From: Gemmatimonadaceae bacterium
GTDB taxonomy: Bacteria > Gemmatimonadota > Gemmatimonadetes > Gemmatimonadales > Gemmatimonadaceae
Direction of reading: 5' to 3'
Length of the DNA stretch: 64,000 nt
Assembly: GCA_011525845.1 (NCBI GenBank)
Contig: WYBP01000018.1
Coordinates: 186,001 to 250,000 of the forward strand
A program made the position numbers and the translations under genes. Below the pieces are notes generated by a model, which saw only the letters and a program-made list of their open reading frames with translations, had not been told where the DNA came from and ran no database searches. This document shows positions 1-64,000 of the stretch, piece after piece (within the stretch, counting starts at the first letter, position 1; the number at the start of each line of letters is the position of its first letter).

Positions 1-1
1 C

Positions 2-421
2 GTGCACGTGCCGCGCCGGTTCCGCCGCCAGGTCACCAACACCTTCCTCTTCGCGCGCGACGCCTACCGCTGCCAGTACTGCGGGCGGGCGAGCTACGAG
101 CTGCGCACGCGCGAGTCGCTCACGCGCGACCACGTGGTCCCGATCTCGCGGGGCGGCAAGAACGTCTGGACGAACGTCGTGACCGCCTGCTCGGGGTGCA
201 ACACGCGCAAGGCGAACCACCTGGTGGAGGAGTGCGGGATGCACCTGCTGAACAAGCCGGTGGAGCCGCACTTCGTGCACCTCTCCTGGGCCGTGCGCCG
301 CCTCACGCCCACGCAGGCGCACTACATCAAGCTCTTCTACGGCGGCGACGTGGTGCGCCAGCTCGAGGCCATGGAGCGCCGCCACGGCGGCACCCTCCCC
401 CCCGAGGCGCAGGTCATCTGA
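2..421 (+). CDS. HNH endonuclease family protein, cut by window start
   Basis: This is an HNH-type nuclease domain that probably cleaves DNA, although many chromosomal single-domain HNH proteins have no known target. Zinc-binding pairs CQYC (about residues 24-27) and CSGC (about 63-66) flank the catalytic region with DHVVP (Asp43-His44) and a following Asn. The order matches the McrA/HNH fold. The open frame reaches the first base of the window and the first GTG is at position 2, so the real start may lie upstream. The C-terminal 60 residues carry no motif I recognise. Its stop overlaps by 8 bases the stop of the convergent DUF4390 gene. There are no restriction-modification or phage genes beside it, so it is probably not part of a defence island. 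Confidence 0.8.
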   Translation: MHVPRRFRRQVTNTFLFARDAYRCQYCGRASYELRTRESLTRDHVVPISRGGKNVWTNVVTACSGCNTRKANHLVEECGMHLLNKPVEPHFVHLSWAVRRLTPTQAHYIKLFYGGDVVRQLEAMERRHGGTLPPEAQVI

Positions 422-1088
422 CCGCGTCGGCGGGCGGACGGAAGGTCGGCGTCCGCTCGCGGTACTGGCGCCGGTCCCCGCCCAGCAGGCGCGTCGCCAG
501 CGACCGGATGCCGCGCGTGAACGCCGTGCCGGGGTTCCGTTCACCCTGCACGGCCGGCCGCAGCTCGCCGCGCAGCCAGCGCCCGACCTCGTCCAGGTCC
601 GACATCGAGAGCGTCTCCACCTCGAGCGTGGCCAGGTAGTAGAACCGGCGGTTCTCCGGCGGCGCGGCGATCGGCACGCGCACGGGACGCGAGGCGGCGA
701 TCTCGGCGTCCTCCACCCGCTTGAACGCGCCGAGGGAGAGGGGGCGCTCCCCCACCAACTGGACGACCTCGTACGCCTGCTCGACGCCGAGGAACCGGAC
801 CACCACGTCCCACTCGACCGTGCGCTGCAGTTCGTCGAAGAACCGGCCGTCCGCCCAGAGCTCCACGCGGTAGTGCAGGCGCGCGGGGAATCCGCTCTGC
901 AGCAGCTCCCGGATCGCGGCGTCGGTGAGCGTGCCGCGCGCCCGCACGAGCGGCCCGTCGATCGTCAGGCGCGACGCGGTGGGGAGCTGGATCTCGACGC
1001 CGGGCGCGACCTGCGCCGCGAGCGGTGCGGGGAGCACCGCCGCGGCGCAGGCGAGCAGGCCCGCGGCCAGGAGTGCGCGAGTCGTCAG
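414..1088 (-). CDS. DUF4390-like secreted protein
   Basis: This predicted exported protein of about 224 residues resembles DUF4390 proteins, whose function is unknown. If translation starts at the GTG at 1037 the chain begins inside a hydrophobic stretch. Reading the frame upstream gives TTRALLAAGLLACAAAVLP followed by a cleavage-like APLAAQ, an obvious signal peptide. The only initiation codon that would include it is CTG at 1086-1088, which overlaps the upstream TGA as CTGA, the arrangement usually seen as ATGA. I therefore favour a rare CTG start with translational coupling to the barrel gene. The mature part is rich in beta-strand-like segments with no catalytic motif. Coupling to an Omp85-type barrel gene suggests an envelope role. 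The call to the family is moderate; the start is inference. Confidence 0.65.
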   Translation of the reverse strand: MTTRALLAAGLLACAAAVLPAPLAAQVAPGVEIQLPTASRLTIDGPLVRARGTLTDAAIRELLQSGFPARLHYRVELWADGRFFDELQRTVEWDVVVRFLGVEQAYEVVQLVGERPLSLGAFKRVEDAEIAASRPVRVPIAAPPENRRFYYLATLEVETLSMSDLDEVGRWLRGELRPAVQGERNPGTAFTRGIRSLATRLLGGDRRQYRERTPTFRPPADAVR

Positions 1089-2794
1089 AACCGGCGCCCC
1101 AGCCGCACGATCACGTTCATCGGTTCATCCCCGGTGGAGAGTGCCTTCGCGAAGTAGAATCCGATGGACCCGAAGTCGACTCCCGCGCCGATCGTCGTGC
1201 GGAAGGTGCTGAGCGGCGGGATGCCGTTCGCGTACTCGATGCCCGCCCCCCCGGTGGCGGTGCGCCATCCGCGCCCGGCGTCGGCGAAGAGCACCCACGC
1301 ACCGTGCGTGTTGAACCCGGGCCGCCACCAGGTGTCGCCGCGGTCGGTCCGGAACCAGTCGAGGTCGAACTCCTGCCGCACCTCGAGCTGGGCCATCGCG
1401 ACGCGGTCACAGAGCGCCGCCCGTCCGGGCCAGCTGTCGATGCCGCCGCAGGTGAAGACGTCCACGGGGTCGCGCGTGGCGCGCCGGAAGTCGTAGCCGT
1501 CCACCGCGCCGGGCCCGCCGATCGAGGAGCGCTTCTGCAGCGGCAGCTCATCGCCGCCGAGCCACCCGCCGAGGAGGAGGCGCATGTTCACCTCGGTGCC
1601 CGGCGAGAGCTTGTTGTAGCGCCGCGCGTCGAGGAAGCCGCGCGTGTAGGTCACCGCCTCCGGCGCGTTGAGGATCGGCGACGGCCCCGGGTCGCGCACG
1701 AGCGTCCCGCTCCCACGCTCGAAGTCGGCGCTCAGGTACCATCCGCCGAGCCAGGGCGAGCGGGCCCGTTCCCGCGTGTCCACGCGCAGGCGGACGGACG
1801 CGAGGTCCAGCTGGCCGACGTCCATCGCGGGGTTCTCGCGCCAGCGCTCGCTGTCGCGGAAGAGCGTGAAGGGCCGCCGCGCCTCCACCGCGCGCCACGT
1901 CTCGCTCCCCGCGACGAACTGGAGTGACGCCTCCTCCCCGAGCCGGCCGCCAAGAGCGCCCTCCCAGCCGTGGCGGCCGTAGTAGTCGCGATGGTCCCGG
2001 TGCAGCACGAACGTGGCGAGCCCCGCCTCCTTGTCCTGCAGCTGCCAGGCCTCCACCGGGTCGATGCGGTCGAACGCACGCCCGCTGAGCGTGAGACCGT
2101 TCTTCACCCCCAGCCGGAGCTCCGCGCGCACGTCGTGGCCGAGCGTGCCGCGGTCCCAGCGCATCGGGCCCGCGGTGCGCACGATCCCGAACGCCTCCAC
2201 CTGCATCCGCCCCCACTCCGTGGGGAGGCGGAAGCGCGGGCCGGCGAGGATCGGGAGGCCCTCCACGCGGTTGTAGGTCTGGGCGGCGACGTAGAAGAGG
2301 TCGGTGTAGCGCTCGGGACGGTCCTCCATCCCCGGCCCGTCCCAGTGCGGACGCCAGTCGGACCGGCCCGCCTCCTCCGGCACCAGCCGCTCGCCCTGCA
2401 TCGAGTAGCGCAGCACCTCGGCCTGCACGCGCACCTCGCCGCCGACCTGCACGCCGTCCGCGCGCTCGACGGTGCCGCCGATCACCAGCAGCTGCTCGCC
2501 GATGCGCGCGCCGGTCGCGAGCCGGACATCGGCGTTGATCGCCACCAGCGACCCCGTGATCCGGCCCGCGATCACCACGGGTCCATTGAGGACGGCGACA
2601 TCGCCCGTGACCTCGCGATCGGCCGCGACCTCCAGTGCGCCCGAGACGCGCATCGTGGCGCTCGCATTGTAGACGGCCACCGCGCTGGTCACCGTGCTCC
2701 CGCTGCGCGCGACGCGCACCTGCGCATCGAGCAGCGAGGGGACCAGCACCGCGGCGATCGCGCCTGCCACCATCAACCGGAAGATCCTTCGCAT
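1085..2794 (-). CDS. Outer-membrane barrel protein with bactofilin-like N-terminal region
   Basis: A 569-residue protein with a clear signal peptide (MRRIFRLMVAGAIAAVLVPS, cleavage near LLDAQ). Roughly residues 30-140 form short repeated strands of the polymer-forming/bactofilin beta-helix kind (VAVLNGPVVIAG, INADVRLATGA, LLVIGGTVE). The rest looks like a transmembrane beta barrel of the Omp85/surface-antigen type, ending in the aromatic residue expected of an outer-membrane barrel (VRLGRRF). I chose the ATG at 2794 because it places the signal peptide at the N-terminus and has GGAG about ten bases upstream; the frame remains open to 2875. It is co-transcribed with the DUF4390 gene. A role in outer-membrane biogenesis or transport is likely but no substrate can be named. 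Confidence 0.7.
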   Translation of the reverse strand: MRRIFRLMVAGAIAAVLVPSLLDAQVRVARSGSTVTSAVAVYNASATMRVSGALEVAADREVTGDVAVLNGPVVIAGRITGSLVAINADVRLATGARIGEQLLVIGGTVERADGVQVGGEVRVQAEVLRYSMQGERLVPEEAGRSDWRPHWDGPGMEDRPERYTDLFYVAAQTYNRVEGLPILAGPRFRLPTEWGRMQVEAFGIVRTAGPMRWDRGTLGHDVRAELRLGVKNGLTLSGRAFDRIDPVEAWQLQDKEAGLATFVLHRDHRDYYGRHGWEGALGGRLGEEASLQFVAGSETWRAVEARRPFTLFRDSERWRENPAMDVGQLDLASVRLRVDTRERARSPWLGGWYLSADFERGSGTLVRDPGPSPILNAPEAVTYTRGFLDARRYNKLSPGTEVNMRLLLGGWLGGDELPLQKRSSIGGPGAVDGYDFRRATRDPVDVFTCGGIDSWPGRAALCDRVAMAQLEVRQEFDLDWFRTDRGDTWWRPGFNTHGAWVLFADAGRGWRTATGGAGIEYANGIPPLSTFRTTIGAGVDFGSIGFYFAKALSTGDEPMNVIVRLGRRF

Positions 2795-2987
2795 CACCCA
2801 CTCCACTGTTCGGGATGGCCCCGCAGAACGCACGACACATGCCGGGCTCCCCCCGCATGCGGCGATCCGCGCCAACTCGTTGTGACCGCGCGACCTGCGC
2901 GATGTTCCATCGGGCTCGAGCGCCGCGCGCGGCGCCCGGTGTGTCGGTCGGCGCGTGTCAGAACCGGACGCCGGCGTGACGCGCGGC

Positions 2988-4366
<1,379 letters not shown>

Positions 4367-4367
<1 letters not shown>

Positions 4368-4651
4368 CAGCGTGTGGTGTCCTTCGGGAGGGCCGCGGCC
4401 GCCTGCTCCGCGCGGCCCGCGAGCAGCTTCGTCACGAAGCGCTGCCCCTCGGCGATGCGCTCCACCTCGATCGCCATGGCCTCCACGGCGTGCTCGATGC
4501 GGGCGAGGCGCGCGTCGCGCTCCGCCTCGCCGGGGCCCACGACCGGCTCGCGCTCCTTCCGGCGCACCCACGACCGCACGAGCGGGATGCCCAGGCCCAG
4601 CACGATGGCGGTGAAGAAGAAGCCCCCGATCGCGATTACCTCCTCCATCAT
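4367..4651 (-). CDS. Small single-pass membrane protein with coiled coil
   Basis: A 94-residue protein between the kinase and regulator genes, overlapping both (ATGATG start over the kinase TGA; TGATG at its end). Residues about 5-28 form one membrane helix (VIAIGGFFFTAIVLGLGIPLV), followed by a basic stop-transfer WVRRKER. Then comes an amphipathic, heptad-like helix (residues 45-80, ARLARIEHAVEAMAIEVERI). The tail is polar. I do not recognise a named family. Its position and tight coupling suggest it modulates or scaffolds the two-component pair at the membrane. Codon use is like its neighbours. The gene is well supported by the overlaps; the role is inference. Confidence 0.75.
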
Positions 4652-5874
4652 GCGCCTCCTTTCGGTGCCGGCACCATGTCCGTCGGTGCCGGGAAGTGCA
4701 GGCGGATCTCCGTCCCCTTGCCGGGTTCGCTCACGGCGCTCACCGAGCCGCCGTGCGCGCGCACCGTCTGCTTCACGATCGCCAGGCCCAGCCCCGTCCC
4801 TCCGGTCTTCGCCGTCACGTACGGGTCCCAGATCCGCGCGAGCCGCTCGGCGGGGATGCCGATCCCGTCGTCCCGCACCGCGAGCAGCACGCCCCCGCCA
4901 GGCTCGGCGGCGGCGCGCACGACGATGCGCCCACGTCCCGACGTCGCATCCACGGCATTCAGCACCACGTTGGTCAGCGCGCGCTGCAGGGCGTCGTGCT
5001 GCCCCGAGACGAGCGTGATCCCCTCCGACTCGACCCGCACCTCGACACCCGGCGGCACCGCCGTGCGGACCGTCTCGCGCGCCAGCTCGGCCAGGTCCAC
5101 CGCGGACGCCGGGCCCTCGGGGAGCCGGCCGAACTGCGCGAAGCTCCGGGCCATCGCCTCGAGCCGCGCCGACTCCGTGTCGAGTACCTCCACCGTCTCG
5201 CGCTGTTCCGCGGTCGCGGTCCGGCGCAGGCTCGCGACCGCGAAGCGGATGGGCGTGAGCGGGTTCTTCAGTTCGTGCGCCACCTGGCGCGCCGACTCGC
5301 GGAACGCCGCGAGGCGCTCCGCCTCGAGCGCCGCCAGCCGCCCCTGCTCGAGTTCGGCGGACATCTCCCGCATCCCGCTCCGCAGCACGCCGAACTCCGG
5401 CGCGCCGCGTCCATGCGCCTCCTCCGCCGGCGGGAGCGGCTCGCCCCTGGCGAGCCGCCCCGTCCAGCCGACCAGTTCGTCGAGCGGGCGCGAGAGCTGC
5501 CGGCTCAGGTGTCCCGCGACGCGCGACGCCAGCAGCGTGATCAGCGCGAGCGCGACGAGTCCGGCCACCGCGATCATCGGTGCGGCCCGGTCCGCCAGGA
5601 ACGCGAAGCGCCGGGCCTGCAGCCGAGACTCGCCCAGCTCGGCCTCGTGGCGCTCGAGCGCCGCCAGCGCCGCCTCCGACCCGGGCTCGCTGCGCGAGAG
5701 CCGGATGGCCCGTTCCCCGCTCGCCGCCACCTGCTCCCACGCCCCCGAGCCGCTCACCAGCGGCGCCACGCCCGCCGCCAGACCGCTCCACGCGAGGGTG
5801 AGCACGATCGAGGGGACGAACGCGAAGAGCGCGAGGATGAGAAACAGCCGGGTCCGGAAGCTGGGATGCCTCAC
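4648..5874 (-). CDS. NtrY-like sensor histidine kinase
   Basis: A 408-residue membrane kinase. The first membrane helix is at residues 10-36 and the second at about 101-118, enclosing a short periplasmic segment of about 65 residues. A HAMP-like linker follows (RQLSRPLDELVGWTGRLARG). The dimerisation/phosphoacceptor box is RESARQVAHELKNPL with His200, the NtrY-type signature. The ATPase domain shows the N box (NVVLNAVDA), G1 (DDGIGIP) and G2 (GTGLGLAIV). It should phosphorylate the adjacent NtrC-type regulator. I chose GTG at 5874, just before the first helix; a TTG at 5925 would add 17 residues without hydrophobic character. No PAS domain is evident, so the periplasmic loop or the membrane helices are the likely sensing parts. 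Confidence 0.9.
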   Translation of the reverse strand: MRHPSFRTRLFLILALFAFVPSIVLTLAWSGLAAGVAPLVSGSGAWEQVAASGERAIRLSRSEPGSEAALAALERHEAELGESRLQARRFAFLADRAAPMIAVAGLVALALITLLASRVAGHLSRQLSRPLDELVGWTGRLARGEPLPPAEEAHGRGAPEFGVLRSGMREMSAELEQGRLAALEAERLAAFRESARQVAHELKNPLTPIRFAVASLRRTATAEQRETVEVLDTESARLEAMARSFAQFGRLPEGPASAVDLAELARETVRTAVPPGVEVRVESEGITLVSGQHDALQRALTNVVLNAVDATSGRGRIVVRAAAEPGGGVLLAVRDDGIGIPAERLARIWDPYVTAKTGGTGLGLAIVKQTVRAHGGSVSAVSEPGKGTEIRLHFPAPTDMVPAPKGGA

Positions 5875-6374
5875 GTGATCGCCTGGGCTCCGTACGACTG
5901 GGGGGAAGGGGAGTTTCGTCCCCAAGTTAACGGTCCCGCGCCGGGCCGCATCGCCGGAAGTCGGCCCCCCACTGTCATTTGCGGGCCGTTGCGCTAGGTT
6001 TCACCACTGGGACGCGCCCAGCGCGTCGATGATCCGCGGCCGCACTGCCGCCGCACGGCATCCGCCGGACGAGCAGGCGAGCGACATCATCGGCACGGCG
6101 GGCGGTCCCGATGCGGGCCCGCGTCCGCGCCGACGGCATCCCCCGGGGTGTGAACTCCCCGGACGAGTCGCCGAGCGCGATCGCCCCCGCGCACTCGATG
6201 CCTGCTCCGCGAGACGCCCCGGCCGTCGACCCGATCGACGACACGGCGCCGCGGTGGGCGACATTCCAAAGGCGAACTCCGCCAGGACAGATGATGCACC
6301 CACGTTCCAAGATGTCCCCGGCCGCGCGCACCCCGCGCGCGGCGGTGGCCCCGTTGCACCGCGGGCCCCAGGCG
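5875..6374. other. 500-bp spacer between divergent genes
   Basis: No protein gene is convincing here. Open frames on both strands extend through it, but they lack codon bias, known motifs or ribosome sites. The AT-richer start (TTAACTTGGGG on the minus strand near 5925) may hold the promoter of the kinase operon. The right end holds the alternative start of the NYN gene at 6291 (AGGACAG before tandem ATGs). I looked for RNase P RNA, tmRNA and SRP RNA signatures and saw none. Confidence 0.4.
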
Positions 6375-7973
6375 ATGACGGCCGGCGCCAACGCGCACGC
6401 CCCCAACGCCGCCCTCCTCATCGACTTCGACAACGTCACGATGGGGATCCGCTCCGACCTGCAGACGGAGCTCCGCAACCTCCTCTCCAGCGCGATCATC
6501 TCGGGCAAGGTCGCCGTCCAGCGTGCCTACGCCGACTGGCGCCGCTACCCGCAGTACATCGTGCCCCTCTCCGAGTCGTCGATCGACCTGATCTTCGCCC
6601 CGGCCTACGGGTCCTCCAAGAAGAACGCCACGGACATCCGCCTCGCCGTGGACGCCGTCGAGCTCGTCTTCACCCGCCCCGAGATCGGCACCTACATCCT
6701 CCTCTCGGGGGACTCGGACTTCTCGTCCCTAGTGCTGAAGCTCAAGGAGTACGGCAAGTACGTCATCGGCGTCGGCATCCGCGAGTCGTCGAGCGACCTG
6801 CTCGTGCAGAACTGCGATGAGTACTACTCCTACAACGCGCTCGCCGGCCTGATGAAGTCGGGTGAGGAGAACGGGGCCAGGAAGTGGGACCCGTGGGAGC
6901 TCGTGACCGAGGCGATCTCGCGGATGCAGAAGAACGACGACGTCATGCGCTCCGACCGCCTGAAGCAGGTGATGCAGGAGATCGACTCGTCCTTCGACGA
7001 GAAGGACCTCGGCATGTCGAAGTTCTCGCGCTTCTGCATGGAGGCGGCCCAGAAGGGGTTGATCGCCGTGACGAAGCTCGAGAACGGCCAGCTCGAGGTC
7101 GCACCCGCCACGCGCAAGGGGAGCGAGCCGGCGCCCAAGCCGGCGCCCTCCGCCAGCGCGAGCGGCGAGCGGTCCGAGGCCGAAGGGCGCGAGGGCGGCC
7201 GTCGTCGCGGCCGTCGCGGCCGCGGTGGCCGTGGACGTGACCGCGAGCCGCGCGCGGCCGAGGGCACCGCCGAGTCGACCGGCGGCGGCGAGTCCCGCCC
7301 GAGCGAGAAGCCGGCGCCGCGTCAGGCGCAGGGCCGCGCGCCCGAGGTGGACGGCAGCATCGGCGCCGCCGGGCTGCGCCTCACCCGCGATGAGGCGTTC
7401 GCGCTGGTGCGCGACGCCGTGGCGGCGGTCGCCACCGGCGACGAGTCGGTGCCGAGCGAGACGGTGCGCGTGAAGGCGTTCCAGCTCCTCGGCCGCGACA
7501 GCGAGTCGCTCTCCGACCGCAACTTCGGGCGCATCCTCAAGGACGCGCACGATGCCGGCCTGGTCGACCTGCGCAAGCGGGGCGACGCGTTCGAGGTCAC
7601 GGCGGTGACCGAGGCGCCCAGCATCGCCGACCAGCTCGACGAGGCGGAGAAGGCGGCGACGCCCGCCAAGGCCCCGTCGGCGCCCGCGCCGCGTGGGATG
7701 GGTCCGCGCTCCGCGCCGGCCCGTGGACGCGCCGGTGCCGCGAAGCCGGCGATCCCGGCCGGACTCCTCCTGCTCGGCATGGTCGACGAGCCGAAGTCGG
7801 ACGCGCCGGCAGCGGACGAGGCCGCCGAGGACGAGGCGGAGGAGAAGCCCGCGAAGAAGACGCGCGCTCGCAAGACCGCGTCCAAGACGCCCAAGGCCAA
7901 GAAGGAGCCGGCCGCCAAGAAGCCGGCGGCCAAGAAGGCCCGGGCCAAGAAGGCCGAGCCCGCCGCGACCTAG
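6375..7973 (+). CDS. NYN-domain nuclease with OST-HTH and Lys/Ala-rich tail
   Basis: A 532-residue protein with a PIN-like NYN domain at residues 11-170 (LLIDFDNV, SGDSDFSSLV, KNATDIRLAVDAVEL: the acidic residues of a metal-dependent RNase of the LabA/DUF88 group). An OST-HTH/LOTUS-type domain follows at about 172-245, then an RGG-like basic linker (GRRRGRRGRGGRGRDRE). A second winged-helix/LOTUS-like unit lies at about 335-415, and the last 55 residues are a histone-H1-like Lys/Ala/Pro tail. Family knowledge points to RNA binding and cleavage. The start is uncertain: ATG 6375 lies directly before the domain, while tandem ATGs at 6291/6294 have AGGA but poor spacing. It ends 4 bases from the convergent rhodanese stop. 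Confidence 0.85.
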   Translation: MTAGANAHAPNAALLIDFDNVTMGIRSDLQTELRNLLSSAIISGKVAVQRAYADWRRYPQYIVPLSESSIDLIFAPAYGSSKKNATDIRLAVDAVELVFTRPEIGTYILLSGDSDFSSLVLKLKEYGKYVIGVGIRESSSDLLVQNCDEYYSYNALAGLMKSGEENGARKWDPWELVTEAISRMQKNDDVMRSDRLKQVMQEIDSSFDEKDLGMSKFSRFCMEAAQKGLIAVTKLENGQLEVAPATRKGSEPAPKPAPSASASGERSEAEGREGGRRRGRRGRGGRGRDREPRAAEGTAESTGGGESRPSEKPAPRQAQGRAPEVDGSIGAAGLRLTRDEAFALVRDAVAAVATGDESVPSETVRVKAFQLLGRDSESLSDRNFGRILKDAHDAGLVDLRKRGDAFEVTAVTEAPSIADQLDEAEKAATPAKAPSAPAPRGMGPRSAPARGRAGAAKPAIPAGLLLLGMVDEPKSDAPAADEAAEDEAEEKPAKKTRARKTASKTPKAKKEPAAKKPAAKKARAKKAEPAAT

Positions 7974-7977
7974 GAGG

Positions 7978-8901
7978 TCAGGGGCGCGGCCGGGCGCCCT
8001 CGACCGGAAGCGACGGGTCGCGACTCCATTCGTCGAACGACCCGTCGAACATCCGGACGTCGCGCCCGAGCACGCGCAGGGTGAAGTACATCCAGGACGC
8101 CTGCATCCCGATGTGGCAGTAGCTCACCAGCTTGTCGCCGTCGCCGATCCCGGCGGCGGCGACAAGTCGTTCCAGCTCCTCGCGCGGGCGCAGCGTGCCG
8201 TCCGCGTTCGTGCCGAGGTTGTACGGGATGTTCACGGCCGAGGCCACGTGTCCCCCGCGCGGCATCCCGTTGTCGCGCAGGTCCTGGTAGAACACCGTGT
8301 CGCGGGCGTCGACGATCCGCGCGCCGCTGGCACCGACCATCGCGCGCACGTCGTCCTTGGTGGCGCGACGGCCGAACTCGGGACGCAGCGCGATGGTCGA
8401 GGGCGCGACGATGCGCCCGGGGCCGGTCGAGACCTGGCGCCCCTCCCGCACCCACTTGGGGAGCCCGCCATCGAGCACCGCGACCCGGCCGGCGAGTCCC
8501 GCCCACTCGAGCGTGAAGAACGCGCGGCCGGCGCGCGTGAACGCGTTCGACTGGTCGAACACGAGCACCACGCGGCTCGACTCGCGCACCCCCTTGGCGC
8601 GGAGGACCGCCTCGAGTGATGCGGGCTCGGGGAGTTCGGTGCGCAACCCGCCCTCGACGGGCGGCGCGACGAGTTCTCCCGCGAAGTCGATCGCGACCGC
8701 GCCGGGGACGTGCGCCCTGGCGAAGTCCGCCGCCGTGCCGATCTGGAGGATCACGAGGTCGGGGCGCGCGAGCTCCGCCTGCAGCCACTCGGTGGTGACC
8801 AGTGGCGTGATCGCCGGTGCCTGGGCGCGGACCGTCGGCGCTGCCAGCAGGAGGGCGCCCCAGAGGAGGGCGAGGGTGGGGACGGCGGTGCGACGCTTCA
8901 T
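7978..8901 (-). CDS. Secreted sulfurtransferase (two rhodanese domains)
   Basis: A 307-residue protein with an N-terminal signal peptide (residues 1-26, cleavage near VRAQA) and two rhodanese domains. The N-terminal one (TTEWLQAEL...HVPGAVAIDF) has no active cysteine. The C-terminal one has the loop SYCHIGMQAS with the catalytic Cys, and the pattern resembles thiosulfate/3-mercaptopyruvate sulfurtransferases. It should move sulfane sulfur to a thiophilic acceptor in the periplasm. Its ATG overlaps the kbl stop (ATGA), so it belongs to the tdh-kbl operon as the distal gene. Why a periplasmic sulfurtransferase is coupled to threonine breakdown is not obvious. The donor cannot be told from sequence. 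Confidence 0.88.
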   Translation of the reverse strand: MKRRTAVPTLALLWGALLLAAPTVRAQAPAITPLVTTEWLQAELARPDLVILQIGTAADFARAHVPGAVAIDFAGELVAPPVEGGLRTELPEPASLEAVLRAKGVRESSRVVLVFDQSNAFTRAGRAFFTLEWAGLAGRVAVLDGGLPKWVREGRQVSTGPGRIVAPSTIALRPEFGRRATKDDVRAMVGASGARIVDARDTVFYQDLRDNGMPRGGHVASAVNIPYNLGTNADGTLRPREELERLVAAAGIGDGDKLVSYCHIGMQASWMYFTLRVLGRDVRMFDGSFDEWSRDPSLPVEGARPRP

Positions 8902-10100
8902 TTGATCACCCCGGTCTTGAGTCCGACCTTCCGGATGGCACGGACGGCGTGGTCGAGGTCGGCGCGCGAGTGCGCGGCCGAGATCTGGCAGCGGAGGCGC
9001 GCGGTGCCGTGCGGCACCACGGGGAAGCCGAAACCCGTGACGAAGATCCCCTCGTCGAGCAGCCGGTCGCTCATCCGGATCGCGTCGGCCGTCTCCCCGA
9101 TGATGATCGGCACGATCGGCGTGTCCCCCTCGAGCGGATTGAACCCCGCCTCCCGGATCGCGTTCCGGAAGTAGGCGGCGTTCTTCCGCAGCGTGGCGAC
9201 GCGCTCCGGATGCGCCTCGATGAACTCCACCGCCGCGAGCGCGCTCGCGGCGACCGTGGGCGGGAGCGCGTTGGAGAAGAGCTGCGGGCGCGAGCGCTGC
9301 GTGAGCGTGTCCGCGAGCGCCTCCGGACCCGCCACGAAGCCCCCGGCCGCCCCGCCGAGCGCCTTCCCGAGCGTGGAGGTGATCACATCCACCTCCCCCA
9401 CCACCCCGAAGTGCTCGGCCGTGCCGCGCCCGGTCTTCCCGAGGACGCCGGTGGCGTGGGAGTCGTCCATGACGAGGATCGCGTCGTGGTCGCGCGCCAC
9501 CTGCAGCAGCTGTGGGAGCTTGGCGATGCTCCCTTCCATCGAGAAGACGCCGTCCGTCCAGATGATCCGCCGTCGCGCGCCCTTCTGCGCCTTGAGCTTG
9601 GCGACGAGGTCGTCCATGTCGCTGTGCTGGTAGACGCCGGTGGTGCACTTGGTGATCGACTTCGCGAGCCGCATCGAGTCGATGATCGACGCATGGTTGA
9701 GGGCGTCGGAGACGACGAAGTCCCCCTCCTCCGCGATGGTCGCCGTCAGTCCCTCGTTCGCGTTCCACGCCGAGACGTACGACATCGCGGCCGGGGTGCC
9801 GACGAAGCGCGCGAGCGCGGCCTCGAGTGCGCGGTGCACGGTGAAGGTGCCGCAGATGAAACGCACGCTCGCCGTGCCCGCGCCGAACTCCCGGAGCGCC
9901 GCGATCCCCGCCTCCACGACCGCCGGCTCGTCACAGAGCCCGAGGTAGTTGTTGGAACTGAGGATCAGCACCTCGCCACGCCCTTCCATCTGGACCCGTG
10001 CGGCCTGCGGCGACGCGAGGTGGTTCAGCTTCTTGCGCGTGCCCGCGGCGTCGAGGGCGTCGAGGGCGGACTGGAGGGAGGAGACGAAGGGCTGGTTCAT
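8898..10100 (-). CDS. kbl: Glycine C-acetyltransferase (2-amino-3-ketobutyrate CoA ligase)
   Basis: A PLP enzyme of 400 residues, the usual family length, which splits 2-amino-3-ketobutyrate with CoA into glycine and acetyl-CoA. The alpha-oxoamine synthase pattern is clear: SSNNYLGL near residue 49, DALNHASIIDS, the PLP-ring Asp in DDSHATGVLG, and the Schiff-base Lys in TSTLGKALGGAAGG. It lies downstream of tdh, the classical pair for threonine catabolism. The 132-base tdh-kbl gap is filled by a palindromic repeat pair, unusual for a tight operon. Related enzymes (serine palmitoyltransferase, BioF) share the fold, but the tdh neighbour settles the assignment. Confidence 0.95.
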   Translation of the reverse strand: MNQPFVSSLQSALDALDAAGTRKKLNHLASPQAARVQMEGRGEVLILSSNNYLGLCDEPAVVEAGIAALREFGAGTASVRFICGTFTVHRALEAALARFVGTPAAMSYVSAWNANEGLTATIAEEGDFVVSDALNHASIIDSMRLAKSITKCTTGVYQHSDMDDLVAKLKAQKGARRRIIWTDGVFSMEGSIAKLPQLLQVARDHDAILVMDDSHATGVLGKTGRGTAEHFGVVGEVDVITSTLGKALGGAAGGFVAGPEALADTLTQRSRPQLFSNALPPTVAASALAAVEFIEAHPERVATLRKNAAYFRNAIREAGFNPLEGDTPIVPIIIGETADAIRMSDRLLDEGIFVTGFGFPVVPHGTARLRCQISAAHSRADLDHAVRAIRKVGLKTGVIK

Positions 10101-10107
10101 TCTTCAG

Positions 10108-10235
10108 GATGGGAGAGGGGAGATGGGAGATGGGAGGTCGGAAGGGAGCGGGCGAAACAAGTAGCGGTGGACCGACCCGCGCCGCGACACGGTCGTTCCC
10201 CACATCTCACCTCTCCCACCTCCCATCTGCCGCTA
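10108..10235. repeat. Palindromic intergenic element, copy 1 (tdh-kbl)
   Basis: Two inverted arms bound this spacer. The right arm (10201-10235) reads, on the minus strand, CGGCAGATGGGAGGTGGGAG and onwards, directly after the tdh stop. The left arm (10108-10138) is the purine-rich complement-oriented copy (GATGGGAGAGGGGAGATGGG). The centre contains a short GACCG/CGGTC pairing but no T-run. See the other copies at 24881, 36954 and 44220. Confidence 0.7.
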
Positions 10236-11261
10236 GGCGATCTCGAACACGACCTTCCCCGCATCCCCCGACTTGATCACCGCGATCGCCTCCGCGTGCT
10301 GCTCGAGCGGGAACCGGTGCGTGATCACGGGGGTGGGGTCGAACTGCTCCGAGCGCAGGAACTGCGTCATCTGGATCCAGGTGTCATACATCCGGCGGCC
10401 GACCACGCCGTAGACCGTGATGCCCTTGAAGATCACCTCGGTGGCGAAGTCCACGTCCATCGGCTTGGCCGGGATGCCGAGCATCTGCACGCGGCCGCCG
10501 AGGCGCACGAGCTCGAACGCCTGGTGCACCGCGGCCGGCACGCCGCTCATCTCGAGCACCACGTCCACGCCGAGCCCGCCCGTGGCCTTCTGCACCGCCG
10601 CCGCCGCGTCCTTGGGGTGCACCGTCGAGTGCGCTCCCATCGCCCTGGCGAGCGCCAGGCGCTTGGGGTTCACGTCGCTCGCCACCACGTGCGAGGCGCC
10701 CGCGGCCTTCGCGATCCCCACCGCGAAGATCCCGATCGGCCCGCACCCCGTGACGAGCACCGTCGCGCCGGGGAGGTTCGTGCCGTGGAGCGCCGTGTGG
10801 AACGCGTTCCCCATCGGGTCGTGGATCCCGCCGATCTCGAAGGTGACGTCGGGGTCGAGCTGCCAGACGTTGGTGGCCGGCATCGCGATGTAGTCCGCGA
10901 ACGCGCCGTCCCGGTCCACGCCGATGATCCGCGTGTTCGGGCAGACGTGTGCGTTCCCCGTCCGGCAGAGGTGGCAGTGGCCGCAGACGATGTGTCCCTC
11001 GGCGGTCACCCGGTCACCCACCTTCACGTCCGTGACCAGTGCGCCGACGCTCTCGACATCGCCGGCGAACTCGTGGCCCACCGTGAACGGCGGCCGGCAG
11101 CGCCCCTGCGCCCAGGCATCCCACTCGTGGATGTGGACATCGGTGCCGCAGACGCCGGCCCGTCGAACCCGGATCAGTACCTCATTGTCGAGGATCTCGG
11201 GCACGGGGACGTCGCGCAGCACGAACCCGGCGGTGGGGGACTCCTTTCTCAACGCGCGCAA
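10233..11261 (-). CDS. tdh: L-threonine 3-dehydrogenase
   Basis: A zinc-dependent medium-chain dehydrogenase that oxidises L-threonine to 2-amino-3-ketobutyrate with NAD. Visible features are the catalytic zinc ligand in RAGVCGTDVHIHEW and GHE in the FTVGHEFAG segment, the structural zinc cysteines CGHCHLCRTGNAHVC, and the Rossmann motif VTGCGPIGIFAVG. With a TTG start at 11261 the chain begins MRALRKESPTAGFVLRDVPV, which aligns with the usual Tdh N-terminus and gives 342 residues, the normal family length. The frame is open further up but that part is not protein-like. It is the first gene of the tdh-kbl-rhodanese operon. The AT-rich CTAATTATCG near 11295 on the minus strand may be part of the promoter. 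Confidence 0.93.
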   Translation of the reverse strand: MRALRKESPTAGFVLRDVPVPEILDNEVLIRVRRAGVCGTDVHIHEWDAWAQGRCRPPFTVGHEFAGDVESVGALVTDVKVGDRVTAEGHIVCGHCHLCRTGNAHVCPNTRIIGVDRDGAFADYIAMPATNVWQLDPDVTFEIGGIHDPMGNAFHTALHGTNLPGATVLVTGCGPIGIFAVGIAKAAGASHVVASDVNPKRLALARAMGAHSTVHPKDAAAAVQKATGGLGVDVVLEMSGVPAAVHQAFELVRLGGRVQMLGIPAKPMDVDFATEVIFKGITVYGVVGRRMYDTWIQMTQFLRSEQFDPTPVITHRFPLEQHAEAIAVIKSGDAGKVVFEIA

Positions 11262-11398
11262 TGGCGACTCGCAGACTGTGGGAGGGCGAACGATAATTAG
11301 GTTGGTCCCGTCGGCGGCGGGACCGGATCGAGGTTGTAACGTCGCCGCGGCGCCCGCTTCGTGAAAGGGGTGCCGCCACCAAGCCACCCGACACCCGC

Positions 11399-13426
11399 AT
11401 GCCAGACGCGATGGCGCTCCGCATACCGCACCGGACCCTCTCGCTTGGGGAGGCCACGGCGGCGGTGGCGGTGCTCGCGCTGGTGATGCTCATCACGACG
11501 CCGCAGCTGGCGAGTTTCCCCGGTGCGCTCACGCCCTGGCCCGCGCACGGGATCGCCATGGCCATCGTGCTGGCCACCGGCGTCGCGCACCGGCGGCGGC
11601 TCGGCGGCGTCCTCGCCGTCGTGGCGTTCACCGTGTGCGTGGTGAACGTGTATCGCACGGATGCGACCCTCCTGCGCGCGGTCGGGGCGAGCGTTCTGCT
11701 CGTGGGGCAGACCTACTTCGCCGTCTTCCTGTACGACATCGCGGCGAAGGGCGCGCCGCCGCTCTCCGGGACGTTGCCGTACGCCTACCTGTTGATCGCG
11801 GCAGTCCTCGCGAGCGTGCCCGTGACGCTGGTCGGGGGCGTGGGGATCGCCATCTTCGGTGCGGCGGCGGCCCCGGAGTACTCCGGCTGGCTCTGGTGGA
11901 CCGCGTCCGCCTCGTCGGGGACGGCGCTGCTGGGCGGCGCGCTGGTGATCCTCGCGCTCCCGTGGCGAGGACGCCGGAAGGCCCCGGCCTACATCGCCGA
12001 GTTCGCGGTCCTGCTGGTGGCGTACACCGTGGCGCTCGTCGCCGCGTTCGTCGAGCGCGGGCCGCTCGCCGGGATCATGACCCCGGCGGCCGCGACGCTG
12101 CCATTCCTCGTCTGGGGCGGGTTCCGGTTCGGGGTCCGGGGGTTCGGCGTGATGGCGGCGATGCTCATCGTGGTGGTCACCGCGAGCACCTGGGTGGGCG
12201 TCGGGCCGTACGCGCGGATGGACCTCTCGGAGACCGAGCGCTTCAGGCGCTCCTGGGTCTATCTCGCCGCGACGGTGGGGCCGGCGATGATCTTCCCGGT
12301 GGCGCTGGCGGAGCGGACGGCATCGGCCCGCCGGGCCAACGCGGCCCTCGCGCAGCTGCGGGCGATCATCGAGGGCAGCGGGGACCTGATCGCCGCGGTC
12401 GACCGGGGGCACGTCGTGCTGGCGGCGAGCACGTCCTGGGTCCGGAAGTTCGAGGAGGTGGGGGGTGTCGAGTTCGTGGCCGGGCGCACGCGCGCGGAGG
12501 ACTCCGAGCGCTCCGCGGAGGAGCGGGAGGCGTCCCGCGCACTCTGGGACCGGGCGCTCGCCGGTGACGCCTTCACCGTGACCCGGACCATCGGACCCCA
12601 CGCCGGTGCCGCCGAGGAGTACGAGATCACCTACTCCCCCATCCGGGACGGCCAGGGACTCATCGCGGGCGCCTCACAGGTGATGCGCGACGTCACGTTG
12701 CGTCGTCGGCAGGACATCGAGGAGGCGGAATCCCGGCGGCTCGAGAGCGTCGGACGCCTCGCGGGCGGCGTCGCCCACGACTTCAACAACCTGATGACGG
12801 TGGTGCTCGGATACACCGAGCTCCTGCGCGCCTCATTCCCGTCCGGCGACGCGCGCCTCGAGGACCTGGCCGAGGTCGAGCGCGCGGCCTCGCGGGCGGG
12901 CCTCCTGACGCAGCAACTGCTGGCCTTCGCGCGCCGCCGCGAGGTGGAGCCACAGGACATCGACGTGAGCGAGCTGGTGCATGGGATCGTCCGGCTGCTC
13001 TCCCCCGTGGTGGGTCCCGAGATCACGATGGACGTGCGCACCGCGCCGGGCCTCTCGCACGTGCGCCTCGACCCGGCGCAGTTCGAGCAGGTGGTGATGA
13101 ACCTCGCGCTCAACGCCCGGGACGCGATGCCCGACGGCGGGCGGCTCACGATAGAGACCGCGGCGGCCGCGCGCGGGGGGGTGGCCGGCGTCCGACTGCG
13201 CGTCCGGGACTCGGGTCTCGGGATGCCGGCCGACGTGAAGGCGCGGGTCTTCGAGCCCTTCTTCACCACGAAGCCGATCGGGTCCGGGACCGGACTGGGT
13301 CTGGCGACCGTGCACGGCATCGTGGTGCAGGCCGGGGGCGGCATCGAGGTGCGCAGCGCTCCCGGCGCGGGGACCACCTTCGACGTCTTCCTCCCGGCCG
13401 CGAGCGCCGCCGCCCCGGTCGCATGA
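11399..13426 (+). CDS. Membrane PAS histidine kinase, paralog A
   Basis: A 675-residue sensor kinase. About eight to nine hydrophobic segments fill residues 15-310 in a MASE1-like arrangement (WPAHGIAMAIVLATG; FLVWGGFRFGVRGFGVMAAM). They are followed by a PAS domain (about 320-440) and a HisKA domain with VGRLAGGVAHDFNNLMT (His460). The HATPase_c domain has NLALNARDAMP, DSGLGMP and GTGLGLATV. The enzyme should autophosphorylate His460; no receiver is fused and no regulator is adjacent, so the partner is elsewhere. It is divergent from tdh. ATG at 11399 is used, with ATG at 11411 as an alternative; neither has a good Shine-Dalgarno. The next gene is a close paralog. Confidence 0.9.
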   Translation: MPDAMALRIPHRTLSLGEATAAVAVLALVMLITTPQLASFPGALTPWPAHGIAMAIVLATGVAHRRRLGGVLAVVAFTVCVVNVYRTDATLLRAVGASVLLVGQTYFAVFLYDIAAKGAPPLSGTLPYAYLLIAAVLASVPVTLVGGVGIAIFGAAAAPEYSGWLWWTASASSGTALLGGALVILALPWRGRRKAPAYIAEFAVLLVAYTVALVAAFVERGPLAGIMTPAAATLPFLVWGGFRFGVRGFGVMAAMLIVVVTASTWVGVGPYARMDLSETERFRRSWVYLAATVGPAMIFPVALAERTASARRANAALAQLRAIIEGSGDLIAAVDRGHVVLAASTSWVRKFEEVGGVEFVAGRTRAEDSERSAEEREASRALWDRALAGDAFTVTRTIGPHAGAAEEYEITYSPIRDGQGLIAGASQVMRDVTLRRRQDIEEAESRRLESVGRLAGGVAHDFNNLMTVVLGYTELLRASFPSGDARLEDLAEVERAASRAGLLTQQLLAFARRREVEPQDIDVSELVHGIVRLLSPVVGPEITMDVRTAPGLSHVRLDPAQFEQVVMNLALNARDAMPDGGRLTIETAAAARGGVAGVRLRVRDSGLGMPADVKARVFEPFFTTKPIGSGTGLGLATVHGIVVQAGGGIEVRSAPGAGTTFDVFLPAASAAAPVA

Positions 13427-13536
13427 GACGGCCGGGGCTGCCGATACTAACGTGGAGGGTGTACCGGGATCGATTAGATTACCGGTGAATCATATGCCCG
13501 CGCACCGCGGCGGGCGCTCGCGCGCAGGGAGGCAGG

Positions 13537-15561
13537 GTGGACGGAGTGATCACCAGAGGGGGCGAGGAACGAGCGGCGCACCTCTCGGTGATCGTCGCCG
13601 CGGTCGTCGCGCTGGGGTTCGTCACTTGGGTCACGACGCCGACGCTCGGGCACTTCGCGAACGCCCTGATCCCCTGGCCGACGCACGGCCTGGCGATGGC
13701 CATCCTCCTCGTGACGCCCCCGGGACGGCGGATGCTGGTGTCCGGCCTCGTCGCCGGCGCGGTCGCGGTCGCGACCACCGCGAGCGCCATCAGGCTAGAG
13801 CTCACCCTGGTCACCGTCGTGCCCGCCGTCGCGCTCCTGCTCGCGCAGTCCATCGCGGTCACGGTGGCGTTCGAGCGCGTCGCCGGCGCACGCGCTCCAC
13901 TCTCCGGCACCACCCCGTACGCCTGGCTCCTCGCCGTCGTGGTGGCGGTGCCGATCCCCCTCGTGGCCGTCGCCGAGGCGGCGCTCGCGATCGGCGGTCG
14001 CGACGTCGCGCCGGCGTTCACGGCGACGGCCTGGTGGCTCGCCGCCTCCACCTCGGGCGCCGCGATCGTGGGCGGCACCGTCATGCTGCTCTCCGGCGCG
14101 CCGCGCGTCGAGGATGCGCAGCCGCTCGCCAGCCTCGAGTTCGTCCTCCTCTGCGTCATCTACGCGATCGCGGCGGCGTCCGCGTTCGCCGAGGTCGGGC
14201 CGTTCGCCGGCGAGGTGACGCCCGCCCTCGCGGCACTCCCGTTCCTCGTCTGGGGAGGCCTGCGATTCGGTGTGAGGGGGTACGCGATCATCGCGACCCT
14301 GCTCATCGTGATCGTCATCGCCACCAACTGGGTCGACATCGGGCCCTTCTCGAGGTTCGACGAGCCGCGCATCGAACGGTACCGGCGCGCCTGGATCTAC
14401 CTCTCGTCCCTCGTCGGCCCCGCGATGATCTTCCCCGTGGCACTCGCGGAGCGGGCGGCGGCGGAGCGCCGGTCGCGCGCCGCCTTCGCGCAGCTGCACG
14501 CGATCATCGAGGGCACCAGCGACCTCATCGCCGGCGTCGATCGCGACCTCCGCATCGTGGCGGCGAACCGGGCCTGGATCGCCACCTACGAGCGCCTCGG
14601 AGGGAGGCCCTTCCGGGAGGGGGAGTCGCGCGCCACCGACTCGGACATGGCCGAGGCGGAGCTCGCGAGGAGCCGCGAGTACTGGCGCCGGGCCATCGGC
14701 GGGGAACGCTTCACGGTCGCCCGCACGCTCGCGGACCGGAGCGGTGAGGTCCTCGAGCTCGAAGTGACCTATGCGCCCGTGCTCGACGAACAGGGCGTGA
14801 TCGTCGGTGCGTCGCACGTGGTGCGGAACATCACCGAGCGCCGCAATCGCGAGGCCGAGGAGGCCGAGTCGCGACGGCTCGAGAGCGTCGGGCGCCTCGC
14901 GGGAGGGGTCGCGCACGACTTCAACAACCTGATGACGGCCGTGATGGGCTACAGCGAGCTGATCCGCGCCTCCCTCGCGCCCGACGACCCGCGGACCTCC
15001 GACCTGGCGGAGGTCGAGAAGGCGGCGACGCGCGCGGGAGAGCTCACGCAGCAGCTCCTCGCCTTCGCCCGGCGTCGCGACGTGCGGCCGCGGGACATCG
15101 ATCCCGGCGAGACCGTGCTCGGGATCTCACGCCTCATCGCCCCGCTCATCGGCCCGAACATCTCCCTGGACGTCCAGGTGTCGCCCGAGCAGCGCCTCAT
15201 CCGCGTCGACCCGACGCAGCTGGAGCAGATCGTCATGAACCTGGCGGTGAACGCGCGCGACGCGATGGCCGGCGGCGGGACCCTGCGGATCGAGATCGCG
15301 CCGGAGTCGCGCGCGGGCGTCCGCGGCGTGCGCCTCTCCGTCTCGGACTCGGGCGAGGGGATGCCACCGGAGGTGATCGCGCGGATCTTCGAGCCCTTCT
15401 ACACCACCAAGCCCCTCGGCGAGGGCACCGGCCTCGGCCTCGCGACGGTGCACGGCATCGTCCACCAGGCCGGCGGTGCCATCGACGTCGCGAGCGTCCC
15501 CGGGAAGGGCACCCGCTTCGACGTCTTCTTCCCCGAGGTGGGCTCCGCCGCCGGGAACTGA
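13537..15561 (+). CDS. Membrane PAS histidine kinase, paralog B
   Basis: A 674-residue paralog of the preceding gene with the same order of parts: a MASE1-like multi-pass sensor (residues 15-310), PAS, HisKA (His460 in GGVAHDFNNLMT, the same residue number) and HATPase_c (NLAVNARDAMA, DSGEGMP, GTGLGLATV). Start GTG 13537 follows GGGAGGCAGG, a good ribosome site. The 110-base gap after paralog A contains an AT-rich stretch (GATTAGATTACC, then CATATG) that may be a separate promoter. Conservation is high in the membrane and kinase parts and lower in PAS, which suggests duplication followed by divergence of signal recognition. No receiver partner is present. Confidence 0.9.
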   Translation: MDGVITRGGEERAAHLSVIVAAVVALGFVTWVTTPTLGHFANALIPWPTHGLAMAILLVTPPGRRMLVSGLVAGAVAVATTASAIRLELTLVTVVPAVALLLAQSIAVTVAFERVAGARAPLSGTTPYAWLLAVVVAVPIPLVAVAEAALAIGGRDVAPAFTATAWWLAASTSGAAIVGGTVMLLSGAPRVEDAQPLASLEFVLLCVIYAIAAASAFAEVGPFAGEVTPALAALPFLVWGGLRFGVRGYAIIATLLIVIVIATNWVDIGPFSRFDEPRIERYRRAWIYLSSLVGPAMIFPVALAERAAAERRSRAAFAQLHAIIEGTSDLIAGVDRDLRIVAANRAWIATYERLGGRPFREGESRATDSDMAEAELARSREYWRRAIGGERFTVARTLADRSGEVLELEVTYAPVLDEQGVIVGASHVVRNITERRNREAEEAESRRLESVGRLAGGVAHDFNNLMTAVMGYSELIRASLAPDDPRTSDLAEVEKAATRAGELTQQLLAFARRRDVRPRDIDPGETVLGISRLIAPLIGPNISLDVQVSPEQRLIRVDPTQLEQIVMNLAVNARDAMAGGGTLRIEIAPESRAGVRGVRLSVSDSGEGMPPEVIARIFEPFYTTKPLGEGTGLGLATVHGIVHQAGGAIDVASVPGKGTRFDVFFPEVGSAAGN

Positions 15562-15606
15562 CGCGCCACCTGACGCGCCAGCCGACGCGTCAGCCGACGC
15601 GTCAGA
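15559..15606. repeat. Four 12-bp tandem repeats over two convergent stops
   Basis: The units TGACGCGCCACC, TGACGCGCCAGC, CGACGCGTCAGC and CGACGCGTCAGA follow head to tail. They contain the kinase stop (TGA 15559-15561) and, on the other strand, the formate dehydrogenase stop (15602-15604). The last two units carry the palindrome GACGCGTC. No T-run follows, so a simple intrinsic terminator is unlikely. Confidence 0.8.
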
Positions 15607-18550
15607 CGAGCGCCGGCCGCACCGCCGTGATCCGCACGGCGCAGACCTTGAACTCCGGGATCCCCGCCGAGGGATCGAGCGCGGTGTTGGTCAGGAGATT
15701 CGCCGCCGACTCGCGGTAGTGCATCGGGATGAACACCTGGCGGTGCGCCACCCGGTCCGAGAGCCGCACGGCGATCCGGATGGAGTTCCGGCGCGACGTG
15801 ATCTCGACCTCGTCCCCGTCGGAGACGCCGAGCTCGGCGGCGTCCGCCGGATTGAGCTCCACCGTCGCGGTGCTCTCCCGGGAATCGAGCGCCTGTGAGC
15901 GCCGGGTCATGGTGCCCGTGTGCCAGTGGTACATCTGGCGGCCGGTGTTCAGGAAGAACGGGTACTCGGCGTCCGGGAGCTCGGCGGGCGGCAGGTACTG
16001 CACGCCCACCATGCGCGCCTTCCCATCGGCGGTGGGGAAGCGCTGGTCGAACAGGAAGTCGGTCCCCTCGTGCGCCGCGTCCGGCACCGGATACTGCAGT
16101 CCGCCCACGCGCTCGCGCAGCCGCGCGTGCGAGACCCCTCTCCAGCTGGGCGTGACCCGCGCGATCTCGTCGAACACCTCCGCCGCAGTCTCATAGGGGC
16201 TCGGCACCCCGAGGCGCCGCGAGAGGTCGATCACGATGTCGAGGTCGCCGCGCGCCTGGCCGGGCGGGTCCACCGCCTTGTTCGAGAGCTGGATGCGCCG
16301 CTCGGTGTTCACGAACGTCCCGTCCTTCTCGGCGAACGATCCGCCGGGGAGCACGACGTCGGCGCAGCGGGCGGACTCGGTGAGGAAGAGGTCCTGCACC
16401 GCCAGGAACTCGAGGCCGTGGAACCAGGCCTCGGCGTGCGCGACGTCCGGGTCCGAGATGATCGGGTTCTCGCCCATGATGTAGAGCCCGCGCACCGGCG
16501 AGTCGGCGCCGACGATCTCGGTCACCTTCCGTCCCTCCTTCGGGGAGAGCCGCTCCTCCGGGACGCCCCACGCCTCGGCGTAGGCGGCGCGGACCTTCGG
16601 GTCGTCCACGCGGCGGTAGTCGGTGAATGCGAAGGGGATCGCCCCCATGTCGCTCGCGCCCTGCACGTTGTTCTGGCCGCGGATCGGCATCATCGGCGCC
16701 CCCCAGCGCCCGATCATCCCGCAGGCGAACATCAGGTTGAGGAGGGACGTGACGATGTCGGTGCCCGTGTGGTGCTGCGTGAGCCCCATCGCCCAGAGGG
16801 TGGCCGAGTTGGGGCCGCGCGCGTAGAGCTCCGCCGCGCGGCGGATGGTCTCGGCCGGCACGCCGGTGATCGCCTCCGCCATCTCGGGGGTGTACGGCTC
16901 GACGGCGGCACGCACCTCCTCGAGGCCGGTGGTGCGCGACGCGAGGAAGGCGCGGTCCTCGAGCCCCTCGGCCAGCACGTGGCGGAGCATCGCGTTGAGC
17001 AGGGCGACGTCGGTGCCGGGGAGCATCTGCAGGTGGACATCCGCGCGCGCCGCGAGCTCGATGCGCCGCGGGTCGGCGACGATGAGCTTCGCCCCGCGCT
17101 TGAGCGCCCGCTTGATCGCCGCGCCGAACACGGGATGGCTCTCGGTGGTGTTGGCGCCCAGCACGAAGATCACGTCCGACTCGTGCTCCACCTCGCGCAT
17201 CGAGCCGGAGGCCGCGGAGGTGTTCATCGCCCGCTGCATCGCGCTCACCGACGACGAGTGGCAGAGCCGGGTGCAGTGGTCGACGTTGTTGGTGCCGAGC
17301 CCGGCGCGGAAGAGCTTCTGGAGGACGTAGTTCTCCTCGTTCGCGCACTTCGCGGAGGCGAAGGTGGCGAGGCTCTCGCCGCCGTGGGTGTCGCGCAGCC
17401 GGGCGAGCTGCTGGGCGGTGAGGTCGAGTGCCTCCTCCCAGGTCGCCTCGCGGAACGGGGCGAACCAGTCGGCGGGCGTGGCGAGCCGGTCGCGGGGGTC
17501 GCCGAGCGCGGCGTCGGCGCCCGAGTCGGAGCGGCGGAAGGGGTTCGTGCGCGGACGGCGGCCCTTCGCGGCGCGCCCCTCGTCCTCGACCGTCTCCCAG
17601 GGTCCGCCGCGCCGCGGCCACTTCGCCGCCGCCGCATCGGACGGGTCGTACCGCCAGGTGCCGCTCGGGTCACGCGTCCATCCGTGCCGGATGAGGGGCG
17701 TGGTGAGCCGGTCGCGGTGCAGGATGAAGTCGGTGCCGAACCGCCCCTTCACGCAGGTGGAGCCCGTGTTCGGTGTCGGCTCCTCGATCCAGGGGGAGAC
17801 CACGCGCGCCACCTGGCCGTCGCGCACCTCGAGGTCGATCTGGCACCCCACGGCACAGTAGGGGCAGACCGAGCGCACGTAGGTGGCGGACTCGTCCATG
17901 GTCCTCGCGCGCAGCTTCGCCATCGGGAGGATGTCGTGGATCGCACCGGTGGGGCAGACGCGCACGCATTCGCCGCACCAGGTGCACCCCGCGTGCTCCG
18001 GGTTCCCGTCCGCACCGACGATGATCTCGGCATGCTCGCCGCGCTGTGCCATCTCGAGGACGCCGACGACCTGGATGTCCTCGCACGCGCGCACGCAGCG
18101 GGTGCAGAGGATGCAGGTGCTCATGTCGTGCGTGATGATCGGGTCGGTGGTGCGCTCGTCCCCCGTGCGGAGCGGGAGCGCGCCGGAGCGGGTGAGCGGC
18201 ACGTCGTAGCGGTGCACCAGCGCCTCGAACTCGTTCCGCCCGAGGTCCGCCGGGATCTCCTCCACCGGGTAGCGCTCGAGGAGGAGCGCGAGCACGGCCT
18301 GACGGTTCTTCACCGCGCCCTGCGACTCCGTCTGCACGCGCATCCCCTCGGCTGCGGCCGTGGCGCAGGCGGGGAGGAGCTTCGCGGTGCCCTCCACCGA
18401 GACGAGGCAGATGCGGCAGTTGCCCACCGTGGGGAGCTGCGGGTACCAGCAGAGCGTGGGCACGTCGATCCCCGCGGCGCGCGCCGCGTCCAGGATCGTC
18501 GCGCCCTCCGTCACCTCGCACTCCCGCCCGTCGATGGTCAGCTGCGGCAT
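15602..18550 (-). CDS. Formate dehydrogenase catalytic subunit (NAD-type, Cys enzyme)
   Basis: A 982-residue molybdopterin oxidoreductase that should oxidise formate to CO2. N-terminal [2Fe-2S] ligands are C34, C45, C48 and C62. Two [4Fe-4S] ferredoxin clusters sit at C146/149/152/156 and C189/192/195/199. The Mo-domain [4Fe-4S] cluster is at C229/232/236/266. The Mo ligand is Cys430 in CTRLCHSSSVSAM, encoded by TGC, so this is not a selenoprotein. The C-terminal domain binds the second guanine dinucleotide. Residues about 293-366 form a Pro/Arg/Asp-rich insertion in a place where relatives run directly into FREATWEEAL. No NuoE/NuoF-like FDH subunits or FdhD are in the window, so electron acceptor genes lie elsewhere. 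ATG 18550 begins the ferredoxin domain; GAGGAG lies upstream. Confidence 0.92.
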   Translation of the reverse strand: MPQLTIDGRECEVTEGATILDAARAAGIDVPTLCWYPQLPTVGNCRICLVSVEGTAKLLPACATAAAEGMRVQTESQGAVKNRQAVLALLLERYPVEEIPADLGRNEFEALVHRYDVPLTRSGALPLRTGDERTTDPIITHDMSTCILCTRCVRACEDIQVVGVLEMAQRGEHAEIIVGADGNPEHAGCTWCGECVRVCPTGAIHDILPMAKLRARTMDESATYVRSVCPYCAVGCQIDLEVRDGQVARVVSPWIEEPTPNTGSTCVKGRFGTDFILHRDRLTTPLIRHGWTRDPSGTWRYDPSDAAAAKWPRRGGPWETVEDEGRAAKGRRPRTNPFRRSDSGADAALGDPRDRLATPADWFAPFREATWEEALDLTAQQLARLRDTHGGESLATFASAKCANEENYVLQKLFRAGLGTNNVDHCTRLCHSSSVSAMQRAMNTSAASGSMREVEHESDVIFVLGANTTESHPVFGAAIKRALKRGAKLIVADPRRIELAARADVHLQMLPGTDVALLNAMLRHVLAEGLEDRAFLASRTTGLEEVRAAVEPYTPEMAEAITGVPAETIRRAAELYARGPNSATLWAMGLTQHHTGTDIVTSLLNLMFACGMIGRWGAPMMPIRGQNNVQGASDMGAIPFAFTDYRRVDDPKVRAAYAEAWGVPEERLSPKEGRKVTEIVGADSPVRGLYIMGENPIISDPDVAHAEAWFHGLEFLAVQDLFLTESARCADVVLPGGSFAEKDGTFVNTERRIQLSNKAVDPPGQARGDLDIVIDLSRRLGVPSPYETAAEVFDEIARVTPSWRGVSHARLRERVGGLQYPVPDAAHEGTDFLFDQRFPTADGKARMVGVQYLPPAELPDAEYPFFLNTGRQMYHWHTGTMTRRSQALDSRESTATVELNPADAAELGVSDGDEVEITSRRNSIRIAVRLSDRVAHRQVFIPMHYRESAANLLTNTALDPSAGIPEFKVCAVRITAVRPALV

Positions 18551-18611
18551 CGCGAGAAACTCTCCTCGGACTGTGGGTGTCTCAACGTTCGTCGGTGCGG
18601 CGTGCGTTGGC

Positions 18612-18639
18612 AATGTATATTCGCACGAGACCCATTCAA
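18612..18639 (-). promoter_or_regulatory. Candidate promoter of the formate dehydrogenase gene
   Basis: On the minus strand TTGAAT (18634-18639), a 16-base spacer and TACATT (18612-18617) precede the gene by about 60 bases. The match is moderate. The spacer region also serves the divergent tldD gene. Confidence 0.35.
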
Positions 18640-18655
18640 CGACAGAGGACCGCGC

Positions 18656-20275
18656 GTGACCGCCTCACGACGAGAGTTCCTGCAACGTACCGCCGCCGCG
18701 GCCGCCGCCGTCGGCCTCGCCTCCGCCGCCCGCCCGACCGCCGCCGAGGCGGCCCCCGGGCTGACCTTCCAGGGCGACGACTCGCACAAGGCGCTCGCGC
18801 TCCGGGCGATCGATGCCGCCAAGACGGCCGGGGCGGATTACGCCGACGCGCGGATCTCCAGCGCGCGCTCCCAGAACCTCGGCACGCGCGAGCGGCGCGT
18901 CACCAACATCGGGGACAACGAGACCTTCGGGTTCGGCGTGCGCGTGCTGGTCGGCGGCGCCTGGGGCTTCGCCGCGTCGAGCAACCTCACGGCGGACGAG
19001 GTCGTGCGTGTCGCCCGACTCGCGGTCGCGCAGGCCAAGGCCAACCGCGCCGCGATGGTGCGCCCCGTGGAGCTGGCGCCCATCGGCCCGCCGGTGCCGA
19101 ACGGCGTCTGGCGCTCCCCCGCGCGCATCGACCCCTTCACGGTCGCCATCGAGGACAAGGTCGCGTACCTCCTCGAGGCGAACGCCGCCGCGATGGCCGC
19201 CGGCGCCCGGTTCGTGAACTCGAACATGTTCTTCCTCAAGGACGAGAAGACCTTCGCGTCCACGGTCGGCACGGTCACGCAGCAGACGATCTTCCGCGCG
19301 CAGCCGGGGATGACCATCACCATGGTCTCCCCCGACAACCGCGACTTCCAGACGCGGCAGTCTACCGACATCCAGCCCCGCGGCCTCGGCTACGAGCACG
19401 TCCTCGACTCGAACCTCAAGGCGCACGCCGCGCGCTGGGCGGAGGAGGCGCGGCAGAAGCTCTCAGCGAAGCCGGTCGAGGTCGGGCGCTACGACCTGAT
19501 CCTCCACCCAACGCACCTTTGGCTCACGATCCACGAGGCCATCGCGCACCCGACCGAGCTCGACCGCGCCTACGGCTTCGAGGCGAACTACGCCGGCACG
19601 AGCTTCCTCGCGCCGCCGGAGGAGAAGCTCGGCAAGTTCCGCTACGGCCCCGACTTCATGAACGTGCTCGCCGACCGCTCCGCGCCCGGCTCGCTCTCCG
19701 CCTGCGGATGGGACGACGAGGGGGTGGCGCCGGAGGACTTCTACATCGTGAAGGACGGGATGTTCGTGGACTACCAGACGACGCGCGAGCAGGCGATGTG
19801 GCTCGACTGGTGGTACAAGCAGCAGAAGATGCCTACGCGCTCCCACGGCTGCTCCTACGCCCAGACCTGGGCCGACGTGCAGTTCCAGCGGATGCCGAAC
19901 GTGAACCTGATGGCCGGCGAGCAGGACCTCGTCTGGGAGGACCTCATCGCCGCCACCGAGAACGGCATCGCCATCATCGGCGACGGCTCGTTCTCGATCG
20001 ACCAGCAGCGCTACAACGCGCAGTTCGGCGGCCAGCTCTTCTATGAGGTGAAGAACGGGAAGATCACGGGCATGCTTAAGGACGTGGCCTACCAGATCCG
20101 CACCCCGGAGTTCTGGAACGCGATGGACATGGTCGGCGGGAAGCGGAGCTACGAGCTCGGCGGCGCCTTCGGCGACGGCAAGGGCCAGCCCGCGCAGTCG
20201 AACGCGGTGAGCCACGGCTGCCCGCCGACGCGCCACAAGCAGGTCAACGTGATCAATACCGGGAGGACCGCCTGA
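18656..20275 (+). CDS. TldD-family metalloprotease with Tat signal, copy 1
   Basis: A 539-residue TldD-like zinc protease. The N-terminus SRREFLQRTAAAAAAVGLA is a twin-arginine signal (S-R-R-x-F-L) with alanine-rich hydrophobic core and cleavage near AEAAP, so the protein should be exported folded. The metal-binding HExxxH is HEAIAH at residues 293-298, followed by PTELDR. The C-terminal part (GDGSFSIDQQRYNAQFGGQ, GMLKDVAYQI) is the usual TldD core. TldD works with PmbA/TldE as a heterodimeric peptidase that degrades unfolded peptides (microcin and CcdA in E. coli). The next gene is that partner. Start GTG 18656 follows AGAGG with good spacing. Confidence 0.9.
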   Translation: MTASRREFLQRTAAAAAAVGLASAARPTAAEAAPGLTFQGDDSHKALALRAIDAAKTAGADYADARISSARSQNLGTRERRVTNIGDNETFGFGVRVLVGGAWGFAASSNLTADEVVRVARLAVAQAKANRAAMVRPVELAPIGPPVPNGVWRSPARIDPFTVAIEDKVAYLLEANAAAMAAGARFVNSNMFFLKDEKTFASTVGTVTQQTIFRAQPGMTITMVSPDNRDFQTRQSTDIQPRGLGYEHVLDSNLKAHAARWAEEARQKLSAKPVEVGRYDLILHPTHLWLTIHEAIAHPTELDRAYGFEANYAGTSFLAPPEEKLGKFRYGPDFMNVLADRSAPGSLSACGWDDEGVAPEDFYIVKDGMFVDYQTTREQAMWLDWWYKQQKMPTRSHGCSYAQTWADVQFQRMPNVNLMAGEQDLVWEDLIAATENGIAIIGDGSFSIDQQRYNAQFGGQLFYEVKNGKITGMLKDVAYQIRTPEFWNAMDMVGGKRSYELGGAFGDGKGQPAQSNAVSHGCPPTRHKQVNVINTGRTA

Positions 20276-21645
20276 TGACACCCCGGTCGCTGTACGCCAT
20301 CGCCCCGCACCTCTCGCGTGCCGAGTGCGAGGCCATCACGAAGAAGGTGCTGGGCTTCTCCACGGCCGACGAGTGCCGCGTCACCGTGAACAGCGGGATG
20401 CGGCAGAACACCCGCTTCGCCGTGAACCAGATCTCCACCGCCGGCGACGACTACAACGCGAGCGTCAACATCCGGTCGGTCTTCGGCAAGAAGGTCGCGA
20501 GCGTCTCGGTCAACCGGCTCGACGACGCCTCGCTCAAGGCCGCCGTCGAGAACTCCGAGCGCATCGCGCGCCTCGCGCCGGACGACCCGGAGCTGATGCC
20601 CGAGCTCCCGCCGCAGCGGTACGCGGAGCCGATCGTCTGGAGCGATGCCACGGCCTCGCTCGAGCCCGAGGCGCGCGCGGAGGCGGTGCGCGCCGTGACG
20701 GAGGCGTCGCGCAAGGCGGGGCTCGTCTCCACCGGCTACCTCGAGGCGCAGGCCGGCTCGGGCGCCGTGGCCAACAACCGCGGGCTCTTCGCCTACTCCC
20801 GCTCCACGGCGACCGCCTACACGACCACCGTCCGCACGCCGGACGGCACCGGCTCCGGCTGGGCGGGGGCGAGCGACAACGACTTCCGGCGGATCAACCC
20901 GGCGGTCCTCGCGGAGCGCGCGATCGAGAAGGCGAAGCGCTCGGCGAACCCGGTGGCGATCGAGCCCGGTCGCTACACCGTCGTGCTCGAGCCCACCGCC
21001 GTCGCGAACCTCGTGCAGCTGATCGTCGGCTCGCTCAACGCGCGCAACGCGGACGAGGGACGCTCCTTCTTCTCCAAGGCCGGCGGCGGGAACAAGATCG
21101 GCGAGAAGGTCGTGGACGAGCGCGTGACCCTCATCTCGGACCCGCTCGACCCGCGCGTGCCCGCCAACACCTTCGGCGGCGACGGCATGCCGAATACGCG
21201 CGTCACCTGGATCGAGAACGGCGTGGTGCGCAACCTCGCCTACGACCGCTTCTGGGCGCAGAAGAGCGGCAAGGAGCCGTCCTTCGCGGGCGGCACGCTC
21301 CGGATGGAGGGGGGCGCCAGCAGCGTGGAGGAGATGATCGCATCCACCGAGCGCGGGATCCTCGTCACCCGCTTCTGGTACATCCGTGGGGTGGACCCGC
21401 GGACGATCCTCTTCACGGGCCTGACGCGCGACGGCACCTTCCTGATCGAGAACGGCAAGGTCACCCGCCCGGTCAAGAACCTCCGCTACAACGAGTCGCC
21501 GATCTTCATGCTGAACAACCTGCAGATGATGGGGCGCCCCGAGCGCGTGAGCGCGAGCGAGTCGGGCGGCCCCGGGCAGGCGATCATGGTGCCCGCGATC
21601 AAGGCGCGGGACTTCAACTTCACCAGCACGAGCGATGCCATCTGA
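20275..21645 (+). CDS. PmbA/TldE-family partner protein, copy 1
   Basis: A 456-residue PmbA/TldE-like protein, the non-metal partner of TldD. It shows the family pattern of an N-terminal beta-sandwich (VTVNSGMRQNTRFAVNQIST) and C-terminal barrel-like core (ERGILVTRFWYIRGVDPRT, GLTRDGTFLIENGKV) and has no HExxxH. The start ATG overlaps the tldD stop (TGATG), so the two chains are made in equal amounts. No signal peptide is present although its partner has a Tat signal. If the pair is assembled in the cytoplasm it could be carried out through Tat bound to TldD. It is followed, again with TGATG, by the second tldD. Confidence 0.9.
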   Translation: MTPRSLYAIAPHLSRAECEAITKKVLGFSTADECRVTVNSGMRQNTRFAVNQISTAGDDYNASVNIRSVFGKKVASVSVNRLDDASLKAAVENSERIARLAPDDPELMPELPPQRYAEPIVWSDATASLEPEARAEAVRAVTEASRKAGLVSTGYLEAQAGSGAVANNRGLFAYSRSTATAYTTTVRTPDGTGSGWAGASDNDFRRINPAVLAERAIEKAKRSANPVAIEPGRYTVVLEPTAVANLVQLIVGSLNARNADEGRSFFSKAGGGNKIGEKVVDERVTLISDPLDPRVPANTFGGDGMPNTRVTWIENGVVRNLAYDRFWAQKSGKEPSFAGGTLRMEGGASSVEEMIASTERGILVTRFWYIRGVDPRTILFTGLTRDGTFLIENGKVTRPVKNLRYNESPIFMLNNLQMMGRPERVSASESGGPGQAIMVPAIKARDFNFTSTSDAI

Positions 21646-23264
21646 TGAGTGACCGCAGGGATTTCCTCCGGACCACCGGAGCCGCGGCGGCGGCCATCGC
21701 GCTCGCGTCGGCACCACGGCGCGCGTCGGCGGCCCCCGCCTACGAGGACCTCGACCGCTTCCAGAGCGGCGCCTCGAAGGAACTCCTCCTCGAGGCGATC
21801 AACGCGGCGAAGATGGGGGGCGCCTCCTACGCCGACTGCCGCATCGCCCGCTTCCGGCAGAACTTCGTCGTCACGCGCGAGCAGCAGATCATCAACGTGG
21901 TCGACACCGACACGCTGGGCTGCGGCGTCCGCGCGCTCGTGGACGGGTGCTGGGGCTTCGCCGCCACCCGGGACCTCACCCGCGCGGCGGTGACCGGCGC
22001 CGCCCGGGAGGCCGTGGCGATCGCCAAGGCCAACCGCGTCGCGCGCGACCGTGCGATCACCCTCGCGCCCACGCAGGCCTACCCGAACGCCACCTGGAAG
22101 TCCGCCTTCACCACCGACCCGTTCGAGGTGCCGCTGGAGCAGAAGGTGGACCTCCTGCTCAAGGCCAACGCCGAGGCGATGAAGGTGCCGAAGGTGAAGT
22201 TCGTGAACTCGATCCTCTTCTTCGTGAAGCAGGAACGGCAGTTCGCGAGCACGGAGGGATCGGTGATCGACCAGACCTTCGTGCGCTCCTGGCCCCTCTT
22301 CACGGCGACCGCCGTCGCCGACGACTTCTCCGACTTCCAGAACCGGCAGGGGGTCGAGGCCGCGCCGATGGGGCGCGGGTTCGAGTACGTCCTCTCCGCC
22401 GACCTCCCGGGGAACGCCCGGAAGTGGGCCGAGCAGGCGGCGGAGAAGCTCACCGCCAAGCCGGTGGAGGTCGGGAAGTACGACCTCGTGCTCCATCCGT
22501 CCAACCTCTGGCTCACCATCCACGAGTCCATCGGCCATCCCACCGAGCTCGACCGCGCGCTCGGCTACGAGGCCAACTACGCCGGCACCAGCTTCATCGC
22601 ACCGCCGGACGAGAAGCTCGGCAAGCTGCAGTACGGCAAGCCGCTCATGAACGTCCAGGGGGACCGCTCGCAGGAGGGCGCGCTCGCCACCGTCGGCTAC
22701 GACGACGACGGGGTGAAGCCGGACGAGTTCCTGATCGTGAAGGACGGCATCTTCAACGACTACCAGACCACGCGCGAGCAGGCGCCCTGGCTCGCCGAGT
22801 GGTACGCGAAGCAGGGGAAGCCGGTGCGCTCGCATGGGTGCTCCTACGCGGACAGCTGGGCGAGCGTGGCCTTCCAGCGGATGCCGAACGTCTCCCTCCT
22901 CCCCGCGAACGACGAGGCGACCTGGGACGACCTCATCGCCGGTGTCGACCGCGGGATCGCGATCATCGGGGACGGCTCGTTCTCGATCGACCAGCAGCGC
23001 TACAACGCCCAGTTCGGCGGCCAGGTCTACTACGAGATCCGCGGCGGGAAGGTCGCCGGGATGCTCAAGGACGTCGCGTACCAGATCCGGACGCCGGACT
23101 TCTGGAACTCGATGGACAAGCTGGGTGGGAAGGCGAGCTACGAGCTCGGCGGCTCCTTCTTCGACGGGAAGGGCCAGCCCGGGCAGGTGAACGCCGTCAG
23201 CCACGGGTCGCCGCCGGCGCGCTTCCGGCAGGTGAACGTCATCAACACGGGACGGACGTCATGA
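21645..23264 (+). CDS. TldD-family metalloprotease with Tat signal, copy 2
   Basis: A 539-residue paralog of copy 1 with the same length. Its twin-arginine signal is SDRRDFLRTTGAAAAAIALA, cleaved near ASAAP. The zinc motif is HESIGH in LTIHESIGHPTELDR. Long identical stretches with copy 1 occur around the motif and the C-terminus (IAIIGDGSFSIDQQRYNAQF), while the substrate-facing N-terminal half diverges. The start overlaps the pmbA-1 stop as TGATG and its own stop overlaps pmbA-2 as ATGA. This suggests a whole-pair duplication, giving two exported proteases with different specificities. Confidence 0.9.
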   Translation: MSDRRDFLRTTGAAAAAIALASAPRRASAAPAYEDLDRFQSGASKELLLEAINAAKMGGASYADCRIARFRQNFVVTREQQIINVVDTDTLGCGVRALVDGCWGFAATRDLTRAAVTGAAREAVAIAKANRVARDRAITLAPTQAYPNATWKSAFTTDPFEVPLEQKVDLLLKANAEAMKVPKVKFVNSILFFVKQERQFASTEGSVIDQTFVRSWPLFTATAVADDFSDFQNRQGVEAAPMGRGFEYVLSADLPGNARKWAEQAAEKLTAKPVEVGKYDLVLHPSNLWLTIHESIGHPTELDRALGYEANYAGTSFIAPPDEKLGKLQYGKPLMNVQGDRSQEGALATVGYDDDGVKPDEFLIVKDGIFNDYQTTREQAPWLAEWYAKQGKPVRSHGCSYADSWASVAFQRMPNVSLLPANDEATWDDLIAGVDRGIAIIGDGSFSIDQQRYNAQFGGQVYYEIRGGKVAGMLKDVAYQIRTPDFWNSMDKLGGKASYELGGSFFDGKGQPGQVNAVSHGSPPARFRQVNVINTGRTS

Positions 23265-24637
23265 CCCCCCTCAAGAGCCTCGCGCAGGGCGTCCCCGCCG
23301 GCGCGATCCTGACGCGGGATCAGGCGCAGGCCATCGCCGAGCGCGTGGTGAAGATGTCCAAGGCGGACGCGATCAACGTCACGCTCGGGACCAACTACAA
23401 CACCAACGTCCGCTTCGCGGACAACCAGATGAGCACCGCGGGGTCGGTGGTGGATGCCGGGGTCGCGGTGCAGAGCTCGTTCGGGCCGAAGCACGCCGTG
23501 GTGACCACGAACGACCTCTCGGAGGCCTCGCTGCGGCGCTGCGTGGAGCAGTCGGAGGTGCTGGCGCGGCTCGCGCCGGACGACCCGGAGGCGATGCCCG
23601 AGCTCGACCCGCAGCAGTACGCGCGGGTCGACGCGTACTTCGATTCGACCGCCGCCGTCGACGCCGCGACGCGCGCCCAGGCGGCGCTCACGGCGCTCGC
23701 GCCCGCGCGGAAGGCGGGGGACATCAAGACCGCCGGGTTCCTGATCGCCGGCGCCGGATGCAACGCGATCGCCAACCAGAAGGGGCTCTTCGCCTATCAC
23801 CGCTCCACGAGCGTGAACTACACGCTCACGGTGCGCACCACGGATGGCACCGGCTCCGGCTGGGCGGGCGCGGACCATCCCGACTGGCGGCAGATCGACT
23901 TCGAGAAGGTCTCGGCGCGCGCCATCGACAAGGCGCGGCGTTCGATGAAGCCGGTCGCGATCGAGCCGGGGCGCTACACCGTGATCTTCGAGCCGCAGGC
24001 GGTCGGCGACCTCGCGCAGCTCGTCGCGTTCTACGCCGACGCGCGCCAGGCGGACGAGGGACGGTCGCCCTTCTCGAAGCAGGGCGGCGGTAACAAAGTG
24101 GGTGAGAAGATCGTCGATTCCCGGGTGACGATGTACTCGGATCCCTCGGACCCGCAGTTGCTCGCGCAGCCGTTCGACGGCGAGGGGATGCCGATCGCGC
24201 GCCAGGTGTGGGTCGAGAACGGCGAGTTGAAGCAGCTGCAGTACTCGCGGTTCTGGGCGAAGAAGCAGGGGAAGGCGCCGACCGGCGGTACGACGTCGCT
24301 CAAGATGACCGGTGGTTCGGCGACGATGGAGGAGATGATCCGGTCGACCGAACGCGGGATCCTGGTGACCCGCTTGTGGTACCTGCGCGAAGTCGATCCA
24401 CGTACTATCCTTTATACGGGATTGACACGCGACGGAACTTTCCTTATTGAACAGGGGAGAATTTCGCGAGCAATTTCGAATTTGCGGTTCAACGAGTCAC
24501 CGCTGTTCATGTTGAACAACCTCGAGATGCTCGGTCCGAGTGAGCGGTTGGCAGGGACGGAGGCCGGCGGATCGGTAGCCATGCCGGCGATCAAGGTTCG
24601 CGATTTCAACTTTACCAGCCTCTCTGAGGCTGTCTAG
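23261..24637 (+). CDS. PmbA/TldE-family partner protein, copy 2
   Basis: A 458-residue PmbA/TldE paralog without a signal peptide or metal motif, starting at ATG 23261 within the stop of tldD-2 (ATGA). Family signatures are as in copy 1 (ERGILVTRLWYLREVDPRT, GLTRDGTFLIEQGRI). The last roughly 230 bases are strikingly AT-richer than the rest: 24421-24480 has 27 G/C in 60. Copy 1 is GC-rich at the same place although the protein is nearly the same. That stretch contains a near-consensus promoter for the next gene, which may explain the relaxed codon choice. Confidence 0.9.
   Translation: MTPLKSLAQGVPAGAILTRDQAQAIAERVVKMSKADAINVTLGTNYNTNVRFADNQMSTAGSVVDAGVAVQSSFGPKHAVVTTNDLSEASLRRCVEQSEVLARLAPDDPEAMPELDPQQYARVDAYFDSTAAVDAATRAQAALTALAPARKAGDIKTAGFLIAGAGCNAIANQKGLFAYHRSTSVNYTLTVRTTDGTGSGWAGADHPDWRQIDFEKVSARAIDKARRSMKPVAIEPGRYTVIFEPQAVGDLAQLVAFYADARQADEGRSPFSKQGGGNKVGEKIVDSRVTMYSDPSDPQLLAQPFDGEGMPIARQVWVENGELKQLQYSRFWAKKQGKAPTGGTTSLKMTGGSATMEEMIRSTERGILVTRLWYLREVDPRTILYTGLTRDGTFLIEQGRISRAISNLRFNESPLFMLNNLEMLGPSERLAGTEAGGSVAMPAIKVRDFNFTSLSEAV
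24422..24450 (+). promoter_or_regulatory. Strong sigma-70-type promoter inside pmbA-2
   Basis: TTGACA at 24422-24427, a 17-base spacer and TATTGA at 24445-24450. The -35 is a perfect match to the consensus. It lies in the AT-rich 3' end of the upstream gene, about 275 bases before the small basic peptide gene, the only plausible target. Confidence 0.6.
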
Positions 24638-24638
24638 G

Positions 24639-24690
24639 ATGCGGGAGACTTAGAGCTTCCGCATGACCCACCGATCCACCGGGGGATCGG
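24639..24690 (+). promoter_or_regulatory. Two leader hairpins before the small peptide gene
   Basis: First hairpin: ATGCGGGAG (24639-24647) against CTTCCGCAT (24656-24664), with one G-U pair. Second: CCGATCC (24671-24677) against GGATCGG (24684-24690). Neither has a T-run; they could stabilise the transcript or act as an attenuator or processing site. Confidence 0.4.
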
Positions 24691-24725
24691 CCGGGATGAC
24701 CCCCTCCTTTCAAGGAGATAGTACA

Positions 24726-24791
24726 ATGGCTGCCAAGAAGAAGAAGGCCGCGAAGAAGGCGACCAAGAAGAAGGCCGCGAAGAAGAAGTAG
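24726..24791 (+). CDS. 21-residue Lys/Ala-rich basic peptide
   Basis: A tiny gene encoding a peptide made almost only of lysine and alanine (MAAKKKKAAKKAT, then KKKAAKKK): 12 Lys, 7 Ala, one Thr and the start Met. The ribosome site AAGGAG (24712-24717) is perfect with an 8-base spacer, a near-consensus promoter lies upstream, and a 16-bp terminator hairpin follows 20 bases downstream. These signals argue for a real and abundant product. The composition resembles the C-terminal domain of histone H1 and H1-like bacterial proteins, and the tail of the NYN protein at 7.8-8.0 kb. It probably binds nucleic acid or another polyanion. No family is recognised; its length makes a search difficult. Confidence 0.75.
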   Translation: MAAKKKKAAKKATKKKAAKKK

Positions 24792-24810
24792 TCAGCGGTT
24801 CTGCTTCACA

Positions 24811-24851
24811 CACAAAGGGATCGGCGCTCGCGCCGGTCCCTTTGTGGTTTT
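24811..24851 (+). terminator. Intrinsic terminator of the small peptide gene
   Basis: CACAAAGGGA (24811-24820) pairs perfectly with TCCCTTTGTG (24837-24846). The inner CGGCG/CGCCG pairs round a CTCG loop, and one G-U lies between. TTTT follows at 24848-24851. This is the best terminator in the window. Confidence 0.92.
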
Positions 24852-24880
24852 CGCGCCCGGTGGTGTTCCGCGCGCCCGGG

Positions 24881-24948
24881 GATGGGAGAAACAAGAAGGG
24901 GCGCCCGCACGGGCGCCCCCCTCACATCTCCCACCTCACATCTGCCGT
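24881..24948. repeat. Palindromic intergenic element, copy 2
   Basis: On the minus strand this begins CGGCAGATGTGAGGTGGGAG just after the small gene at 24959, passes through a GC hairpin, and ends in the short inverted arm CTCCCATC (24881-24888). The left arm is truncated compared with the other copies. Confidence 0.75.
24898..24919 (-). terminator. Hairpin terminator within repeat copy 2
   Basis: GGGGCGCCC and its complement pair perfectly (9 bp, tetraloop). On the minus strand the stem is followed by TTCTTGTTTC, so it should end transcription of the gene at 24959-25120. Confidence 0.75.
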
Positions 24949-24958
24949 TCAGAACCGT

Positions 24959-25120
24959 TCAAGCCGCCCGATTCGTCCCGCTCGTCGTGAGCTCGGGTTC
25001 CTCGGGGACCGGACTCCACATGAACGCGCTGAAGCGCGGCACCGACTCCTGCCGGTTGCCCTGCGAGATGATGATGCCGATCGGTTCCTGCTCGAGTTCA
25101 ACCTGCGCGCACGCGTTCAT
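24959..25120 (-). CDS. Small conserved-looking hypothetical protein (53 aa)
   Basis: The chain starts MNACAQVELEQEPIGIIISQ and continues with an acidic, Pro-rich C-terminus (FMWSPVPEEPELTTSG). The frame stays open upstream to 25309, but that part is basic, low-complexity and not protein-like, so I start at ATG 25120. The gene is followed exactly by repeat copy 2 with a hairpin terminator, which supports it. I have an impression of similar 50-residue proteins of unknown function in other bacteria but cannot verify it. No signal peptide, membrane segment or known motif is seen. Confidence 0.5.
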   Translation of the reverse strand: MNACAQVELEQEPIGIIISQGNRQESVPRFSAFMWSPVPEEPELTTSGTNRAA

Positions 25121-25324
25121 CTGGGACTCACGGTTACCTGGTGACGACCTCCGGCGGGGCGAACGCACCCGCTTCTCATATGGAAGGACGTAGCACGTGC
25201 GGTGCCAGTTACAGGTACCCGTAAGCACTATTGGCATCAACGACTTACACGATTCCGTGTCGCGGCTCGAAGCAAGCGCCGTCGCACTCTGACACTGCCG
25301 ACTCCGCATCGGCGTGTCATTTCG
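25121..25324. other. AT-richer spacer upstream of two minus-strand genes
   Basis: About 200 bases of lower GC without a gene. On the minus strand TTGATG near 25241 may be a -35 for the 53-residue protein gene, but the matching -10 is poor. The stretch also follows the methyltransferase-like gene; no terminator hairpin is obvious. Confidence 0.3.
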
Positions 25325-26104
25325 TTACATCAGCGACTTCTTCGCCATGAAGGTGCGCGTCGCGCCGGGCTCCGGCACGAGGGAGATCTCCCAGCCGTCG
25401 TAGCGCGTCCGGAGCTCATCCTCGGTGAGCACCGCCTGCCCGGCGACGAGCGTCTCGATCAGGTGCACGCCCCCATCGGTCGTCGCCTTCTGGAGGAGCC
25501 GGAAGACCTGCTCGCGCTCGAACGCGGAGAGCCCGGCGAAGGCGGCGGGCGTGCAGACGACGGCGGCGAGCGGACCATCCGGCGTGAAGCTCACGAGGTC
25601 CGAGGCGAAGCCGCGGAGCTTCTCCGTGAGCCCCGCGTCACGCGCGGCCCGCAGCACCCGGTTCACCACCGCCGCCTCCGGCTCGATCGCCGTCACCTCG
25701 CAGCCGTTCGCCGCGAGGTAGAGCGCGGAGCCCTCCACGCGCGCCCCCGCCACGAGCACCGACGCGTCCGACCGGTGCGCGGGGATCGCCTGCGCGAGCG
25801 GTGTGTCCGGGCGCAGGCCCCAGTGCTCCGGCCTCCGCAGCTCGTTCGCCGTCTTCAGCCGGAGGCGCCGCCAGGTCTGGTAGCTCGGCAACCGCAGGCG
25901 CTTCGCGATGATCCGGTCCACCTCGTCCGCGAGCAGCACCTCGCGCATCCCCAGCTGCGCCCCCTCGTCGAGCGCGCGCGCCGCCTCGGTCGCGATGCTG
26001 TGCAGGAAGCTCGTGGAGACCGAGTTCTTGTAGTCCTCGACCTCGCGCTCCACGTGCTGCTGGTACTCGTGTCGCAGGGATCTGGGCGACTGGCGGTTGG
26101 CCAT
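25325..26104 (-). CDS. Class I SAM-methyltransferase-like protein
   Basis: A 259-residue protein whose middle (residues 115-215) has the Rossmann pattern of class I methyltransferases: VLVAGARVEGSALYLAANGC for motif I, then TAIEPEAAVVNRVL with the acidic residue that holds the ribose, and LAAVVCTPAAFAGL in the motif IV position. The usual catalytic residues are not obvious, so it may be degenerate or act on an unknown small molecule. The N-terminal 110 residues are helical and charged, with no known domain. It is a single gene, divergent from fpg. Confidence 0.6.
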   Translation of the reverse strand: MANRQSPRSLRHEYQQHVEREVEDYKNSVSTSFLHSIATEAARALDEGAQLGMREVLLADEVDRIIAKRLRLPSYQTWRRLRLKTANELRRPEHWGLRPDTPLAQAIPAHRSDASVLVAGARVEGSALYLAANGCEVTAIEPEAAVVNRVLRAARDAGLTEKLRGFASDLVSFTPDGPLAAVVCTPAAFAGLSAFEREQVFRLLQKATTDGGVHLIETLVAGQAVLTEDELRTRYDGWEISLVPEPGATRTFMAKKSLM

Positions 26105-26282
26105 GCGAGGCGAGAGGGTGGGCGGGTCGGTGTGGCGTACCCGTCCAAGCTACTAGGAGCGCCCGGTGTTCCGACAACCCCCGGACTCGCGGCGCCGCGC
26201 CGGCGAGCGGTGCCCGCGCTCCGTTCCCGCGCGCCGTGCCCGCGCGCCGTGCCCGCGATGCATCGCGGCTTTACGTTCCGGC

Positions 26283-27068
26283 ATGCCCGAGCTTCCCGAA
26301 GTCGAGTTCGCGGTGCGCCGCTTCCGTCGCGCGGCGCGCGGGCAGGTCGTGCGCGCCCTCGAGGTGCTGCACCCGGCGCAACGGCGGACGCTCCCCCCGC
26401 AGGCGGTGCGTCGCGTGATCGGCCAGCGCATCATCGACGTCGAGCGCAGGGGCAAGCACCAGCTCATCCACCTCGACGACGGCGCCACGCTCCTCGTGCA
26501 CTTCCGGCTCAACGGGGACTGGGTGCATGGCCGCACCTCGGACGCGCTCCCCGAGCACACCCGCGTGCTGTTCACGCTCGCGGGGGGCCGGCGCGTGGCG
26601 CTCACCGACTCGCGGGCCCTCTGCACCATCGTGCGTCATGCCGCGGGTCGCCTCCCCGACCTGCGGCTCGGCCCGGAACCCGAGGACCCGCGCCTCACCG
26701 CCACCGACCTCCGCGCGCGCCTCGCCGCTCGCCACGGACCGATCAAGCCCGTGCTCCTCGACCAGTCGCTCCTGGCCGGCGTCGGGAACATCTACGCGGG
26801 CGAGGCGTGCTGGCACGCCCGCATCCATCCGGCGGCACGCGCGTCAGGCCTCACCGCGCCGCGCGTGGCGCGCCTCCTCGCCGGGCTGCGCACGACCCTC
26901 GCCGACGGCCACCGGAACGCGGGGCGCTACCACCGCGGCGAGCGGCAGATCCCGTTCGAGGTGTACGACCGCGAAGGGGAGCCGTGCACCCGCTGCGGCG
27001 CGCGCATCCGACGCATCGAGCAGGCGGGACGCGGGACCTGGTTCTGTCCGCGGTGCCAGCGGACCTGA
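26283..27068 (+). CDS. Formamidopyrimidine-DNA glycosylase (Fpg/MutM or Nei-like)
   Basis: A 261-residue base-excision glycosylase with AP-lyase activity. MPELPEVE supplies the catalytic Pro2 (after Met removal) and Glu3. The conserved Lys is in RRGKHQLIHL. The helix-two-turn-helix is GVGNIYAGEACWHARIHP. The C-terminal zinc finger has CTRC and CPRC. It removes oxidised purines such as 8-oxoguanine. Fpg and Nei share this layout; MPELPEVE and the finger fit Fpg best, though the protein is a little short (Fpg is usually about 270). Start ATG 26283 is fixed by the catalytic N-terminus. It converges with rlmI over a purine-rich spacer that resembles the palindromic element arms. Confidence 0.92.
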   Translation: MPELPEVEFAVRRFRRAARGQVVRALEVLHPAQRRTLPPQAVRRVIGQRIIDVERRGKHQLIHLDDGATLLVHFRLNGDWVHGRTSDALPEHTRVLFTLAGGRRVALTDSRALCTIVRHAAGRLPDLRLGPEPEDPRLTATDLRARLAARHGPIKPVLLDQSLLAGVGNIYAGEACWHARIHPAARASGLTAPRVARLLAGLRTTLADGHRNAGRYHRGERQIPFEVYDREGEPCTRCGARIRRIEQAGRGTWFCPRCQRT

Positions 27069-27110
27069 GGTGGGAGGGGTGAGGTGTGAGGGGTGAGGTG
27101 TGAGGGCGCC
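27069..27110. repeat. Degenerate copy of the purine-rich element arm
   Basis: Directly after the fpg stop, GGTGGGAGGGGTGAGGTGTG is followed by another GGGGTGAGGTGTGAGGG unit. It resembles the arms of the palindromic element but lacks the CGGCAG end. GAGGTG here can pair with CACCTC at 27110-27115. Confidence 0.45.
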
Positions 27111-27118
27111 ACCTCGCC

Positions 27119-28300
27119 TCACTCTCCCGCCTCGAGCAGCGCGCCCTTCAAGTACCCCGTCTCGGGGATCGTCAGGACCTCGGGGTGATCCGCCGGCTGT
27201 CCGGTGATGGCACGCAGGATCATCCGGCGCCCACTCTCCGCGGCCGCGTCGGCGAGCATCGCGAGGAAGGCGTCCTTCCCCACGTGGTACGAGCAGCTCG
27301 CCGTGTACAGGAACCCGCCCGGCGCCAGCAGGCGCATCGCGCGGCGGTTGATGTCCCGGTACCCCCGCAGCGCACCCGCGATGGACGCGCGGTTCTTCGC
27401 GAACGCCGGCGGGTCGAGCACGACCGTCTCGTACCTGGCACCCGCGCGCTCCTCGTCGCGCAGGAAGTCGAACGCATCCGCCTCGACGCACTCGATGTTG
27501 GTGCGGCCATTGAGCGCGGCGTTCTCGGCGGCCCGGGCGAGCGCCGCCGCCGAGCTGTCCACCGCCCGCACCTGCTCGGCCCGCGCCGCGAGGTGGAGCG
27601 CGAACGAGCCGTGGTAGCTGAACAGGTCGAGCGCGCGCCCCCGCGCCACGGCGCCGACGAGCGCGCGCGCCTCGCGCTGGTCCAGGAAGGCGCCCGTCTT
27701 CTGCCCGCTGTGCGGCGCGGCGAGGTAGCGCACCCCGTGCTCGAGGACCTCGACCGTCTCGGGGACCGCGCCGGCGAGCGTCTCCACGTCGCGCGACAAC
27801 CCCTCGCGACCCCGGACACTCACGTCGTTCCGCGCCAGGATCCCCTCGGCACCCGTGAGGTCCGCGAGCGCCGCCACGATCGGCGCGCGGAACGTCTCCA
27901 GGCCGGCCGAGAGGAGCTGCACCACGAGCCAGCGGTCGAACCGGTCCACCACGAGCGAGGGGAGTCCGTCCCCCTCGCCATGCACCAGCCGGCAGGCGTT
28001 CGTGCGCGCGTCGAGGATCCCGGCGCGGCGCGCGATCGCCGCGCCGATCCGCGCCCGCCACCAGGCGTCGTCCAGCGCGACATCCGGTCGCGTAGAGACG
28101 AAGCGCAGCGAGATCTCCGAGGTGGGACTCCAGAGCGCGACACCGAGGGGCCGGCCGTTGGGGTCGGTCGCGCGGACGGCCCCGGCGGGGCCCTGCGGCG
28201 CGCGCACGACATCGGACTTGAAGATCCAGGGGTGGCCGCCGAGCCACCGCCGCGCGCCGCGCGCGGAGACGACCGCCGCTCCATCGTGGGTTCCGCTCAT
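27119..28300 (-). CDS. Class I rRNA methyltransferase RlmI/RlmK-type
   Basis: A 393-residue protein with an N-terminal PUA-like domain (GARRWLGGHPWIFKSDV) and a methyltransferase domain. Motif I region is LDLFSYHGSFALHLA, the acidic post-I strand VRAVDSSAAALA, and the catalytic motif IV VVLDPPAFAKNR. The family methylates cytosine C5 in 23S rRNA (RlmI: C1962 in E. coli). Position and substrate are inferred from family. ATG 28300 is chosen because MSGTHDGAAVV leads into the PUA domain; the frame remains open upstream across the divergent aroH promoter, which is not protein-like. Confidence 0.9.
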   Translation of the reverse strand: MSGTHDGAAVVSARGARRWLGGHPWIFKSDVVRAPQGPAGAVRATDPNGRPLGVALWSPTSEISLRFVSTRPDVALDDAWWRARIGAAIARRAGILDARTNACRLVHGEGDGLPSLVVDRFDRWLVVQLLSAGLETFRAPIVAALADLTGAEGILARNDVSVRGREGLSRDVETLAGAVPETVEVLEHGVRYLAAPHSGQKTGAFLDQREARALVGAVARGRALDLFSYHGSFALHLAARAEQVRAVDSSAAALARAAENAALNGRTNIECVEADAFDFLRDEERAGARYETVVLDPPAFAKNRASIAGALRGYRDINRRAMRLLAPGGFLYTASCSYHVGKDAFLAMLADAAAESGRRMILRAITGQPADHPEVLTIPETGYLKGALLEAGE

Positions 28301-28364
28301 CGGGACGAATCTAGTCCCGCCCCACGCGGTGGACACCCGCGCGCACGCGCACCATCTTCGCCCG

Positions 28365-28751
28365 ATGATGACTCCCGCGCGCCCCCGCGGTGTCCGCGCG
28401 ATCCGGGGCGCGACCACCGTCCTGGCCGACGACCCCGCACAGATCCGTGCGGCGGTCACGGAGCTGCTTGAGCACCTGCTCGACGTGAACGACCTCGCCC
28501 CGGTCGACCTCATCTCGGCGGTCTTCACCGCGACCCCGGACCTCGTGAGCGAGTTCCCGGCGCACGCCGCCCGGCTGCTCGGGTGGACCGACATCCCGCT
28601 CCTCTGCGCGCAGGAGCTTCCGGTGGCGGGGGCCCTGCCGCGGTGCATCCGGGTGCTGGTGCACGCGGAGACGCGCCTGCCGCGCGCCGAGATCACGCAT
28701 GTCTACCTGCGGGAGGCGATCCTGCTCCGGGCGGACCTGCTCTCGGACTGA
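28365..28751 (+). CDS. aroH: Chorismate mutase, AroH class
   Basis: A 128-residue AroH-type chorismate mutase that converts chorismate to prephenate for Phe and Tyr synthesis. The family pattern is clear: VRAIRGATTVLAD at the N-terminus with the active-site Arg, then FTATPDLVSEFPA, LLCAQELPVAGALPRCIRVL, and the C-terminal Arg and Tyr in ITHVYLREA. The length matches the Bacillus enzyme. Tandem ATGs start the gene; the first is used. It stands alone between rlmI and mltG. Confidence 0.9.
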   Translation: MMTPARPRGVRAIRGATTVLADDPAQIRAAVTELLEHLLDVNDLAPVDLISAVFTATPDLVSEFPAHAARLLGWTDIPLLCAQELPVAGALPRCIRVLVHAETRLPRAEITHVYLREAILLRADLLSD

Positions 28752-28781
28752 CCGCGGCGCGCCGGAGCCGCGACCGGCGCG

Positions 28782-29921
28782 CTAGGCGCCGTCCGGCTTC
28801 CGCGCCGCGAGGGAGTCGAAGGCCGCGCGCGGTGCGCCGGCCGCCTTGAGCGCCGAGTCCACGGCGAGTTCACGCTCCGCGGCCTTCCGGGCCGCGGTGG
28901 CCGCCGCCGCGGCCTCGCGCGCCGCCTTCTTCACGTACTCGATCGCCGCGAGGTGCTCCTTGTACGTGGTGCGGAACTCGTGGTGGCCGTCGGGATGCGC
29001 GACGAAGAAGCGGTAGGGCACCTTCGCGGGATAGAGCGACGCCTCGAGGCTCGCTGCCCCCGGTGATGCGATGGGGCCGGGCGGGAGCCCGTAGCGCCGG
29101 TAGGTGTTGTAGGGCGAGTCCACCTTGAGGTGGCTGTAGAGCACCCGCCCCGGTCGCACCTTCATCGCGTACTGCACGGTGGGGTCCGCCTGCAGCATCA
29201 TCCGCGCCTTGAGGCGGTTGGTGTAGACCGCGGCGACGGTCGGCCGCTCGTCCCCCTTCCGGACCTCCTTCTCCACGATGCTGGCGAGCGTGACGACCTG
29301 GTGCCGCGTCATGCGGATCTCGGTGAGCCGCGCGTCCCACTCGGGCTTCCAGACCTGCTCGAACCGGCGCACCATCACGTCCACCGCCTGGCGCGCGGTG
29401 GTGCCGTCCGGGAAGTCGTAGGTGTCGGGGAAGAGGTAGCCCTCGAGCGTCTCCACGCCGCGCGGCACGCCCACGCGTCGCAGCAGGGCGGTGTCGCGCA
29501 CGGCGCTCTCGAACGACTCGGCCGGCAGCGAGAGTCCTGCGCTCAGCGCGGGGATGATGTCCCAGAGGGGCCACCCCTCGGGGATGGTCACGCGATGCAC
29601 GATCCCGCGCCCCCACTGCAGGGCGGTGAGGATCTCGCTCCAGCTGGCACCGCGGCGGATCAGGTACGTCCCGTACCGGATCGACCGGTCCCGTCCGCGC
29701 TGGGAGGCGTAGAAGCCGAAGAGCCGCGCGCTCGCCACCACGTCGTGCGCGGCGAGCGACTCCGCCGCCTCGCGGAAGCTCGAGCCCTTGCGGATGGTGA
29801 GCGTGACCGGCGTCTGGTCGTCGGTGGCGCACGCCGTGGTGGCGAGGACCGCCCCGCCGAGCATCCCCGAGACGAGGACTCCGGTGACGAATGCGCCGCC
29901 GGCGATCCGCGCCCTAGGCAT
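28782..29921 (-). CDS. mltG: Endolytic murein transglycosylase
   Basis: A 379-residue protein that cuts nascent peptidoglycan glycan strands. It has an N-terminal signal/membrane segment (residues 7-30), a LysM-like region (LTIRKGSSFREAAESLAAHD), and the YceG domain with catalytic Glu in TLASIVEKEVRKGDERP followed by YTNRLKARMMLQADPTVQYA. The C-terminus adds an Ala/Lys-rich tail of about 40 residues not usual in the family. The ATG overlaps the ruvX stop by 8 bases, and rho precedes ruvX, so rho-ruvX-mltG form one operon. Confidence 0.93.
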   Translation of the reverse strand: MPRARIAGGAFVTGVLVSGMLGGAVLATTACATDDQTPVTLTIRKGSSFREAAESLAAHDVVASARLFGFYASQRGRDRSIRYGTYLIRRGASWSEILTALQWGRGIVHRVTIPEGWPLWDIIPALSAGLSLPAESFESAVRDTALLRRVGVPRGVETLEGYLFPDTYDFPDGTTARQAVDVMVRRFEQVWKPEWDARLTEIRMTRHQVVTLASIVEKEVRKGDERPTVAAVYTNRLKARMMLQADPTVQYAMKVRPGRVLYSHLKVDSPYNTYRRYGLPPGPIASPGAASLEASLYPAKVPYRFFVAHPDGHHEFRTTYKEHLAAIEYVKKAAREAAAAATAARKAAERELAVDSALKAAGAPRAAFDSLAARKPDGA

Positions 29922-30402
29922 GGTACCCCGCGGGGGCGTCCGGGGAGACGTCCGAGGCGACGTCCTCCGCATGCTCGAAGAGCCGCAGCGCGTGCTGCAG
30001 GAGGATCGTCGCCGCGATCGCGTCCACGTCACCCTTCCGGCCGCGCGTCGATCCCTCCATCGCCTGCACGGCGCGCAGGGCGGCCGCCGTCGTGAAGCGC
30101 TCGTCGACCAGTTCGGTCGGGAGCCCCGTGCGCGTGCCGAGCTCCGTCGCGAGCCGGCGCGCCTCGAGGGCGCGCGGGGTGTCCTCGCCCGCCTGGTCCA
30201 GGGGGAGGCCCACCACGAACCCCTCCACGCCGAGTGCGCTGGCCTTCGCCAGGAGCGCCGTGAGCGGTGGGCGCTTGCCGGCGCGGCGCTCGACGTACCC
30301 CGCGGGGGACGCGATCCGGCCCCCGGGGTCGCTCATCGCGAGGCCCACGCGCCGGTCCCCGAGGTCGATCGCCAGCCAACGCCTGCGCCACGAACCGCTC
30401 AT
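29914..30402 (-). CDS. ruvX: Holliday junction resolvase-like RuvX/YqgF
   Basis: A 162-residue RNase-H-fold protein. Motifs are [16 protein letters not shown] (first catalytic Asp), [21 protein letters not shown] and [12 protein letters not shown] (last acidic residue). The family acts on pre-16S rRNA 5' ends in E. coli and was earlier assigned as a resolvase. The start overlaps the rho stop (ATGA), and its stop overlaps mltG. A ruvX-mltG pairing is common in bacteria. Confidence 0.93.
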
Positions 30403-31655
30403 GCGCCCTCCGCCATCCGTTCGAAGAACTCCTCATTGGTCTTCGTTTGCGCGAGCCGACGCAAGAGGAAGCTCGTGGCCTCGTCGGGCGCCAGGTCCCC
30501 TAAGAAATGCCGCAGCAGGTAGATACGGTTCCGCTCCTTCTCCGTGAGGAGGAGCTCCTCCTTGCGCGTCCCGGACTTCCCGATCTCGAACGCCGGATAG
30601 ATCCGGCGGTTCGCGATGTCCCGGTCGAGCACGATCTCCATGTTCCCCGTACCCTTGAATTCCTCGAAGATCACCTCGTCCATACGGGACCCGGTGCTCA
30701 CGAGTGCCGTCGCCACGATCGTGAGGGAGCCGCCGCGCTCGATCCGCCGCGCCGCGCCGAAGAAGCGCTTGGGCTTCTCGAGCGCCTTCGCATCCACGCC
30801 GCCGGAGAGGATCTTCCCCGACATCGGCGTCACCGTGTTGTGCGCCCGGGCGAGCCGCGTGATCGAGTCGAGGAGGATCACCACGTCCTGGCCGCACTCC
30901 ACCAGGCGCTTCGCCTTCTCGATCACCATGTCCGCCACCTGCACATGCCGCTTGGCGGGCTCGTCGAAGGTGGAGGCGATCACCTCCGCGGTCGGGACCG
31001 TGGCGATGAAGTCGGTCACCTCCTCCGGGCGCTCGTCGATCAGCAGCACGATGAGCTTGATCTCCGGGTGGTTCTCGGCGATCGCGTTCGCCATCCGCTG
31101 GAGGAGGATCGTCTTTCCGGCGCGCGGGGGCGCCACGATCAGCCCGCGCTGGCCCTTCCCGAGCGGGGCGATGAGGTCCGCCACGCGCATCGCGAGTCCC
31201 CCCGACTCCGACTCCAGCCGGATCCGCTGGTCCGGGTAGCGGGGCGTGAGCGCGTCGAAGTCCTTGCGCTCCGTGAGCTCCTCCGGCGGGAGCCCGTTCA
31301 CCGTGTCCACGTGCAGGAGCGCGAGGAACTTCTCCCAGTGCTTCGGCGGCCGGACGCTCCCGCGGATCGTGTCGCCGGTGCGGATGCCGAAGCGCCGCAC
31401 CTGCGTCTGCGACACGTACACGTCGTCCGGCCCGGCGAGGTAGCTCCAGTCCGGGCTGCGCAGGAAGCCGTGCCCTTCCGGGACGATCTCGAGCGTCCCC
31501 TCCGCCGTGAGGGTCTCCCCGTTGGCGAGGAGCGCGCGCTCGATGCGGAGGATCAGGTCCTGCTTGCGGAGGCCGTCGATGTCCGTGAGGCCGGTCTCGT
31601 CGGCGAGACGCTGGAGCTCGGCCACGGGCGTGCGGCGGAGGGAGGCGATATCCAC
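30399..31655 (-). CDS. rho: Transcription termination factor Rho
   Basis: A 418-residue RNA-dependent ATPase helicase of normal length, without the long N-terminal insertion seen in Actinobacteria. The N-terminal helical part ([19 protein letters not shown]) precedes the RNA-binding cold-shock-like domain ([14 protein letters not shown]). The ATPase core has Walker [12 protein letters not shown], Walker [15 protein letters not shown], the Q/R loop and [19 protein letters not shown]. The start is GTG 31655. It heads the rho-ruvX-mltG operon. A tRNA gene on the same strand lies about 95 bases upstream. Confidence 0.96.
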
Positions 31656-31749
31656 GCGGAGCGGAGGATGGGGCCGGGGAGGGGGGACGCGGGACCGCGC
31701 GACGATGGCGCGGCAGGGGGAGGGGCGTGCCCAGGGTACAGCGGTGAAA

Positions 31750-31823
31750 TGCGCGAGGCGGGATTCGAACCCACGACCTTCGGCTCCGGAGGCCGACGCT
31801 CTATCCAGCTGAGCTACTCGCGC
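31750..31823 (-). tRNA. tRNA-Arg (CCG)
   Basis: The acceptor stem GCGCGAG/CTCGCGC, D arm, anticodon stem TCGGC/GCCGA with loop CTCCGGA, and a T loop TTCGAAT all pair. Anticodon CCG reads CGG. CCA is not encoded. TAGCTT on the minus strand at 31833-31838 may be its -10, as in the tRNA-Ala promoter, but the -35 is poor. Confidence 0.95.
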
Positions 31824-31985
31824 GAAGCCTGAAAGCTAGTCCGCCGATACCCTCCGGGGTAGGTCGCGGGCCGCGGAATCCGCCCCGCGCACCGTCCCCG
31901 CGAGGATGCGGGAAGGCGCGCAGAGTCGTATTGTAGCGCAGGTCACCATTGCGGGGTCACGCTCCCCCCTCTCCCAGGAGTCGCC

Positions 31986-33251
31986 ATGTCCGCCCCCTTC
32001 GCCGCCATCGATGCCGCGACCGTCGCTGCCCTGAAGGGCGGGGACGAGAAGGCGCTCGAGAAGATCTTCCGCAGCCACTACGACGTCCTCCTCGAGCGCG
32101 CGGTCGAGCGCCTCAAGGGCGAGCCCGCCGCCGCGCCACGGCTCGTCGCGAGCACCGTGCTCGAGCTCTGGGCGGTCCGGGGTTCGATGGAGACCAGCGC
32201 GCAGGTCGAGGGGTTCTTCAACGAGGAGCTGCGCAACCGCGCCGGCGCGGTGCGCGCCCGCATGGCCTCCGTGCACCGCTTCGAGAAGAAGGAGGGGGTG
32301 GCCGCGCACGACCCGCGCCCCGCACCCAGCGCGGACGAGCTCTGGAAGGAGATCGCCGAGACGCTGCACCGGCCGCCGGTGGACCCTGCGGAGGCCGCGA
32401 AACGGCGCCGCGCGAACGCCGCGCACGGCGCGGCGGAGCACATCGCCAAGGTCTCGGCGCGGCGTTCCTGGAAGGGGCCGGCGCTGATCGCCACGCTGGG
32501 GGCCATCGCCGTCGTCGTCGGCGTGATGTACGCGAACAAGGCGGGGAAGGCCGCGGCGGTCTCGCAGCTCCTCGCCTCCAACGACGCGCAGACCGTCCTC
32601 ACGCGCCAGGGACAGTTCGGCAACCTCCCGCTCTCGGACAGCAGCACCGTGCGGCTCGCGGCGGAGTCGCGCATCACCGTGATCCCGAAGTTCGGGGTGG
32701 AGTACCGGGCGGCGTCGGTCATGGGCTCCGCCGCCGTGACCGTGGCACCCGGGAACCCGGTGCCGCTGGAGATCCGGCTTGGCGACGCCTCCGCGAAGGC
32801 GAGTTCGGGGGAGTTCGCGGTGCGCGACTATCCGGATGACGGCGCGCGCTTCGTGAACGCACGCACCGCCACCGTGGAGGTGACCGCGAAGGGGGGCACG
32901 CGCACCCTCAATCCGGGCGAGACCATCGCGATCGACTCCGCGGGGATGATCCGCGATGCCACGGCGACCGAGGCGGCGCAGTACTTCGCCTGGGTGGATG
33001 GCAAGCTCGTGCTCCGCGACGTGACCGTGGCGTACGCCGCGCAGCGGCTCTGGCGCTGGTTCGGGATGGAGGTGACCGTGGCCGACTCCGCCGCGCGCGA
33101 CCGGTTGATCTCGATCTCCGTGCCGCTCGAGTCCTCCAAGGCGGCCGTGGAGGCGATCGGCGGCGCAGGGGGCGTGGTGTTCGGCTACGACAAGGACAAC
33201 AAGATGATCTTCAGCGCGCCGGCGCCGACGAGGGCGCGCCGGGCGCGGTGA
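31986..33251 (+). CDS. Sigma-like/FecR/STN fusion membrane protein
   Basis: A 421-residue protein with an unusual order. Residues about 10-60 (AALKGGDEKALEKIFRSHYD) look like region 2 of an ECF sigma factor, though the rest of the sigma, including a clear region 4, is not evident. A single membrane helix follows at about 160-180 (ALIATLGAIAVVVGVMYA). Then comes a FecR-type domain (residues 195-315: DSSTVRLAAESRITVIPKFG, ARTATVEVTAKGG, LNPGETIAID) and a STN/DUF4974-like end (FAWVDGKLVLRDVTVAYAAQRL). FecR proteins are anti-sigma regulators that sense TonB receptors. AGGAG precedes ATG 31986. No receptor gene is adjacent. The function is inferred. Confidence 0.7.
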   Translation: MSAPFAAIDAATVAALKGGDEKALEKIFRSHYDVLLERAVERLKGEPAAAPRLVASTVLELWAVRGSMETSAQVEGFFNEELRNRAGAVRARMASVHRFEKKEGVAAHDPRPAPSADELWKEIAETLHRPPVDPAEAAKRRRANAAHGAAEHIAKVSARRSWKGPALIATLGAIAVVVGVMYANKAGKAAAVSQLLASNDAQTVLTRQGQFGNLPLSDSSTVRLAAESRITVIPKFGVEYRAASVMGSAAVTVAPGNPVPLEIRLGDASAKASSGEFAVRDYPDDGARFVNARTATVEVTAKGGTRTLNPGETIAIDSAGMIRDATATEAAQYFAWVDGKLVLRDVTVAYAAQRLWRWFGMEVTVADSAARDRLISISVPLESSKAAVEAIGGAGGVVFGYDKDNKMIFSAPAPTRARRAR

Positions 33252-33320
33252 CCGGCGCGCGGGGCGCGCGGTGAGGCTGGCCGACGAGCGTGCCGCGTCG
33301 CCAGTCCGCCCCGGAACGAC

Positions 33321-33352
33321 GAACGCCTCTCGCGGACTCGCGAGAGGCGTTC
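33321..33352. terminator. Bidirectional hairpin between convergent units
   Basis: A perfect 14-bp stem, GAACGCCTCTCGCG with its complement, round the loop GACT. It separates the FecR-fusion gene from tRNA-Pro on the other strand. The T-runs are weak on both sides. Confidence 0.7.
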
Positions 33353-33368
33353 TCGTATGTGTGACCAG

Positions 33369-33442
33369 TCGGGGCGACTGGATTCGAACCAGCGACCTCC
33401 TGCTCCCGAAGCAGGCGCTCTACCGGGCTAAGCTACGCCCCG
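33369..33442 (-). tRNA. tRNA-Pro (CGG)
   Basis: The acceptor CGGGGCG/CGCCCCG, anticodon stem CCTGC/GCAGG with loop TTCGGGA, and T arm with TTCGAAT are complete. Anticodon CGG reads CCG. CCA is not encoded. It lies 55 bases after tRNA-Arg(ACG) and is probably co-transcribed with it. Confidence 0.95.
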
Positions 33443-33497
33443 ATCCTCATGTGCTGCCCCGGCGCGTCGCCGGTCCTCCACCCACAGGTACCCACAG

Positions 33498-33571
33498 TGC
33501 GCCCGAAGGGACTCGAACCCCTAACCTTCTGATCCGTAGTCAGATGCTCTATCCAATTGAGCTACGAGCGC
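33498..33571 (-). tRNA. tRNA-Arg (ACG)
   Basis: The acceptor GCGCTCG/CGGGCGC (one G-U), anticodon stem TCTGA/TCAGA with loop CTACGGA, and a standard T arm are present. Anticodon ACG (normally modified to ICG) reads CGT, CGC and CGA. A strong promoter lies about 55 bases upstream. Confidence 0.95.
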
Positions 33572-33626
33572 CCGCCCCGTTCCGCGGCGGCGCTCCTGCT
33601 GCCGACGCCGGTCGAAGGGAACCCGG

Positions 33627-33655
33627 AATATAGACGGGCCCCGAGGGACAGTCAA
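33627..33655 (-). promoter_or_regulatory. Promoter of the tRNA-Arg(ACG)/tRNA-Pro unit
   Basis: On the minus strand TTGACT (33650-33655), a 17-base spacer and TATATT (33627-33632). Both boxes match the sigma-70 consensus well, with optimal spacing and position. Confidence 0.75.
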
Positions 33656-33788
33656 CGCGAACCGGTGCTCCCGCGCGCGGTGCGTGCGAGGGCCGGGACG
33701 CGAACGGGGGGCGGCCCGCGCTGCGGCCGCCCCCCGTCCTGCACTCCGTTCCGCGCTCCATTCCGGGCTTCGAGGAGCGCCCCGGCGA

Positions 33789-35285
33789 CTACTTGATCGC
33801 CTCGTACCGGTAGGCCACGATCCCCGGCTTGGTGGCCGTGAGCTGGAAGGTGCCCGTCTCGGTCGGCTTCACCTCGGCGACGTTCGCCGTCATGGTCTCC
33901 ACCACGGCGCCGTCCTTGTCCAGGAACTCGAAGTTCACGACGTACGCCTTGGGCGCCTTGCCCCGGTTCTCCACGGTGCCGGCGAGCAGCGCGCCCTCGG
34001 CGCGGCGCTCGAAGCGCGAGACCAGCAGGCGGTGCGGCATGGTCGCCTCCCGCTGCGTGAACTCGTTCATCTGCTTCATGAGCGCGGCCTTCTTGGCGGC
34101 GTCCTTCTCCTCGTCGGCCGTGAGCTTGATCGCGTACGCCCGCATGAGGTAGTTGTCGGGGTTGCTCGGGTCGATCTCGACCAGCTTCTCGGTGAGCGCC
34201 ATCATCGGCGCGGCCTTCTTCGCCTCGTAGTACATGAACGAGAGGAAGTAGCTCGCGTCGCGGGTGTTCGGGTTCTTCGCCAGCGCACCCTCGTAGAGCT
34301 TCATCGCGTCATCGTTGCGGCTGAAGATGCGCGCGAGGTCGGCGCCGAGGAGGAGCGTGAGGTCGTTGTAGGGGGTCGGGTCGGAGACCATCGGCGCCAT
34401 GAGGGCCACGGCGGCGGCGGTGTCCTGCGCGATCGAGACGATCTCGCTCGCCGCGGAGAAGGCGTACGCGGCCTCGCTCCCCGACGGGTCCGAGCGGAGG
34501 AGCATCGTGAAGAGGTCGAGCGCCTCCTTGTTCAGCTCGGCCTTCTGCGCCGAGCCGCCCAGGTTCGCCCATTCCTGCAGCGTGGTGGCGAGCTGGAACT
34601 CCATCTGCCGCTGCGTCTCGGCCATCGACGTGTCCTGCTTCGCGGCGGCGATCGCCAGGCGGAGCTTGGCCAGCATCGTCGGCTTGTCACCGCGCTTGTT
34701 GGCGATCTGGGCGTAGATGTTGTGGACGAAGGGCGACTCGGCGTAGAGCAGGGCCGCGCGGTCGGCCTGCGCCTGCGCGGAGTCGACCTGCTCGGCGGAG
34801 AGCGAGGAGTACGCCTTGTTGATGCGGTCGATCCAGGGCTTCGACTGGCGCCACTCGCGCGTCTCCACGTCGCAGCCGGGGCCCATCGCCTCCACGGGCT
34901 TGAGCAGCGAGTCGACGGCGGCCACGAGGTCGATCTTGTCCGTCTTGTTGCCCCGGGCATTGAGCTGGTCGACGGTCATCTCGTCCCCCACGCCGTCCTG
35001 GTGCAGCCAGAGGACGTAGATCTGCGCCTTCAGGTAGCCGGCACCGATCGGGTTGCTCGCGAGGCGCTTCTCGTCCTGCAGGTAGCGCATCGCGTCGCGC
35101 AGGTTCTTCGAGACCTCGTCCGGCGAGGTGGCGGCCGCCGCCTTGCGGATGGTGAGGCCGGCCTGCGTGAGCTGTGACGGCTGGAACACGTCGACCGGGC
35201 ATTCCGGGGCGTCCTGCGCGAGCGCGGGACGAGCGGCGAACGCCAGGGGAAGGGCGAGGAGGGGGAGCGTGCGGGTGAGGCGCAT
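33789..35285 (-). CDS. Secreted TPR-repeat protein with FxLYD-like end
   Basis: A 498-residue exported protein with signal peptide MRLTRTLPLLALPLAFAARP, cleaved near ALAQD. Residues about 150-410 carry helical repeats of TPR type (AIAAAKQDTSMAETQRQMEF, YEGALAKNPNTRDASYFLSF, LVEIDPSNPDNYLMRAYAI). The last 90 residues form a beta domain (GTVENRGKAPKAYVVNFEFL) like the FxLYD domain. Cys at about 29 and 139 could form a disulfide. Such proteins usually bind partner proteins in the periplasm or on the surface; no partner is coded nearby. It sits between two tRNA units, with a hairpin terminator before it and a tRNA promoter after it. Confidence 0.75.
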   Translation of the reverse strand: MRLTRTLPLLALPLAFAARPALAQDAPECPVDVFQPSQLTQAGLTIRKAAAATSPDEVSKNLRDAMRYLQDEKRLASNPIGAGYLKAQIYVLWLHQDGVGDEMTVDQLNARGNKTDKIDLVAAVDSLLKPVEAMGPGCDVETREWRQSKPWIDRINKAYSSLSAEQVDSAQAQADRAALLYAESPFVHNIYAQIANKRGDKPTMLAKLRLAIAAAKQDTSMAETQRQMEFQLATTLQEWANLGGSAQKAELNKEALDLFTMLLRSDPSGSEAAYAFSAASEIVSIAQDTAAAVALMAPMVSDPTPYNDLTLLLGADLARIFSRNDDAMKLYEGALAKNPNTRDASYFLSFMYYEAKKAAPMMALTEKLVEIDPSNPDNYLMRAYAIKLTADEEKDAAKKAALMKQMNEFTQREATMPHRLLVSRFERRAEGALLAGTVENRGKAPKAYVVNFEFLDKDGAVVETMTANVAEVKPTETGTFQLTATKPGIVAYRYEAIK

Positions 35286-35352
35286 CGGTCGCGGGGGCTG
35301 GAGGGATCCGCATCCGGGGCGACGCCCGGGGCGCGGCTGCTGCAAGAAAGTA

Positions 35353-35379
35353 CGCCTCACGAGCGGGGCCCGTGAGGCG
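35353..35379 (-). terminator. Terminator of the tRNA-Ala/Gly/Val unit
   Basis: A perfect 9-bp stem, CGCCTCACG with CGTGAGGCG, begins one base after tRNA-Val. On the minus strand it is followed by TACTTTCTTG. It should end the tRNA transcript before the TPR gene. Confidence 0.75.
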
Positions 35380-35380
35380 A

Positions 35381-35454
35381 TGGGCGGTACAAGACTCGAA
35401 CTTGTGACCTCCACGATGTCAACGTGGCGCTCTAACCAACTGAGCTAACCGCCC
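35381..35454 (-). tRNA. tRNA-Val (GAC)
   Basis: The acceptor GGGCGGT/ACCGCCC, anticodon stem CCACG/CGTGG with loop TTGACAT, and T arm TTCGAGT are complete. Anticodon GAC reads GTC/GTT. CCA is not encoded. It is the third gene of the Ala-Gly-Val unit. Confidence 0.95.
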
Positions 35455-35564
35455 TCAGATACCCAGCGCCGCCGCCGACGTTCCTCACGTCGTTCCTCAC
35501 GACGATCCGTCGATGCCGGCCACCAGCCTCGTGCTGCCCTGCCGCCGCCTGGCCTGCGCGGCAG

Positions 35565-35637
35565 AGCGGGAAACGGGACTCGAACCCGCGACCCCAACCT
35601 TGGCAAGGTTGTGCTCTACCAACTGAGCTATTCCCGC
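35565..35637 (-). tRNA. tRNA-Gly (GCC)
   Basis: The acceptor GCGGGAA/TTCCCGC, anticodon stem CAACC/GGTTG with loop TTGCCAA, and T loop TTCGAGT are complete. Anticodon GCC reads GGC/GGT. The discriminator is T, as usual for bacterial tRNA-Gly. CCA is not encoded. Confidence 0.95.
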
Positions 35638-35741
35638 GATTCCGACTGCTCTTGCCCTGCTCGTACTCGGAGCACACTGCTACGCTCCACGCCGCCTGGG
35701 CCGCTACCACCGGCAACTCCCGCTGCACCTCAGGTCGGCAG

Positions 35742-35814
<73 letters not shown>

Positions 35815-35932
35815 GATGCCCCAACCGCTGGACCACCTTGCCGCACCACCTGCGCCGAGCCCGTCTCGGGCCGCCCCGACGCGCCGCACTGAGGCTGCAC
35901 AGAGCGAAAAACACGCGCGACAGGAACCAAAA

Positions 35933-35961
35933 AAGCTATCCGAGGGTAACTCATGGGTCAA
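35933..35961 (-). promoter_or_regulatory. Promoter of the tRNA-Ala/Gly/Val unit
   Basis: On the minus strand TTGACC (35956-35961), a 17-base spacer and TAGCTT (35933-35938), followed by a T-run. It lies about 120 bases before tRNA-Ala in the only AT-rich stretch between the tRNAs and the sigma-factor gene. Confidence 0.65.
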
Positions 35962-36062
35962 GGCGCTTCACTGGCGCTGAGGACGATTCTGCGTAAGTTT
36001 GGGTTCGCACCATCACACTCGATTTTTTCCCGACCGCTGTCGCGGTTCAGGACTTCATAGAA

Positions 36063-36953
36063 ATGGCAACCGAAGTGAAGCGCCGGAAGCGCCGCACGGC
36101 CCCTGCGGGCATCGCCCCCAGCGAGCCGGAGCGTGACATCCTCGACCAGTACCTGTACGAGGTCTCGACCTACCCGCTGCTCAAGGGCAACGAGGAGATC
36201 GAGGTCGCGCGCAAGATCCGCGCGGGCGACGCGGACGCCCTCCAGGAGCTCGTGAAGCGCAACCTGCGCTTCGTGATCTCGGTGGCGAAGAAGTACCAGA
36301 ACCGCGGCCTCCCCCTCATCGACCTGATCGGGGAAGGGAACGTCGGCCTCCTCACCGCCGCGCGGAAGTTCGATCCCGACCAGGGCGTGAAGTTCATCTC
36401 CTACGCCGTCTGGTGGATCCGCCAGGCCATCCTCTCGTCGCTCGCGCGCCAGGGGCGCACGGTGCGCGTGCCGCTCAACCGCACCGCGGACCTCTCGCGC
36501 ATCATCAAGGCGTCCGAGCTCCTGCGGCAGAAGCTGCGGCGCGAGCCCACCCCTGAGGAGCTCTCGCAGCTCACCGGGCTCTCGGTGGACGTCGTGCAGT
36601 CGCTCGCCGCGCTCAACACCGGCGACGTGCGCCTCGACGCCCCGATGGACCCGGACGGCGACCGCTCGCTCATCGAGCGTTTCGTGGCCGACGAGATGCC
36701 CGATCCCGAGGACGAGGCGATGAACCGCTTCCTCAACGACGAGATCGAGCACGCCCTCGGCACGCTCCCGCCGCGCGACGCCAAGGTCCTCCGCCTCTAC
36801 TTCGGGCTCGAGGGCGGGCGCGAGCACACCCTCGAGGAGATCGGCTCCATGCTCGGCGTCACGCGCGAGCGGGTCCGCCAGCTCCGCGACCGCGCGCTCA
36901 AGCGGCTGCGCGAGGGGGATGTGGGGAAGGCGCTGGGGTCGTTCGCGGCATAA
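36063..36953 (+). CDS. RNA polymerase sigma factor, RpoD/SigA type
   Basis: A 296-residue sigma-70 factor. Region 1.2 (DILDQYLYEVSTYPLLKGNE) is present and region 1.1 is absent. Region 2 carries LRFVISVAKKYQNRGLPLID and the -10 recognition helix KFISYAVWWIRQAI. Region 3 (EPTPEELSQLTGLS) and region 4 (HTLEEIGSMLGVTRERVRQL) with the -35 helix-turn-helix are complete. It could be the primary sigma factor in a short form, or a group 2 paralog; sequence alone cannot say. The gene stands alone and ends in repeat copy 3 with a terminator. Confidence 0.93.
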   Translation: MATEVKRRKRRTAPAGIAPSEPERDILDQYLYEVSTYPLLKGNEEIEVARKIRAGDADALQELVKRNLRFVISVAKKYQNRGLPLIDLIGEGNVGLLTAARKFDPDQGVKFISYAVWWIRQAILSSLARQGRTVRVPLNRTADLSRIIKASELLRQKLRREPTPEELSQLTGLSVDVVQSLAALNTGDVRLDAPMDPDGDRSLIERFVADEMPDPEDEAMNRFLNDEIEHALGTLPPRDAKVLRLYFGLEGGREHTLEEIGSMLGVTRERVRQLRDRALKRLREGDVGKALGSFAA

Positions 36954-37101
36954 CGGCAGATGTGAGATGGGAGATGTGAGGGGGCGGCCCGTGCGGGCCG
37001 CCCTTTCCGTTTCCGACGATTCCGTGCGCTGCGACGGTGCGGGCACGGCGAACCTCGGCCATATTCTCCCACAGCTCCCCTCTCCCACCTCCCCTCTGCC
37101 G
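36954..37101. repeat. Palindromic intergenic element, copy 3
   Basis: The most complete copy. The left arm starts at the base after the sigma-factor stop and reads CGGCAGATGTGAGATGGGAG. A GC hairpin follows. The right arm (37068-37101), in reverse, ends CTCCCACCTCCCCTCTGCCG just before mlaF. The arms can pair over about 28 bases with a few mismatches. Confidence 0.8.
36982..37006 (+). terminator. Hairpin terminator within repeat copy 3
   Basis: GGGCGGCCC (36982-36990) pairs perfectly with GGGCCGCCC (36995-37003) round a GTGC loop; TTTCCGTTTCC follows. It should end the sigma-factor transcript. Confidence 0.75.
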
Positions 37102-37105
37102 TTCA

Positions 37106-37864
37106 ATGATTCGGTTCGACAACCTCCACAAGGCCTTCGGCACCAACGAGGTCCTGCGCGGCTTCTCCCTCGACGTCCACGAGGGGGAGACGATGGTCGT
37201 CATCGGCTACTCCGGGTCCGGGAAGAGCGTCGCCATCAAGCACATCGTCGGGCTCCTCGAGCCCGACGCCGGCTCGGTCCACGTCGACGGGCTCGACGTC
37301 GCCACCCTCACGCGGCAGGAGCTCTACGCGCTGCGCGCGAAGATCGGCTACGTCTTCCAGTTCGCCGCGCTCTTCGACTCGGTCACCATCGCGGACAACG
37401 TCGCGATGGGGCTCCGCAAGCAGGGGCTGCTCACCGAGCCCGAGATCGCCGAGCGGGTGCACGAGGCGCTCAACCTCGTCGACCTCGAGGACGACGTGGG
37501 GACGAAGCTCCCCGCGGAGCTCTCGGGCGGGATGCGCAAGCGCGTCGGGATCGCCCGCGCCATCGCGCTCCGGCCGAAGTACCTGCTCTACGACGAGCCC
37601 ACCACCGGGCTCGACCCGGTCACGAGCGCCATCATCGACGCCCTCATGCTCCGCATGCAGAAGCAGCTCGGCGTCACGGGCATCGTCATCACGCACGACA
37701 TGCGGAGCGCCTACACGGTCGGCACGCGCATCGCGATGCTCTATGAGGGTCGCGTCCAGCAGGTCGGCACGGTGGACGAGATCAAGCACTCCACGGATCC
37801 CCTCGTGCGGCAGTTCGTCGAGGGGCGGGCGGAGCTGGAGCCCGTCGGCGGCGCGGGCCGGTGA
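37106..37864 (+). CDS. ABC transporter ATPase, MlaF-type
   Basis: A 252-residue ABC ATPase. Walker A is GYSGSGKS, the Q-loop YVFQFAALFDS, the signature LSGGMRKR and Walker B YLLYDEPTTGLDP, with the switch His in VITHDM. FQFAALFDSVTIADNVAMGL and GGMRKRVGIARA are typical of MlaF/Ttg2A, which energises phospholipid transport between the membranes. No MlaE permease or MlaD substrate-binding gene is adjacent, so they are encoded elsewhere. The start ATG 37106 follows the right arm of repeat copy 3. No clear Shine-Dalgarno is visible. The stop overlaps the Nudix gene (GTGA). Confidence 0.9.
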   Translation: MIRFDNLHKAFGTNEVLRGFSLDVHEGETMVVIGYSGSGKSVAIKHIVGLLEPDAGSVHVDGLDVATLTRQELYALRAKIGYVFQFAALFDSVTIADNVAMGLRKQGLLTEPEIAERVHEALNLVDLEDDVGTKLPAELSGGMRKRVGIARAIALRPKYLLYDEPTTGLDPVTSAIIDALMLRMQKQLGVTGIVITHDMRSAYTVGTRIAMLYEGRVQQVGTVDEIKHSTDPLVRQFVEGRAELEPVGGAGR

Positions 37865-38325
37865 CCCCCCGGCGCGCGGCGCGCGAGGAGGTGTCCGCGG
37901 GCGGCATCGTCTTCCGCCGCGACGGGGAGCGCACGCTCTTCCTCCTCATCCGCGACTCGTACCGCAACTGGGGGTTCCCGAAGGGACACCTCGAGGAGGG
38001 GGAGGCCCCTGCCGCCGCGGCGCTGCGCGAGGTGGGGGAGGAGACCGGGCTCGCCGCGCTCGAACTGCGGGGCGCGATCGAGACCATCGACTGGGAGTTC
38101 CGCTTCCGTGGCCGCCGCATCCACAAGGTCTGCCACTTCTTCCTCATCGAGACGCCGGAGCGGCGCACGGCGCCGCTCCGCGCCGAGGGGATCACCGCCT
38201 GCCGGTGGGCCTCCTTCGAGCAGGCGGAGGCGATGATCGCGTACGAGAACGCGCGCGGGCTGCTCCGGCAGGCGCGCGCCCTCCTGCACGGGGATCGCTC
38301 CCCCGTGCGGCGGCCGGTGCACTGA
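37861..38325 (+). CDS. Nudix hydrolase (Ap4A-hydrolase-like)
   Basis: A 154-residue Nudix protein. The Nudix box runs from GHLEEGE through LREVGEETGL and fits G-x5-E-x7-REUxEExGU fully. The preceding NWGFPKGHLEEGE and the N-terminal SAGGIVFRR are typical of the bis(5'-nucleosyl)-tetraphosphatase branch, which cleaves Ap4A-like nucleotides; other substrates are possible. GTG 37861 overlaps the mlaF stop by four bases, so the genes are coupled. Confidence 0.88.
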   Translation: MTPRRAAREEVSAGGIVFRRDGERTLFLLIRDSYRNWGFPKGHLEEGEAPAAAALREVGEETGLAALELRGAIETIDWEFRFRGRRIHKVCHFFLIETPERRTAPLRAEGITACRWASFEQAEAMIAYENARGLLRQARALLHGDRSPVRRPVH

Positions 38326-38328
38326 CCG

Positions 38329-39150
38329 GTGCCCGAGACCGCGCTCGGACCGCTCCCGCCGCCGTCGATCGCGGCGTTCACCGCCCGCGAACGCGCGCGG
38401 GAGGTCCTGAAGCGCGGGTTCCCGCGCCGACGCGGCCGGCTCGGCCTCGTGCGGTCGCGCACCGAGCTCCTCGCCGCCCTGCGCTCCGACCTCGTCGATG
38501 CGGTGGTGGTCGACCTCGCGCAGCCGTCAGAGGAACACTGGGAGGTTGCCGCCCTGGCCCGAGACTTCCCGAGCATCCCCTTCTTCGCCCTCGCGCCGCT
38601 CCGCCCCGCCGAGGTGCCGCACGCCGCGCGGGCCTGCACCGAGTTCGAGTTCGCCGATGTGCTCGCGGAGGGCGTGGATGACGCGATGCAGCGTGACCTG
38701 GTGCTCCCGCACACCTTCACCGTGCGCTTCGCCGCCACCCTGCAGGACGCGGACGAGGCGCTCGGGCTGCGCGAGGACCTCCAGCGCCAGGTCTGGCGCC
38801 TGATCGTCGCGCATGGCGGGCGCACCGTGCGGACGGAGACGCTCGCCGCGGCCGCGGGGCTCACCCGCGAGCACCTGAGCCGGCGCTTCTCCGCGAACGG
38901 CGCGCCCAATCTCAAGCGGGTGATCGACCTGGCGCGCCTCCTCGCCGCCTCGGACCTCGCGAAGAACCCCGGGTTCGACCTTCCGGACATCGCCCGGGTG
39001 CTGGGGTTCGCCTCGGCGACCCACCTCTCCGGCAGCTGCCAGCGGGTGATCGGGGTGCGGTCCACCTCGCTGGCCCGTCTTAGGCCGGGGGACCTGATCG
39101 ACCGGTTCCTGCGCCAGGGGCGCGGCCGGTCCCGGAGCGGGGCGAAGTAG
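38329..39150 (+). CDS. AraC-like helix-turn-helix regulator
   Basis: A 273-residue protein whose C-terminal third is an AraC-type double helix-turn-helix (ETLAAAAGLTREHLSRRFSA; ARLLAASDLAKNPGF; DIARVLGFASATHLSGSCQR). The N-terminal half has alternating strands and helices (AVVVDLAQPSEEHWE, FPSIPFFALAPLR) like a receiver fold without the phosphorylation site, so it may be a degenerate sensor. The start is GTG 38329, three bases after the Nudix stop, in the mlaF operon. The next gene is atpA, separated by a promoter region. The target is unknown. Confidence 0.75.
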   Translation: MPETALGPLPPPSIAAFTARERAREVLKRGFPRRRGRLGLVRSRTELLAALRSDLVDAVVVDLAQPSEEHWEVAALARDFPSIPFFALAPLRPAEVPHAARACTEFEFADVLAEGVDDAMQRDLVLPHTFTVRFAATLQDADEALGLREDLQRQVWRLIVAHGGRTVRTETLAAAAGLTREHLSRRFSANGAPNLKRVIDLARLLAASDLAKNPGFDLPDIARVLGFASATHLSGSCQRVIGVRSTSLARLRPGDLIDRFLRQGRGRSRSGAK

Positions 39151-39166
39151 CCCGGGTCCCGGGGTG

Positions 39167-39202
39167 TTGCAGGAGTCCCGGACTTGTGATATTTTTCACA
39201 AG
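39167..39202 (+). promoter_or_regulatory. atpA promoter overlapped by a CRP-like palindrome
   Basis: TTGCAG (39167-39172), a 17-base spacer and TATTTT (39190-39195) make a candidate promoter. Overlying the -10 is the perfect inverted repeat CTTGTGA-TATTTT-TCACAAG (39183-39202), which contains TGTGA-N6-TCACA, the exact CRP/FNR-family consensus. A regulator bound there would block RNA polymerase. Confidence 0.6.
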
Positions 39203-39315
39203 CTCTACCGGAAGCGCGTCCGGATCGAGACCGACCATCGTCCGTCCCTCGCGCGCCGACCGCCACATCGCTTCGCGCCAGACCGTCGACACACCCACGC
39301 TCTCCCCCAAGACAC

Positions 39316-43185
<3,870 letters not shown>

Positions 43186-43186
<1 letters not shown>

Positions 43187-43446
43187 TGGCGGCCGGCACC
43201 GGAGCCCTCAAGGTCTCGGTGATCTCCCCCGAGGCGACGCTCTTCGAGGGGCAGGCGCCCTCGGTGACGGCGCCCGCGTTCGACGGCGAGGTGGGGATCC
43301 TCCCCTCGCACGCGCCGATGGTGACCACGCTCGGCAAGGGCGTGCTGCGGATCGGCGACGGCGCGACGTTCACGGTGGAGGGCGGGTTCCTCCAGGTGGT
43401 GGACGACGTCGTACGGGTGGTCACGGAGCACGCCGCGAAGGCCTGA
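43186..43446 (+). CDS. atpC: ATP synthase F1 subunit epsilon, short form
   Basis: An 86-residue epsilon subunit that keeps only the N-terminal beta-sandwich (LKVSVISPEATLFEGQ, GEVGILPSHAPMVTTLGKG, TVEGGFLQVVDD). The C-terminal helical hairpin of the usual 130-140-residue protein, which inhibits ATP hydrolysis, is missing. The stop at 43446 is followed by a terminator-like hairpin, so the gene is complete rather than broken. The start overlaps the atpD stop. Confidence 0.93.
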
Positions 43447-43510
43447 CCGGCACCCTCTCTCGGATCCCCGCCGGAACCGAAACCGGGGGGCCAGTGTAGT
43501 CGTCTTGGTG

Positions 43511-43541
43511 ATGGGCGCCGCGCCCTCAGTGCGGCGCCCAT
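43511..43541 (+). terminator. Hairpin terminator of the atp operon
   Basis: ATGGGCGCCGC (43511-43521) pairs perfectly over 11 bp with GCGGCGCCCAT (43531-43541); CCGATTTCACC follows. The T-run is short. Confidence 0.65.
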
Positions 43542-43581
43542 CCGATTTCACCACCACAACGTCACTCCAACCAATTCCACG

Positions 43582-44214
43582 ATGATGCGTCGTGTCCTCG
43601 GGCTCAGCGCCCTCGCCCTCGCCTTCGCCGCCCCGCTCGGGGCGCAGGTCTGGAACTATCCCGCCCTGCAGACCTCCCGTGTCTCCGAGCGCGAGTACAA
43701 CTTCGCCCTCACCGACGGCAACGGGACCGGCACCGCCCTGGTCTTCCAGTGGCGCGAGGGGCTCGGGAACCCGAGGCTCCAGTTCACCATGGACGCGGGT
43801 TTCGCGGACCCCGACGCCGCCGGCGCGGACACCCGCCTCATGATCGGCGGCGGCCTCGGCTACCAGGCCACGAGCGCCACGGCCGACATGCCCTTCGACA
43901 TCGTGATCGCCGGCGGGATCGGCGCGACCTTCGGGGACGACGTCACCACCATCCGCATCCCGATCGGCGCCTCCATCGGCCACCGCTTCGCGCTCGAGGG
44001 GAAGTACGCGATCTCGCCCTTCGTGCACCCGCGGCTGAGCTGGAACCGGGTGTCGTTCAACGGCTTCTCGGACAGCGACACCGGCCTCGACGTGGACATC
44101 GGTGCGAACTTCGAGCTGAGCGAGCAGATGGCGATCCGCCTCGCCGCCGCGCTCGGTGACTCGGACGCGATCGGCCTCTCGTTCGCCTGGACGCCGCGCG
44201 GGCTGCGGAAGTAG
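43582..44214 (+). CDS. Small outer-membrane beta-barrel protein
   Basis: A 210-residue protein with signal peptide (RVLGLSALALAFAAPLGAQ) and alternating amphipathic strands (LVFQWREG, RLQFTMDAGF, RLMIGGGLGYQA, IRIPIGASIGHRFAL, GLDVDIGANFEL, MAIRLAAALG). It would form an eight- to ten-strand barrel in the outer membrane, like OmpA/OmpW-size proteins. The function is unknown. The chain ends GLSFAWTPRGLRK, without the usual terminal aromatic. The stop is followed five bases later by repeat copy 4. Confidence 0.7.
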   Translation: MMRRVLGLSALALAFAAPLGAQVWNYPALQTSRVSEREYNFALTDGNGTGTALVFQWREGLGNPRLQFTMDAGFADPDAAGADTRLMIGGGLGYQATSATADMPFDIVIAGGIGATFGDDVTTIRIPIGASIGHRFALEGKYAISPFVHPRLSWNRVSFNGFSDSDTGLDVDIGANFELSEQMAIRLAAALGDSDAIGLSFAWTPRGLRK

Positions 44215-44219
44215 CTGAA

Positions 44220-44318
44220 CGGCAGAGGGGAGTTGGGAGATGTGAGGAGGCCGCCCGGCACGGGCGGCCTTCTTTCATTATGGAGCGGTTCCCCACATCT
44301 CCCATCTCACATCTGCCG
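44220..44318. repeat. Palindromic intergenic element, copy 4
   Basis: The left arm (44220-44247) reads CGGCAGAGGGGAGTTGGGAG. The right arm (44291-44318), in reverse, is CGGCAGATGTGAGATGGGAG and onward, identical in this part to copy 3. The terminator at 44248-44274 lies between them. The waaA stop codon lies inside the right arm. Confidence 0.8.
44248..44274 (+). terminator. Hairpin terminator within repeat copy 4
   Basis: AGGCCGCCCG (44248-44257) pairs perfectly with CGGGCGGCCT (44261-44270) round GCA; TCTTTC follows. It should end the barrel-protein transcript. Confidence 0.8.
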
Positions 44319-45596
44319 TAGCACCATCCGCTCTATGAGAGCTGCGGAGCGCTCCGAAGCCCCCAACCCTCCCTCCACCAGCGCACGCGCCGCCGCCCCC
44401 GCCCGCCCCCGCGAGTCGGCCTCGGTGAGCGCGATCCTGACCGCCCGAGCGAGCTCCGCCTCGTTCCCAGCCGCGAACCCTCCCGCGCACTCGACCAGCA
44501 GCCCCGCATCCCGGCTGTTCGCGTGGCGCGGCCCGAAGACCACCGGCACCCCGAACGCCGCCGGCTCCAGCACCGAATGCAGCCCCGCGGTGTGGAACCC
44601 GCCGCCGACGTACGCCGCGTCGGCAAGCGCGTACAGGTCGCCCAGCACCCCGACCCGCTCGACGAGCACCACGTCATCGGTGGGTGCGGCCTCGTCGAGC
44701 GTCGCGAGCCGCAGTCCTTCTCCCGCCGCCCACTTCCTTATGGGCGCGAGGTGGTCGGGCGTCGGTTCGTGCGGCGCGATGATGAGCCGCGCCTCCGGCA
44801 CCTCGCCTCGCACCGCGCGCCACGCGCGCAGGAGGCGCGCCTCGTCGGCGGGCCAGGTGGAGCCGGCCACGAGCGTCGGCCGGGCGCTGGCGAGGTGGCG
44901 GAGCAGGGGCCCCTCGCGGTCGACCGCCCCGGCGCGGGCGAAGACCTGGTCGTACCGCGTGTCCCCCGTGACCGAGACTCGCCCGGCCGGGACGCCGAGT
45001 GCGGCGAGGCGCTCGGCGTCCGCGGCGTCGATCGCGCCGACGGCCGAGAGCGCCGCGTAGGCGTCGCCGAGCAGCGCGCGGGCGAGCACGCCGCGGCGCC
45101 CCGATCCTGCGGCGAGCGTCGCCGCAACCATCCCGAGCGGCACCCCGCGCCGGTGCGCGCGCTCGGCGAGCGTCGGCCAGAGGTCCAGCTTCGCGAAGAC
45201 CACCGCGCGCGGCCGCAGCGCGTCGAGCATGCGTTCGGCGGCGGCAGCGGTGTCGAAAGGCAGGTAGCCGGTGACGTCCGCCCCCACGGTCGTCACGAAC
45301 CGTTCCGCGCTCGGCGAGAAGAAGGTGTAGGCCACCTGCCAGTCGGGGTGTCGTGCGCGAAGTGCGGCAAGCACCGGGCGCGCCTGCAGTCCCTCGCCGA
45401 CGGAGGGTGCGTGCATCCAGAGCAGCGGGCGCGCGGGGTCCCGCTCGGTCGCGCCCCAGCGCTCGAACTGCTCCAGCGCGCCGCGCCGCGCGCGCAGGGT
45501 GCGCACCAGCTTGCCCGTCCCCGGGAGGGGGAGCCGCGCCGCGAGGTTCGCCGTGGCGCCGAGCGCGGCGTAGGGGAGCCTCAGGAGCGGCTGCAC
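44307..45596 (-). CDS. waaA: 3-deoxy-D-manno-octulosonic acid (Kdo) transferase
   Basis: A 429-residue GT30 glycosyltransferase that adds Kdo to lipid A at the inner membrane, showing that the cell makes LPS. Motifs: the N-terminal region LWMHAPSVGEGLQARPVL with the catalytic Glu, then YTFFSPSAER, AVVFAKLDLWPTLAERA (usual form K-x-E-x-WP; here KLDLWP), VAGSTWPADEARLL, APHEPTPDHL and YVGGGFHTAGLHSVLEPAAFG. The start is GTG 45596. The last codons and the stop lie inside the right arm of repeat copy 4. Downstream of the DsbA-like gene on the same strand. Confidence 0.93.
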   Translation of the reverse strand: MQPLLRLPYAALGATANLAARLPLPGTGKLVRTLRARRGALEQFERWGATERDPARPLLWMHAPSVGEGLQARPVLAALRARHPDWQVAYTFFSPSAERFVTTVGADVTGYLPFDTAAAAERMLDALRPRAVVFAKLDLWPTLAERAHRRGVPLGMVAATLAAGSGRRGVLARALLGDAYAALSAVGAIDAADAERLAALGVPAGRVSVTGDTRYDQVFARAGAVDREGPLLRHLASARPTLVAGSTWPADEARLLRAWRAVRGEVPEARLIIAPHEPTPDHLAPIRKWAAGEGLRLATLDEAAPTDDVVLVERVGVLGDLYALADAAYVGGGFHTAGLHSVLEPAAFGVPVVFGPRHANSRDAGLLVECAGGFAAGNEAELARAVRIALTEADSRGRAGAAARALVEGGLGASERSAALIERMVLRQM

Positions 45597-45642
45597 GGCG
45601 GCGCGACCATCGGTGAGACCGCCGTCGGATGCACCGGGACGC

Positions 45643-46407
45643 TCAGCGCGGCGCGGCCGGGAGTGCGGCCAGCTCCCGGTCGAGTGCGTCCTTGAACGCG
45701 GCGAAGGGCTGCGCTCCCACGATCACGCGCGACCCGGCGAAGAAGGTGGGCGTGGAGCCGATCCCCCGCTGGAGGGAGCGCTCGAGATCCGCCTGGATCA
45801 GGGGCCGGAGGGCTCCGTCGGCGACGCAGGCGCGGAGTCGCTGGTGGTCGAGCGGGAGCGTGCGCGCGAGCGAGTCGAAGTAGGCGGGCGCGTCCCCGCG
45901 GTCCTTCCACCGCTCCTGCGTGGCGAAGAGCGCGTCGGCCACGGGCCAGAACTTCCCCTGCTCGGCCGCGCACATCGCGACGTCGTGCGCGGGGCGCGCG
46001 TTGCGGTGGGAGGAGATCGGGTAGTTCATGTAGGCGACGCGCACCTTCCCGGTGTTCACGTATTCGCGGTCGATGCGATCGGCGGTCTCCTCGTGCCAGC
46101 GCTTGCAGAAGGGGCACTGGAAGTCGGAGATGACGATCAGCCAGACCTTGGCCGACTCCGCGCCCTTGATCCGGCCGAGGTCGGCGCGGGCGATCAGGGC
46201 CGTGCGGGCGGTGTCCTGAGGGGCGATGTCCTGAGCGGAGGGGTCCGCCGGTGCCGGCGCAGCGTCGGCGCGAGCGGCCGTTGCGTCGGCTTCCCGCGGC
46301 TCGCAGCCCCCGGCGGAGAGCGCACCTCCGAGGAGGAGGAGGAGCGCGGAAGCGCGGAGTGCGGAAGCGCGGAGTGCGGAGCGGCGGGTCGCGGGGAAGC
46401 TCGTCAT
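45643..46407 (-). CDS. DsbA-like thioredoxin-fold lipoprotein
   Basis: A 254-residue thiol oxidoreductase. The hydrophobic leader ends in LSAGGC, a lipobox, so it should be anchored in a membrane. After a Pro/Ala-rich linker the DsbA-type domain has the active site DFQCPFCKRWHEE and the cis-Pro segment GSTPTFFAGSRVIVGA. The extra Cys pair in VAMCAAEQGKFW and LRACVADG is typical of the BdbD/DsbA-like group. It likely forms or isomerises disulfides in exported proteins. Two copies of a 15-bp repeat at 46346-46375 code for the RASAL units in the leader. Start ATG 46407. Confidence 0.85.
   Translation of the reverse strand: MTSFPATRRSALRASALRASALLLLLGGALSAGGCEPREADATAARADAAPAPADPSAQDIAPQDTARTALIARADLGRIKGAESAKVWLIVISDFQCPFCKRWHEETADRIDREYVNTGKVRVAYMNYPISSHRNARPAHDVAMCAAEQGKFWPVADALFATQERWKDRGDAPAYFDSLARTLPLDHQRLRACVADGALRPLIQADLERSLQRGIGSTPTFFAGSRVIVGAQPFAAFKDALDRELAALPAAPR
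46346..46375. repeat. 15-bp direct repeat within the DsbA-like leader
   Basis: GCGGAAGCGCGGAGT occurs twice in tandem, with a partial third copy. It lengthens the signal peptide by in-frame RASAL units and is prone to slippage. Confidence 0.8.
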
Positions 46408-46798
46408 GTGGGGCGGGGAAGGGGCGGGTCCGGCGGGTGGGGGCTCGTCGCGCGCTCCGTGACCGGAGGTCTGCGGCATCGTCCTGAAACAAACACATTC
46501 TGCGCCTCAATGGATGTGGCGGAGGCGGGGGGGGGGCGAAAGTCAGTCTTGCGCCCGCGAACCGGGCAACGGTAGAATGGTGCGCGCGGGATTGTGACGC
46601 GGGTTACCGATCCGAAGGTAATGGAGGTCGTGCCAGGAGGGTCGCGCCGATGTGCGCTCTCTCCGGGTCGTGCTTTTTTTATTGCGAAGGTCGTTCGCCG
46701 ATGTCCGATGCGGCGAGCCAGCGGGAACGCAGGGCAGTCAGCAGTCAATCGCGATGGCGTGTTGCGGTGCCACCCCCTTTCCTCACCAAGGGAGACGT
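46408..46798. other. 391-bp spacer and leader of the susC operon
   Basis: No convincing gene. It holds the promoters of both divergent operons. The part after 46586 would be a 210-base untranslated leader with a TTACC/GGTAA pairing near 46604-46621, a T-run (TTTTTTTATTG near 46674) and AAGGGAG before susC. No known riboswitch is recognised. Confidence 0.4.
46549..46578 (+). promoter_or_regulatory. Candidate promoter of the susC operon
   Basis: TTGCGC (46549-46554), an 18-base spacer and TAGAAT (46573-46578). The -10 is a good match; the -35 is moderate. It predicts a 5' leader of about 210 bases. Confidence 0.45.
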
Positions 46799-49700
46799 AT
46801 GACGGCCAGGAACCTGTTGAACCCGCTCCGAGCGATCGGACGCGCCACCATCGGTCTGCTGTTCGCAGCGACCGTGTCACACGCCCAGACCCAGCAGGCG
46901 GTCATCACGGGCAAGGTGACGAGCGAGGGCGGACAGCCCCTCGCGATGGCGAATGTCTTCATCACCGAGCTCACGATCTCGGTGCCGACCAATGATGCCG
47001 GTGTCTACACCATCAGCGTCCCGGCGGCCCGCGCGACGGGCCAGACGGTGACGCTGCGGGCCCGTGCGATCGGCTACGCGCCGGGCGCGGCCCAGGTGAC
47101 CCTCCGGGTCGGCAACCAGACGCAGGATTTCGCGCTCAAGCGCGACATCAACCGTCTGACCGAGGTCACGGTGACGGGTTCCCTCGAAGGGACCGAGCGC
47201 GCGAAGGTGCCCTTCGCGATCGGCCGCGTGACGGCCGAGGACCTTCCGGTCCCCTCGCTCGATCCGATGCGCACGCTGGCCGGCAAGGTGCCTGGCCTCC
47301 GCGTCGCGCAGGCGGGCGGCCGGCCGGGTGAGAACCCCGAGATCATGCTCCGCGGCCCGACGTCGATCAACGGCTCCGGCCGCTCGACCGGCCCGATGAT
47401 CATCGTGGACGGCACGATCATGCGCGTCGGCAACCTGAACGAGATCGGCGCGCTCGACATCGAGTCCGTCGAGGTCGTGAAGGGCGCCGCCGGTGCCTCG
47501 CTCTACGGCACCACGGCGGCCAACGGCGTGATCATCATCAAGACCAAGCGCGGCGCGAACCGCGACGGCGTGATCTGGACGGCGCGCTCCGAGGTCGGCG
47601 TCAGCGACCTCGCCAGCATCAACTACGATCCGCCGATCAACCACCACCTGCAGCTCGACGAGACCGGGACGCGCTTCTGCACGACCGGCTCCGGCGCGGT
47701 GGCGGCCTGCTCGCGCTCCATCGACTGGATGACCGAGATCCTCCGCATCAACAACGTGAACGCGGACACGATGCGCACGCCGCAGGGCGTGCAGTGGGCG
47801 TCGGTCGGTGCCTCGGGCGGCGAGCTCCTCAACACCTTCCAGTCGAACTTCTGGCCGGTGGCGCGCTACGATGGCTTCGCGCAGGTCGCGACGGCCAACC
47901 CGATCCTCGTGAACTCGATCGACGCCAGCGGTCGCGCCGGCGGGGTCCGCTTCTTCGTGAGCGGCCAGTACACCGACGACCAGGGCGGCATCAAGGGGCT
48001 CAACGGCCAGCAGCAGCGCCGCGGCCGCGTGAACCTCGACTACGACATCCGCAGTGACTGGCGCCTCTCGGTCTCGACCCTCTACGACCAGGGCACCACG
48101 GACAACCGCAGCGGTGGCTCGTCGAACGGCGGCATCTTCGGCCAGCTCCTCCGCGGCGCGCCGGGCGGCACGAACTACCTCGCCGTCGACACCCTCGGCC
48201 GCCCGATCGTGCGCGGCGGTGGCAACCCGCTCCGCGGCAGCGGCAACGGCGCCGGCACCTTCCTGTACGACATGAGCATGCTGGTGAACGAGAGCAACTC
48301 CAACCGCTTCATGGGGTCGCTGGCGAGCACCTACACCCCGGTGGATTGGGCCACGCTCGAGGCGGGCATCTCCTTCGACAACCGCTCGCGCTGGACCGAC
48401 GCCTACCAGCGGAAGGGGTACCGGACCTTCACGACGTCGACCTCGCAGAACTTCGGCAACCAGTCGGCGAGCAACCTGTTCAGCGACGCGATGAACGCCA
48501 GCATCTCGGCGACCTTCCGCCGCCAGCTCCGCCCCGACCTCGCCGCCAAGGCGAGCGTGCGCGCGCTGTATGACCGCGTGGACGCCGAGGCGAACAACTC
48601 GTACGGCGAGCAGTACGTGGTCAGCGACGTGTACACGCTGAGCAACACGCAGATCAACTTCTCGACGGGCGGCAGCTCGAGCACGGTCCGCAACATGGGC
48701 GTCCTCGGCGGTGCGAACTTCGAGTACAAGGGCAAGTACATCCTCGACGCCACCTACCGGTACGACGGCAGCTCGCTCTTCGGCGCCGGCAACCGGTGGG
48801 CGCCCTTCGGCCGCCTCTCGGCGGTCTGGCTCGCGTCCGAGGAGTCGTTCTGGAACGTGCCGTACCTGAGCGAGTTCCGGGTGCGCGTGTCGCGCGGCAC
48901 GGCGGGCAACACGCCGCGCTTCGACGCGCAGTACGAGACCTACAGCTGCTCGGCCACCGGCTGCTCGCTGGGCCAGGCCGGCAACCCGAAGCTCAAGCCC
49001 GAGACGACCACCGAGACGGAGGCGGGGATCGATTTCACCGTCGCCGATCGCGTGGGCATCGAGGTGACGCGCGCCGAGTCGTCCACGCAGGACCAGATCC
49101 TCAGCGTGCCGACCCCGGCCTCGCTCGGCTTCTCGAACCAGTGGCAGAACGCGGGCACGCTGCTCAACCGCACGTGGGAAGTGGCGGTGAACCTGCCGCT
49201 CATCAACACGGCGGACCTGCAGTGGGACGTGCGGGCGTCGTATGACCGCACGCGCACCTCGATCACCAAGCTCAACTTCCCCGAGTACTTCACGAACGCC
49301 GGCCTGGGCAACGGCAACGGCAGCTTCTTCCTCATCACCGACCGCCGCGATGTCAGCAACGGCTTCCCGGCGAACCGGTACGGCAACATCTGGGGCCGCA
49401 AGTTCTACCGCGGCTGCAACTCCCTCCCGGCGGCCGTGCGCTCGCAGTGCGGACCCACCGGCGAGTACCAGGTGGACGACAAGGGCTTCGTGGTCTGGAC
49501 CGGTGCCGGCAACAGCTGGCGTGACGGCATCACCCGGAACCTCTGGCAGACCAAGCTCTCGGCGGCCCAGTCGCCCTGGAACTACCCGCTCTCGTTCGGT
49601 CACCCGATCGTCGACCGTCCGCTCCGCGGTGAGATCGGCGAAGGCGCCGGCCGGAGCCAGATCCTTGGCAACACGCTCCCCGACTTCCGTCTCGGGTTCA

Positions 49701-50197
49701 ACACGACCGCGACGTACCGCAAGGTCACGCTCTACATGCTCTTCGACGGCACCTTCGGGCACGAGATCAACAACCAGGCCGAAGGGTGGGGCATCTTCGA
49801 CTTCAACGCGAGCTCGATGGACCAGGGTGGTGGGCGCGCGACGGTTGAGACCGCCAAGCCGCTCGGCTACAGCTGGCGCGTGGGCGGGAGCGAGGGCGCC
49901 GGCACGGGTGGTCTGTACGACATCCTCGGCCCGAACAACTACAACGTCGAGGACGGCTCGTACGTGAAGCTGCGCGAGCTCAGCCTCAGCTACCGCATGG
50001 GACCGATCGCGGGCACGGGTGACTGGACCTTCTCGCTGCTCGGCCGCAACCTCTGGACGATCACCAACTACACCGGTATGGACCCGGAGATCGGCGTCTC
50101 GGGCGGCCCGTCGGGTTCGGGCCTCGTGAACCAGATCGACGCGTTCGACTTCCCGGCGCTCCGTACGTTCACGTTCGCTCTCTCCACCCGCTTCTAG
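46799..50197 (+). CDS. SusC/RagA-family TonB-linked outer-membrane protein
   Basis: A 1132-residue TonB-dependent transporter. The signal peptide ends near VSHAQT. A carboxypeptidase-regulatory-like domain (residues 38-118, VITGKVTSEGGQPLAMANVF) is typical of SusC. The plug (about 135-260) has GKVPGLRVAQAGGRPGENPE, IMLRGPTSINGSG and VEVVKGAAGASLYGTTAANG. The remainder is a 22-strand barrel ending in Phe (FTFALSTRF). With SusD it imports oligosaccharides, peptides or other large nutrients. AAGGGAG lies just upstream of ATG 46799. The gene is first in the susCD locus. Confidence 0.95.
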   Translation: MTARNLLNPLRAIGRATIGLLFAATVSHAQTQQAVITGKVTSEGGQPLAMANVFITELTISVPTNDAGVYTISVPAARATGQTVTLRARAIGYAPGAAQVTLRVGNQTQDFALKRDINRLTEVTVTGSLEGTERAKVPFAIGRVTAEDLPVPSLDPMRTLAGKVPGLRVAQAGGRPGENPEIMLRGPTSINGSGRSTGPMIIVDGTIMRVGNLNEIGALDIESVEVVKGAAGASLYGTTAANGVIIIKTKRGANRDGVIWTARSEVGVSDLASINYDPPINHHLQLDETGTRFCTTGSGAVAACSRSIDWMTEILRINNVNADTMRTPQGVQWASVGASGGELLNTFQSNFWPVARYDGFAQVATANPILVNSIDASGRAGGVRFFVSGQYTDDQGGIKGLNGQQQRRGRVNLDYDIRSDWRLSVSTLYDQGTTDNRSGGSSNGGIFGQLLRGAPGGTNYLAVDTLGRPIVRGGGNPLRGSGNGAGTFLYDMSMLVNESNSNRFMGSLASTYTPVDWATLEAGISFDNRSRWTDAYQRKGYRTFTTSTSQNFGNQSASNLFSDAMNASISATFRRQLRPDLAAKASVRALYDRVDAEANNSYGEQYVVSDVYTLSNTQINFSTGGSSSTVRNMGVLGGANFEYKGKYILDATYRYDGSSLFGAGNRWAPFGRLSAVWLASEESFWNVPYLSEFRVRVSRGTAGNTPRFDAQYETYSCSATGCSLGQAGNPKLKPETTTETEAGIDFTVADRVGIEVTRAESSTQDQILSVPTPASLGFSNQWQNAGTLLNRTWEVAVNLPLINTADLQWDVRASYDRTRTSITKLNFPEYFTNAGLGNGNGSFFLITDRRDVSNGFPANRYGNIWGRKFYRGCNSLPAAVRSQCGPTGEYQVDDKGFVVWTGAGNSWRDGITRNLWQTKLSAAQSPWNYPLSFGHPIVDRPLRGEIGEGAGRSQILGNTLPDFRLGFNTTATYRKVTLYMLFDGTFGHEINNQAEGWGIFDFNASSMDQGGGRATVETAKPLGYSWRVGGSEGAGTGGLYDILGPNNYNVEDGSYVKLRELSLSYRMGPIAGTGDWTFSLLGRNLWTITNYTGMDPEIGVSGGPSGSGLVNQIDAFDFPALRTFTFALSTRF

Positions 50198-50209
50198 GAG
50201 CTGCACGAC

Positions 50210-51940
50210 ATGAACCGCAAGATCATTCGCAGTGTCGTGCTGTTCGCAGCCGTCGCCGTACTGGGCGGCTGCGAGGAGACGCTGACGGTCCAGAACCCGA
50301 ACCAGGGTGAGACCAGCCGCGTCCTCGGCACGCCTGCCGACGCCGAGAACCTCCTCGGCAGCTTCTACCGGCGCTGGATGAGCGGCGTCTACGGTAGCGG
50401 CACCGATGTCCAGGGGATGGCCAACATCTTCTCCCTGATGAACTACTCGAGCCTGGCGAACGACGGCCAGAACTCGCACGCGCCCTTCTCCGGGGCCACG
50501 AACTACAACAACCCCGGGAACGTGGTGCAGAACAACCAGTTCCGGCTCTACTCGATCCTCAGCGAGGTCAATCGTGTGGAGTCCGAGTTCCGGAAGAAGG
50601 TGATCGGGGGGCTCACCCTCGGCAGCCCGGCGCAGGACGCCCGGGCGATGGCATTCGCGAACTTCCTGCGCGGCCTCTCGCTCGGGTACATCGCGATGAT
50701 GCACGACTCGGCCGGGATCGTCACCGAGAACACGGGCCCGCTCGATGCGGGTGTGCTCTACGGCTACTCGACGGTCGCGGAGTCCGCGTATGTGGCGTTC
50801 GAGCGGGCGCTGACCCTGACCGACGCCTCCTTGGCGGCGACCGGCGGCAACGGCTTCCCGCTCCCGAGCACCTGGATCCCGTCGCCGACCAGCTTCACGG
50901 GGCCGGCGTTCAAGCAGCTGGTGCGCTCGTATCGCGCCCGCATCCGTGCCAACATGGCGCGGACGCCGGCCGAGCGGGCCGCCGTCGACTGGGCAGCGGT
51001 CATCGCTGACGCCGCCGCCGGCATCACTGCGGACCACGAGATCACCACCAGCACGACCACGGGCCCGGATTACACCTGGCGCAACCGCTGGATCGCTGGA
51101 CTCTGGCACCAGATGCCGCCGTTCTTCATCGGCATGGCGGACACCTCCGGGAGCTATGCGGCCTGGATCGCGACGCCGGTGAGCGCGCGCGGCGCCGGCA
51201 ACAACGGCTTCTTCATGGCCACCCCGGACCTGCGCTTCCCGCAGGGAGCGACGCGGACCGCGCAGATCGCGGACTTCCCGCTCACCCAGTGCAGCAACAC
51301 GCCGGCCACGAAGTGCAAGCGCTACTTCCTGAACCGTCCGGCCTCGACCGACAGCTACTCGGGTGAAGGCTGGGGGTGGTCCAACTACGACTTCGTGCGG
51401 TTCGAGTCCTGGCGCCGTCGCGGCGACGCGGGCTCGGCACGGAACGGCGCCACGATGTTCATGTCGGCCTCCGAGATCCGCTTGCTGCGCGCGGAAGGGC
51501 TCTACCGGCAGGGGAACTTCGCCGCGGCGGGCGCTCTCGTGAATGTGTCTCGGACCGCGGCAATGGCTGGTACCCCGTTGGTCGCCACCGGCGGTGGATT
51601 GCCGGCGATCACCGTGTTCGATGCTACGACCCCGGTGCCGGGCGGCAACGCCTGCGTGCCGAAGGTGCCGGTGGCCCCGTACAACGTCATCGCGTGCGGC
51701 AACCTCTGGGAGGCGCTCAAGTACGAGAAGCGCATCGAGACGGCCTACACGCATTACGTGCCCTGGTACCTGGACGGCCGTGGGTGGGGTGACCTGCCCG
51801 AGACCACGCCGCTCTTCTGGGCGGTGCCCTTCCAGGAGCTCCAGGCGCGTGGCAAGTCGATCTCACAGCTGTACGGTGCCGGCATCGGTGCGGGGAACGC
51901 CCCGAACTCGGCCGCAGGTCCCAGCGTCTACGGCTGGTAG
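50210..51940 (+). CDS. SusD/RagB-like surface lipoprotein
   Basis: A 576-residue partner of SusC that binds the substrate at the cell surface. The leader ends in a lipobox (VLGGC, Cys near residue 21). The chain has the helical SusD pattern (ENLLGSFYRRWMSGVYG, ANFLRGLSLGYIAMMHD, ALTLTDASLAATGG, IRLLRAEGLYRQGNFAAAGA). It diverges from Bacteroidetes SusD in the C-terminal half, as is usual in Gemmatimonadota. It is 12 bases after susC. Confidence 0.88.
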   Translation: MNRKIIRSVVLFAAVAVLGGCEETLTVQNPNQGETSRVLGTPADAENLLGSFYRRWMSGVYGSGTDVQGMANIFSLMNYSSLANDGQNSHAPFSGATNYNNPGNVVQNNQFRLYSILSEVNRVESEFRKKVIGGLTLGSPAQDARAMAFANFLRGLSLGYIAMMHDSAGIVTENTGPLDAGVLYGYSTVAESAYVAFERALTLTDASLAATGGNGFPLPSTWIPSPTSFTGPAFKQLVRSYRARIRANMARTPAERAAVDWAAVIADAAAGITADHEITTSTTTGPDYTWRNRWIAGLWHQMPPFFIGMADTSGSYAAWIATPVSARGAGNNGFFMATPDLRFPQGATRTAQIADFPLTQCSNTPATKCKRYFLNRPASTDSYSGEGWGWSNYDFVRFESWRRRGDAGSARNGATMFMSASEIRLLRAEGLYRQGNFAAAGALVNVSRTAAMAGTPLVATGGGLPAITVFDATTPVPGGNACVPKVPVAPYNVIACGNLWEALKYEKRIETAYTHYVPWYLDGRGWGDLPETTPLFWAVPFQELQARGKSISQLYGAGIGAGNAPNSAAGPSVYGW

Positions 51941-51952
51941 GGTTCGCACGGC

Positions 51953-52423
51953 ATGCGGCGGACACCGTTCCTCTGCATGACGCTCGCACTGGCGGTGATG
52001 GGCTGCTACACCTTCAGGCCCATCACCACCGGCGCGGCGCCGGAAGTCGGGACCCGCGTCGGTTTGCACGTGAATGACGCGGGTCGCGCGGCGCTGGCCC
52101 CCACGGTGGGGAGCGAGATCGATTGGCTGGACGGACGGCTGGTGGAGCAGGACGCTGACGGTTTCACGCTGGCGGTGCAGCACGTGTACTCCCTCCGGGG
52201 TGCCGTGCAGATCTGGGCGGGTGAGCAGGTCCGCGTTCGGCGGGACCAGGTCCACTCGGTCACCGAACGGCAGCTGGCCAAGGGGAGGACCCTTGCGCTC
52301 AGTGCCGCAGGAGCTGGTGGCGTGGCGTTCATGCTTTCGAGAGGGTTGTTCGGATCGGGCCTGGGCGAGCCGCCCGAGGTGCCGACTGATTCTGGTGAGT
52401 CCTTGCGCGTGATCTGGCCCTGA
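51953..52423 (+). CDS. Small lipoprotein of unknown function
   Basis: A 156-residue lipoprotein (lipobox LAVMGC, Cys near residue 18). The middle has SH3-like strands (GTRVGLHVND, GFTLAVQHVYSLRGAVQIW, EQVRVRRDQVHSVTERQ), then a possible membrane helix or glycine-rich strand (LALSAAGAGGVAFMLSRGLFG). I do not recognise a family. It is 12 bases after susD and probably works with it in the outer membrane. Confidence 0.7.
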   Translation: MRRTPFLCMTLALAVMGCYTFRPITTGAAPEVGTRVGLHVNDAGRAALAPTVGSEIDWLDGRLVEQDADGFTLAVQHVYSLRGAVQIWAGEQVRVRRDQVHSVTERQLAKGRTLALSAAGAGGVAFMLSRGLFGSGLGEPPEVPTDSGESLRVIWP

Positions 52424-52460
52424 CGGCTGGCCCGTCGCCTCAACTTCCACGGAGTACGAC

Positions 52461-53342
52461 ATGCGACGTGTGTTTCTTCTCCCGATGACCTGTATCGCCG
52501 CCACGCTCGTGGCCGGATGCGACCTCAAGGAGGTCTATCCGACCGCGGCACCTGCGGTGGCTGGCGTGCGGTTCATCAATGCGGTGCCCGACAGCGGCGG
52601 GGCCTACGGCTTCGACCTCCGCTTCGTCGATGAACTCGAGAACAACGCCCACTTCCGGCAGGGCTTCCGGAACGCCCCGGCCACGACGTCCGGCGTGACC
52701 GCCGCGACGGGCGTGCAGTACAAGCCGACGCGCGCCGGCCAGCGCCAGTTCCGGATCTTCCTCAGCGACACGATCCAGAGCGCCGCGTCCACCGTGATCA
52801 AGGACACGACCGTCACGCTCGTGGCGGGGAGCAACTACACGGCGATCCTGATGGGCTATGCCCGGACGGGTTCGACCCCGTCCATGCGCCTCCTCTTCAT
52901 CGAGGAGAACGTGGCGGATCCGGGGGCGAACGTCGCGGTGCGCGTGATCAACACGACGGGCTCCGCCATCGACGTGCGCCAGTATCCGGTGACGACCCCG
53001 GCGACGCCGCTCCCGGGCACGCCGACCTGGGCGAACGTGCCGGCCATGAGCGTCTCGACCTACGTCACGGCCGCTCCGAGCCAGATCCGGTTCAACGTGC
53101 AGCCGGCAGGTGGTGGCGCCACGCTCTTCGCCGAGGCGCTCACGCTCATCGGGGCGGCGGCGAGCTCCACGGCCGGTCCTCTCGGCCGCCTCGACATCGA
53201 GGCGCTCCCGGGCACGACGGTCGCCGGTTCGGCCGTCACCTACATCGTCTTCCCGCCCTCGGTCGCGGGCTCCCGCGCGGCGAACTTCACCACCGCCGGC
53301 GGCGTCAGCGTCTGGGATCGTCGTCCGCCGCTGATCCCGTAA
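52461..53342 (+). CDS. DUF4397-domain lipoprotein
   Basis: A 293-residue lipoprotein (lipobox LVAGC). Residues about 36-230 contain two beta domains of the DUF4397 kind (VRFINAVPDSGGAYGFDL, NYTAILMGYARTG, VAVRVINTTGSAIDVRQYPV). DUF4397 proteins are exported and their role is unknown; binding at the cell surface is plausible. It follows the small lipoprotein by 37 bases and is followed by a strong hairpin. Confidence 0.8.
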   Translation: MRRVFLLPMTCIAATLVAGCDLKEVYPTAAPAVAGVRFINAVPDSGGAYGFDLRFVDELENNAHFRQGFRNAPATTSGVTAATGVQYKPTRAGQRQFRIFLSDTIQSAASTVIKDTTVTLVAGSNYTAILMGYARTGSTPSMRLLFIEENVADPGANVAVRVINTTGSAIDVRQYPVTTPATPLPGTPTWANVPAMSVSTYVTAAPSQIRFNVQPAGGGATLFAEALTLIGAAASSTAGPLGRLDIEALPGTTVAGSAVTYIVFPPSVAGSRAANFTTAGGVSVWDRRPPLIP

Positions 53343-53365
53343 CACGGGTCCCACTGTCTTCTTCG

Positions 53366-53397
53366 CGCGGGGCCGACGAGTTCTCGTCGGCCCCGCG
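53366..53397 (+). terminator. Hairpin terminator after the DUF4397 gene
   Basis: CGCGGGGCCGACGAG (53366-53380) pairs perfectly with its complement at 53383-53397, with a small GTTC loop. The following TGTCGTTCCCC is T-poor. It divides the susCD group from the FG-GAP gene. Confidence 0.7.
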
Positions 53398-53430
53398 TGT
53401 CGTTCCCCCTCGCTCTCCCCGGTTCGCCGC

Positions 53431-55407
53431 ATGACCTCCCATCCACACCGCGCTGCACGGCGCGCCCCCCGCGCCCTCGCCGCCGCACTCCTCGGCGCCG
53501 CCGCGCTCTGCCTCGTGAGCGCGTGCGACCGCGCTCCAGCCACCGCCGGTGACGCACCGGCCTGGCTCGCCGACCGCGTGGTCGCCGAGCGGACCCTCGC
53601 GGCCGCCTCGCCAGCGCGGAGCGCCTTCGCCTTCACCGACCGGCTGGCAGAGAGCGGGATCGCGTTCGTCCACCGCATCGTGGACGACGCCGGCCTCAAC
53701 TACAAGGCAGTCCACTACGATCACGGCGGCGGGATCGCCGCGGCCGACGTCGACGGCGACGGCCGGCCCGACCTCTTCTTCGTCTCGCAGCTCGGGCGCA
53801 GCGAACTCTGGCGCAACCTCGGCGGGGGGCGGTTCGAGGACATCACCGCCGCCTCGGGCCTCGATGTCGCGGACCCCGTCGGCGTGGGCGTCGCCTTCGC
53901 GGACATCGACAACGATGGCGATCCCGACCTCTTCCTCACCACCGTGCGCAAAAGGAACCGGCTCTACGAGAACGACGGCACGGGGCGCTTCCGCGACATC
54001 ACGGCGCAGGCCGGCGTCGCGTACACGGGCCACTCATCGGGCGCCTTCTTCTTCGACTACGACAACGACGGCCGCCTCGACCTCTTCGTCGCGAATGTGG
54101 GGGCCTACTCCACCGACACGCTCGGGCGCGGCAACTACCACGTGGGGATGGATGGCGCGTTCTTCGCGCACGTGCTCCCCGAGCGCGCCGAGGCGAGCAT
54201 CCTCTACCGCAACCTCGGCGGGAACCGGTTCCGCGACGTGAGCCGCGAGACGGGGCTCGTCGACCTCTCCTGGAGCGGGGACGGCACGCCGATCGACGCC
54301 AACGGGGACGGGTTCCTCGACGTCTACCTCCTGAACATGCAGGGGCAGGGGCACCTCTGGATCAACGACCGTGGCCGGCGCTTCCGCGACTCGACGCTCG
54401 CCTATTTCCCGCGCACGCCCTTCGGCGCGATGGGCGTGAAGGTCTTCGATGCGGACGGCGACGCGCAGCTCGACCTGTACCTCACGGACATGCACTCGGA
54501 CATGTTCGACGACTTCGCCCCCGGCAGCTGGGACGCGGAATCGCGGAAGTCGAACTCGACGCGCATGCCGCAGCAGCTCTTCCCCGAGGGGAAGACGCGC
54601 CTCCTCTTTGGGAACGCGCTCTACCAGCGGCAGCGCTCCGCCCCCGGCGGCTTCCACGAGGTCTCGGACCGGCTCGGCCTCGAGACCTACTGGCCCTGGG
54701 GCCCGAGCGTGGATGACCTGAACGCCGATGGCTGGGACGACGTCTTCGTCGCGGCGGGGATGAACTTCCCGTTCCGCTACGCGCCCAACAACCTCTTCCT
54801 GAACGAGGGGGGACAGCGCTTCCTTCCGGCCGCGTTCATCCTCGGGGTGGAGCCGCGTGCCGGCGGGCGCACGGACCAGGTCTGGTTCACGCTCGCCTGT
54901 GGTGCGGGCGGGAAGGACGCGGGAACGGCGCCCTGCGAGACCTGTGCGCGACCCGAGGGCGCGGCGAGCGGGTGCCGCGCCGAGGCGGACGGGCGATACA
55001 CGGTGCGCGGGTCGCTCGGGAGCCGGAGCGCGGTGATCCTCGACCTCGACGGGGACGGCGACCTCGACATCGTGACCCTGGAGTTCAACGCGGCGCCGCA
55101 GGTGCTCGTGAGCGACCTCGCCGAGCGGGGCGACCTGCACTGGCTGGGCGTGCGGCTCCGCGGCTCACGCTCCAACCGGAACGGACTCGGCGCGCAGGTG
55201 ACCCTGGTGCTTCCCGATGGCCGGCGCGTGCTGAAGGCGGCCGACGGACGATCAGGCTACCTCTCGCAGAGCGACCTCCCGCTCTACTTCGGGCTCGGTG
55301 CCGCGGCCGAGGCCACGGGGCTGGAAGTGACCTGGCCCTCAGGCCAGCGGCAGGTGGTGGCGGGCCCGTTGCGCGCCGGGCAGGTGCTGGATGTCGTCGA
55401 GCCGTAG
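53431..55407 (+). CDS. FG-GAP/VCBS repeat lipoprotein with ASPIC/UnbV domain (CRTAC1-like), copy A
   Basis: A 658-residue lipoprotein (lipobox LVSAC, Cys near 33). Calcium-binding FG-GAP repeats of the D-x-D-x-D-G type recur (AADVDGDGRPDLFF, FADIDNDGDPDLFL, DYDNDGRLDLFV, DANGDGFLDVYL, DADGDAQLDLYL, DLDGDGDLDIVTL), forming an integrin-alpha-like beta propeller. The C-terminal ASPIC/UnbV domain (LHWLGVRLRGSRSNRNGLGA, TWPSGQRQVV) completes the CRTAC1 layout. A Cys-rich insertion (CGAGGKDAGTAPCETCARP) is unusual. It is probably a surface binding protein. It continues the susCD cluster on the same strand. Confidence 0.9.
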   Translation: MTSHPHRAARRAPRALAAALLGAAALCLVSACDRAPATAGDAPAWLADRVVAERTLAAASPARSAFAFTDRLAESGIAFVHRIVDDAGLNYKAVHYDHGGGIAAADVDGDGRPDLFFVSQLGRSELWRNLGGGRFEDITAASGLDVADPVGVGVAFADIDNDGDPDLFLTTVRKRNRLYENDGTGRFRDITAQAGVAYTGHSSGAFFFDYDNDGRLDLFVANVGAYSTDTLGRGNYHVGMDGAFFAHVLPERAEASILYRNLGGNRFRDVSRETGLVDLSWSGDGTPIDANGDGFLDVYLLNMQGQGHLWINDRGRRFRDSTLAYFPRTPFGAMGVKVFDADGDAQLDLYLTDMHSDMFDDFAPGSWDAESRKSNSTRMPQQLFPEGKTRLLFGNALYQRQRSAPGGFHEVSDRLGLETYWPWGPSVDDLNADGWDDVFVAAGMNFPFRYAPNNLFLNEGGQRFLPAAFILGVEPRAGGRTDQVWFTLACGAGGKDAGTAPCETCARPEGAASGCRAEADGRYTVRGSLGSRSAVILDLDGDGDLDIVTLEFNAAPQVLVSDLAERGDLHWLGVRLRGSRSNRNGLGAQVTLVLPDGRRVLKAADGRSGYLSQSDLPLYFGLGAAAEATGLEVTWPSGQRQVVAGPLRAGQVLDVVEP

Positions 55408-55424
55408 GGTTCCGCCCGGGGTGC

Positions 55425-55967
55425 TCAGCGATTCGCCTGCCGCCGGATGAGCTCGATCATGTGCGCGTCCAGCGTTCGCGACTGGGGCTGGCAGTCCGAG
55501 TACCCCTGCCGGAACGCCACCGGCCGCGCCCTCGCGTTCACCGTGACCTCCACGGTGGTGGTGTTCGCCGGCGCCGATTTCAGCTGGGCGTAGACCATGA
55601 TGAGGACCTCGTACGAGTCGGCGTTCGGGCCCACCTGGGTCGTGCCGCAGTCGAAGAACCGACTGAGGGCGATGCCCCCGATCCGCTGCCGGAGCTTCGC
55701 CCCTTCCGTGCCGATGAGGCGCTTGGTGGGGTCGATCGTCGTGGGCGTGATCCCGAGCGAATCGAACACGGCCGGGAGCGCGGCCCACACCTTCGCGATG
55801 GGCAGGGCGATGATGCCGGAGGAGGTCTCCGTCTCGTTCCGGATGCGCAGGGTGCCGCCCTCTGCGCCGCCGACGGTCACGGTGGTCACGTCGCGGCGGT
55901 CGCCCACCGTGGACGCTGAGGCACAGCCAACGACACCGACGAGCGCGAGGAGGGCAAGGCGGTGCAC
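55425..55967 (-). CDS. Lipoprotein of unknown function
   Basis: A 180-residue lipoprotein (leader MHRLALLALVGVV, lipobox VVGC at about 15). The mature part has no membrane segment and two more cysteines (FFDCGTTQ, YSDCQPQ) that may pair. IIALPIAKVWAALPAVFDSL could be a START/polyketide-cyclase-like fold element. I do not recognise a family with confidence. The gene is on the opposite strand from the surrounding locus and convergent with the first FG-GAP gene. Start GTG 55967. Confidence 0.65.
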   Translation of the reverse strand: MHRLALLALVGVVGCASASTVGDRRDVTTVTVGGAEGGTLRIRNETETSSGIIALPIAKVWAALPAVFDSLGITPTTIDPTKRLIGTEGAKLRQRIGGIALSRFFDCGTTQVGPNADSYEVLIMVYAQLKSAPANTTTVEVTVNARARPVAFRQGYSDCQPQSRTLDAHMIELIRRQANR

Positions 55968-56105
55968 GAGGAGCTCCGGGGATGGGGCCGACCACCGCCG
56001 CGGCCGCAGGGCCGGGAGGGACCGACGTTGAGCACTAAGGTACAGCGCGCAGCGCGCGCCGCCAGCCGAGCGAAAGGGGCCGTCTCCGCGTTACTCTTCC
56101 CGACG

Positions 56106-57539
56106 ATGCGCCGCACACTCCTCGCCTCGGCGACCCTCCTCGCGATGGCCGGCTGCAGCCGGCCCCTCGAGCCGGAGGCCGCGATGGTCTCCCAGTGGAT
56201 CCGCACCTGGTACGGTGCGGTGCGGGTGGAGCGCCTCTCCCCGCCGGTCGCCTCGCGGTTGCTCGCCTACGCCACCACGGCGCTCTACGCCGGCATGGCG
56301 GCCACGGACCCGGTGCTGCCGACGCCGGCGGGGAGGTTGAACGGACTCGACGCGCTGCCGGTGCCCGTGCGCCCGCGGGACCACGACGCGACGATCACGG
56401 CGGTGGAGGCGGAGCGGGTCGTCATGGACTCGCTCTTCGCCGAGGCGCTCCCGACCACGCGGGCCTCGCTCGCGCGGCTCGCCGACTCCCTGGTGGAGGC
56501 GCAGGTGGCGCGCGGTGTCTCTGCGCGCACGCGCGCGCGATCAGAAGAGCTCGGGCGCAGCATCGGGCTCGCGATCGTCGCCTGGTCGCGCCGCGATGGG
56601 TTCGACGGCACGCGTGGGCGCCCGTACGTGGCGCCCGTGGGCGAGGCGCTCTGGCGCAACGATGCGCCGGCGAACACCTACGCGACGCAGAACCTCTCCG
56701 GCACGAGCGAGATGGTGGCGCTCGACAACCCGTCGAACCAGTTGCGCCCGGGCGCCGCGAACGACCGGGGCATGATCCTCAGCCGTCCGAAGCCGGCCGA
56801 TGGGCGCGTGCTCCCCGCGGTGAACATGTCCGGCGCCGCGGAGCCGTACTGGGGTGAGCTCCGCCCCTTCGTGCTCGAGCGGTGGGATGCCTGTCCGCTC
56901 CCGACGCCCCCCACCTACTCGGCCGCGCGCGGATCCGAGCTGCGCGCCGCGGCGCAGGAGGTGTACGACGTCAGCCGCGCGCTCACCGACGAGGAGCGCA
57001 CCATCGCACTCTACTGGGCGGACAATGGGGGAGAGACGGGCACCCCGGTGGGGCACTGGCTCTCGATCGCGAGTCTCATCTTCCGCGAGCAGCGCCTCCC
57101 CGGGCCGGTCGCGGCCCGCCTCGCGATGGTGACGGCCGCGGCGCAGGCCGATGCCTTCATCGCCGCCTTCGGCTACAAGTACGCGCTCAACTACCTCCGG
57201 CCGCGCACCTACATCCGCCGCGTGATCGACCCGGCCTGGGAACCGCTCATCCCGACGCCTCCCTTCCCGGAGTATCCGTCCGCGCACTCCACGCAGTCCG
57301 CGGCGGCGGCCACCACGCTCACGGCGTTCGTGGGCGCGCGCGCGTTCGAGGACAGCACGAGCATCTCGATCGGGCACGCGATGCGACGCTTCACCACGCC
57401 GCGCGAGGCCGCCGACGAAGCGGGCCGTTCACGGATCTACGGCGGGATCCACTTCCCCTTCGGTGACCTGAACGGCCGCGCGCTCGGCGCGTGCATCGGC
57501 GCCGCGGTGAACGAGCGCTTCCCCGCGGGCACGCCGTGA
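56106..57539 (+). CDS. Vanadium-haloperoxidase/PAP2-type lipoprotein
   Basis: A 477-residue lipoprotein (lipobox AMAGC). It has the complete metal-oxyanion signature of vanadium haloperoxidases and type 2 acid phosphatases: KYALNYLRP (K-x6-RP), PEYPSAHST (PSGH with Ala for Gly) and SRIYGGIHF (SR-x5-H). The K, R, S, H, R and catalytic H residues are kept. It may oxidise halides with peroxide, or hydrolyse phosphate esters; the active-site set serves both. Its stop overlaps the next gene (GTGA), so haloperoxidase and the large FG-GAP protein are coupled. Confidence 0.87.
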   Translation: MRRTLLASATLLAMAGCSRPLEPEAAMVSQWIRTWYGAVRVERLSPPVASRLLAYATTALYAGMAATDPVLPTPAGRLNGLDALPVPVRPRDHDATITAVEAERVVMDSLFAEALPTTRASLARLADSLVEAQVARGVSARTRARSEELGRSIGLAIVAWSRRDGFDGTRGRPYVAPVGEALWRNDAPANTYATQNLSGTSEMVALDNPSNQLRPGAANDRGMILSRPKPADGRVLPAVNMSGAAEPYWGELRPFVLERWDACPLPTPPTYSAARGSELRAAAQEVYDVSRALTDEERTIALYWADNGGETGTPVGHWLSIASLIFREQRLPGPVAARLAMVTAAAQADAFIAAFGYKYALNYLRPRTYIRRVIDPAWEPLIPTPPFPEYPSAHSTQSAAAATTLTAFVGARAFEDSTSISIGHAMRRFTTPREAADEAGRSRIYGGIHFPFGDLNGRALGACIGAAVNERFPAGTP

Positions 57540-60500
57540 ACGCTCCGGCGAGTGCGGGCGGCGTCGCCCGGCGGCGCTCCGCGATCATCGCCGGCTTCCT
57601 CACCGCCACCCTCGCACTCGGGGGCGCGGCGTGCGCCGGACCGGACGCGGAACCCGGGCCATGGCTGGAGGGGGCAGGGTACCGGTGGCGCCAGCTTCCC
57701 GCGCACACGAGCGGCACCGGCTTCACCGAGTTGCAGGGGCGGCGCAGCGGCGTGGTGTTCACCAATGACGTGAACGACTCGCTGCTGGTGGGGAACCGGA
57801 TCCTCGGGCAGGGCGCCGGCGTCGCGCTCGGCGACGTGGATGGCGACGGCCGCGTTGACATCTTCCTCGCGCGCACCGAAGGATGCAACGCGCTCTACCG
57901 CAACCTCGGCGGCTTCCGCTTCGAGGAGATCACGGATTCGGCCGGCGTCGGCGCCTGCGACCGGTACTCGACGGGCGCCGCGTTCGCGGACCTCGACGGC
58001 GACGGTGACCTCGACCTGGTGCTCGTCGCCACCACGGGTCCGAACGCCGTCTTCCTGAACGATGGCGCGGCGCGCTTCACCGAGCGCCGCGACCTCGGCC
58101 TGAACCCCGAGGGGCGGGGCGGGACCACGCTGGCGATCGCCGACAGCGACGGCGATGGGTGGCTCGACCTGTACGTCGCGAACTACAAGGCGTACAACAT
58201 CGACGACTCGATCCCCCCGCAGCGGCGCGCCTTCAACCAGATGGTGCGCCAGGTGTCCCCGGGGCAGTGGGTCGTGGTCCCCGAGCATGCCCGCGACTAC
58301 AAGGTGGTCCTGCGCCCCGACCTTGGCGGGCTGCGCCTCACGCAGCGCTCGGCGCCGGACGAGTTCTACCGGAACGTCGCGGGGCGGCTCGAGCAGGTGC
58401 CGTTCACGGGCGGGCGTTTCCTCGATGCGGATGGCAAGCCGCTCGCCCAGGTGCCGGAGTCGTTCGCGCTGGGGGCCCGCTTCGCGGACCTCGACGGCGA
58501 CGGCGCGCCAGAGCTCTTCGTCGCGAACGACTTCGAGGACACCGACCTCCTCTTCCGCAATGACGGCCGGGGGACCTTCCGCCTCGCGGACTGGCGCGCC
58601 CTGCGCCAGATGAGCAACTCCTCGATGGGCGTGGACATCGCGGACGTGAACGGCGACGGGCGCCCGGACCTCTTCGAGGTGGACATGCTCGGCGACCCGC
58701 GCCGGGTGAAGACGCAGATCCCCACGCACAGCGCCTTCCCGAAGCTCCCCGGCGAGGGGGAACTCGCGCTCCAGCAGCAGCGGAACACCCTCTTCCTCAA
58801 CCGCGGCGACGGGACCTTCGCGGAGGCGGCCGCCGCGGCGGGAGTGCAGGCGAGCGGCTGGTCGTGGGGCGCGATGTTCATGGATGTCGACCTCGACGGA
58901 TGGCAGGACATCCTGGTGACCAACGGGCACCTCTGGGACATCATGGACGCGGACGTGCTGGAGCGCCTCCAGAACAGCCTCACCGAGGTGCCCTGGCAGC
59001 GCGTGCGCTGGGAGTTCCCCGAGTTGCGCATCCGGAACCTGGCGTTCCGGAATCGCGGGGACGGCACCTTCGAGCCGTCGGGCGCTGCGTGGAGGTTCGG
59101 CACTGCCGAGGACATCTCACACGGCCTCGCCGCGGCCGACCTCGACGGCGACGGCGACCTCGACGTCGTGGTGAACCGGCTGCGCTCTCCCGCGCTCGTG
59201 CTGCGCAACGAGGCATCGGCGTCGCGCGTCTCCGTGCGTCTCGTGGGGCGCGCGCCGAACACGAGTGCCGTGGGCGCGAACATCCGGTTGGTCCCGGCCT
59301 CCGGCCCGGCGCAGACACGCGAGGTGGTGGCGGGCGGGCTCTACCTATCGCATAGCGACCACCTGGCGTCGTTCGCCCTGGGCGCCGCCGACTCCGCCAC
59401 GCTCGAGGTGACCTGGCGCGACGGGTCGCGCACCACGATCTCCGACGTGCGCGCGGATCGGCACTACGAGATCCGCCAGGACTCCGCCGCCGCGCCGCCG
59501 CGTTCTCCCGTGGGGCCCGTGCCGCAGCCCCTCTTCGTGGACGCCACGAGCGAGCTCGGCGGGCACCGGCACGTGGACCCGATGTTCGATGACTGGGAGC
59601 GCCAGTTCCTGCTCCCCAACTCGCTCTCGCAGCTCGGTCCCGGCATCACCTGGTTCGACTTCGACCGCGATGGCGACGAGGACCTGCTCGTCGGGGCGGG
59701 CCGCGGCGGGCGGCTCGGCGTGTTCCGGAACGACCGCGGGCGCCTGCGCGCCGAGGAAGGGGCGGGCCCCGTGGCCGCGGCGGACCTCACGACGATCCTC
59801 GGGCTGCCGGAGTCCGGCGGCACGCGGATCCTCATGGGGGTCTCCGGCTGGGAGGGTGCGCCCGTCTCGCAGGTGGTGGCAATCCGCGGCGGTGCGCGCG
59901 TGGACGGTGAGGTGCGGGCCGTCGTACCGGTCGGCACCTCGGCCACCGGTCCCCTCGCTCTCGCCGACTACGACGCCGACGGCGACCTCGACCTCTTTGT
60001 GGGCGGGCGCGCGGTGCCGGGACGCTATCCCGTGCCGGCGAGCTCGGCGCTCTACCGCAACGACGATGGGGCGTTCTCGCTCGACACGGCGAACAGCGCG
60101 CTCCTGCGCGAGGTGGGGCTGGTGTCGGCCGCGCTCTTCACCGACCTCGACGGCGACGGCCGCCCGGATCTCGTGCTCGCACTGGAGTGGGGGCCGGTCA
60201 CCGTCCTCCTGAACGACGGGGCCCGGTTCCGTCGCGCGCCTGCGGCGTGGGGTTTCGGCCGGCTCACGAGCCGCTGGATCGGCGTGGCGTCCGGTGACCT
60301 CGACGGCGACGGGCGGATGGACCTCGTCGCGACGAGCTGGGGGCGCAACACCCTGACGCCGGCGGACAGCGCGAACCCGCTCCTGCTCTACTACGGCCGC
60401 CTTGGCGCCAGCGCGAGCGAGGAGATGCTGCTCGCTCGATTCGACGCGCGCATCGGGGGTCCCGCTCCGCTCAACAGCTATCCGCGCGTGCGCCAGGCCA

Positions 60501-61258
60501 TCCCGGACCTCGCCACGCGCGTGCGGTCGTTCGCGGCGTACGCAGACGCGTCGGTGGAGACCGTGCTCGGGCCGGCACTCGCGCGCGCCTCGCGCGCTTC
60601 CGCGGCGACGCTCGACCACACCGTGTTCCTGAATCGCGGCACCGGCTTCGAGGCGCGCCCGCTCCCGGCCGAGGCGCAGCTCGCTCCGGCATCGTACGCG
60701 GGCATCGCGGACTTCGACGGCGACGGGCGCGAGGACCTCTTCCTCAGCCAGAACTTCTTCCCCACGGCGGTCGGACTCCCGCGCTACGACAGCGGACGCG
60801 GCCTCCTGCTCCTCGGCGACGGCGCGGGTGCGCTCACTCCGATGGCGGGCGCGCGTTCGGGGATCGCGGTCTACGGCGACCAGCGGGGAGCCGCGTACGC
60901 GGACATCGACGGCGACGGCCGGCTCGACCTCGCCGTCTCGCAGAACGCGGATCGCACGCGCCTCTTCCGGAACCGTGCGGCGACCCCGGGTCTCCGGGTC
61001 CGCCTGCGCGGGCCCGCCTCCAATCCCGACGGTGTCGGCGCGCAGCTCCGGCTGGTCTACGCGGACGGCATGGGGCCCGTGCGGGAGGTGCAGCGCGGCT
61101 CGGGCTACTGGTCCGGCAACGGCGCGGTGCAGGTGCTCGGGCTGCGGGGCGCGCCCGTCGCCGTGTGGGTGCGATGGCCCGGCGGCACGGAGTCGCGGGT
61201 GGCGGTCCCGGCCGGCGCGCGCGAGGTCACCGTCTCGCGCGAGGTCGCGCGCGAGTGA
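57536..61258 (+). CDS. Large FG-GAP/VCBS lipoprotein with two ASPIC/UnbV domains, copy B
   Basis: A 1240-residue lipoprotein (lipobox LGGAAC). Two CRTAC1-like halves follow each other. The first has FG-GAP repeats (LGDVDGDGRVDIFL, FADLDGDGDLDLVL, IADSDGDGWLDLYV, DVNGDGRPDLFE) and an ASPIC/UnbV domain near residues 565-640. The second has repeats (FDFDRDGDEDLLV, LADYDADGDLDLFV, DLDGDGRPDLVL, DIDGDGRLDLAV) and a second ASPIC/UnbV at the end (GAQLRLVYADGMGPVREVQ). It should be a large surface-exposed calcium-dependent binding protein. GTG 57536 overlaps the haloperoxidase stop. Internal duplication is clear. Confidence 0.92.
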   Translation: MNAPASAGGVARRRSAIIAGFLTATLALGGAACAGPDAEPGPWLEGAGYRWRQLPAHTSGTGFTELQGRRSGVVFTNDVNDSLLVGNRILGQGAGVALGDVDGDGRVDIFLARTEGCNALYRNLGGFRFEEITDSAGVGACDRYSTGAAFADLDGDGDLDLVLVATTGPNAVFLNDGAARFTERRDLGLNPEGRGGTTLAIADSDGDGWLDLYVANYKAYNIDDSIPPQRRAFNQMVRQVSPGQWVVVPEHARDYKVVLRPDLGGLRLTQRSAPDEFYRNVAGRLEQVPFTGGRFLDADGKPLAQVPESFALGARFADLDGDGAPELFVANDFEDTDLLFRNDGRGTFRLADWRALRQMSNSSMGVDIADVNGDGRPDLFEVDMLGDPRRVKTQIPTHSAFPKLPGEGELALQQQRNTLFLNRGDGTFAEAAAAAGVQASGWSWGAMFMDVDLDGWQDILVTNGHLWDIMDADVLERLQNSLTEVPWQRVRWEFPELRIRNLAFRNRGDGTFEPSGAAWRFGTAEDISHGLAAADLDGDGDLDVVVNRLRSPALVLRNEASASRVSVRLVGRAPNTSAVGANIRLVPASGPAQTREVVAGGLYLSHSDHLASFALGAADSATLEVTWRDGSRTTISDVRADRHYEIRQDSAAAPPRSPVGPVPQPLFVDATSELGGHRHVDPMFDDWERQFLLPNSLSQLGPGITWFDFDRDGDEDLLVGAGRGGRLGVFRNDRGRLRAEEGAGPVAAADLTTILGLPESGGTRILMGVSGWEGAPVSQVVAIRGGARVDGEVRAVVPVGTSATGPLALADYDADGDLDLFVGGRAVPGRYPVPASSALYRNDDGAFSLDTANSALLREVGLVSAALFTDLDGDGRPDLVLALEWGPVTVLLNDGARFRRAPAAWGFGRLTSRWIGVASGDLDGDGRMDLVATSWGRNTLTPADSANPLLLYYGRLGASASEEMLLARFDARIGGPAPLNSYPRVRQAIPDLATRVRSFAAYADASVETVLGPALARASRASAATLDHTVFLNRGTGFEARPLPAEAQLAPASYAGIADFDGDGREDLFLSQNFFPTAVGLPRYDSGRGLLLLGDGAGALTPMAGARSGIAVYGDQRGAAYADIDGDGRLDLAVSQNADRTRLFRNRAATPGLRVRLRGPASNPDGVGAQLRLVYADGMGPVREVQRGSGYWSGNGAVQVLGLRGAPVAVWVRWPGGTESRVAVPAGAREVTVSREVARE

Positions 61259-61271
61259 GCCGCGGTGACGC

Positions 61272-62078
61272 TCAGGGGGTCCCGGGGACGCGCGACCAGA
61301 TCACGATGGTGCCGCAGCGGGTGGAGATGGTGCCGGCCGCCGCGCTGAACTGGAACGGGGTCGTCGCCGAGCTGCGGTAGAGCTCGATCGCCTCGACCGT
61401 GTTCGCGGGGATGTCGTCGATCTCCATCCCGCGCGCGCGTTGCCCGTCGATCCAGATCTCCGGCGCGCAGTTCCGCTCGCGGCCGGCGAAGGCCGCGAAG
61501 CGCACGCCATAGGAGCCGTTCGCGAGGCGGACCAGGTGCACGCCCCGCTGGCCGCGCATCACGTCGCTCAGCCGCAGCGTGTTCCGCTTGACGATGTCCT
61601 CGCGCGTCACGAACACGCCGAGCCCCGCCGCCCGCCGGTCCTCGAACGAGCCGAACCCCATCGCGGAGCGCAGGTCGGTCGCGCCGACCTCGACGCTCTC
61701 CAGCATCTGCGCGGAGGCGTCGAGCAGCACGAGGAGCGTGTCGCCGCGCAGCTCGGGGCCCGAGAGCAGCGTGCTCACCGGGCTGAATCCGAGGCGCCGG
61801 ACGCTGATCGTGAGCGTGTCACGCCGCGTGGCGACGATGCGGAAGCGGCCGAGGGAGTCGGTGCGGGTGGAAGCGGCGCCCACCACGATCACCGCGTCCG
61901 GGATCACGACGCCGTTCGTCGAGCGCACCACCCCCGTCATCTCCCACGGTGTCGCTGCGGCCTGGCCCAGCGCGGGGCCCGCGGAGAGCGCCACGGCGAA
62001 GGCCAGGCCGAGCGCGCGTACGACGCGCCCGGCGCGGCCCGACGGGCCCACCCCTGGATTCGCACGGCGACGCGGCAT
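61272..62078 (-). CDS. Exported carboxypeptidase-regulatory-like/TonB-plug protein without barrel
   Basis: A 268-residue exported protein. The signal peptide lies at about residues 18-40 (ALGLAFAVALSAGPALGQA). A carboxypeptidase-regulatory-like domain (MTGVVRSTNGVVIPDAVIVV, SLGRFRIVATRRDTLTISVR) and a TonB-plug-like region (ITKRD-type VTREDIVKRNTLRLSDVMRG, APEIWIDGQRARGMEIDDIP, VEAIELYRSSATTPFQFSAA) follow, then a stop where a barrel would begin. TLSDVMRG and CGTIVIW are typical of the family. Such plug-only proteins are found in Gemmatimonadota and other phyla; they are not simple truncations because the gene ends cleanly. The function is unknown. Confidence 0.78.
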   Translation of the reverse strand: MPRRRANPGVGPSGRAGRVVRALGLAFAVALSAGPALGQAAATPWEMTGVVRSTNGVVIPDAVIVVGAASTRTDSLGRFRIVATRRDTLTISVRRLGFSPVSTLLSGPELRGDTLLVLLDASAQMLESVEVGATDLRSAMGFGSFEDRRAAGLGVFVTREDIVKRNTLRLSDVMRGQRGVHLVRLANGSYGVRFAAFAGRERNCAPEIWIDGQRARGMEIDDIPANTVEAIELYRSSATTPFQFSAAAGTISTRCGTIVIWSRVPGTP

Positions 62079-62181
62079 CCATCAGTATGCGGGTCGCCCC
62101 GAATCGGCCGCAAGCACAAGGGGCGTGTGCGGGACGGCTTGCCTGCTTCCGCGAGCGGCGTGGCGCGGGGAGCCGCGGCGC

Positions 62182-64000
62182 GTGCATCTTGCGCCGGTGA
62201 CGAATCCCGGGGCAGGACGGCGCGAATGGGTCTTCCGCGCGCTGCTGGTAGCCATACCCGTCCTCGTGCTGTCGGCGCTCGAGGTCGCGGCGCGGATCGG
62301 CTGGCGCGACGGCGCACTGCCGGCGTTCACCGAGGTTCCGGGGCAGGGTGGGCGCTGGCTCGTGGCGAACCCGGTGCTGGCGGCGCGCTGGTTCCCGGCG
62401 GAACGGAACCCGCCCAGCACGAGCCCCGAGTTCTTCGCTGCCCGCAAGCCGGAGAAGGGCTTCCGCGTGATCGTGCTCGGCGAGTCGGCCGCGCAGGGCT
62501 TCCCCTATCCCCGCACCGGAGCGTTCTCGCGCGTGGTGGCCGAGGTGCTGCGCGACGCGCTCCCGGGTGACTCGGTGGAGGTGGTGAACCTCGCCATCGC
62601 CGCGACCAACAGCTATGCGATGCTCGACGTCGTGGACGAGGTCATCGCGCAGCGTCCCGACGCGGTGCTCTACTATGGTGGGCACAACGAGTACTACGGT
62701 GCGCTCGGGGTGGGCTCCACGGTGCGACTGGCGGCGGCCCCCGCACTCACGCGGGCATTCCTCCTGATGCAGCGCTCGCGCGCGCTCCGGCTCGCGAACC
62801 GCTGGATCGCGCGCTGGCGCGCCGGAGGGCCGGTCGAGGGCGACGCCGGAGCGGCCGCGAGCTTCATGGAAGCGGTCGCCGCCGACCGCGACCTCGTGCT
62901 GGACGGGGACCGGTACCGGGCGGGCGTCGCGCAGTACGAGGGGAACCTGCGTCGCATCGTGCGGCGGCTGCGCGCGGCCGGCGTGGCCGTGTACGTCGGC
63001 AGCGTCGTCAGCAACCTGCGGGACCAGCCGCCCTTCGTCACGGACGAGAATGCGCCCGCGCGGGAGGCCTTCGCCGCGGCGCGCGCGGCGGCGGATGCGG
63101 GGGACAGCGCCGTGGCGCGGGCGGGGTTCGCGCGCGCGCGCGACCTCGATGTCATCCGCTTCCGCGCGCCGGCGGCCTTCACCGAGGTCGCACGCCGCGT
63201 CGCCGAGGAGGAGGGGGCGACCTACGTCCCGGTCGCGGAGCGCTTCGCGGAGGCCTCGCCGGGCGGCGTGCCCGGGGCCGAACTGCTGCTCGAGCATGTG
63301 CACCCGAATCGCGACGGGCAGCTGCTGCTCGCACGCGCGTTCTGGGAGTCGATGCGCAATGCCGCCCCCGCGGGCGTCACGTTCGACACGTCGCGCCTCG
63401 CCTCGTGGCAGGAGTACGATGTGCGGCGCGCGCTCACGAGCGTCGACGAGCGGATCGCGGCACATCGCGTGGCGGCGCTCACCGCGCGCTGGCCCTTCCG
63501 TGCGGTGGATGCCCAGCTCGACTACCGCGCCTCGTACCGGCCCACGGATCCGGTCGACTCGATCGCGTTCATGGCCTCGGCGGGAGCGATGCCCTGGGAG
63601 ATCGCGAAGATCTCCGCCGCCCGCTGGCACGAGGCCGCGGGCGCGATCCCCGCGGCGGTGGCCGAGTACCGCGGACTCGGGATCGACCAGCCCGCGCTGG
63701 AGGCGCCCTGGCGGCTCGCGGGGACGCTGCTCGCGCGCGCGGGCCGGCTCGCGGACGCGGATTCGCTGCTGGCGACCGCCATGGCGCGGCAGCCCACGGT
63801 CGCGGCGGGGCTCCTCCGGGCCCGCATCGCGGCGCAGGAGCGGGACTGGCCGCGCGCGATCCTCCGGCTGCGTGAGGTGCTCGTGCTCGAACCCTCGCAC
63901 GTGGAGGCGCTCTACCAGCTCTCGCTCGCGCAGGCGCTCGCGGGGGATGCCGAAGGTGCACGCGCCACCGCCGCGCGGCTCGCGCGCATCGCGCCGAACT
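62182..64000 (+). CDS. SGNH-hydrolase-like membrane protein with TPR, cut by window end
   Basis: The frame is open to the last base, so the gene continues outside. An N-terminal membrane segment (FRALLVAIPVLVLSALEVAA) is followed by an SGNH/GDSL-like domain: block I VIVLGESAAQGFPYP with the nucleophile Ser, block III YYGGHNEYYGALG (Asn), and block V EHVHPNRDGQ (His). The C-terminal part has TPR-like repeats (WEIAKISAARWHEAAGAIPA, LLRARIAAQERDWPRAILRL). The family includes esterases and acyl-transfer enzymes acting on glycans. I chose GTG 62182 (GGGGAG nine bases before); GTG 62197 is an alternative. Confidence 0.8.
   Translation, partial: MHLAPVTNPGAGRREWVFRALLVAIPVLVLSALEVAARIGWRDGALPAFTEVPGQGGRWLVANPVLAARWFPAERNPPSTSPEFFAARKPEKGFRVIVLGESAAQGFPYPRTGAFSRVVAEVLRDALPGDSVEVVNLAIAATNSYAMLDVVDEVIAQRPDAVLYYGGHNEYYGALGVGSTVRLAAAPALTRAFLLMQRSRALRLANRWIARWRAGGPVEGDAGAAASFMEAVAADRDLVLDGDRYRAGVAQYEGNLRRIVRRLRAAGVAVYVGSVVSNLRDQPPFVTDENAPAREAFAAARAAADAGDSAVARAGFARARDLDVIRFRAPAAFTEVARRVAEEEGATYVPVAERFAEASPGGVPGAELLLEHVHPNRDGQLLLARAFWESMRNAAPAGVTFDTSRLASWQEYDVRRALTSVDERIAAHRVAALTARWPFRAVDAQLDYRASYRPTDPVDSIAFMASAGAMPWEIAKISAARWHEAAGAIPAAVAEYRGLGIDQPALEAPWRLAGTLLARAGRLADADSLLATAMARQPTVAAGLLRARIAAQERDWPRAILRLREVLVLEPSHVEALYQLSLAQALAGDAEGARATAARLARIAPN

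Follow-up and report, generated by a model that had tools for sequence, protein, structure and literature searches.

The window analysed here is a stretch of 64,000 nucleotides from a Gemmatimonadaceae genome (contig WYBP01000018.1). Between tldE/pmbA and a convergent methyltransferase-like gene it contains an open reading frame that runs from an ATG at 24726 to a TAG stop at 24789-24791. The predicted peptide, MAAKKKKAAKKATKKKAAKKK, uses M, A, K and T only, with 12 lysines and 7 alanines among its 21 residues, exactly as a sequence-only reading of the window had described it; the ribosome site assigned to the frame by that reading is likewise present as AAGGAG. The frame is preceded by two hairpins and followed by an intrinsic terminator (Table 1). 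The product of the convergent neighbour has no Pfam match and only a weak, TehB-like NCBIfam match, and a strong GC inverted repeat at 24896-24921 is probably the terminator of this neighbour.

Table 1. Features of the peptide gene and its surroundings (positions in the window)
Feature	Position	Strand	Basis
tldE/pmbA, upstream neighbour hosting the probable promoter	23261-24637	+	PmbA_TldD_3rd, 1.1e-44
-35 element TTGACA of the probable promoter, inside tldE	24422-24427	+	GC3 drop, conserved codons, comparison with genome G010
-10 element TATTGA, 17-nt spacer	24445-24450	+	same comparison; CTTATTGAACAGGGAAGAA kept in G010 pseudogene
Variable upstream hairpin, between tldE stop and leader	24639-24664	+	covaries within the genus
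Leader hairpin, CCC-A-CCGATCC-ACCGGG-GGATCGG-CC-GGG: outer stem CCC/GGG, 1x2 internal loop, 7-bp stem CCGATCC/GGATCGG, loop ACCGGG (24678-24683)	24667-24695	+	covariation
Palindrome CTCCTTTCAAGGAG, able to pair with the Shine-Dalgarno sequence	24704-24717	+	CTCC/GGAG comparison
Shine-Dalgarno sequence AAGGAG	24712-24717	+	direct reading
Open reading frame, 21 residues, MAAKKKKAAKKATKKKAAKKK	24726-24791	+	reading frame and stop codon conserved; indel lengths multiples of three
Intrinsic terminator, 16-bp stem and T run	24811-24851	+	fold; comparison of orthologues
Methyltransferase-like protein, convergent downstream neighbour	25325-26104	-	adjacent to the peptide gene at about 30 of 40 family loci

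The complete unit of frame, Shine-Dalgarno sequence and terminator is kept in 14 of 17 congeneric genomes, in agreement with the earlier expectation of a conserved ATG-to-terminator unit in relatives. In a fifteenth congener (G016) the unit is present, truncated where the contig ends, and the two genomes in which it was not found (G002 and G007) are 71% and 77% complete. The DNA matches to the unit reach E values of 1e-38 to 1e-149, and its conservation is far beyond chance. Failure of the frame or the Shine-Dalgarno sequence to persist in close relatives had been named as the result that would speak against the gene; both are conserved, and the proposal withstood this test. Insertions and deletions in the frame occur among congeners in multiples of three only, and substitutions are almost all synonymous. 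Within the copies of 21 residues, five of the six variable codons differ synonymously only, the sixth giving rise to A8V. The second codon is always GCT, and the stop alternates between TAG and TAA. The position after pmbA, also part of the earlier proposal, holds for most congeners but not for several relatives, in which the upstream neighbour is the formate dehydrogenase gene fdhA. Five genomes have no adjacent tldE (G001, G004, G009, G012 and G013); there the match begins just 5′ of the leader hairpin, and the unit is therefore conserved apart from its tldE neighbour.

Across the Gemmatimonadaceae, a syntenic, H1-like frame rich in K, R, A and G and 14-137 residues in length is found in about 35 genera, with the leader hairpin in nearly all of them. 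The order tldE or fdhA, peptide gene, convergent methyltransferase-like gene and fpg recurs in about 30 genera. A model of the leader together with the ORF start matched 117 of 148 family genomes (31 of 35 genera), and a covariance model of the leader alone matched 149 of the 288 genomes of the order, about 145 of them in the Gemmatimonadaceae with four weak exceptions, at about one match per family genome. All of the 17 held-out family leader matches precede a basic ORF rich in K, R, A, G, S and T. Three weak matches, L216-L218, which lie beyond the family or have E values far above 0.01, are followed by no basic ORF and were set aside. When 84,980 bacterial and archaeal species genomes were searched with an exact pattern (cap, Shine-Dalgarno sequence, MAxKK), 53 loci were retrieved, 51 labelled as Gemmatimonads and two isolated and chance-like. 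In a sister family, f3, the gene has a related hairpin bearing an ACT-type loop, and in another family, f2, a basic small ORF lies near 7 of 25 methyltransferase-like loci, without the ACCGGG leader.

The Shine-Dalgarno sequence is found in all correctly read orthologues, for which K and R together make up 33-67% of residues and the remainder is mostly A, G, S and T; in L107, L110 and L124 an ATG overlaps the Shine-Dalgarno sequence, and both figures refer to the correctly read set. The orthologues show the composition of H1-like proteins, being rich in Lys and Ala, with charge spread evenly and no globular domain, but fall short of the usual length of about 150-240 residues. Neither the 21-residue peptide nor orthologues of 105 and 102 residues match a Pfam family, and their NCBIfam matches lie far below the cut-offs; composition is therefore the basis of the H1-like label. 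The histone H1-like character that had been ascribed to the peptide is borne out, since its positional orthologues include proteins of 50-137 residues rich in K, A and R. The 21-residue gene is a shrunken form of a histone-H1-like gene. Lys/Ala repeats along the chain, and strain-dependent length through loss or gain of repeats, have been described for Hc2 of Chlamydia and BpH1 of Bordetella (PMC2848022). The family shares with these the Lys/Ala-rich chain and the variable length. It differs in size (about 149-237 residues in Hc2 and BpH1), in lacking a Pfam match and in belonging to a different phylum. The peptide is thus an extreme member of an already known kind, and what is new is the elasticity of its length.

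The leader hairpin ends about 35 nt before the start codon, upstream of the Shine-Dalgarno sequence, and the distance from loop to start is nearly constant. Compensatory changes (72 cells) affect each of the 11 modelled pairs across 49 family sequences, and the covariation score of 0.432 compares with 0.151 in shuffles (0 of 500) and is lost when the partner strand is slid. The loop ACCGGG is almost invariant in these sequences while the stems covary, and RNAalifold recovers the same stem unprompted. The element fits the general description of a cis-regulatory RNA, namely a covarying conserved fold upstream of one type of gene. The variable hairpin further upstream has 9 pairs, with 100% of cells paired in 9 congeners and 11 compensatory cells. 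No gathering-level Rfam match exists in the window region or in 18 related loci; the matches obtained at lax thresholds are chance-like and below threshold. Literature searches for the peptide gene or the leader RNA returned nothing. The leader RNA is new and absent from Rfam. The only other close match to the hairpin in the source genome lies inside a coding gene and is attributed to chance. A pairing of a leader arm with the terminator, considered on account of GGGATCGG in both, fails in other genera. Closer to the start codon, CTCC lies just 5′ of the Shine-Dalgarno GGAG, with which it could pair, in 34 of 52 orthologues examined; this hairpin is not universal, and the palindrome is lost in G010 and G014.

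Downstream of the stop, the terminator stem is formed by CACAAAGGGATCGGCG-CTCG-CGCCGGTCCCTTTGTG with a short T tail. A strong stem with a T tail follows the stop in 31 of 39 orthologues versus 0 of 39 shuffled sequences, and the transcript 24630-24860 folds 3.7 sd better than dinucleotide shuffles. The sequence-only reading had credited the gene with the best promoter and terminator in the window. As regards the terminator, the stem and its tail stand, but the T run is short and the element is not listed in a consensus scan of 16-34 kb. As regards the promoter, the claim finds no support, the same scan showing no plus-strand promoter near the ORF. Comparison of genomes, by which alone it is recognised, places a probable promoter within the 3′ end of tldE/pmbA, 280-300 nt upstream of the ORF. 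GC3 of tldE in the source genome is 0.83-1.00 over most of the gene and 0.60-0.77 over the last 100 codons; near the promoter hexamers it drops from about 0.97 to 0.43-0.70, with codons kept in 9 congeners. The block PRTILYTGLTRDGTFLIEQG, which includes TTGACA-17-TATTGA (24422-24450), has a GC3 of 0.43 and high codon identity in nine congeners. A sharp GC3 fall at the 3′ end of tldE (24341-24637) marks the embedded regulatory region. The tldE copy adjoining the peptide gene in G010 is a decayed pseudogene that carries an in-frame stop and numerous changes but retains GGGATTGACACGCGAC...CTTATTGAACAGGGAAGAA; another tldE copy of this genome, just upstream of the pseudogene, is intact (L010 1200-1450; L047 3086-4846). 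Congeners devoid of tldE carry TTGACA-16/17-TATGAA or TATTCA shortly 5′ of the leader hairpin. In most other genera no consensus promoter is detectable, a sigma-70 scan performing no better than on shuffles. The tldE-internal promoter, the covarying leader, the variable length of the coding part and the fdhA neighbour of several relatives had no place in the sequence-only reading.

A second gene in the same genomes has a similar Shine-Dalgarno sequence and the same MAAKKKKAAKK start, which continues into a SWIB/MDM2 domain (PF02201, 2.2e-26). The SWIB/MDM2 protein Wcw_0377 of Waddlia binds genome-wide (PMC6426960). The Gemmatimonadaceae paralogue shares its Shine-Dalgarno core and tail with the window gene, from which the SWIB domain is missing, leaving the tail only. 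SWIB/MDM2 genes with H1-like N-terminal tails (L219-L248) occur in 54 of 59 family genomes, and G015 has three SWIB matches. The 313-409 'paralogue' DNA matches, considered as second copies of the peptide gene, are actually the N-terminal tail of the SWIB-domain gene. In genus g24 the leader-only model also matches the SWIB gene in several genomes, and the SWIB leaders of g1 and g44 bear an ACCGGG hairpin. A leader common to all SWIB genes was rejected, the hairpin being convincing only in g1, g24 and g44. Because the SWIB leaders of most other genera are without the hairpin, a regulon shared by the peptide gene and the SWIB gene is at most suggested by these sequences.

ORF, leader, Shine-Dalgarno sequence, terminator and synteny are conserved, and the leader covaries. 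As judged from these patterns and from composition, the product of the gene is probably an H1-like polycationic tail that stands alone and coats nucleic acid, the leader setting the stability or translation of the mRNA. The peptide would be produced in quantity and would act as a non-specific coat, either nucleoid-associated or RNA-binding. Its length may be free to drift between 14 and 137 residues because, as we propose, only charge density matters. Selection would then act on dose, holding the promoter, the ACCGGG-loop hairpin, the Shine-Dalgarno sequence and the terminator in place. The leader would function as a cis-acting RNA element that tunes mRNA stability or ribosome access, in most genera a weak CTCC/GGAG hairpin would enclose the Shine-Dalgarno sequence, and a trans factor, which may be the basic protein itself, another protein or a small RNA, would most likely bind the loop. 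A conserved unit behind a folded leader suggests that the amount of a DNA- or RNA-coating protein is tightly controlled.

It is conceivable, if unlikely, that the transcript itself is the main product, a dual-function or regulatory RNA that acts in trans via the ACCGGG loop, with the ORF secondary or degenerating. The coding length, as short as 14-15 residues in G364 and G367, is less well conserved than the leader and the terminator; the orthologues L199 and L200 encode 15 and 14 residues (MAAKKKAKKKAKKK) with leader and Shine-Dalgarno sequence intact, and a product of 14 residues might be vestigial, the RNA being left as the functional part. With its self-complementary CCGG core, the loop could engage another RNA in a kissing interaction, and the better-than-shuffled fold of the transcript fits as well. 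Against this stand the basic ORF and Shine-Dalgarno sequence at near-constant distance from the loop in every orthologue, the prevalence of synonymous changes and indels in threes among congeners, and the existence of orthologues of up to 137 residues.

That the polycation binds ribosomes or some other RNA machine instead of the nucleoid appears rather improbable. Its composition would fit RNA as well as DNA, and autoregulated RNA-binding proteins typically have a hairpin in their own leader. The tail in common with a SWIB/MDM2 chromatin-type protein favours DNA, and a defined ribosomal protein would not be expected to drift so far in length. Similarly improbable is a function of the hairpin as a DNA operator, an inverted repeat recognised by a dimeric transcription factor. 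Although the repeat is perfect and near the promoter in congeners without tldE, its arms vary freely in sequence but remain complementary in two stems parted by an asymmetric 1x2 loop, sequence conservation is confined to the loop, and in tldE-linked genomes the promoter is about 220 nt upstream. A cationic peptide that is secreted or acts on membranes, as an antimicrobial or type I toxin, would likewise be short and cationic with its own promoter and terminator, but is very improbable for a single-copy gene that is syntenic across the family, has long H1-like orthologues and encodes neither a signal peptide nor a hydrophobic or amphipathic segment, and the link to the envelope raised earlier finds no support.

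For the nucleic acid-coating tail with a regulatory leader, a known precedent of control comes from Chlamydia, where HctA (Hc1) and DdbA are small basic proteins whose mRNAs are both under post-transcriptional control by the small RNA IhtA (PMC4355289, PMC8343073). The systems would have in common small basic proteins and post-transcriptional control, here predicted, and IhtA serves two basic-protein mRNAs. IhtA pairs around the start codon of hctA, in contrast to the cis-encoded hairpin with an invariant loop found here. The structured leaders of autoregulated basic RNA-binding proteins, such as ribosomal proteins, also place a hairpin just 5′ of the Shine-Dalgarno sequence, at a nearly constant spacing; unlike those, the leader of the window gene matches no Rfam family. 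More tentatively, and with doubt prevailing, the leader may represent a new class of RNA, with ACCGGG hexaloop and two-part stem, that senses a histone-like polycation, directly or via a trans factor, and thereby sets translation of its own mRNA in the Gemmatimonadaceae, the protein having eroded to 14-21 residues in some lineages. If this were true, the form of 14-21 residues would be, to our knowledge, the smallest free-standing histone-like protein.

Both the leader and the peptide would probably escape automatic annotation. In a phylum whose RNA biology is little known, the leader adds a strongly covarying, previously uncatalogued RNA. The bacterial H1-like gene downstream of it has fixed control elements and a coding part that spans a tenfold range of lengths, with a minimum of 14 residues; this range offers a clear test of whether charge alone, and not sequence or fold, is selected.
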